Assembly: GCA_900315395.1 (NCBI GenBank)
Contig: OMZC01000092.1
Coordinates: forward strand, 1 to 45,665
DNA length: 45,665 nucleotides
DNA from: an uncultured Gammaproteobacteria bacterium
GTDB lineage: Bacteria; Pseudomonadota; Gammaproteobacteria; Enterobacterales; Succinivibrionaceae
Reading direction: 5' to 3'
Of this stretch, positions 1 through 45,665 are shown one piece after another; the stretch's first letter is position 1, and the number at the start of each line of letters is the position of its first letter. A program made the translations under genes and the position numbers. The notes beneath the pieces were generated by a model, which was not told the origin of the DNA, did no database searches, and saw only the letters and a list, made by a program, of their open reading frames with translations.

Positions 1-341
1 CCTTGAACTCCTTTTAAGGTAAGGCAAATGACAGGATATTGTCCCATGTATTTTTGGCAGAACTCTTTGTCATCTAATATTTTGGTGTCTTTAAAAGTCT
101 TTTGCTGAAGCGTAGTGTCACCAGGATTATCAGAGTCGATTTTCAAGAATGACTCAGCCATGGTCATAAACAACGACTTACCAAAGCGTCTAGGTCTTGT
201 AAATAACATTACATACGACTTATCCGTATCAACCACGTCTTTAAGATATGATGTCTTATCTACAAAGTAACAACCATCAGCTTTTAAATTGTCAAAATCA
301 TCTTTTCCGTATGGCAAAGGTAAGAATTGTTTAGTAGTCAT
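1..341 (-). CDS. AAA-ATPase-like protein, N-terminal part (truncated by window edge)
   Basis: Only the first 113 codons are in the window; the gene runs off the left edge. The translation starts MTTKQFLPLPYGKDDFDNLK and contains the signature YFVDKT...LKDVV...FTRPRRFGKSLFM, with RPRRFGKS acting as the degenerate Walker A of the AAA-ATPase_like family (PF09820). In full-length members this is usually followed by a PD-(D/E)XK nuclease-like domain, which cannot be checked here. The family is often present in many copies in Bacteroidetes, Clostridia and Succinivibrionaceae genomes, and its biological role is unclear; a mobile or defence function has been suggested but not shown. A TATAAT-like -10 lies on the minus strand at about 374-379, upstream of the ATG. 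Confidence 0.8.
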   Translation of the reverse strand, partial: MTTKQFLPLPYGKDDFDNLKADGCYFVDKTSYLKDVVDTDKSYVMLFTRPRRFGKSLFMTMAESFLKIDSDNPGDTTLQQKTFKDTKILDDKEFCQKYMGQYPVICLTLKGVQ

Positions 342-450
342 AGTCTTGTTCTCAATTCATTAGTTCTATTTCAATTATACATGATAAAAATTTTGAGAAT
401 TTTAATTAGTGGCATTTAATGCTGGTAAATATAGTTCTTACAAAGATCTG

Positions 451-1212
451 CTACATCATCAAGCCAGAGGTTATCTGTAAAGCTGTTTTCTTAGCCTTTT
501 CAATAATTGCTGACAACTTATCAGTGGTAAATTTGTTGATAGTACCTACTATAGAGATAGCACCAATTAAATGACTGTCCAGGTCAAACACTGGCACTGC
601 TACACAGCGGATCTCAAGGCCACCTTCACCATTGTCATAAGAGAAACCTCTTAAGTGAATTGAAGCTAATTCTTTGCGTAATGCCTCAGGGGTCGTAATA
701 GAGTTAGCAGTAGCAGGAGTGTAGTCTAGTGTTCTTATTATATTCTCTCTTTGAGTAGCTTCCTGATAAGCTAAAAGGCACTTACCTAGTGCTGTATGAA
801 CTAAGGAGATCTCAGCACCCTCTCTTGACATTATTCTCATACCGGTTTTAGGACTGGTCTTTTTTAGGACATAAAAAGCCTTGTCATCATCCATAATGCC
901 AAAATGAACTGCAAGGCAATCAATGCTGGTAATAAGCCTGTCTAAATATGGGCTTATGATTTCTTTTAAATCTAATGATTCTGAAGCTGAATTGCCTAAA
1001 GCAACTAGCTTCATCCATAATTGAATAGTCTTGTCAGAATTCTGTCTTAATAAACGCAATTTGACCATATCATCGACAAGGACATAAACAGAACTTCTAG
1101 GAAGTCCTGTTAATGAAATAATTTCAGATATAGTACAACGATGATTTTTTTGAAGAACCTCTAAGATCCTCAGGGCTCTTTCTAAGGCAGGGACTCTGAT
1201 TTTTGAAGACAT
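451..1212 (-). CDS. IclR-family transcriptional regulator
   Basis: The protein has 253 residues, the usual IclR size. An N-terminal winged helix-turn-helix (about residues 1-65, ALERALRILEVLQKN...ISEIISLTGLPRSSVYVLVDDM) is followed by the IclR effector-binding domain (about 75-250, with CLAVHFGIMDDDK, LGKCLLAY, GEGGLEIRCVAVPVFD and GAISIVGT). Such proteins sense small metabolites, often carbon-source or aromatic acids, and mostly control neighbouring or own transcription. The gene lies 73 bp after flrC in the same direction. That gap contains a perfect 13-bp inverted repeat overlapping the putative ribosome-binding region, which suggests autoregulation. No catabolic operon is next to it, so its regulon and effector cannot be named. 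Confidence 0.88.
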   Translation of the reverse strand: MSSKIRVPALERALRILEVLQKNHRCTISEIISLTGLPRSSVYVLVDDMVKLRLLRQNSDKTIQLWMKLVALGNSASESLDLKEIISPYLDRLITSIDCLAVHFGIMDDDKAFYVLKKTSPKTGMRIMSREGAEISLVHTALGKCLLAYQEATQRENIIRTLDYTPATANSITTPEALRKELASIHLRGFSYDNGEGGLEIRCVAVPVFDLDSHLIGAISIVGTINKFTTDKLSAIIEKAKKTALQITSGLMM

Positions 1213-1213
1213 A

Positions 1214-1267
1214 TAAACACCAAAATGAATAGCTATAATCCAGTATTTTAGACGATTTTGGTGTTTA
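1214..1267. promoter_or_regulatory. 13-bp perfect inverted repeat at the IclR start (candidate operator)
   Basis: TAAACACCAAAAT at 1214-1226 is exactly matched by its inverse complement at 1255-1267, with 28 bp between. The arm nearest the gene abuts the IclR ATG at 1210-1212 and includes the GGTG that would serve as its Shine-Dalgarno. This arrangement suits binding of a dimeric or tetrameric IclR protein, or an mRNA stem masking initiation. Assignment as an operator is inference. Confidence 0.5.
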
Positions 1268-1285
1268 ATATATGATAATGTTTTT

Positions 1286-2749
1286 CTATCCTGGAATGAT
1301 CATTCCAAGTTCTCTCATCTTAGCAATCTTATAACGTAAGGTTCTAGGACTGATGCCTAACTTAGTAGCAACTTCCTGACGAGAGCCACGGCATTCAATC
1401 AAAGCATCTAAAATGATCTGATATTCCTGCTGCTTTAGCTCACCTCCAAGATCCTGAGGGATCTTCTGATTTCGTACCAAATCTTCACTGCTTGAAACAG
1501 AGGAAGGCACAGAACTTGTGCTCTTAGTATCTGCATCATCTTCGGTGATCTGTTCAGGAGCAATCTCAGGTACAGCAACACCTTCTGTATCAAATGACTG
1601 TGACTGCAGAGCATCTTCTAATGAGGACTCATCTAAGATAATGCAGTTGTCATCAACCACACCGTTTGCAGAGAGAATAAGAGCTCTTTGCATTACGTTA
1701 TCTAATTCACGTACGTTGCCTGGCCAGCTGTAAGCTAAAAGTTTCTTTTTAGCACTCTCTGACAATTTAGGAATTGCCATATTTGAGTCTTTAGCATGCT
1801 TTGATAATAAGAAAGTACCAATAGGAATAATATCCTTTGGTCTCTTACAAAGAGGTAACCAGCGTAATGGGAAAACATTTAATCTGTAATAAAGATCTTC
1901 ACGGAATTTCTTTTCAGCTACAGCCTGTTTTAAATCTCTATTTGAAGTTGCAATGACTCTTACATCTAAAGAAATAGTTTTACGTGAACCTAATCTTTCA
2001 ACTTCTTTTTCTTGCAGCACACGCAAGAGCTTTGCCTGCAACCCAAGATCCATCTCTGTAATTTCATCTAGAAGGATGGTACCACCTTGAGCCTGCTCAA
2101 ATTTGCCAGGACAAGCCTGCACTGCGCCTGTAAAAGCACCTTTTTCATAACCGAATAAGGTAGCCTCCAACATTGAGTCAGGAATTGCTGCACAGTTAAT
2201 TGCTACAAAAGGACCTGATGCACGAGGTGATTTATCGTGAACATAACGGGATAAAACCTCTTTACCTGAACCTGAAGGACCAGTGATCATCACAGTTGCA
2301 TCAGTTGCAGCTACACGTGCTGCTAAAGATAACAACTCAGCTGTTGACGGATCAGCAAAAATAGGCTCACCGCCTACAACCTTACTTACAGGAACATAAC
2401 GAGATACCTGATTTAACAGAACCTCTGGGGCAAATGGCTTGGCTAAATAATCAATAGCACCATCACGCATTGCTCTTACGGCACCATTGATATTGGCATA
2501 TGCTGTCATTAACAAGACAGGCATATTAGGGAATTTTTCGTGAATTGCGTTTAAAAGAGTATGGCCATCCATTGCTCCCATCTGGATATCAGAAATGACC
2601 ATATCAACTTTTTTCTTTGAAAGAATATCTAGAGCTTCTTCGCCACCTGATGCATCAAGACAAACATAACCTGTCAGCATCAGTGTATCTACAATCGCCT
2701 CTCTTAACTGACTGTCGTCATCAACAATTAGAATTTGACTGTTACTCAT
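1286..2749 (-). CDS. flrC: Sigma-54-dependent response regulator, FlrC/FleR type
   Basis: This 487-residue protein has the full NtrC-type layout. The N-terminal receiver domain has acidic pocket D10/D11/D12 and phospho-acceptor Asp54 (VISDIQM). The AAA+ domain (about 130-370) has Walker A GPSGSGKE, the sigma-54-contacting loop GAFTGA and Walker B GGTILLDEI. A Ser-rich linker of about 60 residues (near 390-445) leads to a Fis-type helix-turn-helix ending LGISPRTLRYKIAKMRELG. It is 21 bp downstream of the sensor kinase gene. In Vibrio and Aeromonas the FlrB-FlrC pair activates class III flagellar genes with RpoN. The flagellar assignment rests on the FlrB-like partner and on the sigma-54 promoter seen upstream of fliS in this window. 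Other NtrC-family roles remain possible but less likely. Confidence 0.85.
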   Translation of the reverse strand: MSNSQILIVDDDSQLREAIVDTLMLTGYVCLDASGGEEALDILSKKKVDMVISDIQMGAMDGHTLLNAIHEKFPNMPVLLMTAYANINGAVRAMRDGAIDYLAKPFAPEVLLNQVSRYVPVSKVVGGEPIFADPSTAELLSLAARVAATDATVMITGPSGSGKEVLSRYVHDKSPRASGPFVAINCAAIPDSMLEATLFGYEKGAFTGAVQACPGKFEQAQGGTILLDEITEMDLGLQAKLLRVLQEKEVERLGSRKTISLDVRVIATSNRDLKQAVAEKKFREDLYYRLNVFPLRWLPLCKRPKDIIPIGTFLLSKHAKDSNMAIPKLSESAKKKLLAYSWPGNVRELDNVMQRALILSANGVVDDNCIILDESSLEDALQSQSFDTEGVAVPEIAPEQITEDDADTKSTSSVPSSVSSSEDLVRNQKIPQDLGGELKQQEYQIILDALIECRGSRQEVATKLGISPRTLRYKIAKMRELGMIIPG

Positions 2750-2770
2750 AGTATTCCTTTAAGCTTATCT

Positions 2771-3796
2771 TTAAGCTACAGACTTTTCGTCTTTAAAGCT
2801 CTCAGAAGGTTCAAGTACTCCCTCATACTTTGGAATGATCATGGTGAATACTGTTTCCTTCTCATTTGAAACAAGACGTATATCTCCTTGATGTACCTTA
2901 GCAACAGCAGCTACTACAGCAAGGCCTAAACCTGTACCATTGCTCTTAGTAGTATAGAATGGCTCAAAGATATGAGCACTTACTTCAGGCTTAATCATAG
3001 GTCCGTCATTTTTAACGCTGATCATAACATTATTAGTATCAGCTACAAGCTCTATCTTAACGTTTTTTGCACCAGCTTCAATGGCATTTGTCACCAAATT
3101 GCTAATTGCTCCGTTTAAAGCTGTAACATTGCCTAAAACTGTCATTGGACGTGGACCAATATCTGAGCTTAAATTTGCACCACTCTTTTCAACAACTGAA
3201 GCTACTGAACCTAAAACACCTTCAACGATATCCACAGCATCTAAAACTTTAACTGACTGCTCACCTGAACGGGCATACATTAAAATGTCACTTACCTGAG
3301 CTTCTAGAGCCTCAAGACGAGACATTAGTTTTTTCTGGAAAACATTACGTGAGGTCAAAGGTAATTTCTGATTACCTAAGTTTGCTGCATACAAAATAGC
3401 AGCAGATAATGGGGTTCTGATCTGATGAGCTAAAGATGCTGCCATCTTACCTAATGAAGACAATCTCTCCATATGATTTAACTTATCAGTAAGTTTACGA
3501 GTCTCGGTCTGATCAGTCATTTGAACTAACTGACCATGAGCTAAAGGCTTTGTAGACACCTGAAGACGCTTGCCATCAACAGTTGAGATTTCCTGACCGT
3601 CATCTTTTTGAGGACGGAACACCTCATCAATAACCTGATACCACTTACGACCTTCTAAAGCTTCTACATTAAGCATCTTTAAGGCAGAATCATTAGCCTT
3701 TTTTACGACACCTCTTTCATCTAATACGATGATTGCAGAAGGCTCTTTTTCAAAAATTTCTTTATAGAGTTCTAATTCGTTTACTGAAGCTGTCAT
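2771..3796 (-). CDS. flrB: Sensor histidine kinase, FlrB/FleS type
   Basis: A soluble kinase of 341 residues without membrane segments. An N-terminal PAS-like domain (about 8-95, AIIVLDERGVVKKANDSALKML) is followed by HisKA with the phosphorylatable His124 in SLAHQIRTPLSAA, and by HATPase_c (about 220-325, with N-box AISNLVTNAIEAGA and G-box TGLGLAVVAAV). The strongly conserved GKMAASLAHQIRTPLS block is typical of FlrB/FleS rather than of NtrB. It is the first gene of a two-gene unit with flrC and is preceded by a -24/-12 promoter at 3831-3846, in line with the known class II control of flrBC by sigma-54 and FlrA in Vibrio. The C-terminus ends in an acidic tail. Confidence 0.85.
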   Translation of the reverse strand: MTASVNELELYKEIFEKEPSAIIVLDERGVVKKANDSALKMLNVEALEGRKWYQVIDEVFRPQKDDGQEISTVDGKRLQVSTKPLAHGQLVQMTDQTETRKLTDKLNHMERLSSLGKMAASLAHQIRTPLSAAILYAANLGNQKLPLTSRNVFQKKLMSRLEALEAQVSDILMYARSGEQSVKVLDAVDIVEGVLGSVASVVEKSGANLSSDIGPRPMTVLGNVTALNGAISNLVTNAIEAGAKNVKIELVADTNNVMISVKNDGPMIKPEVSAHIFEPFYTTKSNGTGLGLAVVAAVAKVHQGDIRLVSNEKETVFTMIIPKYEGVLEPSESFKDEKSVA

Positions 3797-3830
3797 AAGT
3801 CACCCCACTTTCTTTAGTTAAGATGACTTA

Positions 3831-3846
3831 TTCAATTATCGTGCCA
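3831..3846 (-). promoter_or_regulatory. Candidate sigma-54 (-24/-12) promoter of flrBC
   Basis: On the minus strand the sequence reads TGGCACGATAATTGAA. The -24 element TGGCACG is perfect, the 4-nt spacer and TTG are right, and the -12 GC is changed to GA. It lies about 35 bp before the flrB ATG, a sensible 5' UTR length. The match was read by eye; RpoN dependence is inferred from the position upstream of flrB. Confidence 0.55.
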
Positions 3847-3928
3847 TATAGATTTTTATACGTATATTCAAACAGTTATATAAAATAAAACTCTACACCA
3901 CCTTTTTGTATGACAGTTTTATGACTGT

Positions 3929-4714
3929 CTAGAAGGAGTCTGATGGCTTTAGGATTGTTCTATGCTCAGAGCATACTGGGCATTCACAGTTTTTAGGAGG
4001 TAATTTCATGTTCTTAACCTTCATGCTCAAAGCATCAATGGTTAATAAATGACCTGTTAAAAGTTCACCTATACCTAAAAGGTACTTTACGCACTCAATT
4101 ACCTGAAAATTACCAATAAGACCAGGTAATGGACCAAAGACACCAATCTGCTTACTGTTCTTTACAGCACCTTTTGGTGGTACTTTTCCAAATACACATC
4201 TATAGCAAGGACCTTTGCCTGGTACATAAGTCATTACCTGACCTTGGAAACGGATCACCGCTGCATGACAAAAAGGCTTTTTAGCTATCACACAAGCATC
4301 ATTGATTAAGAACTTACTTTCAAAGTTATCAGTACAATCTAAGATAAAGTCATAGTCCTTAATGATATCTAGAATGTTATCAGGGGTAATAAAGGTGTTG
4401 TAGATATTAACCTTTACCTCTGGATTTAGAGCATTGATTTTGTTTTTAGCTGACTCTGTTTTTAAGACACCTACATCTTTGGTCTGATGAATCACCTGTC
4501 GTTGCAGATTTGAGTAATCCACAACATCATCATCGACAATACCGATAGTACCGATACCAGCTGCAGCCAAATACATTAAAACAGGTGATCCCAATCCACC
4601 AGTTCCAATGACAAGCACTTTAGATGAGAGTAGTTTTTTCTGACCTTCAACACCAAATTCTTTTAAGGTAATGTGTCTAGAGTACCTTTCTAGTTGCTCT
4701 TTTGTCAGTTCCAT
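3929..4714 (-). CDS. ThiF/MoeB/HesA-family adenylyltransferase
   Basis: This E1-like enzyme of 261 residues should activate the C-terminal Gly-Gly of a small sulfur-carrier protein (ThiS- or MoaD-like) with ATP. Visible motifs: RYSRHITLKEFGVEGQKKL at 10-28, nucleotide-binding GTGGLGS at 37-43, DDDVVDYSNLQRQ at 61-73, DCTDNFESKFLIND, and structural zinc cysteines at C170/C173 (CYRC) and C245/C248 (CPVC). The conserved cysteine normally seen in TCxEAGV is Ser187 here (KNSKQIGVFGP). That residue forms the persulfide or acyl-disulfide in ThiF and is non-essential in MoeB. No thiS, thiG, moaD or moaE is nearby, so MoeB versus ThiF cannot be decided. The gene starts 110 bp beyond the purL-side terminator and is read in the same direction as flrB. 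Confidence 0.8.
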   Translation of the reverse strand: MELTKEQLERYSRHITLKEFGVEGQKKLLSSKVLVIGTGGLGSPVLMYLAAAGIGTIGIVDDDVVDYSNLQRQVIHQTKDVGVLKTESAKNKINALNPEVKVNIYNTFITPDNILDIIKDYDFILDCTDNFESKFLINDACVIAKKPFCHAAVIRFQGQVMTYVPGKGPCYRCVFGKVPPKGAVKNSKQIGVFGPLPGLIGNFQVIECVKYLLGIGELLTGHLLTIDALSMKVKNMKLPPKNCECPVCSEHRTILKPSDSF

Positions 4715-4872
4715 AACTTTTCAATAACTCCTAAATCTTTATCGCATTCTTAATACATGAAATTTTATGAAAGTCTCAGGTTTCTCCTAAAGACTCATTG
4801 AGTATAACGCTATAAGCTAGACTTTTTATAGGCAGGGACAATAATCTTTTTGAAAAAAAGCTTTTAAAGATC

Positions 4873-4903
4873 AAAAAAGCCCCTGCAGGTTAGTGCAGAG
4901 GCT
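4873..4903 (-). terminator. Rho-independent terminator of purL
   Basis: On the minus strand a GC-rich hairpin (AGCCTCTGCA pairing with TGCAGGGGCT, with small mismatches) is followed directly by six T residues. It lies about 20 bp after the purL stop codon. Confidence 0.8.
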
Positions 4904-4924
4904 TTGAGCTTGTGTATTAGAAGA

Positions 4925-7900
4925 TTAACCTACGAATACACGTGCATTTCTAAATAGTCTTACCCATGGGCTATCCTCACCCCACTCGTCTGGGTGGTAT
5001 GAGTTAGATACAGTACGCATTACACGCTCTGGATGAGGCATTAAGATGGTGAAACGACCATCTGTATTAGTTACAGAGGTAATACCATTTGGAGAACCGT
5101 TAGGGTTCATAGGATACTGCTCTGTTACCTTACCATTGTGGTCAATGTAACGAACTGCAATCTGAGCTGACTTCTCTAAAGCTTCTAAATGAGCCTTGTC
5201 CTTGAACTCAGCGCGACCTTCACCGTGAGATACTACGATAGGAAGTCTTGAACCTTCCATACCAGCGAACAGTACTGAAGGGCTCTTCTGAATTTCAACT
5301 TCAACAAAACGAGCCTCAAAACGCTCTGATAAGTTAGTTACGAAACGAGGCCAGTTCTCAGCACCAGGAATTAAAGATGACAGAGTAGACATCATCTGAC
5401 AGCCGTTACATACGCCTAAAGCGAAGGTGTCTTTTCTGTTGAAGAACTTAGAGAACTCATCTGCTGCAACTGAGTTGAACAGAATTGATTTTGCCCAACC
5501 TTCACCGGCACCTAAAACGTCACCGTATGAGAAACCACCACAAGCTGCGAAGCCCTTGAAGTCATCTAATTTAACTTTACCTGTTAAAACATCTGACATA
5601 TGGACGTCTACGCAGTTAAAGCCTGCTCTATTAAAGGCAGCTGCCATTTCGCCCTGTGAGTTAACACCCTGCTCACGTAAAATTGCAACCTTAGGAGCAA
5701 CACCCTTGCTGATGTAAGGGGCTGCAACATCCTCATTGATATCAAATGTAAGTTCTACAAACAGACCTCTATCATTTGACTCATCCTTAGCTTCATACTC
5801 TTGGCGAGCACACTCAGGATTATCACGAAGTGACTGCATCTGATAAGTGGTCTCAGCCCAGATCTTACGGAAGTACTGACGAGGCTCATTGATGATTTCG
5901 TTACCATCACGATTGAAGACGATATGATCATCGCTACGTAATGAGCCGATCTCAAAGATGCAGTTAGCTAAACCGTGACCTGACAGGATGTTCATTACAG
6001 TCTCAGCATCTTCAACCTTAACCTGTAGAACAGCACCAACTTCTTCTGAGAAGAGAACTGCTAAGTCATCTTCACCTAAGTTGTCGATACGAACATTAAC
6101 ACCTGTGTGACCGGCAAAAGCCATTTCACAGATAGTGGTGAATAAACCACCATCAGAAATATCGTGGTAAGCTAATAACTTACCCTTACGGTTTAAGAAC
6201 TGGATTGAATCGAATAAGCCCTTTAGACGTACTGGATGGTCAAGATCAGGACACTTAGAACCTAACTGACGATATACCTGAGCTAGAGCAGAACCACCTA
6301 AACGATTCTGTCTCTCACCTAAGGTTACATAGATAAGAGTGGTCTCACCCTTGTCAGTACGTAACTGTGGAGTTAAGGTCTTACGAATATCTTCAACTCT
6401 AGCAAATGCTGAGATGATTAAAGACATAGGAGCAGTTACGGTCTTGTTCTCACCGTTCTCCTGCCAGGTAGTCTTCATTGACATAGAGTCTTTACCAACA
6501 GGTACAGTAATACCTAACTCAGGGCAAATATCCATACCTACGGTCTTAACAGCTTCGTATAAACCAGCATCCTCACCTGGGTGACCATTTGGAGCCATCC
6601 AGTTAGCTGATAACTTAACTCTCTTTAACTCACCAATATCAGCAGCTGCAATATTAGTTACAGCCTCAGCTACTGCTAAACGAGCAGATGCAGCGTGATT
6701 TAACAGAGCAACAGGAGTTCTTTCACCTACGGCACCAGCCTCACCATGATAGGTATCATATGAAGCTGCAGTTACTGCAACGTCAGCTACAGGAACCTGC
6801 CATGGACCTACCATCTGATCTCGTGCTACTAAACCTGTAACTGATCTATCACCGATGGTAATTAAGAAGGTCTTTTCAGCAACTGTAGGTAAACGTAATA
6901 CACGCTCAGCTGCCTGTCTTGGAGTTACCCCTTCAAGATTTAACTCAGGTGAGTGCTGCTGTGCAGTCTTTACATCCTTGTGCATACGAGGAGGTTTACC
7001 TAATAGAACATCTAAAGGTAAATCAATTGGCTTGTTACCAAAGTATGGATCCTCTAAAACTACACGGCGCTCTTTGGTAGCTTCACCGATTACAGCGTAC
7101 TGAGCGCGCTCACGCTTACAGAAGCCTTCAAAGATATCGAACTTCTCAGCAGATACAGCTAATACATAACGCTCCTGAGACTCATTACACCAAATCTGTA
7201 ATGGAGACATACCAGGCTCGTCGTTAGGGATCTTACGTAAGTCAAACTTACCACCTACGCCACCGTCTGCTACCAACTCTGGCATTGCGTTTGATAATCC
7301 ACCAGCACCCACGTCGTGGATGAACATAATTGGGTTATCTTCACCTAGCTCCCAGCAAGCATCGATAACTTCCTGACAACGACGCTGCATTTCAGGGTTA
7401 CCACGCTGAACTGAAGCAAAGTCTAAGTCCTCTGATGAAGCACCTGAGTTCATTGATGAAGCTGCACCACCGCCTAAACCGATGTTCATAGCAGGACCGC
7501 CTAAAACGATTAACTTAGCACCTGGATCGATATGATCTTTTATGATGTGCTCACGGCGGATGTTACCCCAACCACCAGCTAACATAATTGGCTTGTGGTA
7601 ACCACGAACTTCTTTACCATTGAAGCTTGTAACTTCTTCTTCGTAAGTTCTAAAGTAACCACATAGGTTTGGACGACCAAACTCATTGTTGAAACTTGCA
7701 GCACCTAATGGGCCATCGATCATGATCTGTAAAGCTGATGCTAAACGACCTGGTTTACCAAAATCATGCTCCCATGGCTGAACGTCACCAGGAATACGTA
7801 AGTTAGATACGCTAAAGCCACTGATACCAGCCTTTGGCTTAGAACCGATACCGGTTGCGCCTTCATCACGGATTTCACCACCAGAACCTGTTGCAGCACC

Positions 7901-8818
7901 TGGGAATGGAGAAATAGCTGTAGGATGGTTGTGGGTTTCTACCTTCATTAAGATAGGCATATCCTCTTCGTGGTATGCCCACTCATGATTAGGATTTGGG
8001 AAGAAACGACCAGCCTTTGAGCCTTCCATAACAGCAGCATTATCTTTATATGCTGACAGCACATAATCACCGTTGGTTTCAAAGGTGTTTTTGATCATTC
8101 CGAATAAAGATTTGTCTTGTAACTTACCGTCAATCTTCCATTCAGCACCGAAAACCTTATGACGGCAGTGCTCTGAGTTCATCTGAGCGAACATGTACAG
8201 CTCGATATCGGTAGGATCACGACCGATTACCTTGAAGCTGTCCATTAAGTATTCCATTTCAGGCTCTGATAAAGCTAAGCCTAACTCTACGTTAGCCTTG
8301 CGCAGTGCATCCATACCACCTGTGGTTAAAGCAACAGTCTTAAATGGCTTTGGAGTCTGCTTTTCAAATAGCTTTGAACCTTCTTCTAAAGAGAACAGAA
8401 CGTTCTCCATCATGCGGTCGTGAATTAAAGCACTTACTTTTTTCTTCTCATCATCAGAGAATGTGCCATTCTCTTTTACGATGTAGTAAGCAATACCACG
8501 CTCAATTCTTAAGATCTTATTAAGACCGCAGTTGTGAGCAATATCAGTAGCCTTAGATGCCCAAGGAGAAATGGTACCTACACGAGGGATTACAAAGAAT
8601 AGCTCACCTTTATTCTCGGTTTCGTCCTTTGATGGACCATAGCTTAGGATCTTGTTTAAAACGGTCTTTTCCTTATCGGTTAAAGACTCTTTGGTATCAA
8701 CAAGATGAACAAAATGAGTACTAATTGAACTTACCTTGATGCCTTCTTTACCTAGAGCATTGATAATCTTTTCAATTCTAAAGGTTGAAACGGCAGGAGA
8801 ACCTAAAATGATATCCAT
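4925..8818 (-). CDS. purL: Phosphoribosylformylglycinamidine synthase (large single-chain form)
   Basis: The 1297-residue enzyme catalyses the fourth step of purine synthesis, turning FGAR, glutamine and ATP into FGAM. It has the proteobacterial single-chain order: an N-terminal PurS-like domain (about 1-150), a linker, two AIRS-type synthetase halves, and a C-terminal class I glutamine amidotransferase (about 1040-1295). Recognisable blocks are [46 protein letters not shown], and the glutaminase triad with the nucleophile in [10 protein letters not shown] and the His/Glu in MPHPERVMR. Length matches E. coli PurL (1295). It is transcribed alone with its own terminator, and the start ATG at 8818 is preceded by AGGAAC. 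The upstream neighbour is divergent. Confidence 0.97.
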
Positions 8819-9134
8819 CAGAAATGTTCCTGTTTAACTAACTGATATAGTGAAATGACTTTTTTCTAGCTTTACTGTTTGCTTAAGATTTAACAACCAA
8901 CCTTAAATAAAACAGCTCTAAAAAAATGTGGCTGTATTTTACCACATTGCAAGTGAGCATATGTCAATTGGTGTACTTTTAATCATTTCGGAGCAATATT
9001 GATAAAAGTCCTCTTTATAAGGCTGTTTTATAGAAAAGTGTAGTAAGTGGCTATCTCTATTGACGATAAAATTTACAATAAAAAATGTAGTAAGCAGTCT
9101 TGTTAGGTATAATAGGTGCCGACGGAGGTTCAAT
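8819..9134. other. Divergent promoter region between purL and the small basic gene
   Basis: An AT-rich gap of 316 bp with no supported gene. It must hold the purL promoter (minus strand), which I could not pinpoint, and the promoter of the small basic gene, for which a perfect -10 is visible at 9108-9113. Weak open frames here have no ribosome-binding site. Confidence 0.6.
9108..9113 (+). promoter_or_regulatory. TATAAT -10 element upstream of the small basic gene
   Basis: A perfect TATAAT lies 21 bp before the ATG at 9135. The -35 region (about 9085-9091) is poor. Transcription would start near 9120, leaving a very short leader that begins just before the GGAGG ribosome-binding site. Confidence 0.55.
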
Positions 9135-9275
9135 ATGAAAAAATCAAGTCGTTTACTTCATAACAACACAGCTGCAAGACGTTCACGTCAGCGTCAAATG
9201 TTTATCAAGGATGCTAGAGCTCGTCGTCAGGCTCGTCAGGAAGTTTTCTTTATTCAGGAAAAATCTTCATCATAG
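9135..9275 (+). CDS. Small Arg/Lys-rich protein, 46 residues
   Basis: I do not recognise a family. The ATG at 9135 is chosen over an upstream in-frame ATG because a perfect GGAGG at 9124-9128 is spaced six bases from it. The product begins MKKSSRLLHNNTAARRSR and carries about 15 Arg/Lys residues in 46, with the repeated pattern SRQRQ, KDARARRQARQ, and an acidic/neutral end. Such size and charge suggest a nucleic-acid- or ribosome-binding micro-protein, but nothing more specific can be said. The gene stands alone between divergent purL and the repeat-rich gap before fliS; the strong ribosome-binding site and -10 argue that it is real. Confidence 0.6.
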   Translation: MKKSSRLLHNNTAARRSRQRQMFIKDARARRQARQEVFFIQEKSSS

Positions 9276-9343
9276 CTTATAAAGCGTCATTTTTCTCGGA
9301 ATGACCTACTGTACAGTTTTATTTGAAATTTCATATTCTTATC

Positions 9344-9371
9344 TTGACATTGTCTTAAAATTTTCTATGCT
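9344..9371 (+). promoter_or_regulatory. Sigma-70 promoter with perfect -35
   Basis: TTGACA at 9344-9349 is followed after 16 bp by TATGCT at 9366-9371. Transcription would begin near 9378, just before a strong hairpin and far from any start codon, which is why a non-coding transcript is suspected. Confidence 0.5.
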
Positions 9372-9377
9372 GTAATC

Positions 9378-9512
9378 AGTCTTACCCTGTGCGCTTAAGA
9401 GTTCTTATGGACCTAATTACTACGCACGGGGGTACTGTTCAACCTCTCTTTTCTTTTTCATCCTTTACTGCAACCAAATCGAACCGATCAACATCACATA
9501 ATTTATCGGTTC
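9378..9512 (+). ncRNA. Candidate structured small RNA
   Basis: The presumed transcript from the promoter above contains the stem TACCC/GGGTA plus GTGCG/CGCAC (9383-9393 with 9423-9434; one small internal loop), whose 29-nt apical part includes a TAAG/CTTA mini-hairpin. A second hairpin GAACCGAT/ATCGGTTC closes at 9481-9512 but is not followed by a T-run, so the 3' end is uncertain. No known family (6S, SRP, tmRNA, riboswitch) was recognised. It could instead be a long leader of fliS. Confidence 0.3.
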
Positions 9513-9547
9513 AATTGAAGCCAAACAAGTTAATATAAACTTGTAGC

Positions 9548-9605
9548 TTAACGTTACAGTTAACGTTACAGATTGTTCTTAAAAATTACAGATTGTTCTT
9601 AAAAA
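9548..9605. repeat. Nested short tandem duplications
   Basis: The 12-mer TTAACGTTACAG occurs twice in tandem (9548-9559, 9560-9571). It overlaps a 20-bp unit TTACAGATTGTTCTTAAAAA that is itself perfectly duplicated (9566-9585, 9586-9605). Perfect identity suggests recent slippage or selected binding sites. Confidence 0.9.
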
Positions 9606-9675
9606 TCAGTGAATTTGAAATGCAAAATTCAAAAACCACTCCTGTTTATTTGTTAGAATTAATCTTCAAAATTTT

Positions 9676-9691
9676 CGGCATTTTTCTTGCA
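9676..9691 (+). promoter_or_regulatory. Sigma-54 promoter of the fliS operon
   Basis: CGGCATTTTTCTTGCA keeps the invariant GG and GC dinucleotides exactly 12 bp apart, with GGCA and TTGCA matching consensus. It lies about 73 bp before the fliS ATG. An FlrC-type activator is encoded in the same window, which fits class III flagellar control. Confidence 0.65.
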
Positions 9692-9762
9692 TAAATACTA
9701 AAAAAGTATGTTCACGTGGCAAATAACTGCCATCTCAGATTAATTTATGCAAGGAGAGATCT

Positions 9763-10230
9763 ATGTACGGCCGTAACCTCAGAGCCTATCAGAAGACCAC
9801 CGTCAACGCAGAAATTTCAGTTGCTGATCCATATTACGTAACTAAACTGCTCTATCAGGGACTCTTTGAGCGTTTAGCTCAGGCAAAAGGAGCAATTGAA
9901 CGTGGAGATCTGGCTTTAAAGGCAAAAAAACTATCAACTGCTACTGCAATTTTAGAAAATTTGAGAAGCACCCTCGACTTTTCTCAAAGCAAGTCTATTG
10001 CACAAGGTCTTTATGACATATACTCATACATGATTGATCAGGTTGCTGAAGCTTCATTAAATTTGATGACACAGCCTATTGATAATGCAATTAGAGCTTT
10101 AATGCCAATTAAAAAAGCATGGGATTCTATTCCAGTTACAGCTCAGCAGGAAGCTGCTTCAAAGAGAACTCAAGAGCAGTTAAATGTTGATCTGAACCAT
10201 GCTGATAATATGGCTAAAGGCAGCGTATAA
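9763..10230 (+). CDS. fliS: Flagellin export chaperone FliS
   Basis: The 155-residue helical protein matches FliS: an N-terminal YGRNLRAYQKTTVNAEISVADPYYVTKLLYQGLFERLAQAKGAIERGD-type block, in which the stretch ahead of the first helix and the LLYQGL helix bind the flagellin C-terminus. It prevents premature flagellin polymerisation in the cytoplasm and hands flagellin to the export gate. The start is fixed by AAGGAGAG at 9751-9758. The C-terminal tail (from about residue 125) is polar and slightly longer than in E. coli FliS (136). It is the first gene of a unit with a FliT-like gene (9 bp away) and maf, behind a sigma-54 promoter. The usual upstream neighbour fliD is absent. Confidence 0.9.
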   Translation: MYGRNLRAYQKTTVNAEISVADPYYVTKLLYQGLFERLAQAKGAIERGDLALKAKKLSTATAILENLRSTLDFSQSKSIAQGLYDIYSYMIDQVAEASLNLMTQPIDNAIRALMPIKKAWDSIPVTAQQEAASKRTQEQLNVDLNHADNMAKGSV

Positions 10231-10239
10231 AGGCACTAC

Positions 10240-10575
10240 ATGACTTTACAAGAAATCATAAGGCGAATTACAGAAGCTGAGAATTCGCTTTGTAATGAAC
10301 TTAAAAAAGACGATTTAGGTTTTTCTGCTGATTATCTTAGCTATACTCAAGAGCTTTTACAGGAGCTTGAAAAGATTAAGCCTACTCTTAATGCTGAGGA
10401 ATTAGAAACAGCTAAAGAGTTTGTTAAAGCTTATGCTGAGCATATCAAGTCTCAGGTAAAAGAACTTGCAATTGAAAGAGCTAAGGTAGGTGACGAGTAC
10501 CGCAAGGTAAAATCTCGTCACAACATCAGCAATAAGTACGTTCAGTTCAAAAAGATCGCACAAAACCTTAAGTAA
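10240..10575 (+). CDS. Small helical protein, probable FliT-like flagellar chaperone
   Basis: 111 residues, almost entirely predicted alpha helix, rich in Glu and Lys with heptad-like leucines (ITEAENSLCNELKK, YLSYTQELLQELEKIKP, EELETAKEFVKAYAEHIKSQVKEL) and a basic C-terminus (KYVQFKKIAQNLK). It follows fliS by 9 bp and is surely co-transcribed. Size, fold and position after fliS are those of FliT, the FliD chaperone, but sequence similarity to FliT could not be established by eye. The FliT call is therefore contextual. A general coiled-coil flagellar accessory protein is the alternative. Confidence 0.6.
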   Translation: MTLQEIIRRITEAENSLCNELKKDDLGFSADYLSYTQELLQELEKIKPTLNAEELETAKEFVKAYAEHIKSQVKELAIERAKVGDEYRKVKSRHNISNKYVQFKKIAQNLK

Positions 10576-10643
10576 ACTTAAAAATCCAATAAAATGGATT
10601 GCCTATAAAACTAGGCAGCATATAACAATAATCAGGATGAGAT

Positions 10644-12902
10644 ATGGAAGATCAGAAAAAGAATTCTCTTTTGGATGACGATCTGTCTTTAGAAGAGCTT
10701 GCCAAAAATTTTGACAATATTGATATCAATGATCTTGAAAAGATTCAGGATCTTGCCAAGCTCCAACAGCAGATGAACGATTTTCTGATCGACAGATTTG
10801 CAACAAATATTGAAGCTTTCAAAAAGTACATGCCAGATATTGGCAAGTTCTTTGAGCACTACAAGCCTAAAAGAACTATTGAGTTCTTCTGCATGCCAAA
10901 CGGCATTCCAAATCTTTATTTTCCTGATACCAATGAGTTTTTCTACAAAACTGCTGATCCTTTTAAATTATGTGAACAGCAGATTGTACAGATCTTAGAA
11001 AGATCAAAGATCCTACAGACACGTTATGGTCACGAATCTGATCCTTTCGGTCAGATACATTTTAAGTATTTAAATACTTTAGTTACTTTAGAAGAAGAAA
11101 TTGAGCGTGATAAAACACTCTCCCCTTTAAAGATTGGCTCAGTACCTAACTGTATGTTCTTTGGTATAGGTTTAGGTTATTCATTAGCTTATCTTTATGA
11201 AAGAGTGGAAGTAGCTAACCTTATCATTGTAGAGCCTGATCTTGATGTGTTCTTTGCCTCATTACATGCCTTTGATTGGCAGAACTTATTGAAGTTCTTA
11301 TTTGAGAACAAATATGCCATCAACATCATGTTAGGACAGACTCCATTCCAGTTTACTCAAGATCTGTCAACCTTCTATTCAAAGCATGGACGTTTCCTAT
11401 CATCCTCATGGTTAGGTATTGTGCATTATGCCTCTCCTGAGATTAAAGCAATTGCTGATGTGGCAATGCGTGATCTTGATTCTGTACATGCAGCAATGGG
11501 CTTCTTTGATGACCACCTGTTTGGCGCAAGCCATGCCTGTCATGCGCTCTTAGACAAAAAGAACTTTGTTTTAAGACATCAGACTTTAGATAAGAAATAT
11601 TCAAAATTACCTGTATTTGTTATAGGTTCAGGTCCATCTCTTGATAATGACATTCCATTTATTAGAAAGAATCAGGATAAAGCGATTATTGTAGCTTGCG
11701 GTACTGCAATTGATACTCTGTACCATGCCGGTATTAAACCTGATTTTTATGCATGTACTGAAAGAACCCCTGAAATTAAAGAAGCTTTAAGTGTAATTCC
11801 TGATGAGCATTTCTTAGATGATGTGATTTTGCTAACAGGTGATGTAATTCATCCTTACACTACAGCTTTATTTAAACATACAGCAATCTTTGGAAAGATT
11901 GATGAGCCTTTCTATAAATATGCCCTAGCTACCATAAAAGAAACCAGAAAAGTAGGCTTCGTACAGTTAATGAATCCTCTTGTAGGTAACATGGGTGTAT
12001 CTGGAGCTCTATTCTTAGGCTTTAAAAACATTTATATGTTTGGCCTTGATAATGGTAAAAAGATTGACTCAAGCGCTATGCACTCGAAGTACACCACTTT
12101 GTATAACGAGCATGGTTGCTCTGATCAAGGTGGCAGTTACACTACTAAACAGAAGGGTAAAGGCAACTTTGGTGGACTTGTAGAAACAGGTTACTTCTTT
12201 GCCCTCTCAGCTCGTAACATGGGTTATGTAATTCGTAACCTTGAAGAAGAACGTGGCAAATTAAACTGCATTAACTGCTCTGATGGTCTGTATGTTGAAA
12301 ACACCACTCCTATGCATTCTTATGATCTTGATTTTAAGAAGTTCAAGAACATTGACAAGGAAGCTTTCCATAAATACATCAACGAAGTTAAGACTGCTCC
12401 TGTAAAGGTTACACGTAAAGAGCTTGAGGATATCTTTAATCCTGATGTATTCAACGAGATCGTAAATAAGGTTATTGAGAAGTTAAAGGCTCGTCCTAAT
12501 ACTCGTTTAGAGACCATCTTAATGATGCAGGATATTTCTGAGTTCTTATGTGGTATTGAGCAACAGCCTCAGCTTTACTTCTATGGTAGCTCACTGCAGG
12601 GATCTTTACAGACCTTCTTTATCGTAGCTTCACGTGTACTTTATAACAGCTCTGATGAAAAAGAATGTCTAGAGCAGTGTTACAAGATGTTCGAGGTTAT
12701 CTCTGACTTCTTAGAAGAAGCCAAAACTATCTTCAAGCACATGCCTGACTTTGTTATCGGTGAGCATCGCAAGTTCTATCCTGATGGCAAGGTTGGTGTT
12801 GATTACCCTCTTTGCAAGGCACCTATTCTGCCACCTGAAATTCATTTAAGAAAAGCTGAATATGACGATCCTCAAAAGATCTTTGAAAAGCGTTATGAGT
12901 AA
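10644..12902 (+). CDS. Motility-associated factor (Maf) glycosyltransferase, DUF115
   Basis: The 752-residue protein belongs to the 6-hydroxymethylpterin-pyrophosphokinase-like DUF115 family (MAF_flag10). The core block PVFVIGSGPSLDNDIPFIRKN...IIVACGTAIDTLYHAGIKPDFYACTERTPE lies near residues 327-380, and NPLVGNMGVSGALFLGFKNIYMFGLDNG is near 450. Maf proteins transfer nonulosonic acids (pseudaminic or legionaminic acid) to serine and threonine of flagellin before secretion. The first 60 residues are acidic and helical. Position right after fliS and a FliT-like gene supports a flagellin substrate. The sugar biosynthesis genes are not in the window. The gap before it (10576-10643) holds two small hairpins, and an AGGATGAG ribosome-binding site precedes the ATG. 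Confidence 0.88.
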   Translation: MEDQKKNSLLDDDLSLEELAKNFDNIDINDLEKIQDLAKLQQQMNDFLIDRFATNIEAFKKYMPDIGKFFEHYKPKRTIEFFCMPNGIPNLYFPDTNEFFYKTADPFKLCEQQIVQILERSKILQTRYGHESDPFGQIHFKYLNTLVTLEEEIERDKTLSPLKIGSVPNCMFFGIGLGYSLAYLYERVEVANLIIVEPDLDVFFASLHAFDWQNLLKFLFENKYAINIMLGQTPFQFTQDLSTFYSKHGRFLSSSWLGIVHYASPEIKAIADVAMRDLDSVHAAMGFFDDHLFGASHACHALLDKKNFVLRHQTLDKKYSKLPVFVIGSGPSLDNDIPFIRKNQDKAIIVACGTAIDTLYHAGIKPDFYACTERTPEIKEALSVIPDEHFLDDVILLTGDVIHPYTTALFKHTAIFGKIDEPFYKYALATIKETRKVGFVQLMNPLVGNMGVSGALFLGFKNIYMFGLDNGKKIDSSAMHSKYTTLYNEHGCSDQGGSYTTKQKGKGNFGGLVETGYFFALSARNMGYVIRNLEEERGKLNCINCSDGLYVENTTPMHSYDLDFKKFKNIDKEAFHKYINEVKTAPVKVTRKELEDIFNPDVFNEIVNKVIEKLKARPNTRLETILMMQDISEFLCGIEQQPQLYFYGSSLQGSLQTFFIVASRVLYNSSDEKECLEQCYKMFEVISDFLEEAKTIFKHMPDFVIGEHRKFYPDGKVGVDYPLCKAPILPPEIHLRKAEYDDPQKIFEKRYE

Positions 12903-12937
12903 ACAGCATTATGAATAGTTAAAGCTGTTCACTGCTA

Positions 12938-12969
12938 AAAAAGAGCTGGCACATGTGCTGGCTCTTTTC
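12938..12969. terminator. Rho-independent terminator after maf
   Basis: Hairpin GAGCTGGC / GCTGGCTC (two G-U pairs) with loop ACATGT, flanked by an A-run on the left and TTTT on the right. It closes the fliS-maf unit 40 bp after the stop codon. Confidence 0.75.
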
Positions 12970-13128
12970 GTAAGCCAAAGCCCACCTGCTAAGACTGCAC
13001 CATCATTTCTCAATTTTGCCCCATTAAGTTCATTTTAAAGTCAATTTGCCACTTACAGGAGCAATTGAAAAAGTAGCTTTAATTCATCTCTATACTATTT
13101 GAAGTTTCAGAATTTATAAGAGGTTGTT

Positions 13129-13476
13129 ATGGCTTGTTTTACAGCTTGTGTTGCAGAGGCAATTGTAGCTTATGGCGTCAAGAAAGTAGTTGCTAGCAGT
13201 AAAAATACAAAGGTAAATAGTTTTGCACCTAAATTACAGAAACTGATTAACCTACTGCTGTCAGGCTCATTCTTACTGCTAATTGAACATGTATGGCATG
13301 GTGAGATTGTGCCTTTCTATCCATTCTTTACAGCAGCAAATGATCCTGAGAGTACCAAAGTGATGTTGCATGAGATCTTAACTGTTGGTGTATCTATGGA
13401 TTTAGCTGTAACTGCCGTATGGTTTGTAGCATATATTCTAGTACCTAAATTTACACACAAAGAGGTACTAGCCTAA
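13129..13476 (+). CDS. Small membrane protein, unknown function
   Basis: 115 residues beginning MACFTACVAEAIVAYGVKKV. Two or three hydrophobic segments are visible (about 5-22, 43-58 LINLLLSGSFLLLIEHVWHG, 85-108 TVGVSMDLAVTAVWFVAYIL). The HVWHGEIVPFYPFFTAA segment with charged/aromatic residues between helices looks conserved in type, as small anaerobe membrane proteins of similar start are familiar, but no function is known to me. A ribosome-binding site AAGAGG and a -10 TATACT (13091-13096) precede it. It overlaps the next gene by TAATG, so the two are translationally coupled and probably form one complex. Confidence 0.65.
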   Translation: MACFTACVAEAIVAYGVKKVVASSKNTKVNSFAPKLQKLINLLLSGSFLLLIEHVWHGEIVPFYPFFTAANDPESTKVMLHEILTVGVSMDLAVTAVWFVAYILVPKFTHKEVLA

Positions 13477-13736
13477 TGTGCCTTTTAATTACAGCCTTTG
13501 CTGCAATTGTGTGTTTTTACCTTCAAAAACAGTTTTACTTTGATTTAAAAAGAATTACTGTAATGTTCTCTTCAGCTACCATCATGTGGTTAGTTGATTG
13601 TGCTTTTGCAAAGTTCAATGGAGAGGATTTCTTTGATATAAGTTACGATGATACTTTATTAGGAATTACTGTAGTCTTTCTGGCTATTGTTTTAGATCTT
13701 ATCTTAAGACTACCAAAAATTGTTGCAAATTCTTAG
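13476..13736 (+). CDS. Small membrane protein coupled to the preceding gene
   Basis: 86 residues with three predicted transmembrane stretches: residues 1-17 (LLITAFAAIVCFYLQ), about 28-43 (ITVMFSSATIMWLVDCAF) and 60-80 (LLGITVVFLAIVLDLIL). The ATG overlaps the stop codon of the upstream gene (TAATG), which indicates coupled synthesis in equal amounts. No family is recognised. The next gene in the same direction is the Cys-rich peptide 410 bp away, behind its own leader and a terminator, so a shared role in export or self-protection for that peptide is only a possibility. Confidence 0.6.
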   Translation: MCLLITAFAAIVCFYLQKQFYFDLKRITVMFSSATIMWLVDCAFAKFNGEDFFDISYDDTLLGITVVFLAIVLDLILRLPKIVANS

Positions 13737-13977
13737 TTGTAAAAATATCCCACGACTCTAGACGTGAATAATCTAAAAACTTATTCACGAATAGAGTTTT
13801 CTCCTGTTCTCTTCTTTGCTAAAAGCAATCTGATTTCTTTAAAAATAGCTCGCCAGTTATCACTTTCTCTTATTTTAACCTTTCTATAATTTTTATTATG
13901 CACAACGCTTCAATACAAAAATAATACCATTGCAAAAAAAAACAATATACTAAAATTTAAAAAAAGAGTGGTGTGAG

Positions 13978-14017
13978 GAATTGTCGTTATCACATAAAGG
14001 ATTAACGGGAGCAATTC
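13978..14017 (+). promoter_or_regulatory. Stem-loop in the peptide leader RNA
   Basis: GAATTG (13978-13983) pairs with CAATTC (14012-14017). Inside it CGTTATC pairs with GATTAACG (one bulge), leaving an ACATAAAG loop. It precedes the terminator-like hairpin at 14061 and may be the sensing part of a leader RNA. Ligand or factor unknown. Confidence 0.4.
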
Positions 14018-14060
14018 ATTTAAATTGTACACAGTTGTTATCTAATTGCTACGTATAGTT

Positions 14061-14118
14061 AATTACAGTCTGACTGGTACGAACTCATTACGTTACTCGG
14101 ACTTAATTGTTTTTTTTT
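14061..14118 (+). terminator. Intrinsic terminator just upstream of the Cys-rich peptide gene
   Basis: AATTACAGTCTGA (14061-14073) pairs with TCGGACTTAATT (14097-14108; one bulge, one G-U), with an inner GTACG/CGTTAC stem, followed by nine T residues to 14118. The peptide ATG is 27 bp further on. It could simply end upstream transcription, or act as an attenuator if transcription starts near 13960. Confidence 0.7.
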
Positions 14119-14145
14119 ATTTCATGAAAGAGTGTGGTGTTTTTT

Positions 14146-14469
14146 ATGAATTCAGAATTACTAATACCAAATACAGACAACTTTAGTGCAATCTTTAATG
14201 ACGAAGGCTACGCTATGGTTACATGCATGGGATCTTGCAGAGGCTGTCAGTGTCGCGTAAATCCTTTTAACAGCGAAGATATCTTTGAAGAAGAGTTGTT
14301 GTATGCTCCAAACGAAAGCCAGTATTTGTCAATATTAGCTCCTGTAAACTCTAAACCAATGTTTAGCTCTGGCGGTTGTCCTTGCAACTGTACTTCTTGC
14401 AATTCATGCAGATGCGATTGCAGAGTTGGTAGAGATTTCTTTGAAGAGCTTGATGCTGTTTGGGCTTAA
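14146..14469 (+). CDS. Cys-rich RiPP-like precursor peptide with two core segments
   Basis: 107 residues from the ATG at 14146. The GTG codons at 14134 would add four residues but lie inside the GAAAGAGTGTGG stretch that includes the likely ribosome-binding site. It holds 11 cysteines in two clusters. Cluster one is C27, C31, C34, C36 (CMGSCRGCQCRV), followed by NPFNSEDIFEEEL. Cluster two is C78, C80, C82, C85, C88, C90, C92 (CPCNCTSCNSCRCDCRV), followed by GRDFFEEL. The shared pattern C-x-C-R-V then an acidic F-E-E-L tail looks like an internal duplication. The N-terminal 22 residues (MNSELLIPNTDNFSAIFNDE) could be a leader. Directly downstream is a radical SAM/SPASM enzyme of the peptide-modifying type. 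Modification to thioether crosslinks (ranthipeptide/sactipeptide-like) is inference; a plain metal-binding peptide is the alternative. Confidence 0.75.
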   Translation: MNSELLIPNTDNFSAIFNDEGYAMVTCMGSCRGCQCRVNPFNSEDIFEEELLYAPNESQYLSILAPVNSKPMFSSGGCPCNCTSCNSCRCDCRVGRDFFEELDAVWA

Positions 14470-14477
14470 TTTTTTTG

Positions 14478-14557
14478 AGTGCTGCAACTACGCAAATAGA
14501 CAAGTTGCTAACACATTAGCTTGACGACTTGCGTTGTATGATTTTAGTTGTAGCTCT
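14478..14557 (+). promoter_or_regulatory. Long stem-loop between peptide and maturase genes
   Basis: GCTGCAACTA (14481-14490) pairs with TAGTTGTAGC (14545-14554), continued by CGCAA with TTGCG (14491-14495 with 14529-14533) and inner CAAGT/ACTTG and GCTA/TAGC pairing. A short TTTT follows. It may stabilise the 3' end of the peptide mRNA or work with the terminator further on. Confidence 0.45.
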
Positions 14558-14603
14558 TTTCCAAATGCACCAGCTTACTAGCTAGTTCAGCTATAGATAA
14601 GAC

Positions 14604-14643
14604 AACTGATATGACGTTTTATTCGTTGTATCAGTTTTTTTTT
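14604..14643 (+). terminator. Intrinsic terminator between peptide gene and maturase gene
   Basis: AACTGATATGACG (14604-14616) and CGTTGTATCAGTT (14624-14636) form a stem of about 13 pairs (two G-U) around a 7-nt loop, followed by T to 14643. The maturase ATG is 15 bp later, so the maturase is probably made by read-through. This gives much more peptide than enzyme, as is common in RiPP clusters. Confidence 0.8.
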
Positions 14644-14657
14644 GCGAGATTTGATAA

Positions 14658-16052
14658 ATGAACAACAAACCTGTTTTTTCTAGATATACACATGAATATG
14701 CCAAAGAAGGAAAAGTTGCATTATTTAATAGCCTTCGCTTAAGACCTGTTTTCATATCACAACGTTTGTATGATCTTGTTAAGAGTTATATCAATGAAGG
14801 AAATAACAATTTATCTGATACAGATCTGTCATTGGTTAAGTCAACGGTTGAGGAATTAAAAAAGCAAAAAGTCTTAATTCCTGATGCAAAATATGACGAC
14901 ATGGTTATTGATAGATTCAAAGCTATAACAGGAAAACCAGCAATCCGTGTTGCCTATTTTATTATGACAGATAAATGCAATTTCAATTGCTCATACTGTT
15001 TTATGATGAAAGAGCAAGAAAAAGGTCATTTAAAGAAGCTTGGAAAAATGAAACCTGAAGTAGCAAAGTTAGCTTTAAATACCTTTGCCAAATGGTCTTA
15101 TACCAATGATGAAGACGATAGAATGATCATTTTCTATGGAGGAGAACCTTTATTAAACTTTCCTATCATAAAGCAGATCGTCTTAGACGCTGAGAAGTTA
15201 AAGGAAGAGAATAAATTAGCACAGGATACAAAATTTGCTATCGTTACTAATGGCTCACTGTTAACAGACGAAATTGCTGTCTTCATGAAAGAACATAAGA
15301 TAGGAATTGGCATATCAATTGATGGAGATTCTTTAGTTACAAACTCTTCTAGAGTTTTTGTAAACGGAGAGCCTACATTTGACAAAATTATGCAGGCTAT
15401 AGATACATGCAAAAGAAATGGTTGCGATGATTTTTCATTGTCAGTCACTATCTCAAAAAGTTGCTTAGAGAATTTTGACAACACTATTGATTTCTTAGTA
15501 AACAAAGTTGAAAGCAACAATATTGGTTACAACATATTGATGAATTTAGATGGAGATGAAAAGGAAAGCGAAGAATACGCCATTGCTGCATCAAAATTCA
15601 TTATTAAATCCTTTGAGATCTTCAGAAAAAAAGTCATTTACGAAGATAGAATAATGCGCAAAGTGAAATCTTTTGTAGATGGAAAGGTTCATCTGTTTGA
15701 CTGTGCTGCTTGTGGCGGAAATCAGCTTGTATTCGCACCTGATGGTTCTATTGGCATATGCCACGGATTTTTAGGCACAAAAAATTACTTTTCAGGTTCG
15801 ATTTTTGATCCTGACTTTTCTCCAGAGAAAAATCAGGATTTCCTCGAGTGGTCAAAAAGATCTCCTGTAAATATGGAAGAATGCCAGGATTGTCCTGCAC
15901 TTGGAATTTGTGGTGGAGGTTGTCCTTTTAATGCCTATCAACAAGAAAAGAATATTTGGGCTTTAGATAAGCGTTTCTGTATACACGCTAAAATGACTTT
16001 GGAATGGTTAATTTGGGATTTATATCAGAACAGCAAAAAAGAGAGCCAATAA
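14658..16052 (+). CDS. Radical SAM/SPASM peptide maturase
   Basis: The 464-residue enzyme has three parts. An N-terminal region of about 90 residues (VFSRYTHEYAKEGKVALFNSLRLRPVFISQRLYDLV) resembles the precursor-binding start of other peptide maturases. The radical SAM core (about 97-320) has the 4Fe-4S motif C107-x3-C111-x2-C114 (CNFNCSYC) and the SAM-binding FYGGEPLLNF. The C-terminal SPASM domain carries auxiliary cluster cysteines (CAACGG, DGSIGICHG, ECQDCPALGICGGGCPFN, FCIHAK). SPASM enzymes install crosslinks such as Cys-to-carbon thioethers on ribosomal peptides. The Cys-rich peptide encoded just upstream is the obvious substrate. The exact subfamily was not determined. Ribosome-binding site is weak (GCGAG). 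The gene ends convergent with der. Confidence 0.88.
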   Translation: MNNKPVFSRYTHEYAKEGKVALFNSLRLRPVFISQRLYDLVKSYINEGNNNLSDTDLSLVKSTVEELKKQKVLIPDAKYDDMVIDRFKAITGKPAIRVAYFIMTDKCNFNCSYCFMMKEQEKGHLKKLGKMKPEVAKLALNTFAKWSYTNDEDDRMIIFYGGEPLLNFPIIKQIVLDAEKLKEENKLAQDTKFAIVTNGSLLTDEIAVFMKEHKIGIGISIDGDSLVTNSSRVFVNGEPTFDKIMQAIDTCKRNGCDDFSLSVTISKSCLENFDNTIDFLVNKVESNNIGYNILMNLDGDEKESEEYAIAASKFIIKSFEIFRKKVIYEDRIMRKVKSFVDGKVHLFDCAACGGNQLVFAPDGSIGICHGFLGTKNYFSGSIFDPDFSPEKNQDFLEWSKRSPVNMEECQDCPALGICGGGCPFNAYQQEKNIWALDKRFCIHAKMTLEWLIWDLYQNSKKESQ

Positions 16053-16065
16053 TCGCACGAATTCA

Positions 16066-16088
16066 AAGGGGGCTTTCGCCCCCTCAGT
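16066..16088 (+). terminator. Terminator between the maturase gene and der
   Basis: GGGGGC, loop TTTC, GCCCCC, then AGTTTTATTT. It follows the maturase stop by 14 bp and reaches the end of der on the other strand, so it can serve both converging genes. Confidence 0.75.
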
Positions 16089-16089
16089 T

Positions 16090-17847
16090 TTATTTAGATT
16101 TCTTAGCTTGAGCTTTAGGATCAGCTTTCTTTCTTGGACGTTTAGCAAGAACTAAACCTGTACCTTCACGCTTTGCCTTAGCAATAGCTTTACGCTCTTC
16201 TTTATCCTGCTTAGCATCTGCTCTTGCCCACATTCTCTCGTTAGCAAGCTTACGCTTTTCAGCTCTCATCTGTGACTGAGTTTGACGCTTTTGAGCAGGT
16301 TTCTCATTAGCAAATGGGTTTTCACCTTCCTTAAAGTCGATGATCACAGGAGAACCCATGATGTTTAAAGCCTTACGATAGCAGTTGATGATGTAACGCT
16401 TATAAGCATCAGGTACCTTTGATACCTTGTTTCCATGAATAATGATTCTAGGAGGGTTATAGCCACCAGCATGAGCGAATTTAAGCTTAATTCTGCGACC
16501 ACCTGAAATTGGAGGCTCGTGCTCTTCAATAGCAGCTCTTAGAATTCTATTTAACATTGAAGCTGAATGACGGGTTGTAGCACCAATATAAGCTTCATCA
16601 ATAGAATCAAATAAGTTACCTACACCAGTTCCATGTAGAGCTGAGATAAAGTGAACTCTAGCAAAGTCCACGAAGCCTAAGCGTGAGTTTAACTCAAGCT
16701 TAATCTCGTCTTTTACAGAAACATCAAGTCCGTCCCACTTGTTTACAGCAATTACTAAAGAACGTCCTGATTCTAGAATAAAGCCTAATAATGACAGATC
16801 CTGATCGGTAACATGAGATCTTGCATCGATAACTAATAAAGCTACGTTACAATCTTCAATTGCCTTTAGAGTCTTAACAATAGAGAACTTCTCAATTGCC
16901 TCTGATACCTTACGACGCTTTCTCACACCAGCAGTATCAATAACGATATATTTCTTATCATCACGCTCTAGAGGAATATAAATAGAGTCACGGGTAGTAC
17001 CAGGATGGTCAGCTACAATCACACGCTCTTCACCTAACATACGGTTAGTTAAAGTTGACTTACCTACGTTTGGCTTACCTACAATTGCAATCTTAATTGG
17101 CAGATCAGCAAAAGGAGTATCCTTACTGCTATCACCATTTTGACCGTCAACATCCTCGCCTTTCATTCTGGCGCGGAATTTCTCTTTATGCTCGTGCCAG
17201 TCAAAACCGCCACCGACCATATCAACAGGAACGTTATCTAAGAACTGATAACCTTCTTCCCATTGAGCTAATTCTTCTTCATGAGCCTTTCTTTCGCGCT
17301 CTTCTAACTCTTCAGGGGTTAGATCGCAATCTAGAGGACCTTCTTCTCTTAATAAAGGAGCAATTACATCTTCTAGAACATTGGCAACACCACGACCATG
17401 AACTACAGCTGTAGGATAAACTTCACCTAAGCCTAAAGCGTAGAACTCAGCACCTGCTGTTTCTGGATCAAGACCATCAACCTTGTTAGCAATGATGGCG
17501 CACTTTTTACCAGAACGGCGAATGTAATCTGCAACCTTATAGTCACCAGGTAAAAGTCCTGCTCTTGCGTCTAACATGAACAGAACTAAATCGCACTCAT
17601 CAATAGCTAATAAAGCCTGATTGGTCATGCGAGAAGTAACTTCTTCAGGTTGGTTTGTGGCATCCTCTGCAATACCACCGGTATCAATAATCACGTACTC
17701 ACGGCCTTCATATAATGCACGGCCGTACTTTCTATCGCGGGTTAATCCCGGAAAATCTGCAACTAGAGCATCTCTAGTCTTAGTAAGTCTGTTGAAAAAT
17801 GTAGATTTACCAACATTAGGGCAACCTACTAAAGCAACTACTTTCAT
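16090..17847 (-). CDS. der: Ribosome assembly GTPase Der (EngA)
   Basis: Tandem-GTPase factor for 50S subunit maturation. G domain 1 (from residue 4) has [13 protein letters not shown] and NKVDG; G domain 2 (about 250-420) has [21 protein letters not shown] and NKWDG; a KH-like domain (about 430-510) follows. At 585 residues it is longer than E. coli Der (490). The extra length is an acidic linker between G domains (about 180-250, [25 protein letters not shown]) and a C-terminal tail of some 70 residues packed with Lys and Arg, likely to contact rRNA. It is the last gene of the rlmN-to-der block, with a hairpin of terminator type between it and bamB. Confidence 0.95.
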
Positions 17848-17882
17848 TAAACATCCTTGTAAGGGTGGCTTACTATAACGTC

Positions 17883-17907
17883 AAAAGGGGGCATTCCCCC
17901 CTTTTTT
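17883..17907. terminator. GC hairpin between bamB and der
   Basis: AAAAGGGGG CATT CCCCCCTTTTTT on the plus strand; on the minus (coding) strand the hairpin is followed by only TTTTG. It could reduce read-through from bamB into der or stop antisense transcription. Confidence 0.55.
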
Positions 17908-17942
17908 ACACAATGGACGAATCATGCTGTTTCACAACAGTA

Positions 17943-19484
17943 TTATTCAGAGTCGTCCTCTACATATTCTTCATCTGAGTCAGACTTAATACCACTGTCA
18001 GGCATTAAACCGTAACCTGATAAAGCTTCACGTTTCTTCTTTTCGTACTCAGCAACTCTTCTTTCGTATTCAGCTTTCTGTCTCTGGTACTCACGATACT
18101 GAGCTTCAGCAGCACGCTGTTGAGCCTCAATCTGAGCTACGATCTTACGAGCTTCTGCACGACGTTTCTCAAGAGCTTCTTGAGTTACTCCAGAACCTAC
18201 AGCGTTAGGAGACATTGCCTGAGCTGCAATTAGAGCAGCGGTATTACCGGTTACCATCTCAAGATCTGTATAACGCTTCTTAGGAATTACGATATCAATT
18301 GGATCGTAATATAAAACTTCAACAGCGCCTGATGATGAGTAAACAACCAAGCAGTTTCCAGCTACAAGTGGAGCTACATAAATTGGAGAACTTGAAATCT
18401 GAATCTTAGACTCAATCACACCGTTGTTAAGATTCATAAAATACAGATAACCTTCAAGATCACCTACCACAGCATAGTTACCGTAAATAGCAGGAGCGGT
18501 TACATTACGATAGCTCAATTGTGGATTTTCCCAAACCTCAACATTGTCTGAACGGCGAACACAGTATACATGACCGTTGTCACCTGTTAAAACAAAGAAA
18601 TTGTCATCATAGGCAATATCTTTTGAAGAGTGGTATGCAAGTTTACCTTCAACAGTTTCCTTTTCTAAAGAGTACTTCACGAAACCTGAATTATATGCTG
18701 TTGTGTACATATAATTGCCAAGTAACAGTGGAGTTGAGGAAACGTCAGACATTCTATCAAGATCTGAGCTTCCGTTATTCTCGCCTACAACAACCTGATT
18801 TAATAAGTAACCATCGTTCTGGCTAATCATCAGTACTCGACCTGAAGGAGTACCAAGGATAACTAACTCATCGCCGATTGCTACAGGGGTTGCCTGAGAT
18901 CTTAAATGCAGAGCATTGTCAGAATCTCCTGATACCCATAAGCGAGTCTTCTTTACAAGATCAAAAGCTGAAAGTTTACCTACAGCATCTAAGACAAAGA
19001 GCTTGTCACCGCTAGCTGAAAAAGCAGGACGAGTTACGATCTCTGAGCCTAAATAATATTTAAAGTAAATAGAACCGTCTTTTCTATTTAAAACATAGAT
19101 ATAACCGTTCTCTGAACCTACGGCAACAAAGGCATCTGAAGCAATCATACCACCGTTTAGTCTTGCTGAACGCTTGGTATCATTCTCTTCTTCATCAGAT
19201 AAGTCTATCTGCCACTGTTCATCACCGTTGCGAACGTTAAAGGCATAAACCTTACCGTCACGACCTGCAATAAACAAAGTCTTACCATTGATACATGGCA
19301 CTAACTGTGAGTAGAACTTATCTACACCTTGTGTAGACTGAGACCAAACATATTCTGGCTCAAACTGATTTTTGACTTCAGGAGATTCAACAGGAGCAAA
19401 CAAATCCTTATTGGAATTACAGCCTGTATTCACTAAAGCCAGAGCTGATAAAGCAAGCACGCACAACAGCTTCTTTTTCAACAT
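17943..19484 (-). CDS. bamB: Outer membrane assembly lipoprotein BamB with C-terminal coiled-coil extension
   Basis: An outer-membrane lipoprotein of the BAM complex that supports folding of beta-barrel proteins. The ATG at 19484 is chosen since the in-frame GTG nine bases upstream lies inside the AAGGTGA ribosome-binding site. A signal peptide ends at NTGC, making Cys22 the lipidated residue, though Asn at -3 is not typical. Residues about 45-400 are an eight-bladed PQQ-like beta-propeller (AGRDGKVYAFNVRNGDEQW, GSENGYIYVLNRKDG, LEGYLYFMNLNNG). At 513 residues it exceeds E. coli BamB (392) by over 100. The extra C-terminal part has a highly charged coiled coil (RRAEARKIVAQIEAQQRAAE... YERRVAEYEKKKREA) and an acidic end. 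Neighbours yfgM, hisS and der are the standard ones. Confidence 0.92.
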   Translation of the reverse strand: MLKKKLLCVLALSALALVNTGCNSNKDLFAPVESPEVKNQFEPEYVWSQSTQGVDKFYSQLVPCINGKTLFIAGRDGKVYAFNVRNGDEQWQIDLSDEEENDTKRSARLNGGMIASDAFVAVGSENGYIYVLNRKDGSIYFKYYLGSEIVTRPAFSASGDKLFVLDAVGKLSAFDLVKKTRLWVSGDSDNALHLRSQATPVAIGDELVILGTPSGRVLMISQNDGYLLNQVVVGENNGSSDLDRMSDVSSTPLLLGNYMYTTAYNSGFVKYSLEKETVEGKLAYHSSKDIAYDDNFFVLTGDNGHVYCVRRSDNVEVWENPQLSYRNVTAPAIYGNYAVVGDLEGYLYFMNLNNGVIESKIQISSSPIYVAPLVAGNCLVVYSSSGAVEVLYYDPIDIVIPKKRYTDLEMVTGNTAALIAAQAMSPNAVGSGVTQEALEKRRAEARKIVAQIEAQQRAAEAQYREYQRQKAEYERRVAEYEKKKREALSGYGLMPDSGIKSDSDEEYVEDDSE

Positions 19485-19541
19485 ATATGTCACCTTATTA
19501 TTTGCCGACGGCTATTTCTTAACTGTATTAGCAGTTAACTC

Positions 19542-20243
19542 TTATTTTTTAATTTCTGAAGCAGAAGCTGCAATCACTTCTTCTTGTTTCTGAGCTCTCT
19601 TAAAAGCAGGCTCATCACCATCTTTAATCAGATTATCAAACTTCATCTGTAATAGAGGGCTGATTGCAATCTTTTTGCTCTCGCTCAAATCTAAAGCTTT
19701 CTTATAAGCATCATGAGCCTTATCAAGAGATTTCTGCTCAAAGTAGATATCACCTAAAAGCTCTTTTTTTTCGATCTCATAAGCCTCTGACTTTACAGAA
19801 TCTAGCTCTTTTACAGCCTCATCATATTTCTTCTGTTCAGTTAAGATCTGAGCTGCTACTAAAGTTGCATTTGGAGATACTAAATCGCCACCGTTCTTTT
19901 TAGCAAACTGAGCATTCTCTAAAGCTTTGTCATAGTTGCCCTGCTTAGCTTCGATTGATGACAAATCTAAAGCTAATAAAGAACCGTAGATATCCTCGTG
20001 CTCTTTGATGAACTTCTTTGCATCATCTGTTGCGTTAGCTGGATTTAAAACTAACTTAGTCTGTAGAGTAGACATTTCATAAGCATACTTTGCTGAAGTG
20101 TCATTCTGATATGACTGGTACTGTCTGTAACCTACCATTGCACCAATGGCAATAACTACACCTACAGTTAATGAAAGCCAGTTCTCATGCCACCATTTAC
20201 GGACGACTTCCTCTCTCTCATGATCGTCTGTTAAAACATCCAT
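19542..20243 (-). CDS. yfgM: YfgM-family SecYEG ancillary subunit
   Basis: A 233-residue inner membrane protein with a short cytosolic N-terminus containing EEVVRKWWHENWLSLTVGVV, one transmembrane helix (about 22-42) and a periplasmic TPR domain (about 55-215, repeats such as YGSLLALDLSSIEAKQGNYDKALENAQFAKKNGG and LLGDIYFEQKSLDKAHDAYKKALDLSES). In E. coli YfgM links the SecYEG translocon with the chaperone PpiD. Position between hisS and bamB is the usual one. The start is supported by AAGGAATAG a few bases upstream. Confidence 0.92.
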   Translation of the reverse strand: MDVLTDDHEREEVVRKWWHENWLSLTVGVVIAIGAMVGYRQYQSYQNDTSAKYAYEMSTLQTKLVLNPANATDDAKKFIKEHEDIYGSLLALDLSSIEAKQGNYDKALENAQFAKKNGGDLVSPNATLVAAQILTEQKKYDEAVKELDSVKSEAYEIEKKELLGDIYFEQKSLDKAHDAYKKALDLSESKKIAISPLLQMKFDNLIKDGDEPAFKRAQKQEEVIAASASEIKK

Positions 20244-20294
20244 CTTCTATTCCTTTTTAAGTATGAATCGTAATTTATAAGTCTTAGTTTTTTA

Positions 20295-21572
20295 TTAGCC
20301 TAAGATTGCCTTAATTGCGTCAGCTGCCTTATCTAAAGGATATTCCTGCTGCTGTGCATCTTTATCTGTCATGTTCTTAATAGTAACAGAATTATTAGCA
20401 ATTTCACTCTCGCCAATGATAACTGCAACCTTAGCACAGAATTTATCAGCTTTCTTAAACTGTTTCTTGAAATTACCGCCACCGCAGTGGTTCATTACAG
20501 CAACACCTGGTAAAGCCTGTCTTAAGAAGTTAGAAACTTCTAACATTCTCATTTCAGAGCCCTCACCTGAGCCTACTACGTAAACATCTACATTTGGCTT
20601 TGGAGCTACCTTACCTAAAGTTAATAACAGTAAGATCAATCTTTCTAAACCTAAACCAAAGCCTACAGCTTTAGTTGGTGCACCACCTAACTGTTCAACT
20701 AGACCATCATAACGGCCACCGCCACAAACGGTACCCTGAGCACCTAAAGCTGTGGTTACCCACTCAAATACAGTCAGATTGTAATAATCAAGACCACGTA
20801 CTAGTCTATCATTGAGAACGTACTTAATGCCTAAATTATCTAGGAACTTGCGTAGTCCGTCAAAATGAGCTTTAGTCTGTTCACCAAAATAGTCTGATAA
20901 TTTTGGAGCATCCTTTAAGATCTCAATAACCTTTTCGTCTTTAGTATCTAAAACACGTAAAGGATTAGTATGAGTTCTTCTCTTGCTATCCTCATCAAGA
21001 TCATCAAAGTGAGCTTCTAAGAATTTAACTAATGCTTCTCTGTAAGCTGCTCTTTCCTCAGCTGAGCCTAAAGAGTTTAGCTGTAACTCTAACTCATTCT
21101 CGATACCTAGTTTCTTCCAGATTGAGTAAGTTAATGCGATTAACTCTGCATCAATATCAGGACCGTCTAAACCAAATACCTCAACGCCCATCTGGTGGAA
21201 CTGACGGTATCTGCCCTTTTGAGGTCTCTCGTGACGGAACATAGGTCCCATGTACCATAAACGCTGTTCCTGATTGTATACAAGATTATGCTCAATGCAG
21301 GCTCTTACGCATCCTGCGGTACCTTCTGGGCGTAATGATAAATGATCACCTGATCTGTCTTCAAAAGAGTACATCTCTTTTTCTACAACATCAGTTACCT
21401 CACCAATTGCTCTGCAGAAAAGTTTGGTCTTTTCAACAATTGGCATACGTACTTCGCTATAGCCATATGAAGATACAGTTTCACGTAAAACTTTTTCAAC
21501 CTGCTGCCATACAGAGGTATCTTCAGGTAGAAGATCGTTCATACCTCTGATAGCTTGAACCATAAGTGCCAT
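20295..21572 (-). CDS. hisS: Histidyl-tRNA synthetase
   Basis: Class II synthetase of 425 residues, matching E. coli HisRS (424). It has [13 protein letters not shown] at the start, class II motif 2 [24 protein letters not shown], the histidine-specific [15 protein letters not shown] and [14 protein letters not shown], motif 3 [13 protein letters not shown], and the C-terminal anticodon-binding domain (about 330-425). It charges tRNA-His. It lies 17 bp after ispG in the conserved operon. The first Met may be Met1 or Met4, as both fit behind AAAGGAAA. Confidence 0.96.
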
Positions 21573-21588
21573 AAAATTATATTTTCCT

Positions 21589-22671
21589 TTACTTATTAAG
21601 GCGCGCTCTCACACGCTTTTCAATTAAATCTACTGCTTCAACGCAAGGGATCTTGCCCATCATCTGACCATCTTCATAAACAAGGCAACGACCGTTTGCA
21701 GCACCACATACAGCTATATCTGCATGTAAGGCTTCACCTGGACCATTAACTACACAGCCCATAACTGCAATTTTTAAAGTCTCTTTGATGTCACTCAAAC
21801 GCTTTTCAAGCTCAGCTACAGTTGAGACTACATCAATGCCTCTACGACCACAGGTAGGACAAGCGACAATTTCAACGCCACGAGTACGCAGATGCATACT
21901 CTTTAAAATTGCCCAACCTACTTTAATCTCTTCTACAGGATCAGCTGCAAGTGACACTCTTAGTGTATCGCCAATACCCTGCTTTAATAGCCAGGAGATA
22001 CCAATTGAGGATAATACAGTACCGCCTGTAAGACCACCTGCCTCAGTGATACCTAAATGCAGTGGAGCATCAGTTTTTTTAGCTAATTGCTCATAGGCAC
22101 TGACACAAAGGTTCAGCTCTGATGCTTTTACTGAAAAGGCATAGTCTTCAAAATTGTGCTCATCTAAAGTAGCTGCAGCTCTTAGAGCAGCCTCTACCAT
22201 AGCATCAGGACATGGAGCGCCGTACTTTTCAATCAAATCTTTATCTAAAGAGCCTGCGTTTACACCTACTCTAATAGGTAAACCATAGTCTTTAGCTGCC
22301 TGACATACAGCTTCAATTTTCTCATGAGAACCGATGTTGCCAGGGTTAATTCTCAAAGCTGCAGCGCCTTTTTTAGCACACTCAATCGCAATTCTGTAAT
22401 CAAAATGAATGTCAGATACGATTGGCACATCAACGCTTTTTACGATTTGCTCAAAAGCATCAACAGCCTTTAAGGTTGGCACTGTTACTCTTACGATATC
22501 AGCTCCAGCACTCTCTAAAGCTTTAATCTGAGCTACAGTTGCAGCTACATCCATGGTATCTGTTGAGGTCATAGACTGTACAGAAATAGGAGCTCCACCT
22601 CCAACTAAGACAGAGCCCACTTTAATCTGACGACTTTTACGTCTTACAATCTCACTAGCTTTCCATTCCAT
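21589..22671 (-). CDS. ispG: 4-hydroxy-3-methylbut-2-enyl-diphosphate synthase (IspG/GcpE)
   Basis: A 4Fe-4S enzyme of 360 residues for the next-to-last step of the MEP isoprenoid pathway. An N-terminal TIM barrel ([58 protein letters not shown]) is followed by a C-terminal iron-sulfur domain with cluster cysteines in CPTCGR (two) and [10 protein letters not shown] (one). The final cluster ligand in this single-domain type is the Glu a few residues on. Length is close to E. coli IspG (372). Operon position between rodZ and hisS is standard. Confidence 0.96.
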
Positions 22672-22682
22672 GAGGTTTTACC

Positions 22683-24425
22683 TTAACGCTGTGGCAGAGT
22701 AAAGGTTACCTGAGATGAATGAGGAACTGATACGCTAGCACCTCTGTAGGTAACTCTAATCTTTGAAGGATCAGCTACGCTTACTTTTAAAGGAGGAATT
22801 CCCATAACTTTGATAGTCTGTCCTGCCTTAAATGAGCCTTCCTTTAGAACTCTGCCTGAACCTGTGATCTTTAAAGATACATCAGATAGAACTTTAACAG
22901 TTACACTGTTAAGACTCTCTAATGGGTCGACTCTGCCTGACAATCTTACAGATGATGATACATCTCTTAAATTAGCTGACAGTTTTGTAGCCTGAGCTGC
23001 TTCAACCTTAGGCTCTGTCTTTACCTGAGCTTTTGGAGTCTCAGTTACAACAGGTTTTCTGTCAGTCTCTACAGCTGGCAGTGTCTTTAAAGCTAACTTG
23101 TCATTTGATGACTGTTTCTTAGTTGGCTGAGTATTCTGTGTACCTAACTGTACTGGTTTTAATGAATTCTCCTGTGCAGGAGGTGCTTCTTCGATGATAG
23201 TGCTTTCGCTCTTGTTGCCCATCATCTTTTTAGCAGCTTCGCCTTTAACCTGTAAAGATTCACTGGTATTAGCTGAGGTTACACTCTGCTTTGACTGGTT
23301 CTGCAGACTGATGATCTCGTTTGTATCAAGATCATTTGCCTGAGCCTGAGCCATCTGAGTGTTGATATCAACAGCAGGAGCAGGTGTTTCTTCTAGAACG
23401 TTGGTCTTTACCTTTGAATTTTCTGTATCTAAGGTTAAGCTTCCATCAGTATCCTCTTGAGCCTGAACATTGTCTTCAATTACTAATGAACCAGTGCTCT
23501 TAGCTTTTGATGAGCCCATCTCAAAGGCAATCACGCCTACTGCAATAATGGCTACTACAGCTATACCTAAAACAGCAAATAAGAATTTCTTTGAAATCAT
23601 GCCTGAATTGGATGATTTTTGTAAAACTCTAGCATTTAAAGCCTGAGTCTGTACTGTCTGCATTACCTTGTCTTTATATAACTTTACAAGGTAGTCAGGA
23701 TCGATATTAACTAGCTTTGCGTAGTTAGCAATATGAACTGAGGCAAATGGTACAGCTGTAGGCTGATTTAATCTGTCATGCTCAAGATCACTTACAGTGT
23801 TAATTCTAAGATTTAGGCGTCTTGATACTTCACTTAAAGACATACCTAACATCTCTCTTGCGTGCATTAAGATAGCACCTGGACAATTTGGAACTTCATT
23901 GTCTGCAAGAGATGGAGCTACAGGGATCTTGTCAGGATCATCATCGCCATTTGAAACAATCTTTTTCTCACTTGAAAAATCAGGAGCTTTTTGAATTGAA
24001 TCAACTGAAGACTCAGTATTAACTGTCTCGGTTGCAGAGCCTAAATCAGGAGTCTGAATATTAGGAGCAACACTCTCAGTTACAGGAGCATCAACCTGAG
24101 CACTCAATGGTGAAGATGGATTTTCTTTTAAAGCAGACTTTGCTTGCTCTAGAGGAGACACAGACATAATAGATTCTAAATCCTGTGCACTCTTAAAAGC
24201 TGCATTTGACTCTACTTCAATCTTTTCATCAGGGATCTTGTCTGCTGATGAATTATCGTTATTTAAATTCTCTTGAATATTTAGTTCAGGTTCTACTTTT
24301 GAAGAATCCTGAGCTACATCATTTTTTAAATCGTCCATAATTGGCTCGCTTGCCTCTTTGTGAAGCTGGGCTTGTACTTTGGATCTATCTCTGTTTCTAA
24401 TTGCTCTCAACCTTTTTGAACTCAT
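22683..24425 (-). CDS. rodZ: Cell-shape protein RodZ with long N-terminal extension
   Basis: Bitopic membrane protein linking MreB to the elongasome. The Cro/C1-type HTH that binds MreB (AREMLGMSLSEVSRRLNLRINTVSDLE) starts near residue 185, a transmembrane helix (FLFAVLGIAVVAIIAVGVIAF) lies near 280-302, and the periplasmic part ends in a beta-rich DUF4115 domain (about 500-580, LRDVSSSVRLSG... VTVKVLSDVSLKI). It is 580 residues against 337 in E. coli. The surplus is about 170 acidic, Ser/Asn-rich residues ahead of the HTH, and a long Gln/Thr/Pro-rich periplasmic linker. An AAGGCGA ribosome-binding site supports the distal start. It follows rlmN by 23 bp; no pilF lies between. Confidence 0.9.
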   Translation of the reverse strand: MSSKRLRAIRNRDRSKVQAQLHKEASEPIMDDLKNDVAQDSSKVEPELNIQENLNNDNSSADKIPDEKIEVESNAAFKSAQDLESIMSVSPLEQAKSALKENPSSPLSAQVDAPVTESVAPNIQTPDLGSATETVNTESSVDSIQKAPDFSSEKKIVSNGDDDPDKIPVAPSLADNEVPNCPGAILMHAREMLGMSLSEVSRRLNLRINTVSDLEHDRLNQPTAVPFASVHIANYAKLVNIDPDYLVKLYKDKVMQTVQTQALNARVLQKSSNSGMISKKFLFAVLGIAVVAIIAVGVIAFEMGSSKAKSTGSLVIEDNVQAQEDTDGSLTLDTENSKVKTNVLEETPAPAVDINTQMAQAQANDLDTNEIISLQNQSKQSVTSANTSESLQVKGEAAKKMMGNKSESTIIEEAPPAQENSLKPVQLGTQNTQPTKKQSSNDKLALKTLPAVETDRKPVVTETPKAQVKTEPKVEAAQATKLSANLRDVSSSVRLSGRVDPLESLNSVTVKVLSDVSLKITGSGRVLKEGSFKAGQTIKVMGIPPLKVSVADPSKIRVTYRGASVSVPHSSQVTFTLPQR

Positions 24426-24448
24426 TTTTTGTTATCGCCTTGTTCTCT

Positions 24449-25546
24449 TTATATTTCTTTGGCCTGAATCTTTTGTTTTGCCAGTTTATCTTTTACCTGA
24501 CCTGCTAACTGTCCGCAGGCAGCTGAAATCTCATCACCTCTAGTAGTACGCTTAATTACAGTAAAACCTGCATCAAACAGTACTTTGTAGAATCTGTCGA
24601 TTCTGCTATTTGAAGGTTTCTTATATTCTGAATTCTCATGCTCGTTAAATGGAATTAAGTTAACTTTACATGGAATAGTTCTCAATAAATTAACAAGTTC
24701 ATGAGCTTGCTCTGTGCTGTCATTTACATGATCTAGCAGTACATACTCGATAGTCACTCTACCGCAGTTAGCATTTGACTTATCTAAGTAATTTCTTACA
24801 GCATCTAAAACTTCAGCAATAGGATACTTAGTATTGATTGGTACTAATTCATCTCTTAACTTGTCGTTTGGTGCATGTAAAGATAAAGCTAAAGCTACAT
24901 CAAGCTTACCTGCTACTTTATTTAAAACAGGTGCTACTCCTGAGGTAGATACAGTTACTCTTCTCTTTGATAGAGCAAAACCATAATCTGAGAGTAATAA
25001 CTCACAGGTCTTAGTTACGTTCGCAAGATTGAGTAAAGGCTCGCCCATACCCATCATCACCACGTTGGAGATTGGCTTTTGCTCCTGGTTATTGCTAAAA
25101 CCTACACGAGTAGATGCTCTAAATACCTGACCTATGATCTCGTTTACAGTAAGATTACGATTAAAGCCTTGTGCACCTGTTCTGCAGAATGAGCATTTAA
25201 CAGGACAGCCTACCTGAGTTGAAATACATAAAGTGTTTCTATCCTCTTCTGGGATTAACACAGTCTCTACTAACTGACCATCTCCAATATCTAAAGCCCA
25301 TTTGGTGGTGCCATCAGACGCTTTTTGCTCAGTCACAATCTCAGGTGCGGTAATTACGCACATTTCCTTTAATTTGGCACGCAGATCTTTTCTAAGATTA
25401 GTCATCTGCTCAAAGTCAGTTACACCAAACTGGTATATCCAACGCATGATCTGTTGCGCTCTAAAGGACTTCTCACCTATAGACTCAAAGAATTCCTTTA
25501 ATTCTTCAGGTGAGAGGTTCATTAAATTAATCTTATCTGTTGCCAT
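24449..25546 (-). CDS. rlmN: Dual-specificity rRNA/tRNA methyltransferase RlmN
   Basis: Radical SAM enzyme of 365 residues that methylates C2 of A2503 in 23S rRNA and A37 in some tRNAs. The cluster motif is CPVKCSFC within [35 protein letters not shown] and [12 protein letters not shown] contribute to SAM binding. The methyl-carrying cysteine is in [10 protein letters not shown] near the C-terminus, and the partner cysteine pair needed for the ping-pong mechanism is present. First gene of the minus-strand block down to der. Confidence 0.95.
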
Positions 25547-25777
25547 GTTCTTTTATATCTCGTTATCTTTTTTTTCAAATCTCATAATTATATCAGTATA
25601 GACACGATTTTTCGCAAAATTGACACAGTAATTATTATCCATTAAAGCATTATTTTCCTAGGCACATTTCATTGCGTTGCTCTAGATTATTTTTCTTATA
25701 AAATACATAATAAATTACAAATAATTAATATATAATCACATTCATCGTCAAACAACTTGTTTTCTCAATAGGCTATT

Positions 25778-26062
25778 ATGAAAACATTAGTAAAAAAGAA
25801 CAAAAAGTATGTAGCAATTCCACCAGGAGCAACACTTGCAGAACAGCTTCAAGATAGACAGATCACCTTCAAAGATTTTGCCGATAGGCTTGAATGCTCT
25901 GAGATAGAGCTTAAAAAGCTGATAAAGGGTGAGATTGAATTATCAGAAAAGATGTCAACACAATTAGAAAAACTGTTAGGTGTACCGGCTCAATTTTGGT
26001 CAAATTTAGAGATAAACTATCGCGAAAAGTTAAATCTTATAAACAGACAGAAGTCCAGATAA
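25778..26062 (+). CDS. HigA/VapI-type antitoxin or XRE regulator, no toxin beside it
   Basis: 94 residues: the family-specific IPPGATLAEQL at 14-24, a Cro/C1 helix-turn-helix (about 30-65, ITFKDFADRLECSEIELKKLIKGEIELSE) and the typical VPAQFWSNLEINYREKL near 69-85. HigA antitoxins neutralise the RelE-like RNase HigB, normally encoded immediately upstream. The 230 bp upstream contain no such frame, so this is an orphan. It may be a solo regulator or the remnant of a lost pair. A TATAAT at 25731-25736 is a likely -10. A convergent RelB/DinJ-like gene lies 56 bp downstream. Confidence 0.8.
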   Translation: MKTLVKKNKKYVAIPPGATLAEQLQDRQITFKDFADRLECSEIELKKLIKGEIELSEKMSTQLEKLLGVPAQFWSNLEINYREKLNLINRQKSR

Positions 26063-26118
26063 TCGTTCCGGTTTACTGATATTTTAATTTCCGTTGTGTT
26101 TTATGGTCTCAATTAACT

Positions 26119-26376
26119 TTAAGCATTATCTACCTCATGAAATTTGCCACCAGTTTTTTCCATTTGTGCTATAGACTTTCTAAGTCTTTCCATATTTTCT
26201 TCAGAATAAAACGGATCTAAAGAAACTTCAAACGGAATTCTCTTTTCACGGCAGACTTTCTTTGCAAAAATTGTAAAAGCGGTAGTTAACGACATACCAA
26301 GTTCACTACAGATTGAATCCATCTGCTGTTTTAGTGAACTGTCCATTCTGAAATTTACATTAACTGTTTGTGCCAT
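26119..26376 (-). CDS. RelB/DinJ-family antitoxin, no toxin beside it
   Basis: 85 residues with the ribbon-helix-helix start MAQTVNVNFRMDSSLKQQMDSICSELGMSLTTAFTIFAKK and the toxin-wrapping tail PFEVSLDPFYSEENMERLRKSIAQME...GGKFHEV usual in DinJ. DinJ pairs with the mRNA interferase YafQ or RelE, encoded directly downstream. Here only 56 bp separate its stop codon from the end of the HigA-like gene, so the toxin is missing. Upstream of the start, at 26404-26436, are palindromic sequences that suit autoregulation. Confidence 0.82.
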   Translation of the reverse strand: MAQTVNVNFRMDSSLKQQMDSICSELGMSLTTAFTIFAKKVCREKRIPFEVSLDPFYSEENMERLRKSIAQMEKTGGKFHEVDNA

Positions 26377-26403
26377 ATTTTTTTCCTTTTTTAAAGTCTA
26401 TTT

Positions 26404-26436
26404 ATGTAATTACAAATCGCTACATTGTCATTACAT
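26404..26436. promoter_or_regulatory. Palindromes upstream of the RelB/DinJ gene (candidate operator)
   Basis: The perfect palindrome TGTAATTACA (26405-26414) and the inverted pair ATGTAAT (26404-26410) with ATTACAT (26430-26436) lie 28-60 bp before the antitoxin start. RelB/DinJ proteins repress their own promoters through such sites; the assignment is inference. Confidence 0.45.
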
Positions 26437-26631
26437 TTTAATCTGTTCTTTAAATTGTTTGCCATACGTCAATCCATGTACAAGATCTGCAATTTTCAAG
26501 TAAAAAGAGCACAACTATGGTCAAATATTTAAAAACTATGACATAGCTTTGATGTTTATTCTCATTTCTTTGACAGTAGAAAAATCAAAACTACTCTCAA
26601 TATATAAGAATAAAAAAGAGGGAATGGCTGT

Positions 26632-26838
26632 ATGTTTAAATCACCTTATAAATATAAAGCTTCATCGCAAAAGAACAGCTGTAATGAGAGTAATCTTTGG
26701 AACGAAGTCCTAACACAGTTTCACAACCTGCCCGAAGAAAGGCAGGATGAGATCATGCTAAGAATTTACAAGAGAGTCTATGCTCAATCGCAACATCAGA
26801 GTAAGCACTATTCTGTGCTCTTGCATGCTAAAGTTTGA
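26632..26838 (+). CDS. Hypothetical small protein, 68 residues
   Basis: Not recognised. It starts after AGAGGG with a spacing of 7-8 bases. The predicted product has a helical middle (SNLWNEVLTQFHNLPEERQDEIMLRIYKRVYAQSQ) between polar ends and no membrane segment. Its last 11 bases overlap the end of the converging sirtuin gene. The helix composition looks protein-like rather than random, and the upstream spacing suggests an independent gene. Still, it could be spurious. Confidence 0.4.
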   Translation: MFKSPYKYKASSQKNSCNESNLWNEVLTQFHNLPEERQDEIMLRIYKRVYAQSQHQSKHYSVLLHAKV

Positions 26839-27562
26839 CGTTATCAGGTAACTTTCCGGTATCAATTAAAGTTGATACAAATTCAGGCAAGGTCTTCGAT
26901 GCTTTTCCATAAATTCCGCAATTAAATTGAGAGCCTACAGCTGATTGAGACAGATTAAACTCGATACAAGCAGCTCCTGAGGCTCTTGCAACCTGACAGA
27001 ATCCTGCAGCAGGATATACCACGCCAGATGTACCTATAGATAAGAACAGGTCACATTTAGAAAGCAGAGTTTCAATTTCATCCATCTGATAAGGCATTTC
27101 ACCAAACCAGACAATATCAGGACGTAGTGACTTGTGGTGGCAGAATTTACATTCTGACTCAACACTAGAATCCTCATCAAAAGGATATCTCTTATTGCAA
27201 TGCTCACAGAGAATACTCTTTAACTTACCATGCATGTGAATGATCTTTTGAGAGCCAGCCTTTTCATGCAGATCATCAATATTCTGTGTCACCAAATTTA
27301 CATTAGCACCGTACTTTTTAGAATATTCCTTTTCTAGTCTTGCTAAAGCTAAGTGAGCTGGATTTGGCTTTTTATCCAGTAAAGAGCGACGCATCTTGTT
27401 ATAAAACTCATGAACTTTAGTTTTATCTCTTAAAAAACCGTCATAAGTTGCAACATCTTCAACTCTTTCCTGTTCCCACAAACCTGTTTCTGAACGAAAG
27501 ACTGGGATACCAGATTCTGCTGAAATTCCAGCACCTGTAAGAATGACGATATTCTGATACAT
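26828..27562 (-). CDS. NAD-dependent protein deacylase, CobB-like sirtuin
   Basis: 244 residues with the Sir2 Rossmann motifs GAGISAESGIPVFR at 10-23 and TQNIDDLHEKAG at 92-103, catalytic His111 (HMHG), zinc cysteines C119/C122 and C138/C141, and IGTSGVVYPAAGF near the C-terminus. It removes acyl groups from lysines using NAD. The class III (CobB/SIRT5) Tyr-x-x-Arg pair that recognises succinyl or malonyl lysine reads Y54-N-K-M57, so Tyr is kept but Arg is Met. This may shift the enzyme to acetyl-lysine. It follows the pepB terminator and is read in the same direction as pepB. Confidence 0.9.
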   Translation of the reverse strand: MYQNIVILTGAGISAESGIPVFRSETGLWEQERVEDVATYDGFLRDKTKVHEFYNKMRRSLLDKKPNPAHLALARLEKEYSKKYGANVNLVTQNIDDLHEKAGSQKIIHMHGKLKSILCEHCNKRYPFDEDSSVESECKFCHHKSLRPDIVWFGEMPYQMDEIETLLSKCDLFLSIGTSGVVYPAAGFCQVARASGAACIEFNLSQSAVGSQFNCGIYGKASKTLPEFVSTLIDTGKLPDNVKL

Positions 27563-27594
27563 ATTAAGCTCCTTATAACAGAAGACTAGTAAGT

Positions 27595-27620
27595 AAAAAG
27601 GATCTGTTTTATCAGATCCT
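27595..27620 (-). terminator. Rho-independent terminator after pepB
   Basis: On the minus strand AGGATCTG, loop ATAAAA, CAGATCCT, then TTTTT. It begins 9 bp after the pepB stop codon. Confidence 0.85.
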
Positions 27621-27628
27621 CTTTACTG

Positions 27629-28963
27629 TTACTCACAAAGCCAAGTTGCCAAACCTAAGATAGTGCTACCTGTAGGACCTGCTGCGAGGAATGGTGAGCC
27701 ATCAGGTAAATAAGCTGATGAGAGATCGATATGAACCCATGGAGTGGATTTATCGACAAATTGCTCTAAGAAGGAGGCTGCAACTGATGAGCCAGGTGCA
27801 CCTTCACCGTGACCTGAGTTAGTTACAGTAGCTCTTCTAGAGGATAAGAAACGTCTGTGATATGGAGCTAAAGGTAACTGCCAGTACATCTCACCTGTCT
27901 TATCAAAAGCAGACACTAAAGACTTATCAAGTTCTTGCTCTTTAGTTAAGACTGAGAACATATCACGGCCTACTGCAATCTTTGCAGCACCGGTTAGAGT
28001 TGCCATATCAAGGATATATTGAGCCTTATCCTCGCTTGCCTGTAAAAGACCATCTGCTTGTACTAATCTACCTTCAGCATCAGTGTTGTTAATTTCAACA
28101 GTAATGCCATTTGGATAGGTTACGATGTCGCCTGGCAACATACCACGACCTGAGACCATGTTCTCAGAACAGCACAAATACAATCTTACATGCTTTTTAA
28201 TACCAAGTTTAGCCGCAAGAGTTACAGCGCCACATAGATAAACCACAGCGGTCTTATCTGTACGCATTGTCTCCATGTACTTATCAGGCTTTAGAGAATA
28301 ACCACCGGTATCAAAAGTAATACCCTTGCCAACTAGAGCTACCTGTACAGGAGCATCTTTGTCACAGCACTTTGGTACATAGTCAATGATGCCCATGCAA
28401 GGATCTTCATCTGAAGCAAAGCCTACAGCATTTAAACCTGAATACTTTTCAAACTCCACATCACCACGCTTGATAAGATTTAGTGAAGCACTATCGCCTT
28501 GTGTGTCAGCTGTTTCTTTTACAAGATCGAATAAGACCTTGATTACTTTTTCAGGTGTTGAGATCTTTGAGTCACTGTCAGCAATCTTTCTAAAGATACT
28601 TACTGTATTAACAGTCATGGCTACTTTATCTAGGACATCTTGAGCTAAATCGTATGACACGGTGTAATCATGTTTACCGTCATATAAGGCAGTTAAAAAC
28701 CAGTAAAACTCTAGTTCTGACAGAGCTACATCTGACTTTAAAGCAAAGTTGTAGAGCTTTAATGAAGCGATAGTCTTAGCTGCAACTTGGTACCACTTAA
28801 AATCATTTGTATTTACAAAAACGTCATAACCACCGTTAGCATTTGGAGCAAAAGCACTGTCTTTTGAAAATGGAGCTTTAGCAGTACCTTCTTTTAAGCT
28901 AACCAAAACTAGTTCTTCATTGGCACTAGCATTTTTGTCACTGTAATTTAAAAGTTTAAACAT
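27629..28963 (-). CDS. pepB: M17-family leucyl aminopeptidase, PepB-like
   Basis: Di-metal aminopeptidase of the M17 family. Metal and catalytic residues are visible in VGKGITFDTGGYSLKP, in the Asp of MRTD, and in the hallmark NTDAEGRL. CCSENMVSGRGMLPGDIVTYPNG and LTGAAKIAVG resemble E. coli peptidase B more than PepA. The ATG at 28963 is preferred to an in-frame ATG six codons upstream because GAGG sits correctly before it. That ribosome-binding site overlaps the stop codon of the cysteine desulfurase gene, so the two are translationally coupled. From this start the protein has 444 residues (PepB 427). The M-R-T-D-K-T-A block differs from the usual D-M-G-G-A after the metal Asp. Confidence 0.85.
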   Translation of the reverse strand: MFKLLNYSDKNASANEELVLVSLKEGTAKAPFSKDSAFAPNANGGYDVFVNTNDFKWYQVAAKTIASLKLYNFALKSDVALSELEFYWFLTALYDGKHDYTVSYDLAQDVLDKVAMTVNTVSIFRKIADSDSKISTPEKVIKVLFDLVKETADTQGDSASLNLIKRGDVEFEKYSGLNAVGFASDEDPCMGIIDYVPKCCDKDAPVQVALVGKGITFDTGGYSLKPDKYMETMRTDKTAVVYLCGAVTLAAKLGIKKHVRLYLCCSENMVSGRGMLPGDIVTYPNGITVEINNTDAEGRLVQADGLLQASEDKAQYILDMATLTGAAKIAVGRDMFSVLTKEQELDKSLVSAFDKTGEMYWQLPLAPYHRRFLSSRRATVTNSGHGEGAPGSSVAASFLEQFVDKSTPWVHIDLSSAYLPDGSPFLAAGPTGSTILGLATWLCE

Positions 28964-28965
28964 GT

Positions 28966-30147
28966 TTACCTCACATTCCACATTGAACCTGCTGCAACAA
29001 GCTTTGGAACTTTTGTAGTAATTTCATTGATTAAAACGTCCACATCCTCATCTTTGGTAAATCTGCCAAAAGACAGTCTTAATGAAGCGCGAGCTTCATC
29101 ATCACTAAGACCGATTGCTTTTAAGATATAGGATGGTTTTAAATCGCTTGATGAACATGCAGAGCCTGTAGATGCTGCAATATTAGATAAGGTAGGTAAG
29201 AGCATATGACCATCTACACCATCAAAGCTAATGGAGAGAATATTAGGTAAGTTATGCTCTTTTGAGCCGTTTACAATAAGACCTGGTACATCTTTAATAC
29301 CATCTAAGATCTTCTGTCTTAATTTTTCAAAACGAGCTTTATCAGTTTTAGCCTCTGTTTTTAAGATCTCAAAAGCCTTACCTAAACCTGCAACTTCATG
29401 GGTAGGCACAGTACCGCCACGCAGTCCCTTTTCCTGACCACCTCCATAGATTTGCGCAAATAAAGGTACATTGGCAGCTTTTCTTACATATAAAGCACCA
29501 ACGCCTTTTGGACCACAAACTTTTTCAGCTGTTAATGAAACCATATCAATATCACTATGGTCATAGTCCATCTTTAAGTAGCCTATGCTCTGAGCGGTAT
29601 CGGTGTGGAAGAAAACATTATGCTTTTTACAAACACTAGCAATAGCATGTACATCGCTTATAGCACCTAAAACAGAGTTTGCCTGAGCAATTGAGACTAA
29701 AAAAGTGTCATCATCAATTGCATCTTCAACCATAGCAGGAGTGATGATGCCTTCTTTAGTAGGAGTTAAATAAGTTACCTTATAGCCATCATCTTCTAAA
29801 AGTTCACAGGCCTCTAAGATAGCCTTGTGCTCAATTTTTGAAGTGATGATGTGACGTCTTGTATCACCTTTTTTAGCTAAGCCTTTAGCTAAACCAAAGA
29901 TTGCAAGATTGTTACTCTCGGTCGCACCTGAGGTAAAAGTGATCTCCAGAGGAGAAGCTCCAATTAAGGTAGCTACCTGCTCTCTTGCTGTCTCCACAGA
30001 TTCGGCAGCTTCCCAACCGTAGACATGATCTTTAGCATGAGGGTTTGCAAAATGCCCCTCAATAGACATGCATGACACCATAGTGTCGATAACTCTTTTA
30101 TCAGTTGGAGTTGCAGCTGCATAATCAAAATAAACTGGTTTTGTCAT
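28966..30147 (-). CDS. Cysteine desulfurase, IscS/NifS family
   Basis: PLP enzyme of 393 residues that takes sulfur from cysteine as an enzyme persulfide. The fold-type I motifs are clear: FTSGATESNN at 71-80, HTDTAQSIGYL at 181-191, PLP-binding Lys209 and the persulfide Cys331 in GSACSSSDLKPSYIL, which has the IscS-type loop. The block before the PLP lysine reads S-L-T-A-E-K instead of the common S-A-H-K. No iscR, iscU, iscA or other Fe-S assembly gene is adjacent; instead it is coupled to pepB and preceded by an ArsR regulator 109 bp upstream. In E. coli pepB closes the isc operon, so this may be a rearranged remnant of that arrangement. Confidence 0.9.
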   Translation of the reverse strand: MTKPVYFDYAAATPTDKRVIDTMVSCMSIEGHFANPHAKDHVYGWEAAESVETAREQVATLIGASPLEITFTSGATESNNLAIFGLAKGLAKKGDTRRHIITSKIEHKAILEACELLEDDGYKVTYLTPTKEGIITPAMVEDAIDDDTFLVSIAQANSVLGAISDVHAIASVCKKHNVFFHTDTAQSIGYLKMDYDHSDIDMVSLTAEKVCGPKGVGALYVRKAANVPLFAQIYGGGQEKGLRGGTVPTHEVAGLGKAFEILKTEAKTDKARFEKLRQKILDGIKDVPGLIVNGSKEHNLPNILSISFDGVDGHMLLPTLSNIAASTGSACSSSDLKPSYILKAIGLSDDEARASLRLSFGRFTKDEDVDVLINEITTKVPKLVAAGSMWNVR

Positions 30148-30256
30148 AATGATTTTGATTGTTATTTATAAAATGTAATAATGTGAACAGTTGTAGTTGT
30201 AATCATTTGTAACAATGTATTATAAATCAGCATATTACTGTACTTTAATCACACAA

Positions 30257-30673
30257 CTATTCTTTAATATGAGATAAAGCTAAAGCAAAAACAGATTCAA
30301 CATGTGAGTCATTTAGAGCATAGAAGACTTTTCTACCCTCTCTTTTTACTCTGACAAGTTTGTTAATTCTCATATAAGCTAATTGATGAGATACTGCTGA
30401 TTTACTCAAGCCTACAAGAGATGCAATGTCACTTACACACAGCCATTTATGTAAGAGCATGGCATGAACCATATTTAATCTTGTAGGATCAGATAAAGCT
30501 TTAAAGAATTCACTCATTACTAAAGCATCATCTGAGGCTAGCATTTGAGATTTAATGGATTCTTTTTGACTGTCATCAAGATCAACAGCATGATCTGAGG
30601 CTGTATCTACTGTATGGTCAACACCACAGTTGCATACAGAGCAAGAAGTGATTTTGTCTTTGTTCTCTGCCAT
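30257..30673 (-). CDS. ArsR/SmtB-family metal-sensing repressor
   Basis: 138-residue winged-helix repressor (FFKALSDPTRLNMVHAML, SDIASLVGLSKSAVSHQLAYMRINKLVRVKREGRKVFYAL). Two kinds of metal site can be seen. The alpha-5 site of SmtB/CzrA type is complete: D122-x-H124-x10-H135-x2-E138. The N-terminus also has CxxCxC (C11, C14, C16), and Cys79 in the LCVS segment corresponds to the first cysteine of the CadC LCVC site; the second is Ser. A Zn(II) or Cd(II)/Pb(II) sensor is therefore likely. It starts 10 bp after the stop of the nlpI-like gene and precedes the cysteine desulfurase gene. No metal efflux gene is in view, so its targets are unknown. Confidence 0.88.
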   Translation of the reverse strand: MAENKDKITSCSVCNCGVDHTVDTASDHAVDLDDSQKESIKSQMLASDDALVMSEFFKALSDPTRLNMVHAMLLHKWLCVSDIASLVGLSKSAVSHQLAYMRINKLVRVKREGRKVFYALNDSHVESVFALALSHIKE

Positions 30674-30683
30674 TGCTAACCTC

Positions 30684-31664
30684 TTATTCGTTATCAGTAT
30701 CTTCTAGTGGAGCTACTTTTAAGAGATTATACTTTCTCTCTAAAGCCTGCATTTCAATATAAGCATTTCTATACTCTAAGAAGCCATACTTACGGGTAGT
30801 TCTGCATAACTTAAAGTAGTCATATGCAAGCTTATCATTACCATTTTCTAAAGCTTTTTTGCCCACGTAATAATAAGCTTCACAAAGATGTTCCTGGAAG
30901 AGATCTTCATCATCTTTAACTAAGAGCATATCTTTGAACAGTTCTTTTTGAGACATCTTGCCTAAATAGTAAAGAACTAAAGCATCGCCCCATGAGTCTT
31001 TTCTTTTAGCAGTTTGTCCTTTGATATAGTTCTGCTCAAGATTTTTTAATGCCTTTTCTTTGCCTAAAACCTTTTCTTCAACAAAGTACATTGAGAGCAT
31101 TCTGTAAGGATCGGTAGGATCGGTATTAAAGAATACTTTCATGTCATCTACAGCCATCTTGTAATGACGGGTGTAGTACATTACAAAAGCACGATTTAAG
31201 TATGGATAGGTGCTTGTCTTTTTCTTATCTAACTCAATAGCTGAGTCAAAGGCATCACAAGCTTCAGCAATTCGGCCTTCTTTAAAGAAATAGATACCTA
31301 ATAATTCATATGGACGAGCATAACCTGGCTTATTGACAATAGAGTTCATGAGCATGAATCTTGCCATAGCTTCAAGACCAAGATCGTCATAAACAGAGCC
31401 TACCTCATAGAACAGCTCTGCCTTATCCTCAGGAGATTTAGCATCTGACTCTAAGATCATCAAAAGATTAGTCAGAATGTTCTGTTCACGGGTTAAGCTT
31501 TTTTCAGAAATAGATGCAGTGTAGACATATTCAGAAGGAACAGTAATCGCCCCTTCAAGATCTAATTTAGATGATGAAGTAAAGTTTTGGCAACCTGTTA
31601 AGGCCATTAAGGCAACAAGACCCATACCTGTTGCTAGGGAATGGGTCTTTAAAAATCTAAACAT
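30684..31664 (-). CDS. nlpI: NlpI-like TPR lipoprotein
   Basis: 326 residues. The signal peptide ends in MALTGC, so Cys25 should be lipidated. Tetratricopeptide repeats follow (AELFYEVGSVYDDLGLEAMARFMLMNSIVNKPGYARPYELLG, ACDAFDSAIELDKKKTSTYPYLNRAFVMYYTRHYKMAVDDM). In E. coli NlpI (294 residues) is an outer-membrane adaptor for peptidoglycan hydrolases and the protease Prc. Domain order and repeat spacing fit; the usual neighbour pnp is not here. It follows secF by 20 bp and may share its transcript. Confidence 0.82.
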   Translation of the reverse strand: MFRFLKTHSLATGMGLVALMALTGCQNFTSSSKLDLEGAITVPSEYVYTASISEKSLTREQNILTNLLMILESDAKSPEDKAELFYEVGSVYDDLGLEAMARFMLMNSIVNKPGYARPYELLGIYFFKEGRIAEACDAFDSAIELDKKKTSTYPYLNRAFVMYYTRHYKMAVDDMKVFFNTDPTDPYRMLSMYFVEEKVLGKEKALKNLEQNYIKGQTAKRKDSWGDALVLYYLGKMSQKELFKDMLLVKDDEDLFQEHLCEAYYYVGKKALENGNDKLAYDYFKLCRTTRKYGFLEYRNAYIEMQALERKYNLLKVAPLEDTDNE

Positions 31665-31684
31665 TATTTATCTTATTTTCAGTA

Positions 31685-32632
31685 TCAGTCCATGGTTTCA
31701 TAACCATCTGACTCTTTCTTTTCGACCTTTACTGGAACTAAGTTTTCTCTCTTAATTCCTAAGATTAAAGCCCAAGTTGAAGCCACATAGATTGATGAAA
31801 TAGTACCAAATACAATACCAACAAACAATGCTAAGGCGAAACCATAAATCATTTCACCACCAAATATCATTAAAGATACCACGGTGATAAGGGTTGTGCC
31901 TGAGGTGATGATGGTTCTTGATAAAGTTTCTGTAATAGAAATATTGAACACATCATACATAGAGGTATTACGAGGTAAGTTAACTGCATTTTCACGGATA
32001 CGATCGAACACAACGATCTTATCGTTCAGTGAGTAACCTACAACGGTTAAAACTGCAGCTAATACAGTTAAGTCGTATTCAATCTGCATTACAGAGAACA
32101 CACCTAGAACTACGATAACATCGTATGCTAAAGAAATAACCGCACCAGTTGCCATACGCCACTCGAAACGGAATGCAACGTAAGCTAGAATTGCAATCAA
32201 TGATACAACAATAGCTAAGATACCGCTTTCTACAAGTTCCTCACCTACAGCAGGACCTACGTACTCAGAACGGCTTAATTTTACGTTCTCGTCGATAGTC
32301 TTTGATGCTGCCATTACTTTGTTAGTAACAGTCTGCTGGTCTAAGCCCTCTTTAGGAGCAACTCTAACCATCACATCTTTTTGTGAACCAAAGTGCTGAG
32401 TGGTACCTACGATACCTTCTTTAGCATAGGCATCTTTTACCTGATTAAGATCAACACCATCTGTGTATTCGGTTTCAACCACAATACCGCCGGTGAAATC
32501 AAGGCCCCAGTTAAGGCCTTTTGTACACATAGCGACAATGCTTCCGATTACCAAGGCAATGCAGATTAACTCTACAGTGCCTTTGATCTTCATAAACGGA
32601 ATAACTGTACCGTCTTTAATAAACTGTAACAT
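31685..32632 (-). CDS. secF: Protein translocase subunit SecF
   Basis: 315-residue partner of SecD with six transmembrane helices. It has an N-terminal TM (VELICIALVIGSIVAMCT), the periplasmic first domain starting GLNWGLDFTGGIVVE, and the RND-type membrane block with YVGPAVGEELVESG, AVLTVVGYSLNDKIVVFDRIREN and FGGEMIYGFALALFVGIVFGTISSIYVA. SecDF uses proton flow to pull proteins across the inner membrane on the periplasmic side. It lies 11 bp after secD. Confidence 0.96.
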   Translation of the reverse strand: MLQFIKDGTVIPFMKIKGTVELICIALVIGSIVAMCTKGLNWGLDFTGGIVVETEYTDGVDLNQVKDAYAKEGIVGTTQHFGSQKDVMVRVAPKEGLDQQTVTNKVMAASKTIDENVKLSRSEYVGPAVGEELVESGILAIVVSLIAILAYVAFRFEWRMATGAVISLAYDVIVVLGVFSVMQIEYDLTVLAAVLTVVGYSLNDKIVVFDRIRENAVNLPRNTSMYDVFNISITETLSRTIITSGTTLITVVSLMIFGGEMIYGFALALFVGIVFGTISSIYVASTWALILGIKRENLVPVKVEKKESDGYETMD

Positions 32633-32643
32633 GAACTTGTCTC

Positions 32644-34518
32644 CTAAATGTACAGCTTCTTAATGTTACGTCCGCCGTAGATGATATTAACTACAGCACG
32701 GCAAGCTGTAACAGCAGTAAACATAGAGCTTGCAAGACCAATCATCAGAACTAAAGCGAAGCCCTTAACAGCACCTGTACCTACCATGAATAGGATTAAA
32801 GCTGTAATGAAAGAGGTAATGTTAGAATCGGCAATGGTTACGAATGCTCTAGCATAACCTTCATTGATAGCCTGCTGAATTGGTCTACCATGTCTGATTT
32901 CCTCACGGATGCGCTCGTAAATCAGCACGTTAGCATCAACTGCCATACCTAAGGTTAACACGATACCTGCAATACCAGGTAAGGTCATTGTTGCACCAGG
33001 AATTAAAGACATCACACCTACTAGAAGTACTAAGTTAAAGAGCAGAGCTAAGTTTGCAATCAAACCGAATGACTTGTAGTAGATAATCATGAATACGAAC
33101 AGGAAGGCAACACCGTACAGCATAGCCTTTAAGCCGTTTTCAATGTTCTGCTGACCTAATGAAGGACCAATAGTTCTTTCTTCAACAATCTGAATAGGAG
33201 CAATCAGAGCACCAGCTCTTAATAATAGAGCCAAGTTATGAGCTTCTTTAGGTGAATCCAAACCAGTGATTCTGAAGTTTGAACCTAAACGTGACTGAAT
33301 GGTTGCCACGTTAATCATTCTTTCAATCTTCTTGAACTTAGGCTTGTAGTTAGGCTCACCTGGTTTTGGAGCATTAGGATCGGTTGATGGAACAACTACA
33401 TACTCAATGAAGTTGGTACCCATTGGCTTACCAATATTGTCTTTAGTAAAGTTAGACATAATGGTACCGCCACGAGAATCTAAGCTAATATTAACCTGAG
33501 GACGACCGTTTTCATCAGCGCTTGAGCTTGCATCAACAATATGATCACCAGTTAAAACAACCTGCTTTTGAACTACTACAGGATAGCCCTTAGCATCGTT
33601 GATAACTTCAGTACCTGCTGGTACGTGACCTGCAGCTGCTGCCTGAACATCAGCATTTGAATCAACAAGTCTGAATTCCAAAGTTGCAGTTGCACCTAAG
33701 ATTTCTTTTGCTCTTGCTGTATCCTGAACACCTGGCAGCTCAACAACTAATCTGTCAGCACCCTGTCTTTGAACTAAAGGTTCTGCTACACCTAACTCGT
33801 TAACACGGTTACGGATAATATTGATGTTCTGATCAACAGCATTAGTACGAACTTCAGACAGTTTTGCAGGAGTCATTGTTGCTCTTACAAAATACTTATC
33901 GCCGATATCCTGTGATACAACTGTAAAGTCCTTGTGGTTAGTCTCAAGAACTTTCTTTGCATTATCACGAGTCTCTTCGTCTTTGAACTCAACTAATACG
34001 TAGTCGTTTTCAGCCTTAACGCCAGTCAAACGGATACCACGGTTACGAAGCTCAGTTCTAAAGTCGTTTGTAAGCTGAGTTCTCATCTTCTTCATAGCTT
34101 CTTCCATGTCAACTTCCATTAAGAAGTGAACACCACCACGAAGATCAAGACCTAACTTTAATGGGTGCATGCCAATTGCTCTCATCCAAGCAGGAGTTGC
34201 AGGAGCTAGGTTTAATGCAACCACATAATTCTCACCTAACTGCTTAGTTACAATTTCTCTTGCAGTTAACTGTGAATCGGTATTGTTAAAACGGATAAGA
34301 AGCTGGCTGTTCTCAAACTCGTAGTTACCTTCAAGGTTCTTTGCATCTAATGAAGCTTTGATTGAATCTACTGTTTTCTGATCGAGTTCGGTGCCGTGAC
34401 TTCCTGAAATCTGCAGAGCAGGATCTTCACCGTATAGATTTGGGAGGGAATAGAAAAAACCAATGGCAATAATTAAAAATACCATTATGTTTTTCCACAA
34501 AGGGAATTTGTTTAACAC
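32644..34518 (-). CDS. secD: Protein translocase subunit SecD
   Basis: 624 residues (E. coli 615): N-terminal TM ([20 protein letters not shown]), large periplasmic P1 domain with [20 protein letters not shown] and [30 protein letters not shown], then five TMs with [40 protein letters not shown] and [15 protein letters not shown]. The start codon is GTG at 34518, supported by GAGGG nine bases upstream. That ribosome-binding stretch repeats the GGTAGCT of a terminator-like hairpin just upstream, so initiation may be affected by RNA folding. Operon yajC-secD-secF is standard. Confidence 0.96.
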
Positions 34519-34537
34519 TGTTAGCTACCCTCAAAGT

Positions 34538-34570
34538 AAAAAAACACAAAGCTACCGATTAAGGTAGCTT
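34538..34570 (-). terminator. Terminator-like hairpin between yajC and secD
   Basis: On the minus strand AAGCTACC, loop TTAATC, GGTAGCTT, then TGTG and seven T residues. It lies 20-52 bp before the secD GTG. It may be a partial terminator or attenuator. The same GGTAGCT recurs at the secD ribosome-binding site, giving an alternative pairing partner for the left arm. Confidence 0.6.
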
Positions 34571-34587
34571 CATTTATGGATTAAAAA

Positions 34588-34965
34588 TTATTTTGAATTT
34601 TTAGGAGCACTTACAGACTTGTCTACAGCAACAGCCTCTAAAGTTCCCTTTGGCAGAACTGCTACAACGTAGTTGCGCTTGATCTGCATTACAACGCCAC
34701 TAGAAACAGAAACTAAAACATATTCCTTGTTGTCTGGTAGCTTAACAATACGGCCAGCGATACCGCCGTTAGTTAAAACCTCATCGCCTACTGCTAAGTT
34801 ATCTAATAACTTCTGCATCTCTTTACGCTTCTTGTTGTTTGGACGCATAAAGAAGAAATAAACAGCGATCATACAGATTGTCAGCACAATGATCATACTG
34901 AAATCACCCTGCTGTGCTGGATTTGCAGCAGCATCAGCTGCAAATGCGGTTGGAATAATGCTCAT
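34588..34965 (-). CDS. yajC: Sec translocon accessory protein YajC
   Basis: 125-residue membrane protein with a single TM (about 23-41, SMIIVLTICMIAVYFFFM) followed by RPNNKKRKEMQKLLDNLAVGDEVLTNGGIAGRIVKL, the family signature. It binds SecDF and YidC. The N-terminal 22 residues (MSIIPTAFAADAAANPAQQG) are Ala-rich and precede the TM as in E. coli. The 224-bp gap to tgt has two inverted repeats. Confidence 0.95.
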   Translation of the reverse strand: MSIIPTAFAADAAANPAQQGDFSMIIVLTICMIAVYFFFMRPNNKKRKEMQKLLDNLAVGDEVLTNGGIAGRIVKLPDNKEYVLVSVSSGVVMQIKRNYVVAVLPKGTLEAVAVDKSVSAPKNSK

Positions 34966-35013
34966 ATTTTTTTCCTGTAGTTAATAAAAATATCAAAGAT
35001 AATTCTTTGAATT

Positions 35014-35061
35014 AGTGCAGATTTTTAAATTCAAACTGTCTTTAAAATAAAGATCTGCACT
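35014..35061 (-). promoter_or_regulatory. Inverted repeat in the tgt-yajC gap
   Basis: AGTGCAGAT (35014-35022) and ATCTGCACT (35053-35061) form a 9-bp perfect inverted repeat with 30 bp between. A second, TCAAAG/CTTTGA (34993-35010), lies between it and yajC. There is no T-run. They may structure the yajC leader RNA. Confidence 0.45.
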
Positions 35062-35189
35062 GACATAAATTGGTTGTTAGAAGCTAGATTTAATCTAAAT
35101 GATTAACCTTATATTACTAGCTTTCAAACAGACATCACAAAAGTATATCACAGTTTATGCACAAATCTATTCATGCGCAAAATTGTCAT

Positions 35190-36392
<1,203 letters not shown>

Positions 36393-36401
36393 TTAGCTTA
36401 T

Positions 36402-37481
36402 TTAAGCAGATGGTGGAAGATCATTTAAAGCATCTTCATTCTTTTGAATAAACATACAATCACCGTAGCTAAAGAACTTATATTTCTCTTCTACAGCATG
36501 CTTATAAGCATTCATAGTATGTTTGTAACCTGCAAAAGCACTTACTAACATAATCAGAGTTGATTCTGGCAAATGGAAATTAGTGATTAAACAGTCAATT
36601 ACTTGATATTTGTAGCCAGGATAAATGAAGATTGAAGTGTCATTTGCAAAAGGTACGATCTCATCTTTTGCACCAATGCTCTTAGCATAGGTAGCAGCTG
36701 ACTCTAATGATCTTACAGCTGTAGTACCTACAGCAATTACTCTGTGACCAGACTTGTGGGTCTCAATTACAGCTTTTGCTACATCCTCAGATAGATGCAC
36801 AAACTCTTTGTGCATATGATGCTTTAGAATGTCATCTTCACGTACAGGCTGGAAAGTACCAGCACCTACATGTAAAGTTACAAAGGCCATGTTAATGCCC
36901 ATTGCTTTTAGATCTGCTAACTGCTTTTCATCAAAATGCAGACCTGCTGTAGGAGCTGCAACAGCACCAGGGACCTTTGAGTATACAGTCTGATAACGCT
37001 CTCTATCTAAAGACTCATCAGGTCTTTCAATATATGGAGGCAGTGGAATATGACCTACCTCATAGAGGATATCTAATAATGATTTATCCCCTACAGTCTC
37101 AATCTTGAAAAGATCACCATCACGACCGGTTACAGTTACGTCATAACCACCGTCAATGTGAATTACAGTACCTGCCTTTGGAGCTTTACTTGCCTTGATG
37201 TGGCTTAAAGCTGTACTCTCACCTGTCATTCTTTCAATTAAGAATTCACAAGCGCCACCGGTGTCTTTTTTACCGTAAAGACGAGCAGGAATAACCTTGG
37301 TGTCATTAAAAACTAATAAGTCACCAGGTTTTAAGAATTCTTTTAAATCATAAAAGTGCTTATCCATTAAAGAACCATCTTTACCGTCTAAGCAAAGCAT
37401 TCTGCATGCGGTTCTTTCTTTACTTGGATATTCTGCAATCAGCTCTAATGGCAGATCGAAATTAAAATCACTGCGTAACAA
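36402..37481 (-). CDS. queA: S-adenosylmethionine:tRNA ribosyltransferase-isomerase QueA
   Basis: 359 residues (E. coli 356). It adds the ribosyl part of SAM to preQ1-tRNA to make epoxyqueuosine. Family blocks: [94 protein letters not shown] and [20 protein letters not shown]. It pairs functionally with tgt just downstream. An extended -10 (TGCTAAAAT on the minus strand) lies at 37570-37578. Confidence 0.97.
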
Positions 37482-37482
37482 T

Positions 37483-37512
37483 TTATTCTGTCCTAAACTT
37501 ATTCTGTCCTAA
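37483..37512. repeat. 14-bp direct repeat upstream of queA
   Basis: TTATTCTGTCCTAA occurs at 37483-37496 and again at 37499-37512, separated by two bases. It lies in the queA 5' leader. Confidence 0.9.
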
Positions 37513-37569
37513 TTATCTAGTCTCGAATTTCTATGGATAAAATTTACTGACCTCTTTACAACGGGGCGT

Positions 37570-37578
37570 ATTTTAGCA
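37570..37578 (-). promoter_or_regulatory. Extended -10 element, likely queA-tgt promoter
   Basis: On the minus strand TGCTAAAAT matches the TGnTAnnnT extended -10 form. No good -35 was found. It would give a 5' leader of about 80 nt containing the 14-bp repeats. Confidence 0.35.
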
Positions 37579-37627
37579 TTTATGTAGCAGTTTTTTACAT
37601 TCAATCTACCTAGATTAAGTAATAGTT

Positions 37628-39286
37628 TTATCCTAGCTTTTCAAATTCCTGAGAATACTCTTTGCTATCAAAGAGTTTGTTAAATAGAGCAAAAGATACT
37701 TTTTCAAGCTCTGAGGCGTTTTCTAATACCTGAGCTTTTTCAAACAGCTTTAAGATAAGACTTGAACGAATAGACAGACCGTAGATTTCAACATTTCTTT
37801 TTTTAGCATATTTAAAGCAGGAATCTACATTGTTGACACTGTCAGGCATTCCATCTGTAATTACTAAAATGATGTTACGTCTGCATTCTAGCTTTTCGAT
37901 TTTCTCAAAAGCATACCAAAGCCCCTGAGCTAATGGTGTAGAGCCTCTCGGTCTTTGATCAAATCTTGAGGCTACACGTGAAGCCTTTTCATTATCACGA
38001 AGAGCAATCTCGTACTCTGAGGTCTCACCTGGAAAATATGTTGCCATAGTCTTAACGCCATCTATACCTTCAAGTGCCATGCAGATCATAAGTGCAACCT
38101 TACAGGCTTCTTCACATCTTGTATACTCAAGTCCATCTGAGGTTAACATGGAACTTGAGACATCAACTAAGATATGAACAGAGGTTGAAAAACCACTGTT
38201 TGAGACTCTATCTTTAAAGATGTTCTGTTCACCCACACAAACCTTTTGTGCCTTTAAAGGATCAATTCTGGTACCTTTATCTGTGGTAAAACCAAAAGCT
38301 TCTACATAGCTTCTAACTTTCATATTCAAAGCTCGACGTAACGAATATGAGCTGTCAATATGTCTTATGTAGTCTTGTCGTCCTGGCTGACACTCTTTTT
38401 CATTGAATAAACCTAAATCCTCACGGGAGGAGCTTGATTGTCCACTACCATTTTCTTCAACAATCTTCGCCGCGCTCTGACATGGAGTAGCATTGCTAGG
38501 ATCTCCTTTGGTGGCAAGTTTTAACTTTATTAACTCTTTGATAAATTTCTTTTGGTGCTCATCTGTGATCTTGCCATGACGCTCCTCGTATTCACGCAGT
38601 TCATCATTAAGTTTTTGCTCTGACATGAACTTTAATTTTTCATTTTTAAAGTCATTCTCATCAGATGCTAAAATTCCATAGATCTCATCTACATAGAACA
38701 ACACTTCTTTTGAAGACTTGGCCTTTGAACAGGCCTTAGTGAGCTTAGCTATCTTTTTTACAAGGCGCTCTTTCATTCTCTTTTTCAGATGAATATAGAG
38801 CGTAAGAGCTCTTTTCCTTGAGGAATAAAAATGCTGACAGTGCACTTGGGAGTAAGCCTGGATAAAGGATAAGACTACATTTAGGACATTGATCTTTGAG
38901 GCATTCTGACAAAAGGTTTGCCAGTCATTTTCATAGTAGTCATTTAATAATGACAGATTCTCATACACACCAATGTATTCTCGAGAGATCAAAGCTTCAA
39001 TACGACTATCTTCTAGGATATTAAATAAAGAAAATCGTAATAGATCATCTTTTATAAACTCATTTTTTATCAGCTTAAAGTCTGTATAACGCACATGAGC
39101 AGACTCATGTGCTAAATAACCATAGGCAAGTCTTGCTTTAGCTGGATTGTTAATATCAAGTCTTGGAATGGTAATAGTCTTACCGTTGGTATAAGCAGAG
39201 GTTCCCTGCATTCTTACAGATACGCCAAACATCTTTGAGTAGTTATTAACCATAATTGGTAAAGCGTTACTGATGTGATTATTCAT
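37628..39286 (-). CDS. Predicted zincin-like and VWA-domain protein
   Basis: 552 residues, no signal or membrane segment. Near the N-terminus is HExxH at 60-64 (LAHESAHVRYTDF), followed at 89-97 by NILEDSRIE, the glutamate-ligand pattern of gluzincin metalloproteases. The middle is Lys-rich and helical. The C-terminal third (about 365-545) is a von Willebrand A domain with MIDAS motif DVSSSM near 372 and VITDGMPDS near 475. The layout recalls CobT-like and plasmid/ICE VWA proteins, which usually work with a MoxR/CobS AAA+ ATPase; none is adjacent here. The gene is single, flanked by queA and a 600-bp gap. Function is not known to me. Confidence 0.75.
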   Translation of the reverse strand: MNNHISNALPIMVNNYSKMFGVSVRMQGTSAYTNGKTITIPRLDINNPAKARLAYGYLAHESAHVRYTDFKLIKNEFIKDDLLRFSLFNILEDSRIEALISREYIGVYENLSLLNDYYENDWQTFCQNASKINVLNVVLSFIQAYSQVHCQHFYSSRKRALTLYIHLKKRMKERLVKKIAKLTKACSKAKSSKEVLFYVDEIYGILASDENDFKNEKLKFMSEQKLNDELREYEERHGKITDEHQKKFIKELIKLKLATKGDPSNATPCQSAAKIVEENGSGQSSSSREDLGLFNEKECQPGRQDYIRHIDSSYSLRRALNMKVRSYVEAFGFTTDKGTRIDPLKAQKVCVGEQNIFKDRVSNSGFSTSVHILVDVSSSMLTSDGLEYTRCEEACKVALMICMALEGIDGVKTMATYFPGETSEYEIALRDNEKASRVASRFDQRPRGSTPLAQGLWYAFEKIEKLECRRNIILVITDGMPDSVNNVDSCFKYAKKRNVEIYGLSIRSSLILKLFEKAQVLENASELEKVSFALFNKLFDSKEYSQEFEKLG

Positions 39287-39886
39287 AGTGATCCTGCCTA
39301 AAGCTAATGTTTATGAAACTTTGTTTTATGAAGACTGTATTTTATGAAGACTGTTTTTTACAGTTTTGTTCGTCATTCAGGCAGGTATTATCTCTGTGAG
39401 TTTTTTATAACTTTTAAAATTACTGACAAAATATGCAATTTTTAAGCATTTTTATGACAATTTTTCTAAATTTTGCGATTTTTAGAGCTTTTTTGATAGT
39501 TTTAAAGCGTTCTAGCTTACTTTTTGGAGAATATAAAAGCAGAACTTGAGTATTGAGTAACTATGTTTTGAGGAACTTTTTGTGGATTTGTTTTTTTGTT
39601 GGGATCTGATTTTAGGTATCTGTTTTTTGAGTGACTATCAAGTTTTAGATAGGAATAGTCTTTACTGTATAAAAACGCGCTCATTTATGAATTTTGTACT
39701 AGTAAAAGAATGACCCTGATCACTCTTCCTTCATCATTTTTGATAAAGAAAATCTTTTTTTGAAGATCTTAAACTCTATTCGATCCATAATCATCACCTA
39801 AGAGCGCTTTGTCTTTAACGAGCAACTGTTTTTGAGATATAAGATCTCGTGCTCTTCTCGTTATAAATATATAAAAGGCATTAAAT
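39287..39886. other. 600-bp gap upstream of the chemoreceptor gene
   Basis: AT-rich with no supported gene. It holds a 15-bp near-triplicate repeat next to the VWA gene (39310-39354), a T/G-rich stretch (about 39540-39650), and close to the chemoreceptor a nested stem: CGAG..GAGAT/ATCTC..CTCG (about 39819-39860). I found no convincing sigma-28 promoter. Confidence 0.6.
39310..39354. repeat. 15-bp tandem repeats upstream of the VWA gene
   Basis: TTTTATGAAGACTGT occurs exactly at 39324-39338 and 39340-39354, and a degenerate copy (TTTATGAAACTTTG) is at 39310-39323. The repeats lie directly upstream of the VWA gene start (minus strand). Confidence 0.85.
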
Positions 39887-41458
39887 ATGAGAAATAATCA
39901 GCCTGTAGTGGATGTAGAAATTAAATTCCCTGATGATCCAAATGCGAAGATCATCTCTGTGACCGATACTCACGGCATCATTACTGATGTTAATCAGACT
40001 TTTATTGATATGTGTGGCTTTTCAAGAGAAGAACTTGTAGGTCAACCTCACAATATCATCAGACACCCTGATATGCCTTCAGCTGTATTCAAGCTTATGT
40101 GGGATACCTTAAAGAAAGGTAAACCTTTTATGGGCATTATCAAAAACCGCCATAAAGATGGTCGTTACTACTGGGTTAATGCCTTTATTATCCCTATCAC
40201 TAACGGTGGCAAGATTGTAGGTTATGAGTCTGTAAGAACCAGAGCTACAGATGAGGAAATTGCTAATGCAAAGGCTACCTACGCTAAGATGAACTCAGGC
40301 TCTAAATTAAGTACCTATTCAGTATTTAATTCTTATGATATCTACTATGCCATCTTAACTTTAATTGCCTTTATCTACGCTTTGTATGACAGATCTTTTG
40401 TCTCAATCATTCTTACAGGTGTAATCGGTGCTTTTACAGCCTACAGCATGCTTGCTAAAAAGAGCCGTTTCATCACAAGACTTATTGAAAAGAATGAAAT
40501 GCAGGCAGATCCTGTATCCCTTGCAATCTACGCTCCAGGTGGCACTGATACAGATAGAGCTTCATTTGCGATTAAGTGTCGTGAAAAATACGTTGATGCA
40601 ATTTTAACTAGAGTTAAAGAAGCATCAGCAAGATTAAATCAGTTAGCAGAGCAGAATCTTGATAATGCATCTGACAGCAACAAAGATATGATTGAAAAAT
40701 CAAAGCATACCAAGAAAGTTGCTAAGAACATGAATGCTGTTACTCAGACTATGCTCACAATGATGAAAGATCTTACCGACAGTGTTGCTACTACCAATGA
40801 AAGTTCAGAGCAGACCTCTTCATTGATGCAGGAAGGCAAAGATATTTCTGAGAGAACTCTAAATGCGATTACTACCCTAGACAATCAGGTTAAAAATATC
40901 GCAACTTCTATTGAGAACTTGTCTGCTAAGGTCGAGGAGATTGCTCAGGCCTCAGAGCTTATTGATAAGGTATCCGATCAGACTAACTTACTAGCTCTAA
41001 ATGCTTCTATTGAGGCAGCTCGTGCTGGTGAAGCCGGTAAAGGCTTTGCTGTGGTAGCAGATGAGGTGCGCTCACTATCATTGAGTACCCACAAGTCAAC
41101 TCAGAATATTCATAACCTAATTGATGACTTCAAAGAAAAAGCCGAAGAAGCTAAGGTTATGGCTGAACACGGACTTGCTGCAGCTCAAAACGGTGTAGTT
41201 GAGGTAGGTCGCAACAATGACAATGTTGAAAAGGTAGTTGAAGCAATTTCTGTAATTAAAGAGAATGCAGACAAGATGCTCAATGAGATCAATATGCACA
41301 GTGAAACTGTTCAGGGTGTAGCTGAACAAGTAAAACAGATCTTCTCACTTACAGACGAGTCTGTTGATATCACCTCTAAGACACAGCAGGATATGCAGTA
41401 CTTAAAGGATGAAGCTGATGATGTAGTTGAGATGATCACCCGTTTCAACCGTAAGTAA
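39887..41458 (+). CDS. PAS-domain methyl-accepting chemotaxis protein, Aer-like
   Basis: 523 residues. An N-terminal PAS domain (about 20-125, [46 protein letters not shown]...[18 protein letters not shown]) has the redox-sensing Aer arrangement. Two close hydrophobic segments (about 150-190) anchor it with almost no periplasmic part. The C-terminal signalling domain contains [25 protein letters not shown], the hairpin tip that contacts CheA and CheW. It lacks a C-terminal NWETF-type tether. It should report redox or energy state to the flagellar switch. AAAAGG is at the right distance from the ATG, and a clear terminator follows. Confidence 0.93.
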
Positions 41459-41475
41459 TTCCTTATCTTAAAAGG

Positions 41476-41503
41476 GCCTACTTTATCTAAAGTAGGCTTT
41501 TTT
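41476..41503 (+). terminator. Rho-independent terminator after the chemoreceptor gene
   Basis: GCCTACTTT, loop ATCT, AAAGTAGGC and six T residues, 18 bp after the stop codon. Confidence 0.9.
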
Positions 41504-41667
41504 ATGCGCAAAACTCTAGTATTACTTACAGGTAAAACCGCAATTTTTAGTGCTAAGGTGTAAAAATTTGTATGTATTCTCAATAAAATTGAGTCTTACA
41601 TGAAAAAGTTACATAAAAAGAATATAGAATTATACAGAACGTATTTTAGGCAAGAATTCAGTAAGTT

Positions 41668-43413
41668 ATGACATTATTTAGCTACAGTCCTCTAAGAAAG
41701 GAACAAATCCTACGCTCTAGCACATGGGGCCATCACTTCTTCTTTTTAAATGCGATCTTAGCTATCGTCATTAGCTTTTCATATGTTTATGCAGCCCCTC
41801 ATACAGAGAGTCTGTCTGCTTTTATTTACTTACTAGCCACCTGGTTAGGTCAGTCCTGTTTCTTAGCCTTTTTAGCTTTCTTAATTCTGTTCTTCCCACT
41901 TACCTTTATAGGTAACTTTAAAGTTTATAGAGTAGTAAGTGTTATCTTTGCCTTCTTACTGCACTGTCTGCTTTTAATTGATGCTAAGATCTTTTTAACC
42001 GTAAAGGTACATATTACCTGGATGGTAACCTCTCTGATTTTAAGAGACTTAGACTTTAACACTGGTCTTAACTTCAGATTCATGTACATTGCGGTAGTTG
42101 TGTTAATCCTTTTAGAGCTTTTATTTGCAAAACTAGCTACAAGAGAAGTTTACAAAAAGAGCCTAAGACACAATCTGTTCCCTGATATTGTTCTTTCAGC
42201 TATCTTTATGTGCTTTATAGCATCACATGGTATCTACATTTGGGCTGATGCTACTAACTATGAAAAGATCACTAATTTAAGAACTGTTTTCCCAGCACAT
42301 TACCCAATGACTGCCAAGTCATTTTTGTCTAACCATGGCTGGATTGATGATGACGATTTTACAGAAGCTGACAATGAGGATAAGAGTTCAACCTCAAGCT
42401 TTGTTTACCCATTAGCTGAGATTAAATCAAATCCTTCTAATAACCCTAATAATGTCATCATTGTGCTCTTAAATGGTATGTCTTATTCAGATCTAAATCA
42501 GGCTGATACTCCATTTTTAATGTCATTAAAAATGGCTAATACCAGTTTTGAAAAGCACTACTTGCCATATCAGAACTATGAGGACAACCTTTTTGCAAGC
42601 TCATTTGGTCTGCCAGTTCAATACAAAGAGAGCTTTATAAAACATAAGGTTGAACCTGTATTAGTAACTGAGATGCAAAAGCAGGAGTACATCGTAAGAG
42701 TATTTACCAACAGCTACTTAAAGAAAGATATTGCTAATGTTACTTTCTTATTAGGACTGCCTCTAAACAGAGTTACCGCCTTAAAGAACGATCATTTAGT
42801 TTTTGAAAAGACTTTAGACTTTGTTGATACCTTAAACAGCAATCAGCACTTTTTAGTATCTTTAAATACCAACTCACTGCTGTATGCAAATAGAAACAAA
42901 GCAGCTCACACTAAAGCTTTAAAAGAGCTTGATGAGGAGCTTAAAAACTTCATTCATGAGTTATCTAGAAGAGATATCTTAAAACAGTCACTAGTGCTCA
43001 TCACCTCTGATGTTGGTAATCCACTTTTAATGGGTAACACCACAGACTTTTCTATGCGCCAGCAGCATGTACCTATGATTGCATTGTGGCCACAGGATTC
43101 TCTAAAAGGTATCTCATACAACAATTTAACTTCTAATTTTGATATTGCACCTACCATGGGTCTTGAAATTTTAGGGGTAACGACCCCATGTGTTAATTAC
43201 TCCATAGGAAATAGTCTTTTAAAGATCACTAACAGAGACTATTTATTAACAACTCAAGGTCGTTCTTTATTGTTAATTTCTAACAAAGCCGTAACTGTCT
43301 ATAAGCGTAACGGCAAGGTTCACATTGACGAGGATGGTAAGATTAAAGATGCCAAGCCAAACCTTGAGAACTTAATTAGAGCCATGAGAGAATTGAACCG
43401 TTTTAAAGGTTAG
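41668..43413 (+). CDS. yejM: Inner membrane LPS regulator LapC/PbgA (YejM)
   Basis: 581 residues (E. coli 586). The N-terminal DUF3413 region has five TM helices (STWGHHFFFLNAILAIVISFSYVYA, LAFLAFLILFFPLTFIG, SVIFAFLLHCLLLIDAKIF, VVVLILLELLFAKLA, plus one at about 175-190). The C-terminal periplasmic domain (about 255-580) has the alkaline-phosphatase/sulfatase fold (NVIIVLLNGMSYSDLNQADTPFL, MRQQHVPMIALWPQ). In Enterobacteria this protein is a catalytically dead sulfatase that senses periplasmic LPS and controls LpxC turnover through LapB. It is followed by ybbN 15 bp later and probably shares its transcript. Confidence 0.9.
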   Translation: MTLFSYSPLRKEQILRSSTWGHHFFFLNAILAIVISFSYVYAAPHTESLSAFIYLLATWLGQSCFLAFLAFLILFFPLTFIGNFKVYRVVSVIFAFLLHCLLLIDAKIFLTVKVHITWMVTSLILRDLDFNTGLNFRFMYIAVVVLILLELLFAKLATREVYKKSLRHNLFPDIVLSAIFMCFIASHGIYIWADATNYEKITNLRTVFPAHYPMTAKSFLSNHGWIDDDDFTEADNEDKSSTSSFVYPLAEIKSNPSNNPNNVIIVLLNGMSYSDLNQADTPFLMSLKMANTSFEKHYLPYQNYEDNLFASSFGLPVQYKESFIKHKVEPVLVTEMQKQEYIVRVFTNSYLKKDIANVTFLLGLPLNRVTALKNDHLVFEKTLDFVDTLNSNQHFLVSLNTNSLLYANRNKAAHTKALKELDEELKNFIHELSRRDILKQSLVLITSDVGNPLLMGNTTDFSMRQQHVPMIALWPQDSLKGISYNNLTSNFDIAPTMGLEILGVTTPCVNYSIGNSLLKITNRDYLLTTQGRSLLLISNKAVTVYKRNGKVHIDEDGKIKDAKPNLENLIRAMRELNRFKG

Positions 43414-43428
43414 AAATAAGGATTTACG

Positions 43429-44265
43429 ATGCGTTTAACTGAACAGAATGTAAAAGAAGTAATTGTCGATGCCTCAATGAAAAAGGCAGTATTTGTCTAC
43501 TTTTTCATGAATGCACCTGAGTGTGAGGCTGCAACTAAAGCTGTTACAGCTGCTATTACTGATAACAATGAGTACATTTCTCTAGTTGAAGCTGATGTTC
43601 AAGAACAGGTTTCACAAGCTGTAGCAATGCAGTTAGGTTTACAGACTGTTCCTGCTCTTATCGTAATGCAAAATGGTCGCCCTGTTGATGCTCTTCAAGG
43701 CGATGATATTGTTGCAAAGTTACCTGAGACCATTAAAAAGTTCATGCCATCTGAAGCTGAACTTTTAATTAAAGAAGCTAATGATCTAGAGCAAAAAGGC
43801 GATCTGCAACAGGCTGTAGCTAAAGCAAAACAGGCATACAACCTTGATGAAAAGAACGTTGAGATTAAACTTATCTATGCTCGTCTGTGCATTAAGAATA
43901 AAGAGCTCGAATTAGCTCATACACTGCTTGATAACGCAGGTCGTGAAGAGCAGTCAATGCAAGATTATAAAGATCTTGTGTCAGCACTAACTTTAGCTGA
44001 ACAGGCAGCTGACAGTCCTGAGATTAAAGAGTTAGAAGCAAAATTCAATGCTGATCCTGACAATTCTGAGGTTGCATCTAACTATGCTGCAGCTTTAGCT
44101 GAAGCTGGTAAGAAAGCAAAAGCTTTAGAGATCTTATTTAATATCTTAAAGAAAGATCTGTCTGATGCTAATGCAAAAAAGACCTTCTTAGATCTTTTAA
44201 ATACCATGTCAGGTGATCCTCTGCAAAAAGAGTACAGAAGAAAGTTATATACCCTAATGTACTAA
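43429..44265 (+). CDS. cnoX: Thioredoxin-fold/TPR chaperedoxin, CnoX (YbbN)
   Basis: 278 residues (E. coli CnoX 284). A thioredoxin-fold domain (about 1-110, VFVYFFMNAPECEAATKAV, LGLQTVPALIVMQNGRPVD) is joined to TPR-like repeats (about 115-278, LIKEANDLEQKGDLQQAVAKAKQAYNLDEKN). The active site reads A29-P-E-C32, so the first Cys of CxxC is missing, as in YbbN, which cannot work as a normal reductase. The protein protects substrates from oxidative damage and passes them to GroEL and DnaK. It is 15 bp after lapC/yejM. Confidence 0.9.
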   Translation: MRLTEQNVKEVIVDASMKKAVFVYFFMNAPECEAATKAVTAAITDNNEYISLVEADVQEQVSQAVAMQLGLQTVPALIVMQNGRPVDALQGDDIVAKLPETIKKFMPSEAELLIKEANDLEQKGDLQQAVAKAKQAYNLDEKNVEIKLIYARLCIKNKELELAHTLLDNAGREEQSMQDYKDLVSALTLAEQAADSPEIKELEAKFNADPDNSEVASNYAAALAEAGKKAKALEILFNILKKDLSDANAKKTFLDLLNTMSGDPLQKEYRRKLYTLMY

Positions 44266-44293
44266 TTACTTTTAAGTACTAATCTGTACTAAT
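44259..44293. repeat. Three GTACTAAT copies over the cnoX stop codon
   Basis: GTACTAAT at 44259-44266 (includes the stop codon), 44276-44283 and 44286-44293, spaced 17 and 10 bp apart. Likely short duplications of the gene end. Confidence 0.7.
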
Positions 44294-44323
44294 GTAAAGA
44301 AAAATCAACTTATAAGGTTATGT

Positions 44324-44361
44324 AAAAGGCCTGAAGGATACGATGTACTTGCAGGCCTTTT
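44324..44361. terminator. Bidirectional terminator between cnoX and perM
   Basis: AAAAGGCCTG (44324-44333) pairs with CAGGCCTTTT (44352-44361) around an 18-nt loop. A and T flanks serve both converging genes. Confidence 0.8.
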
Positions 44362-44401
44362 AGTTTCTCTTAAATTTAGTTCTTAAATTTGGTCAATATA
44401 T

Positions 44402-45541
44402 CTAGCTTTGAGGCTCTATCCTGTTACCCTGTTCATCAGTACTTGGCCAGTTAACAATCAAGGTTCTGATAAAGGTAGCCAGTGGAATTGAGAAGAACAC
44501 GCCCCAGAATCCCCATAGTCCGCCGAATATTAAAATAGCTGACAGAATTGAGAATGCATCAAGGTTCATAGCTTTTGAGAAGAGTAATGGGGTTAGAACA
44601 TTACTGTCTAAAAGCTGAATGATAATGTAAACGACACATACCCAAATTAGAGTTGAACTCATACCAAACTGGAAGATTGAAACTAAGAGTACCGGTATGG
44701 TGATAATTACAGCTCCTACGTATGGGATCACTACTGATAGGCCCACACCTACACCTAACAATAAAGCATAGTTCAAACCTAAGAACATAAAGGCTAATGA
44801 GTTTACACAGGCAATGATGGTTATGTGTAAAAGTTTGCCTCTGATATAGCCTTCAATCTGAGCATTGATTTGAGGCCAGAATTCATGAATTAGAGCTTGA
44901 TTATTAGGCAGAATGTACGTCCTGATCCGCTTTTGCAGTACAGGCTTATTAGCTAACATTAAGAACACTAAAATAGGCACGATGATCATGTACATAAGCC
45001 ATGATACGGTGTTCACAACAGAAGGCATTACCTGATTTTTAATGATATTGGTAGTATTAGCGATGATTACAGAACGAGCATTTACTACCATGTTTTTTAA
45101 CTCATCTTCAGTAACCATTGAAGGAATTGGCTCTGGCATAGTTGCTACAAACTCATTGATCCTTGCTGCTACATTTGAATCAAAGTCATCACCGTTATCT
45201 GAATTTACAGTCTCGGTACTGATCTTTTGTAAGTTTATATAAAACTGATTTCCCTGCTGTAAGATCTTAGGTACCACAAACACTAAGATACCTACAGACA
45301 CACCTACGAACAAAGCCATAGTGATAACTGAAGAGCACATTCTTGAGAGTTTGCATTTATGATTTAAAAGTCTTACTAACCAATCTAAACAGTAAGCAAT
45401 ACACAATGCCACTACTAATGGACCTACAAGCCACATTAGATAGTAAACAGTAAGGAAAGAGCAAACTAGAACAATAGCAAACTCAATAGTACCTGGTGCT
45501 GAGAAATGGCGTAAATACCAGTTATGCAATAACTTAATCAT
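44402..45541 (-). CDS. perM: AI-2E transporter-family membrane protein, PerM-like
   Basis: From the ATG at 45541 the product has 379 residues; an in-frame ATG 10 codons upstream lacks a ribosome-binding site, whereas AAGAGA precedes the chosen one, and MIKLLHNWYLRHFSAPGTIEF matches the start of E. coli PerM. About eight hydrophobic helices are seen (LVCSFLTVYYLMWLVGPLVVALCIAYCLDWL, SSVITMALFVGVSVGILVFVVP, MYMIIVPILVFLMLA, ITIIACVNSLAFMFLGLNYALLLGVGVGLSVVIPYVGAVI, ILSAILIFGGLWGFWGVFFSIPLATFI). The last block is the UPF0118 signature. Substrate is not established; the family contains AI-2 exporters and Na+/H+ antiporters. Confidence 0.88.
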   Translation of the reverse strand: MIKLLHNWYLRHFSAPGTIEFAIVLVCSFLTVYYLMWLVGPLVVALCIAYCLDWLVRLLNHKCKLSRMCSSVITMALFVGVSVGILVFVVPKILQQGNQFYINLQKISTETVNSDNGDDFDSNVAARINEFVATMPEPIPSMVTEDELKNMVVNARSVIIANTTNIIKNQVMPSVVNTVSWLMYMIIVPILVFLMLANKPVLQKRIRTYILPNNQALIHEFWPQINAQIEGYIRGKLLHITIIACVNSLAFMFLGLNYALLLGVGVGLSVVIPYVGAVIITIPVLLVSIFQFGMSSTLIWVCVVYIIIQLLDSNVLTPLLFSKAMNLDAFSILSAILIFGGLWGFWGVFFSIPLATFIRTLIVNWPSTDEQGNRIEPQS

Positions 45542-45554
45542 AATGTCTCTTAAG

Positions 45555-45587
45555 TAACTCAACTTTTGCATTTCAAAAATTGAGTTA
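45555..45587. promoter_or_regulatory. 8-bp inverted repeat upstream of perM
   Basis: TAACTCAA (45555-45562) and TTGAGTTA (45580-45587), 17 bp apart, lie just before the perM start. Either an operator or a leader stem. Confidence 0.4.
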
Positions 45588-45665
45588 AAACGTTAAATAT
45601 AAGCGGTCCTGCACCGACTTTGCTCTTTAAAATATGATTTTTGATTATAAAGCCTAAGGTGATAT

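Follow-up and report, generated by a model that had tools for sequence, protein, structure and literature searches.

In SPASM maturases, a radical is made on the substrate with SAM and a cysteine sulphur is joined to a carbon. The FibroRumin family, which is described by one curated model for its maturases (TIGR04136) and one for its target peptides (TIGR04135), is catalogued yet apparently little studied. In the open literature searched, outside of which most subscription papers lie, we found no mention of FibroRumin, TIGR04136 or TIGR04135, and among the matches listed for ranthipeptides, rumen RiPPs, PapB and UvrA with RiPPs there was no paper on FibroRumin, judged by title and beginning of the abstract. 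The related enzyme PapB links Cys to Asp or Glu in Cys-x3-Asp/Glu and tolerates other Cys-Asp spacings with n = 0 to 6 (PMC9413430).

Here, we analysed a stretch of 45,665 nucleotides (the window) from the genome of an uncultured gammaproteobacterium of the family Succinivibrionaceae, for which a RiPP cassette had been predicted from the sequence alone. We consider it highly probable that this cassette is a horizontally acquired, early-branching FibroRumin RiPP system with a fused two-core precursor, both cores of which would be cross-linked by its SPASM maturase.

The precursor and its maturase

The precursor is encoded on the forward strand at 14146..14469, starts with ATG (an in-frame GTG lies 5' of it at 14134) and comprises 107 aa with 11 Cys at residues 27, 31, 34, 36 and 78, 80, 82, 85, 88, 90, 92. 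The original prediction of a 107-residue, 11-Cys peptide ahead of a radical SAM/SPASM enzyme (14146-14469, then 14658-16052) was confirmed, as were its two differently spaced Cys clusters, followed by IFEEELL and FFEEL, respectively; bases 13978-14133 of the predicted span lie outside the precursor ORF. Chance does not account for the Cys-rich precursor ORF. Of the window's 54 ORFs that start with ATG and reach 60 aa, no other has 9% Cys or more, and none of 926 ORFs of at least 60 aa from 40 simulated windows (first-order Markov) combined a length of at least 100 aa with at least 10% Cys. TIGR04135 was the only family model matched by the precursor, with no SCIFF model among the matches. The match covers two stretches, the best of them at residues 58-103 (E 6.7e-9, 35.6 bits). 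As the whole precursor thereby stays below the curated cut-off of 45, we call it a FibroRumin-type variant rather than a member by the curated rule; as is expected of a TIGR04135 target, it is a Cys-rich peptide located directly 5' of a TIGR04136 enzyme. PADLOC had no model for the precursor.

The maturase (14658..16052, forward strand, 464 aa, TIGR04136) starts 188 bases past the precursor ORF. In it, CNFNCSYC (CX3CX2C) occupies residues 107-114, and all seven Cys of the SPASM pattern C-x13-G-x4-C / C-x2-C-x5-C-x3-C / C fall within residues 349-441, so that an enzyme with CNFNCSYC and a full SPASM domain, as predicted, was found with all canonical Cys in place. Against TIGR04136 (rSAM_FibroRumin) it scored 405.9 bits (405.5 in the genome search), only 6 bits above the curated cut-off of 400, while the second-best model, PapB (NF047865), gave 175.3 bits (E 1.8e-51). 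Nearest in sequence among solved structures are 8vpo (E 4.1e-32), matched nearly from end to end, and 5wgg (E 2e-31), which we take to be CteB, a SCIFF maturase. Two viperin models of PADLOC also matched the maturase; we read them as a shared fold and saw no defence system.

Separate peptides elsewhere, one chain in the window

For comparison, five other FibroRumin loci were read: plasmid p16187MP2 of Campylobacter sp. RM16187 (L004, from a plasmid search), contigs of Anaerostipes, Lachnospiraceae AB2028 and Mogibacterium (L005-L007, from a genome-contig scan) and genome G627 (L014, from a search of 391 genomes of AB2028's class). The plasmid search matched 116 records, and among the ten listed only the Campylobacter one stood at 40% identity and was annotated FibroRumin. 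The contig scan was based on two short patterns, with 3 of 229 candidate stretches confirmed. Of 41 phage records matching the maturase, the eight listed were distant radical SAM proteins (23-27% identity), and viral contigs held no confirmed relative when queried with the window maturase, maturase alignments, the AB2028 maturase and a B-peptide alignment. Given thin, overlapping genome samples and a pattern-dependent scan, the number of FibroRumin loci is a lower bound.

The window maturase is 40-43% identical to its five homologues. Four canonical members, one of them cut by a contig end, reached 707-813 bits against TIGR04136 and that of G627 484.6, so that by score the window maturase is more divergent than any of the other five. 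A maturase tree, as proposed with the original prediction, was calculated with four outgroup maturases, the long branches of which were flagged by the tree tool. It united the window enzyme and the five FibroRumin enzymes in one clade (support 100/99); within it, the window maturase split off first, with the remaining five joined at 92/89.

In all five other loci, separate peptides of about 50-60 residues, A then B, lie 5' of the maturase, with an A-to-B gap of -11 to 38 bases for the start codons that we chose. The AB2028 locus holds an expanded precursor set (L006:3321-4225) of one A-type and three B-type or B-type-like peptides for a single maturase. The A core reads C-x3-C-x2-C-x-C and is extended by three further x-C steps, to 7 Cys, in the canonical four, with no such extension in G627 or the window; the B cores of G627 and the window share a GGC start.

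In the window, an A-type half (precursor residues 1-53, 4 Cys, C-x3-C-x2-C-x-C) and a B-type half (residues 54-107, 7 Cys, C-x-C-x-C-x2-C-x2-C-x-C-x-C) can be told apart. With profiles built from the peptides of the other loci (5 A, 7 B), the window precursor being left out, the N half scored 18.3 bits for A and 6.1 bits for B, and the C half 20.9 bits for B and 8.0 bits for A. Full shuffles never attained the 18.3 bits (A, N half) or the 20.9 bits (B, C half), with 0/2000 in each case. The joint A and B score was reached by none of 2000 full and none of 2000 Cys-fixed shuffles of either half. When the Cys were held fixed, 3 of 2000 shuffles scored as high with A as the N half does, and 10 of 2000 as high with B as the C half does (5/2000 and 17/2000, respectively, for the entire peptide), so that the halves are assigned mainly by their Cys spacing. 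Neither leader-like stretch has the G that the other peptides show in their (M/L/I)-(L/F)-G motif. Given the profile and shuffle results, an A and a B peptide joined in one chain are the best reading of the precursor, and its two-half make-up is statistically shown as far as sequence comparison goes. Fusion of genes that are separate elsewhere is a classic hint of joint action; in combination with the A-then-B order that recurs in the other loci, it points to A and B peptides working as a pair.

Could the maturase instead belong to a separate family, a sister of FibroRumin, with a substrate of two domains that works as a single large peptide and resembles A and B only by similar Cys spacing? 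The score barely above the TIGR04136 cut-off, the early branching of the window enzyme outside the other five (92/89), the half scores at times reached by Cys-fixed shuffles and the missing UvrA-like gene (see below) would all fit such a case. Against it stands G627, whose maturase is intermediate in score and whose peptides combine the 4-Cys A spacing of the window with a B core of GGC-x-C-x-C-x2-C-x2-C-x-C, encoded in two separate ORFs. We therefore regard a sister family as unlikely, though the strongest of the alternatives, and keep to the fused FibroRumin precursor.

The Cys clusters might also bind metal in the manner of a metallothionein, next to a maturase with another substrate. CxC and CxxC spacing is typical of metal-binding peptides and is seen here, and the original prediction that neither a protease nor an exporter adjoins the cassette was borne out among the neighbours scanned (small ORFs, a Maf-type glycosyltransferase and der). 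Such peptides lie directly 5' of the maturase in six of six loci, window included, which speaks against an unrelated substrate and makes metal binding very improbable as an explanation.

Insertion site, neighbours and distribution

Between maf and der, about 3.2 kb of the window hold two small ORFs, the precursor and the maturase. In six of seven congener loci fetched, the two flanking genes are adjacent, the distance between their tblastn matches being 74-117 bases in five of them and about 620 bases in L044. In the remaining locus, L047, the stretch read had no der match. None of the seven contained a match for peptide, maturase or small ORFs. From this comparison of contigs, the insertion site of the cassette is shown to lie between maf and der. 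The Maf-type (motility accessory) glycosyltransferase (10644-12902) is 5' of the small ORFs, and matches to it occur in 18 of 19 genus genomes, source included, with up to ten per genome.

The small ORFs (13129..13736, forward strand, 115 and 86 aa) probably encode membrane proteins, judged by reading their sequences. The first is found in 19 of 56 family genomes, source genome included, and 7 of 14 other loci have the second next to it; within these 14 short loci there was no match to precursor or maturase. We had considered the pair as part of the cassette and rejected this on the basis of that distribution; the two genes probably form an independent pair. The Ruminococcus albus plasmid pRUMAL02 (L067) also has a homologue of the first small ORF, beside cooS.

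The gammaproteobacterial host had been called unusual, and the searches agree: the maturase was found in 1 of 56 family genomes (E up to 1e-60), 1 of 369 class genomes (E up to 1e-50) and 1 of 398 phylum genomes (E up to 1e-60), in each case the source genome itself. The suggested search for the peptide among relatives yielded no further homologue (1/60, again the source genome). In Clostridia, the maturase was detected in 2 of 391 class genomes (the AB2028 query genome and G627) and 1 of 397 family genomes (the query genome), and a further genome sample gave 1 of 177, the query genome only; these samples overlap. Der of the window is 56.6% identical to E. coli Der, and a one-chain PurL scores above its cut-offs; both are consistent with a gammaproteobacterial host. 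A BamB-like protein stays below its cut-offs (284.2 vs 423, 274 vs 285.2). GC content is 0.34 for the maturase, 0.37 for maf and 0.41 for der. Least likely of all is an assembly chimera that brought a foreign cassette into this draft genome of 125 contigs, for although no other sampled family genome has the cassette, it is flanked on one contig by host-type genes, maf on one side and der on the other, an order which congeners keep without the insert, and GC content shows no sharp break. Horizontal gain of the cassette is the simplest account. Some of the other FibroRumin loci look mobile: L005 has a relaxase-like ORF and L006 has VirD4-, ParA- and ParB-like ORFs, as read by eye from translations, and the Campylobacter plasmid carries a gene annotated as mobilization protein, the plasmid itself being typed as non-mobilizable.

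Proposed maturation and comparison with known systems

In the mechanism that we propose for the fused FibroRumin precursor, a single chain would supply both Cys-rich cores, and a leader-like stretch for each, in place of the separate peptides that other loci encode. As family and motifs indicate, the maturase, with its radical SAM and auxiliary clusters, would form thioether cross-links from core Cys to nearby residues, probably of the ranthipeptide type. Cys-x3-Asp/Glu is absent from the precursor, and its B half offers C-D, C-x2-D, C-x4-D and longer Cys-Asp spacings. Considering the spacings tolerated by PapB, Asp may serve as acceptor, or else Thr, Ser or Asn between the Cys, which is a guess. 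Leaders would be removed by a protease encoded elsewhere. Fusion would deliver both cores in a fixed 1:1 ratio, and for this reason we suggest that they act together.

A terminator-like hairpin of 13 pairs with a T run lies between the two genes (14604..14636, forward strand). The stretch 14470-14660, which contains it together with a long hairpin, gives a more stable fold than 197 of 200 shuffles (z -2.43), while 13965-14145, 5' of the precursor, folds no better than shuffles (z -0.35). Because of the intergenic hairpin, more precursor than enzyme might be made. Another terminator-like hairpin (16067..16084, forward strand) separates the maturase from the convergent der, and Rfam gave no match up to E 1 within 12900-16200.

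Directly 3' of the maturase, three canonical loci encode a UvrA-like (DrrC-type) ATPase of about 700 aa (L004:9388-11481, L005:8953-11097, L006:5660-7795). The grouping of these three is ours; L007 ends within the maturase. The Campylobacter copy stays below the cut-offs of UvrA models (TIGR00630, 312.3 bits), the copies of L005 and L006 are 52-53% identical to it, and a Staphylococcus record annotated DrrC stands at 26.7% to the UvrA-like protein. PADLOC models mad3, mad8 and HEC-01A for this protein were taken as shared folds, with no defence system seen. No UvrA-like gene adjoins the maturase in the window, where der comes next, or in G627, whose genome gave no UvrA-like match at E 1e-20. 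Both UvrA-like matches in the source genome belong to one open frame of 951 aa on contig C102, probably the housekeeping UvrA. As UvrA-like genes provide self-resistance in DNA intercalator clusters, they have served to mark such clusters (PMC10413001). This role raises the thought that canonical FibroRumin products may act on DNA. As a speculation with the odds clearly against it, FibroRumin products might be two-part A and B peptides acting on DNA, with the DrrC-type ATPase as self-protection in three canonical loci and the window as a natural fusion showing that the parts belong together. The UvrA-like neighbour of three other loci thus provides a hypothesis for the target of the product, and the fused precursor a single substrate for testing both core types at once.

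Among known systems, the SCIFF maturases (TIGR03974) are likewise SPASM ranthipeptide maturases with a sequence match to the window enzyme through 5wgg. The window enzyme reached 144.4 bits against their cut-off of 425, and the precursor has no SCIFF match. The original prediction had set the cassette apart from SCIFF, Clo7bot and CXXX-repeat systems, which holds for all three (144.4, 95.7 and 76.5 bits vs 425, 600 and 350). PapB also is a SPASM enzyme acting on a Cys-rich peptide. The window enzyme remains at 175.3 bits vs a cut-off of 340, and the precursor is without the Cys-x3-Asp/Glu that PapB links in its own substrate (PMC9413430). Closest is FibroRumin, e.g. on Campylobacter p16187MP2, with the same maturase family, Cys-rich targets directly 5' and A and B cores. 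A RiPP cassette with a SPASM maturase is supported by the TIGR04136 score and the Cys-rich peptide directly 5'. The description of this cassette as undescribed-looking has to be withdrawn, because the enzyme passes the curated FibroRumin maturase cut-off; the targets are catalogued (TIGR04135) and similar peptides occur in five loci. The differences lie in separate precursors in FibroRumin loci vs one fused precursor in the window, a 7-Cys A core in the canonical four vs 4 Cys in the window and G627, and a UvrA-like ATPase 3' of the enzyme in three canonical loci vs none in the window. The maturase family is already known; what is new here is the fused A and B precursor, the deepest branch of a small sample and the unusual host.
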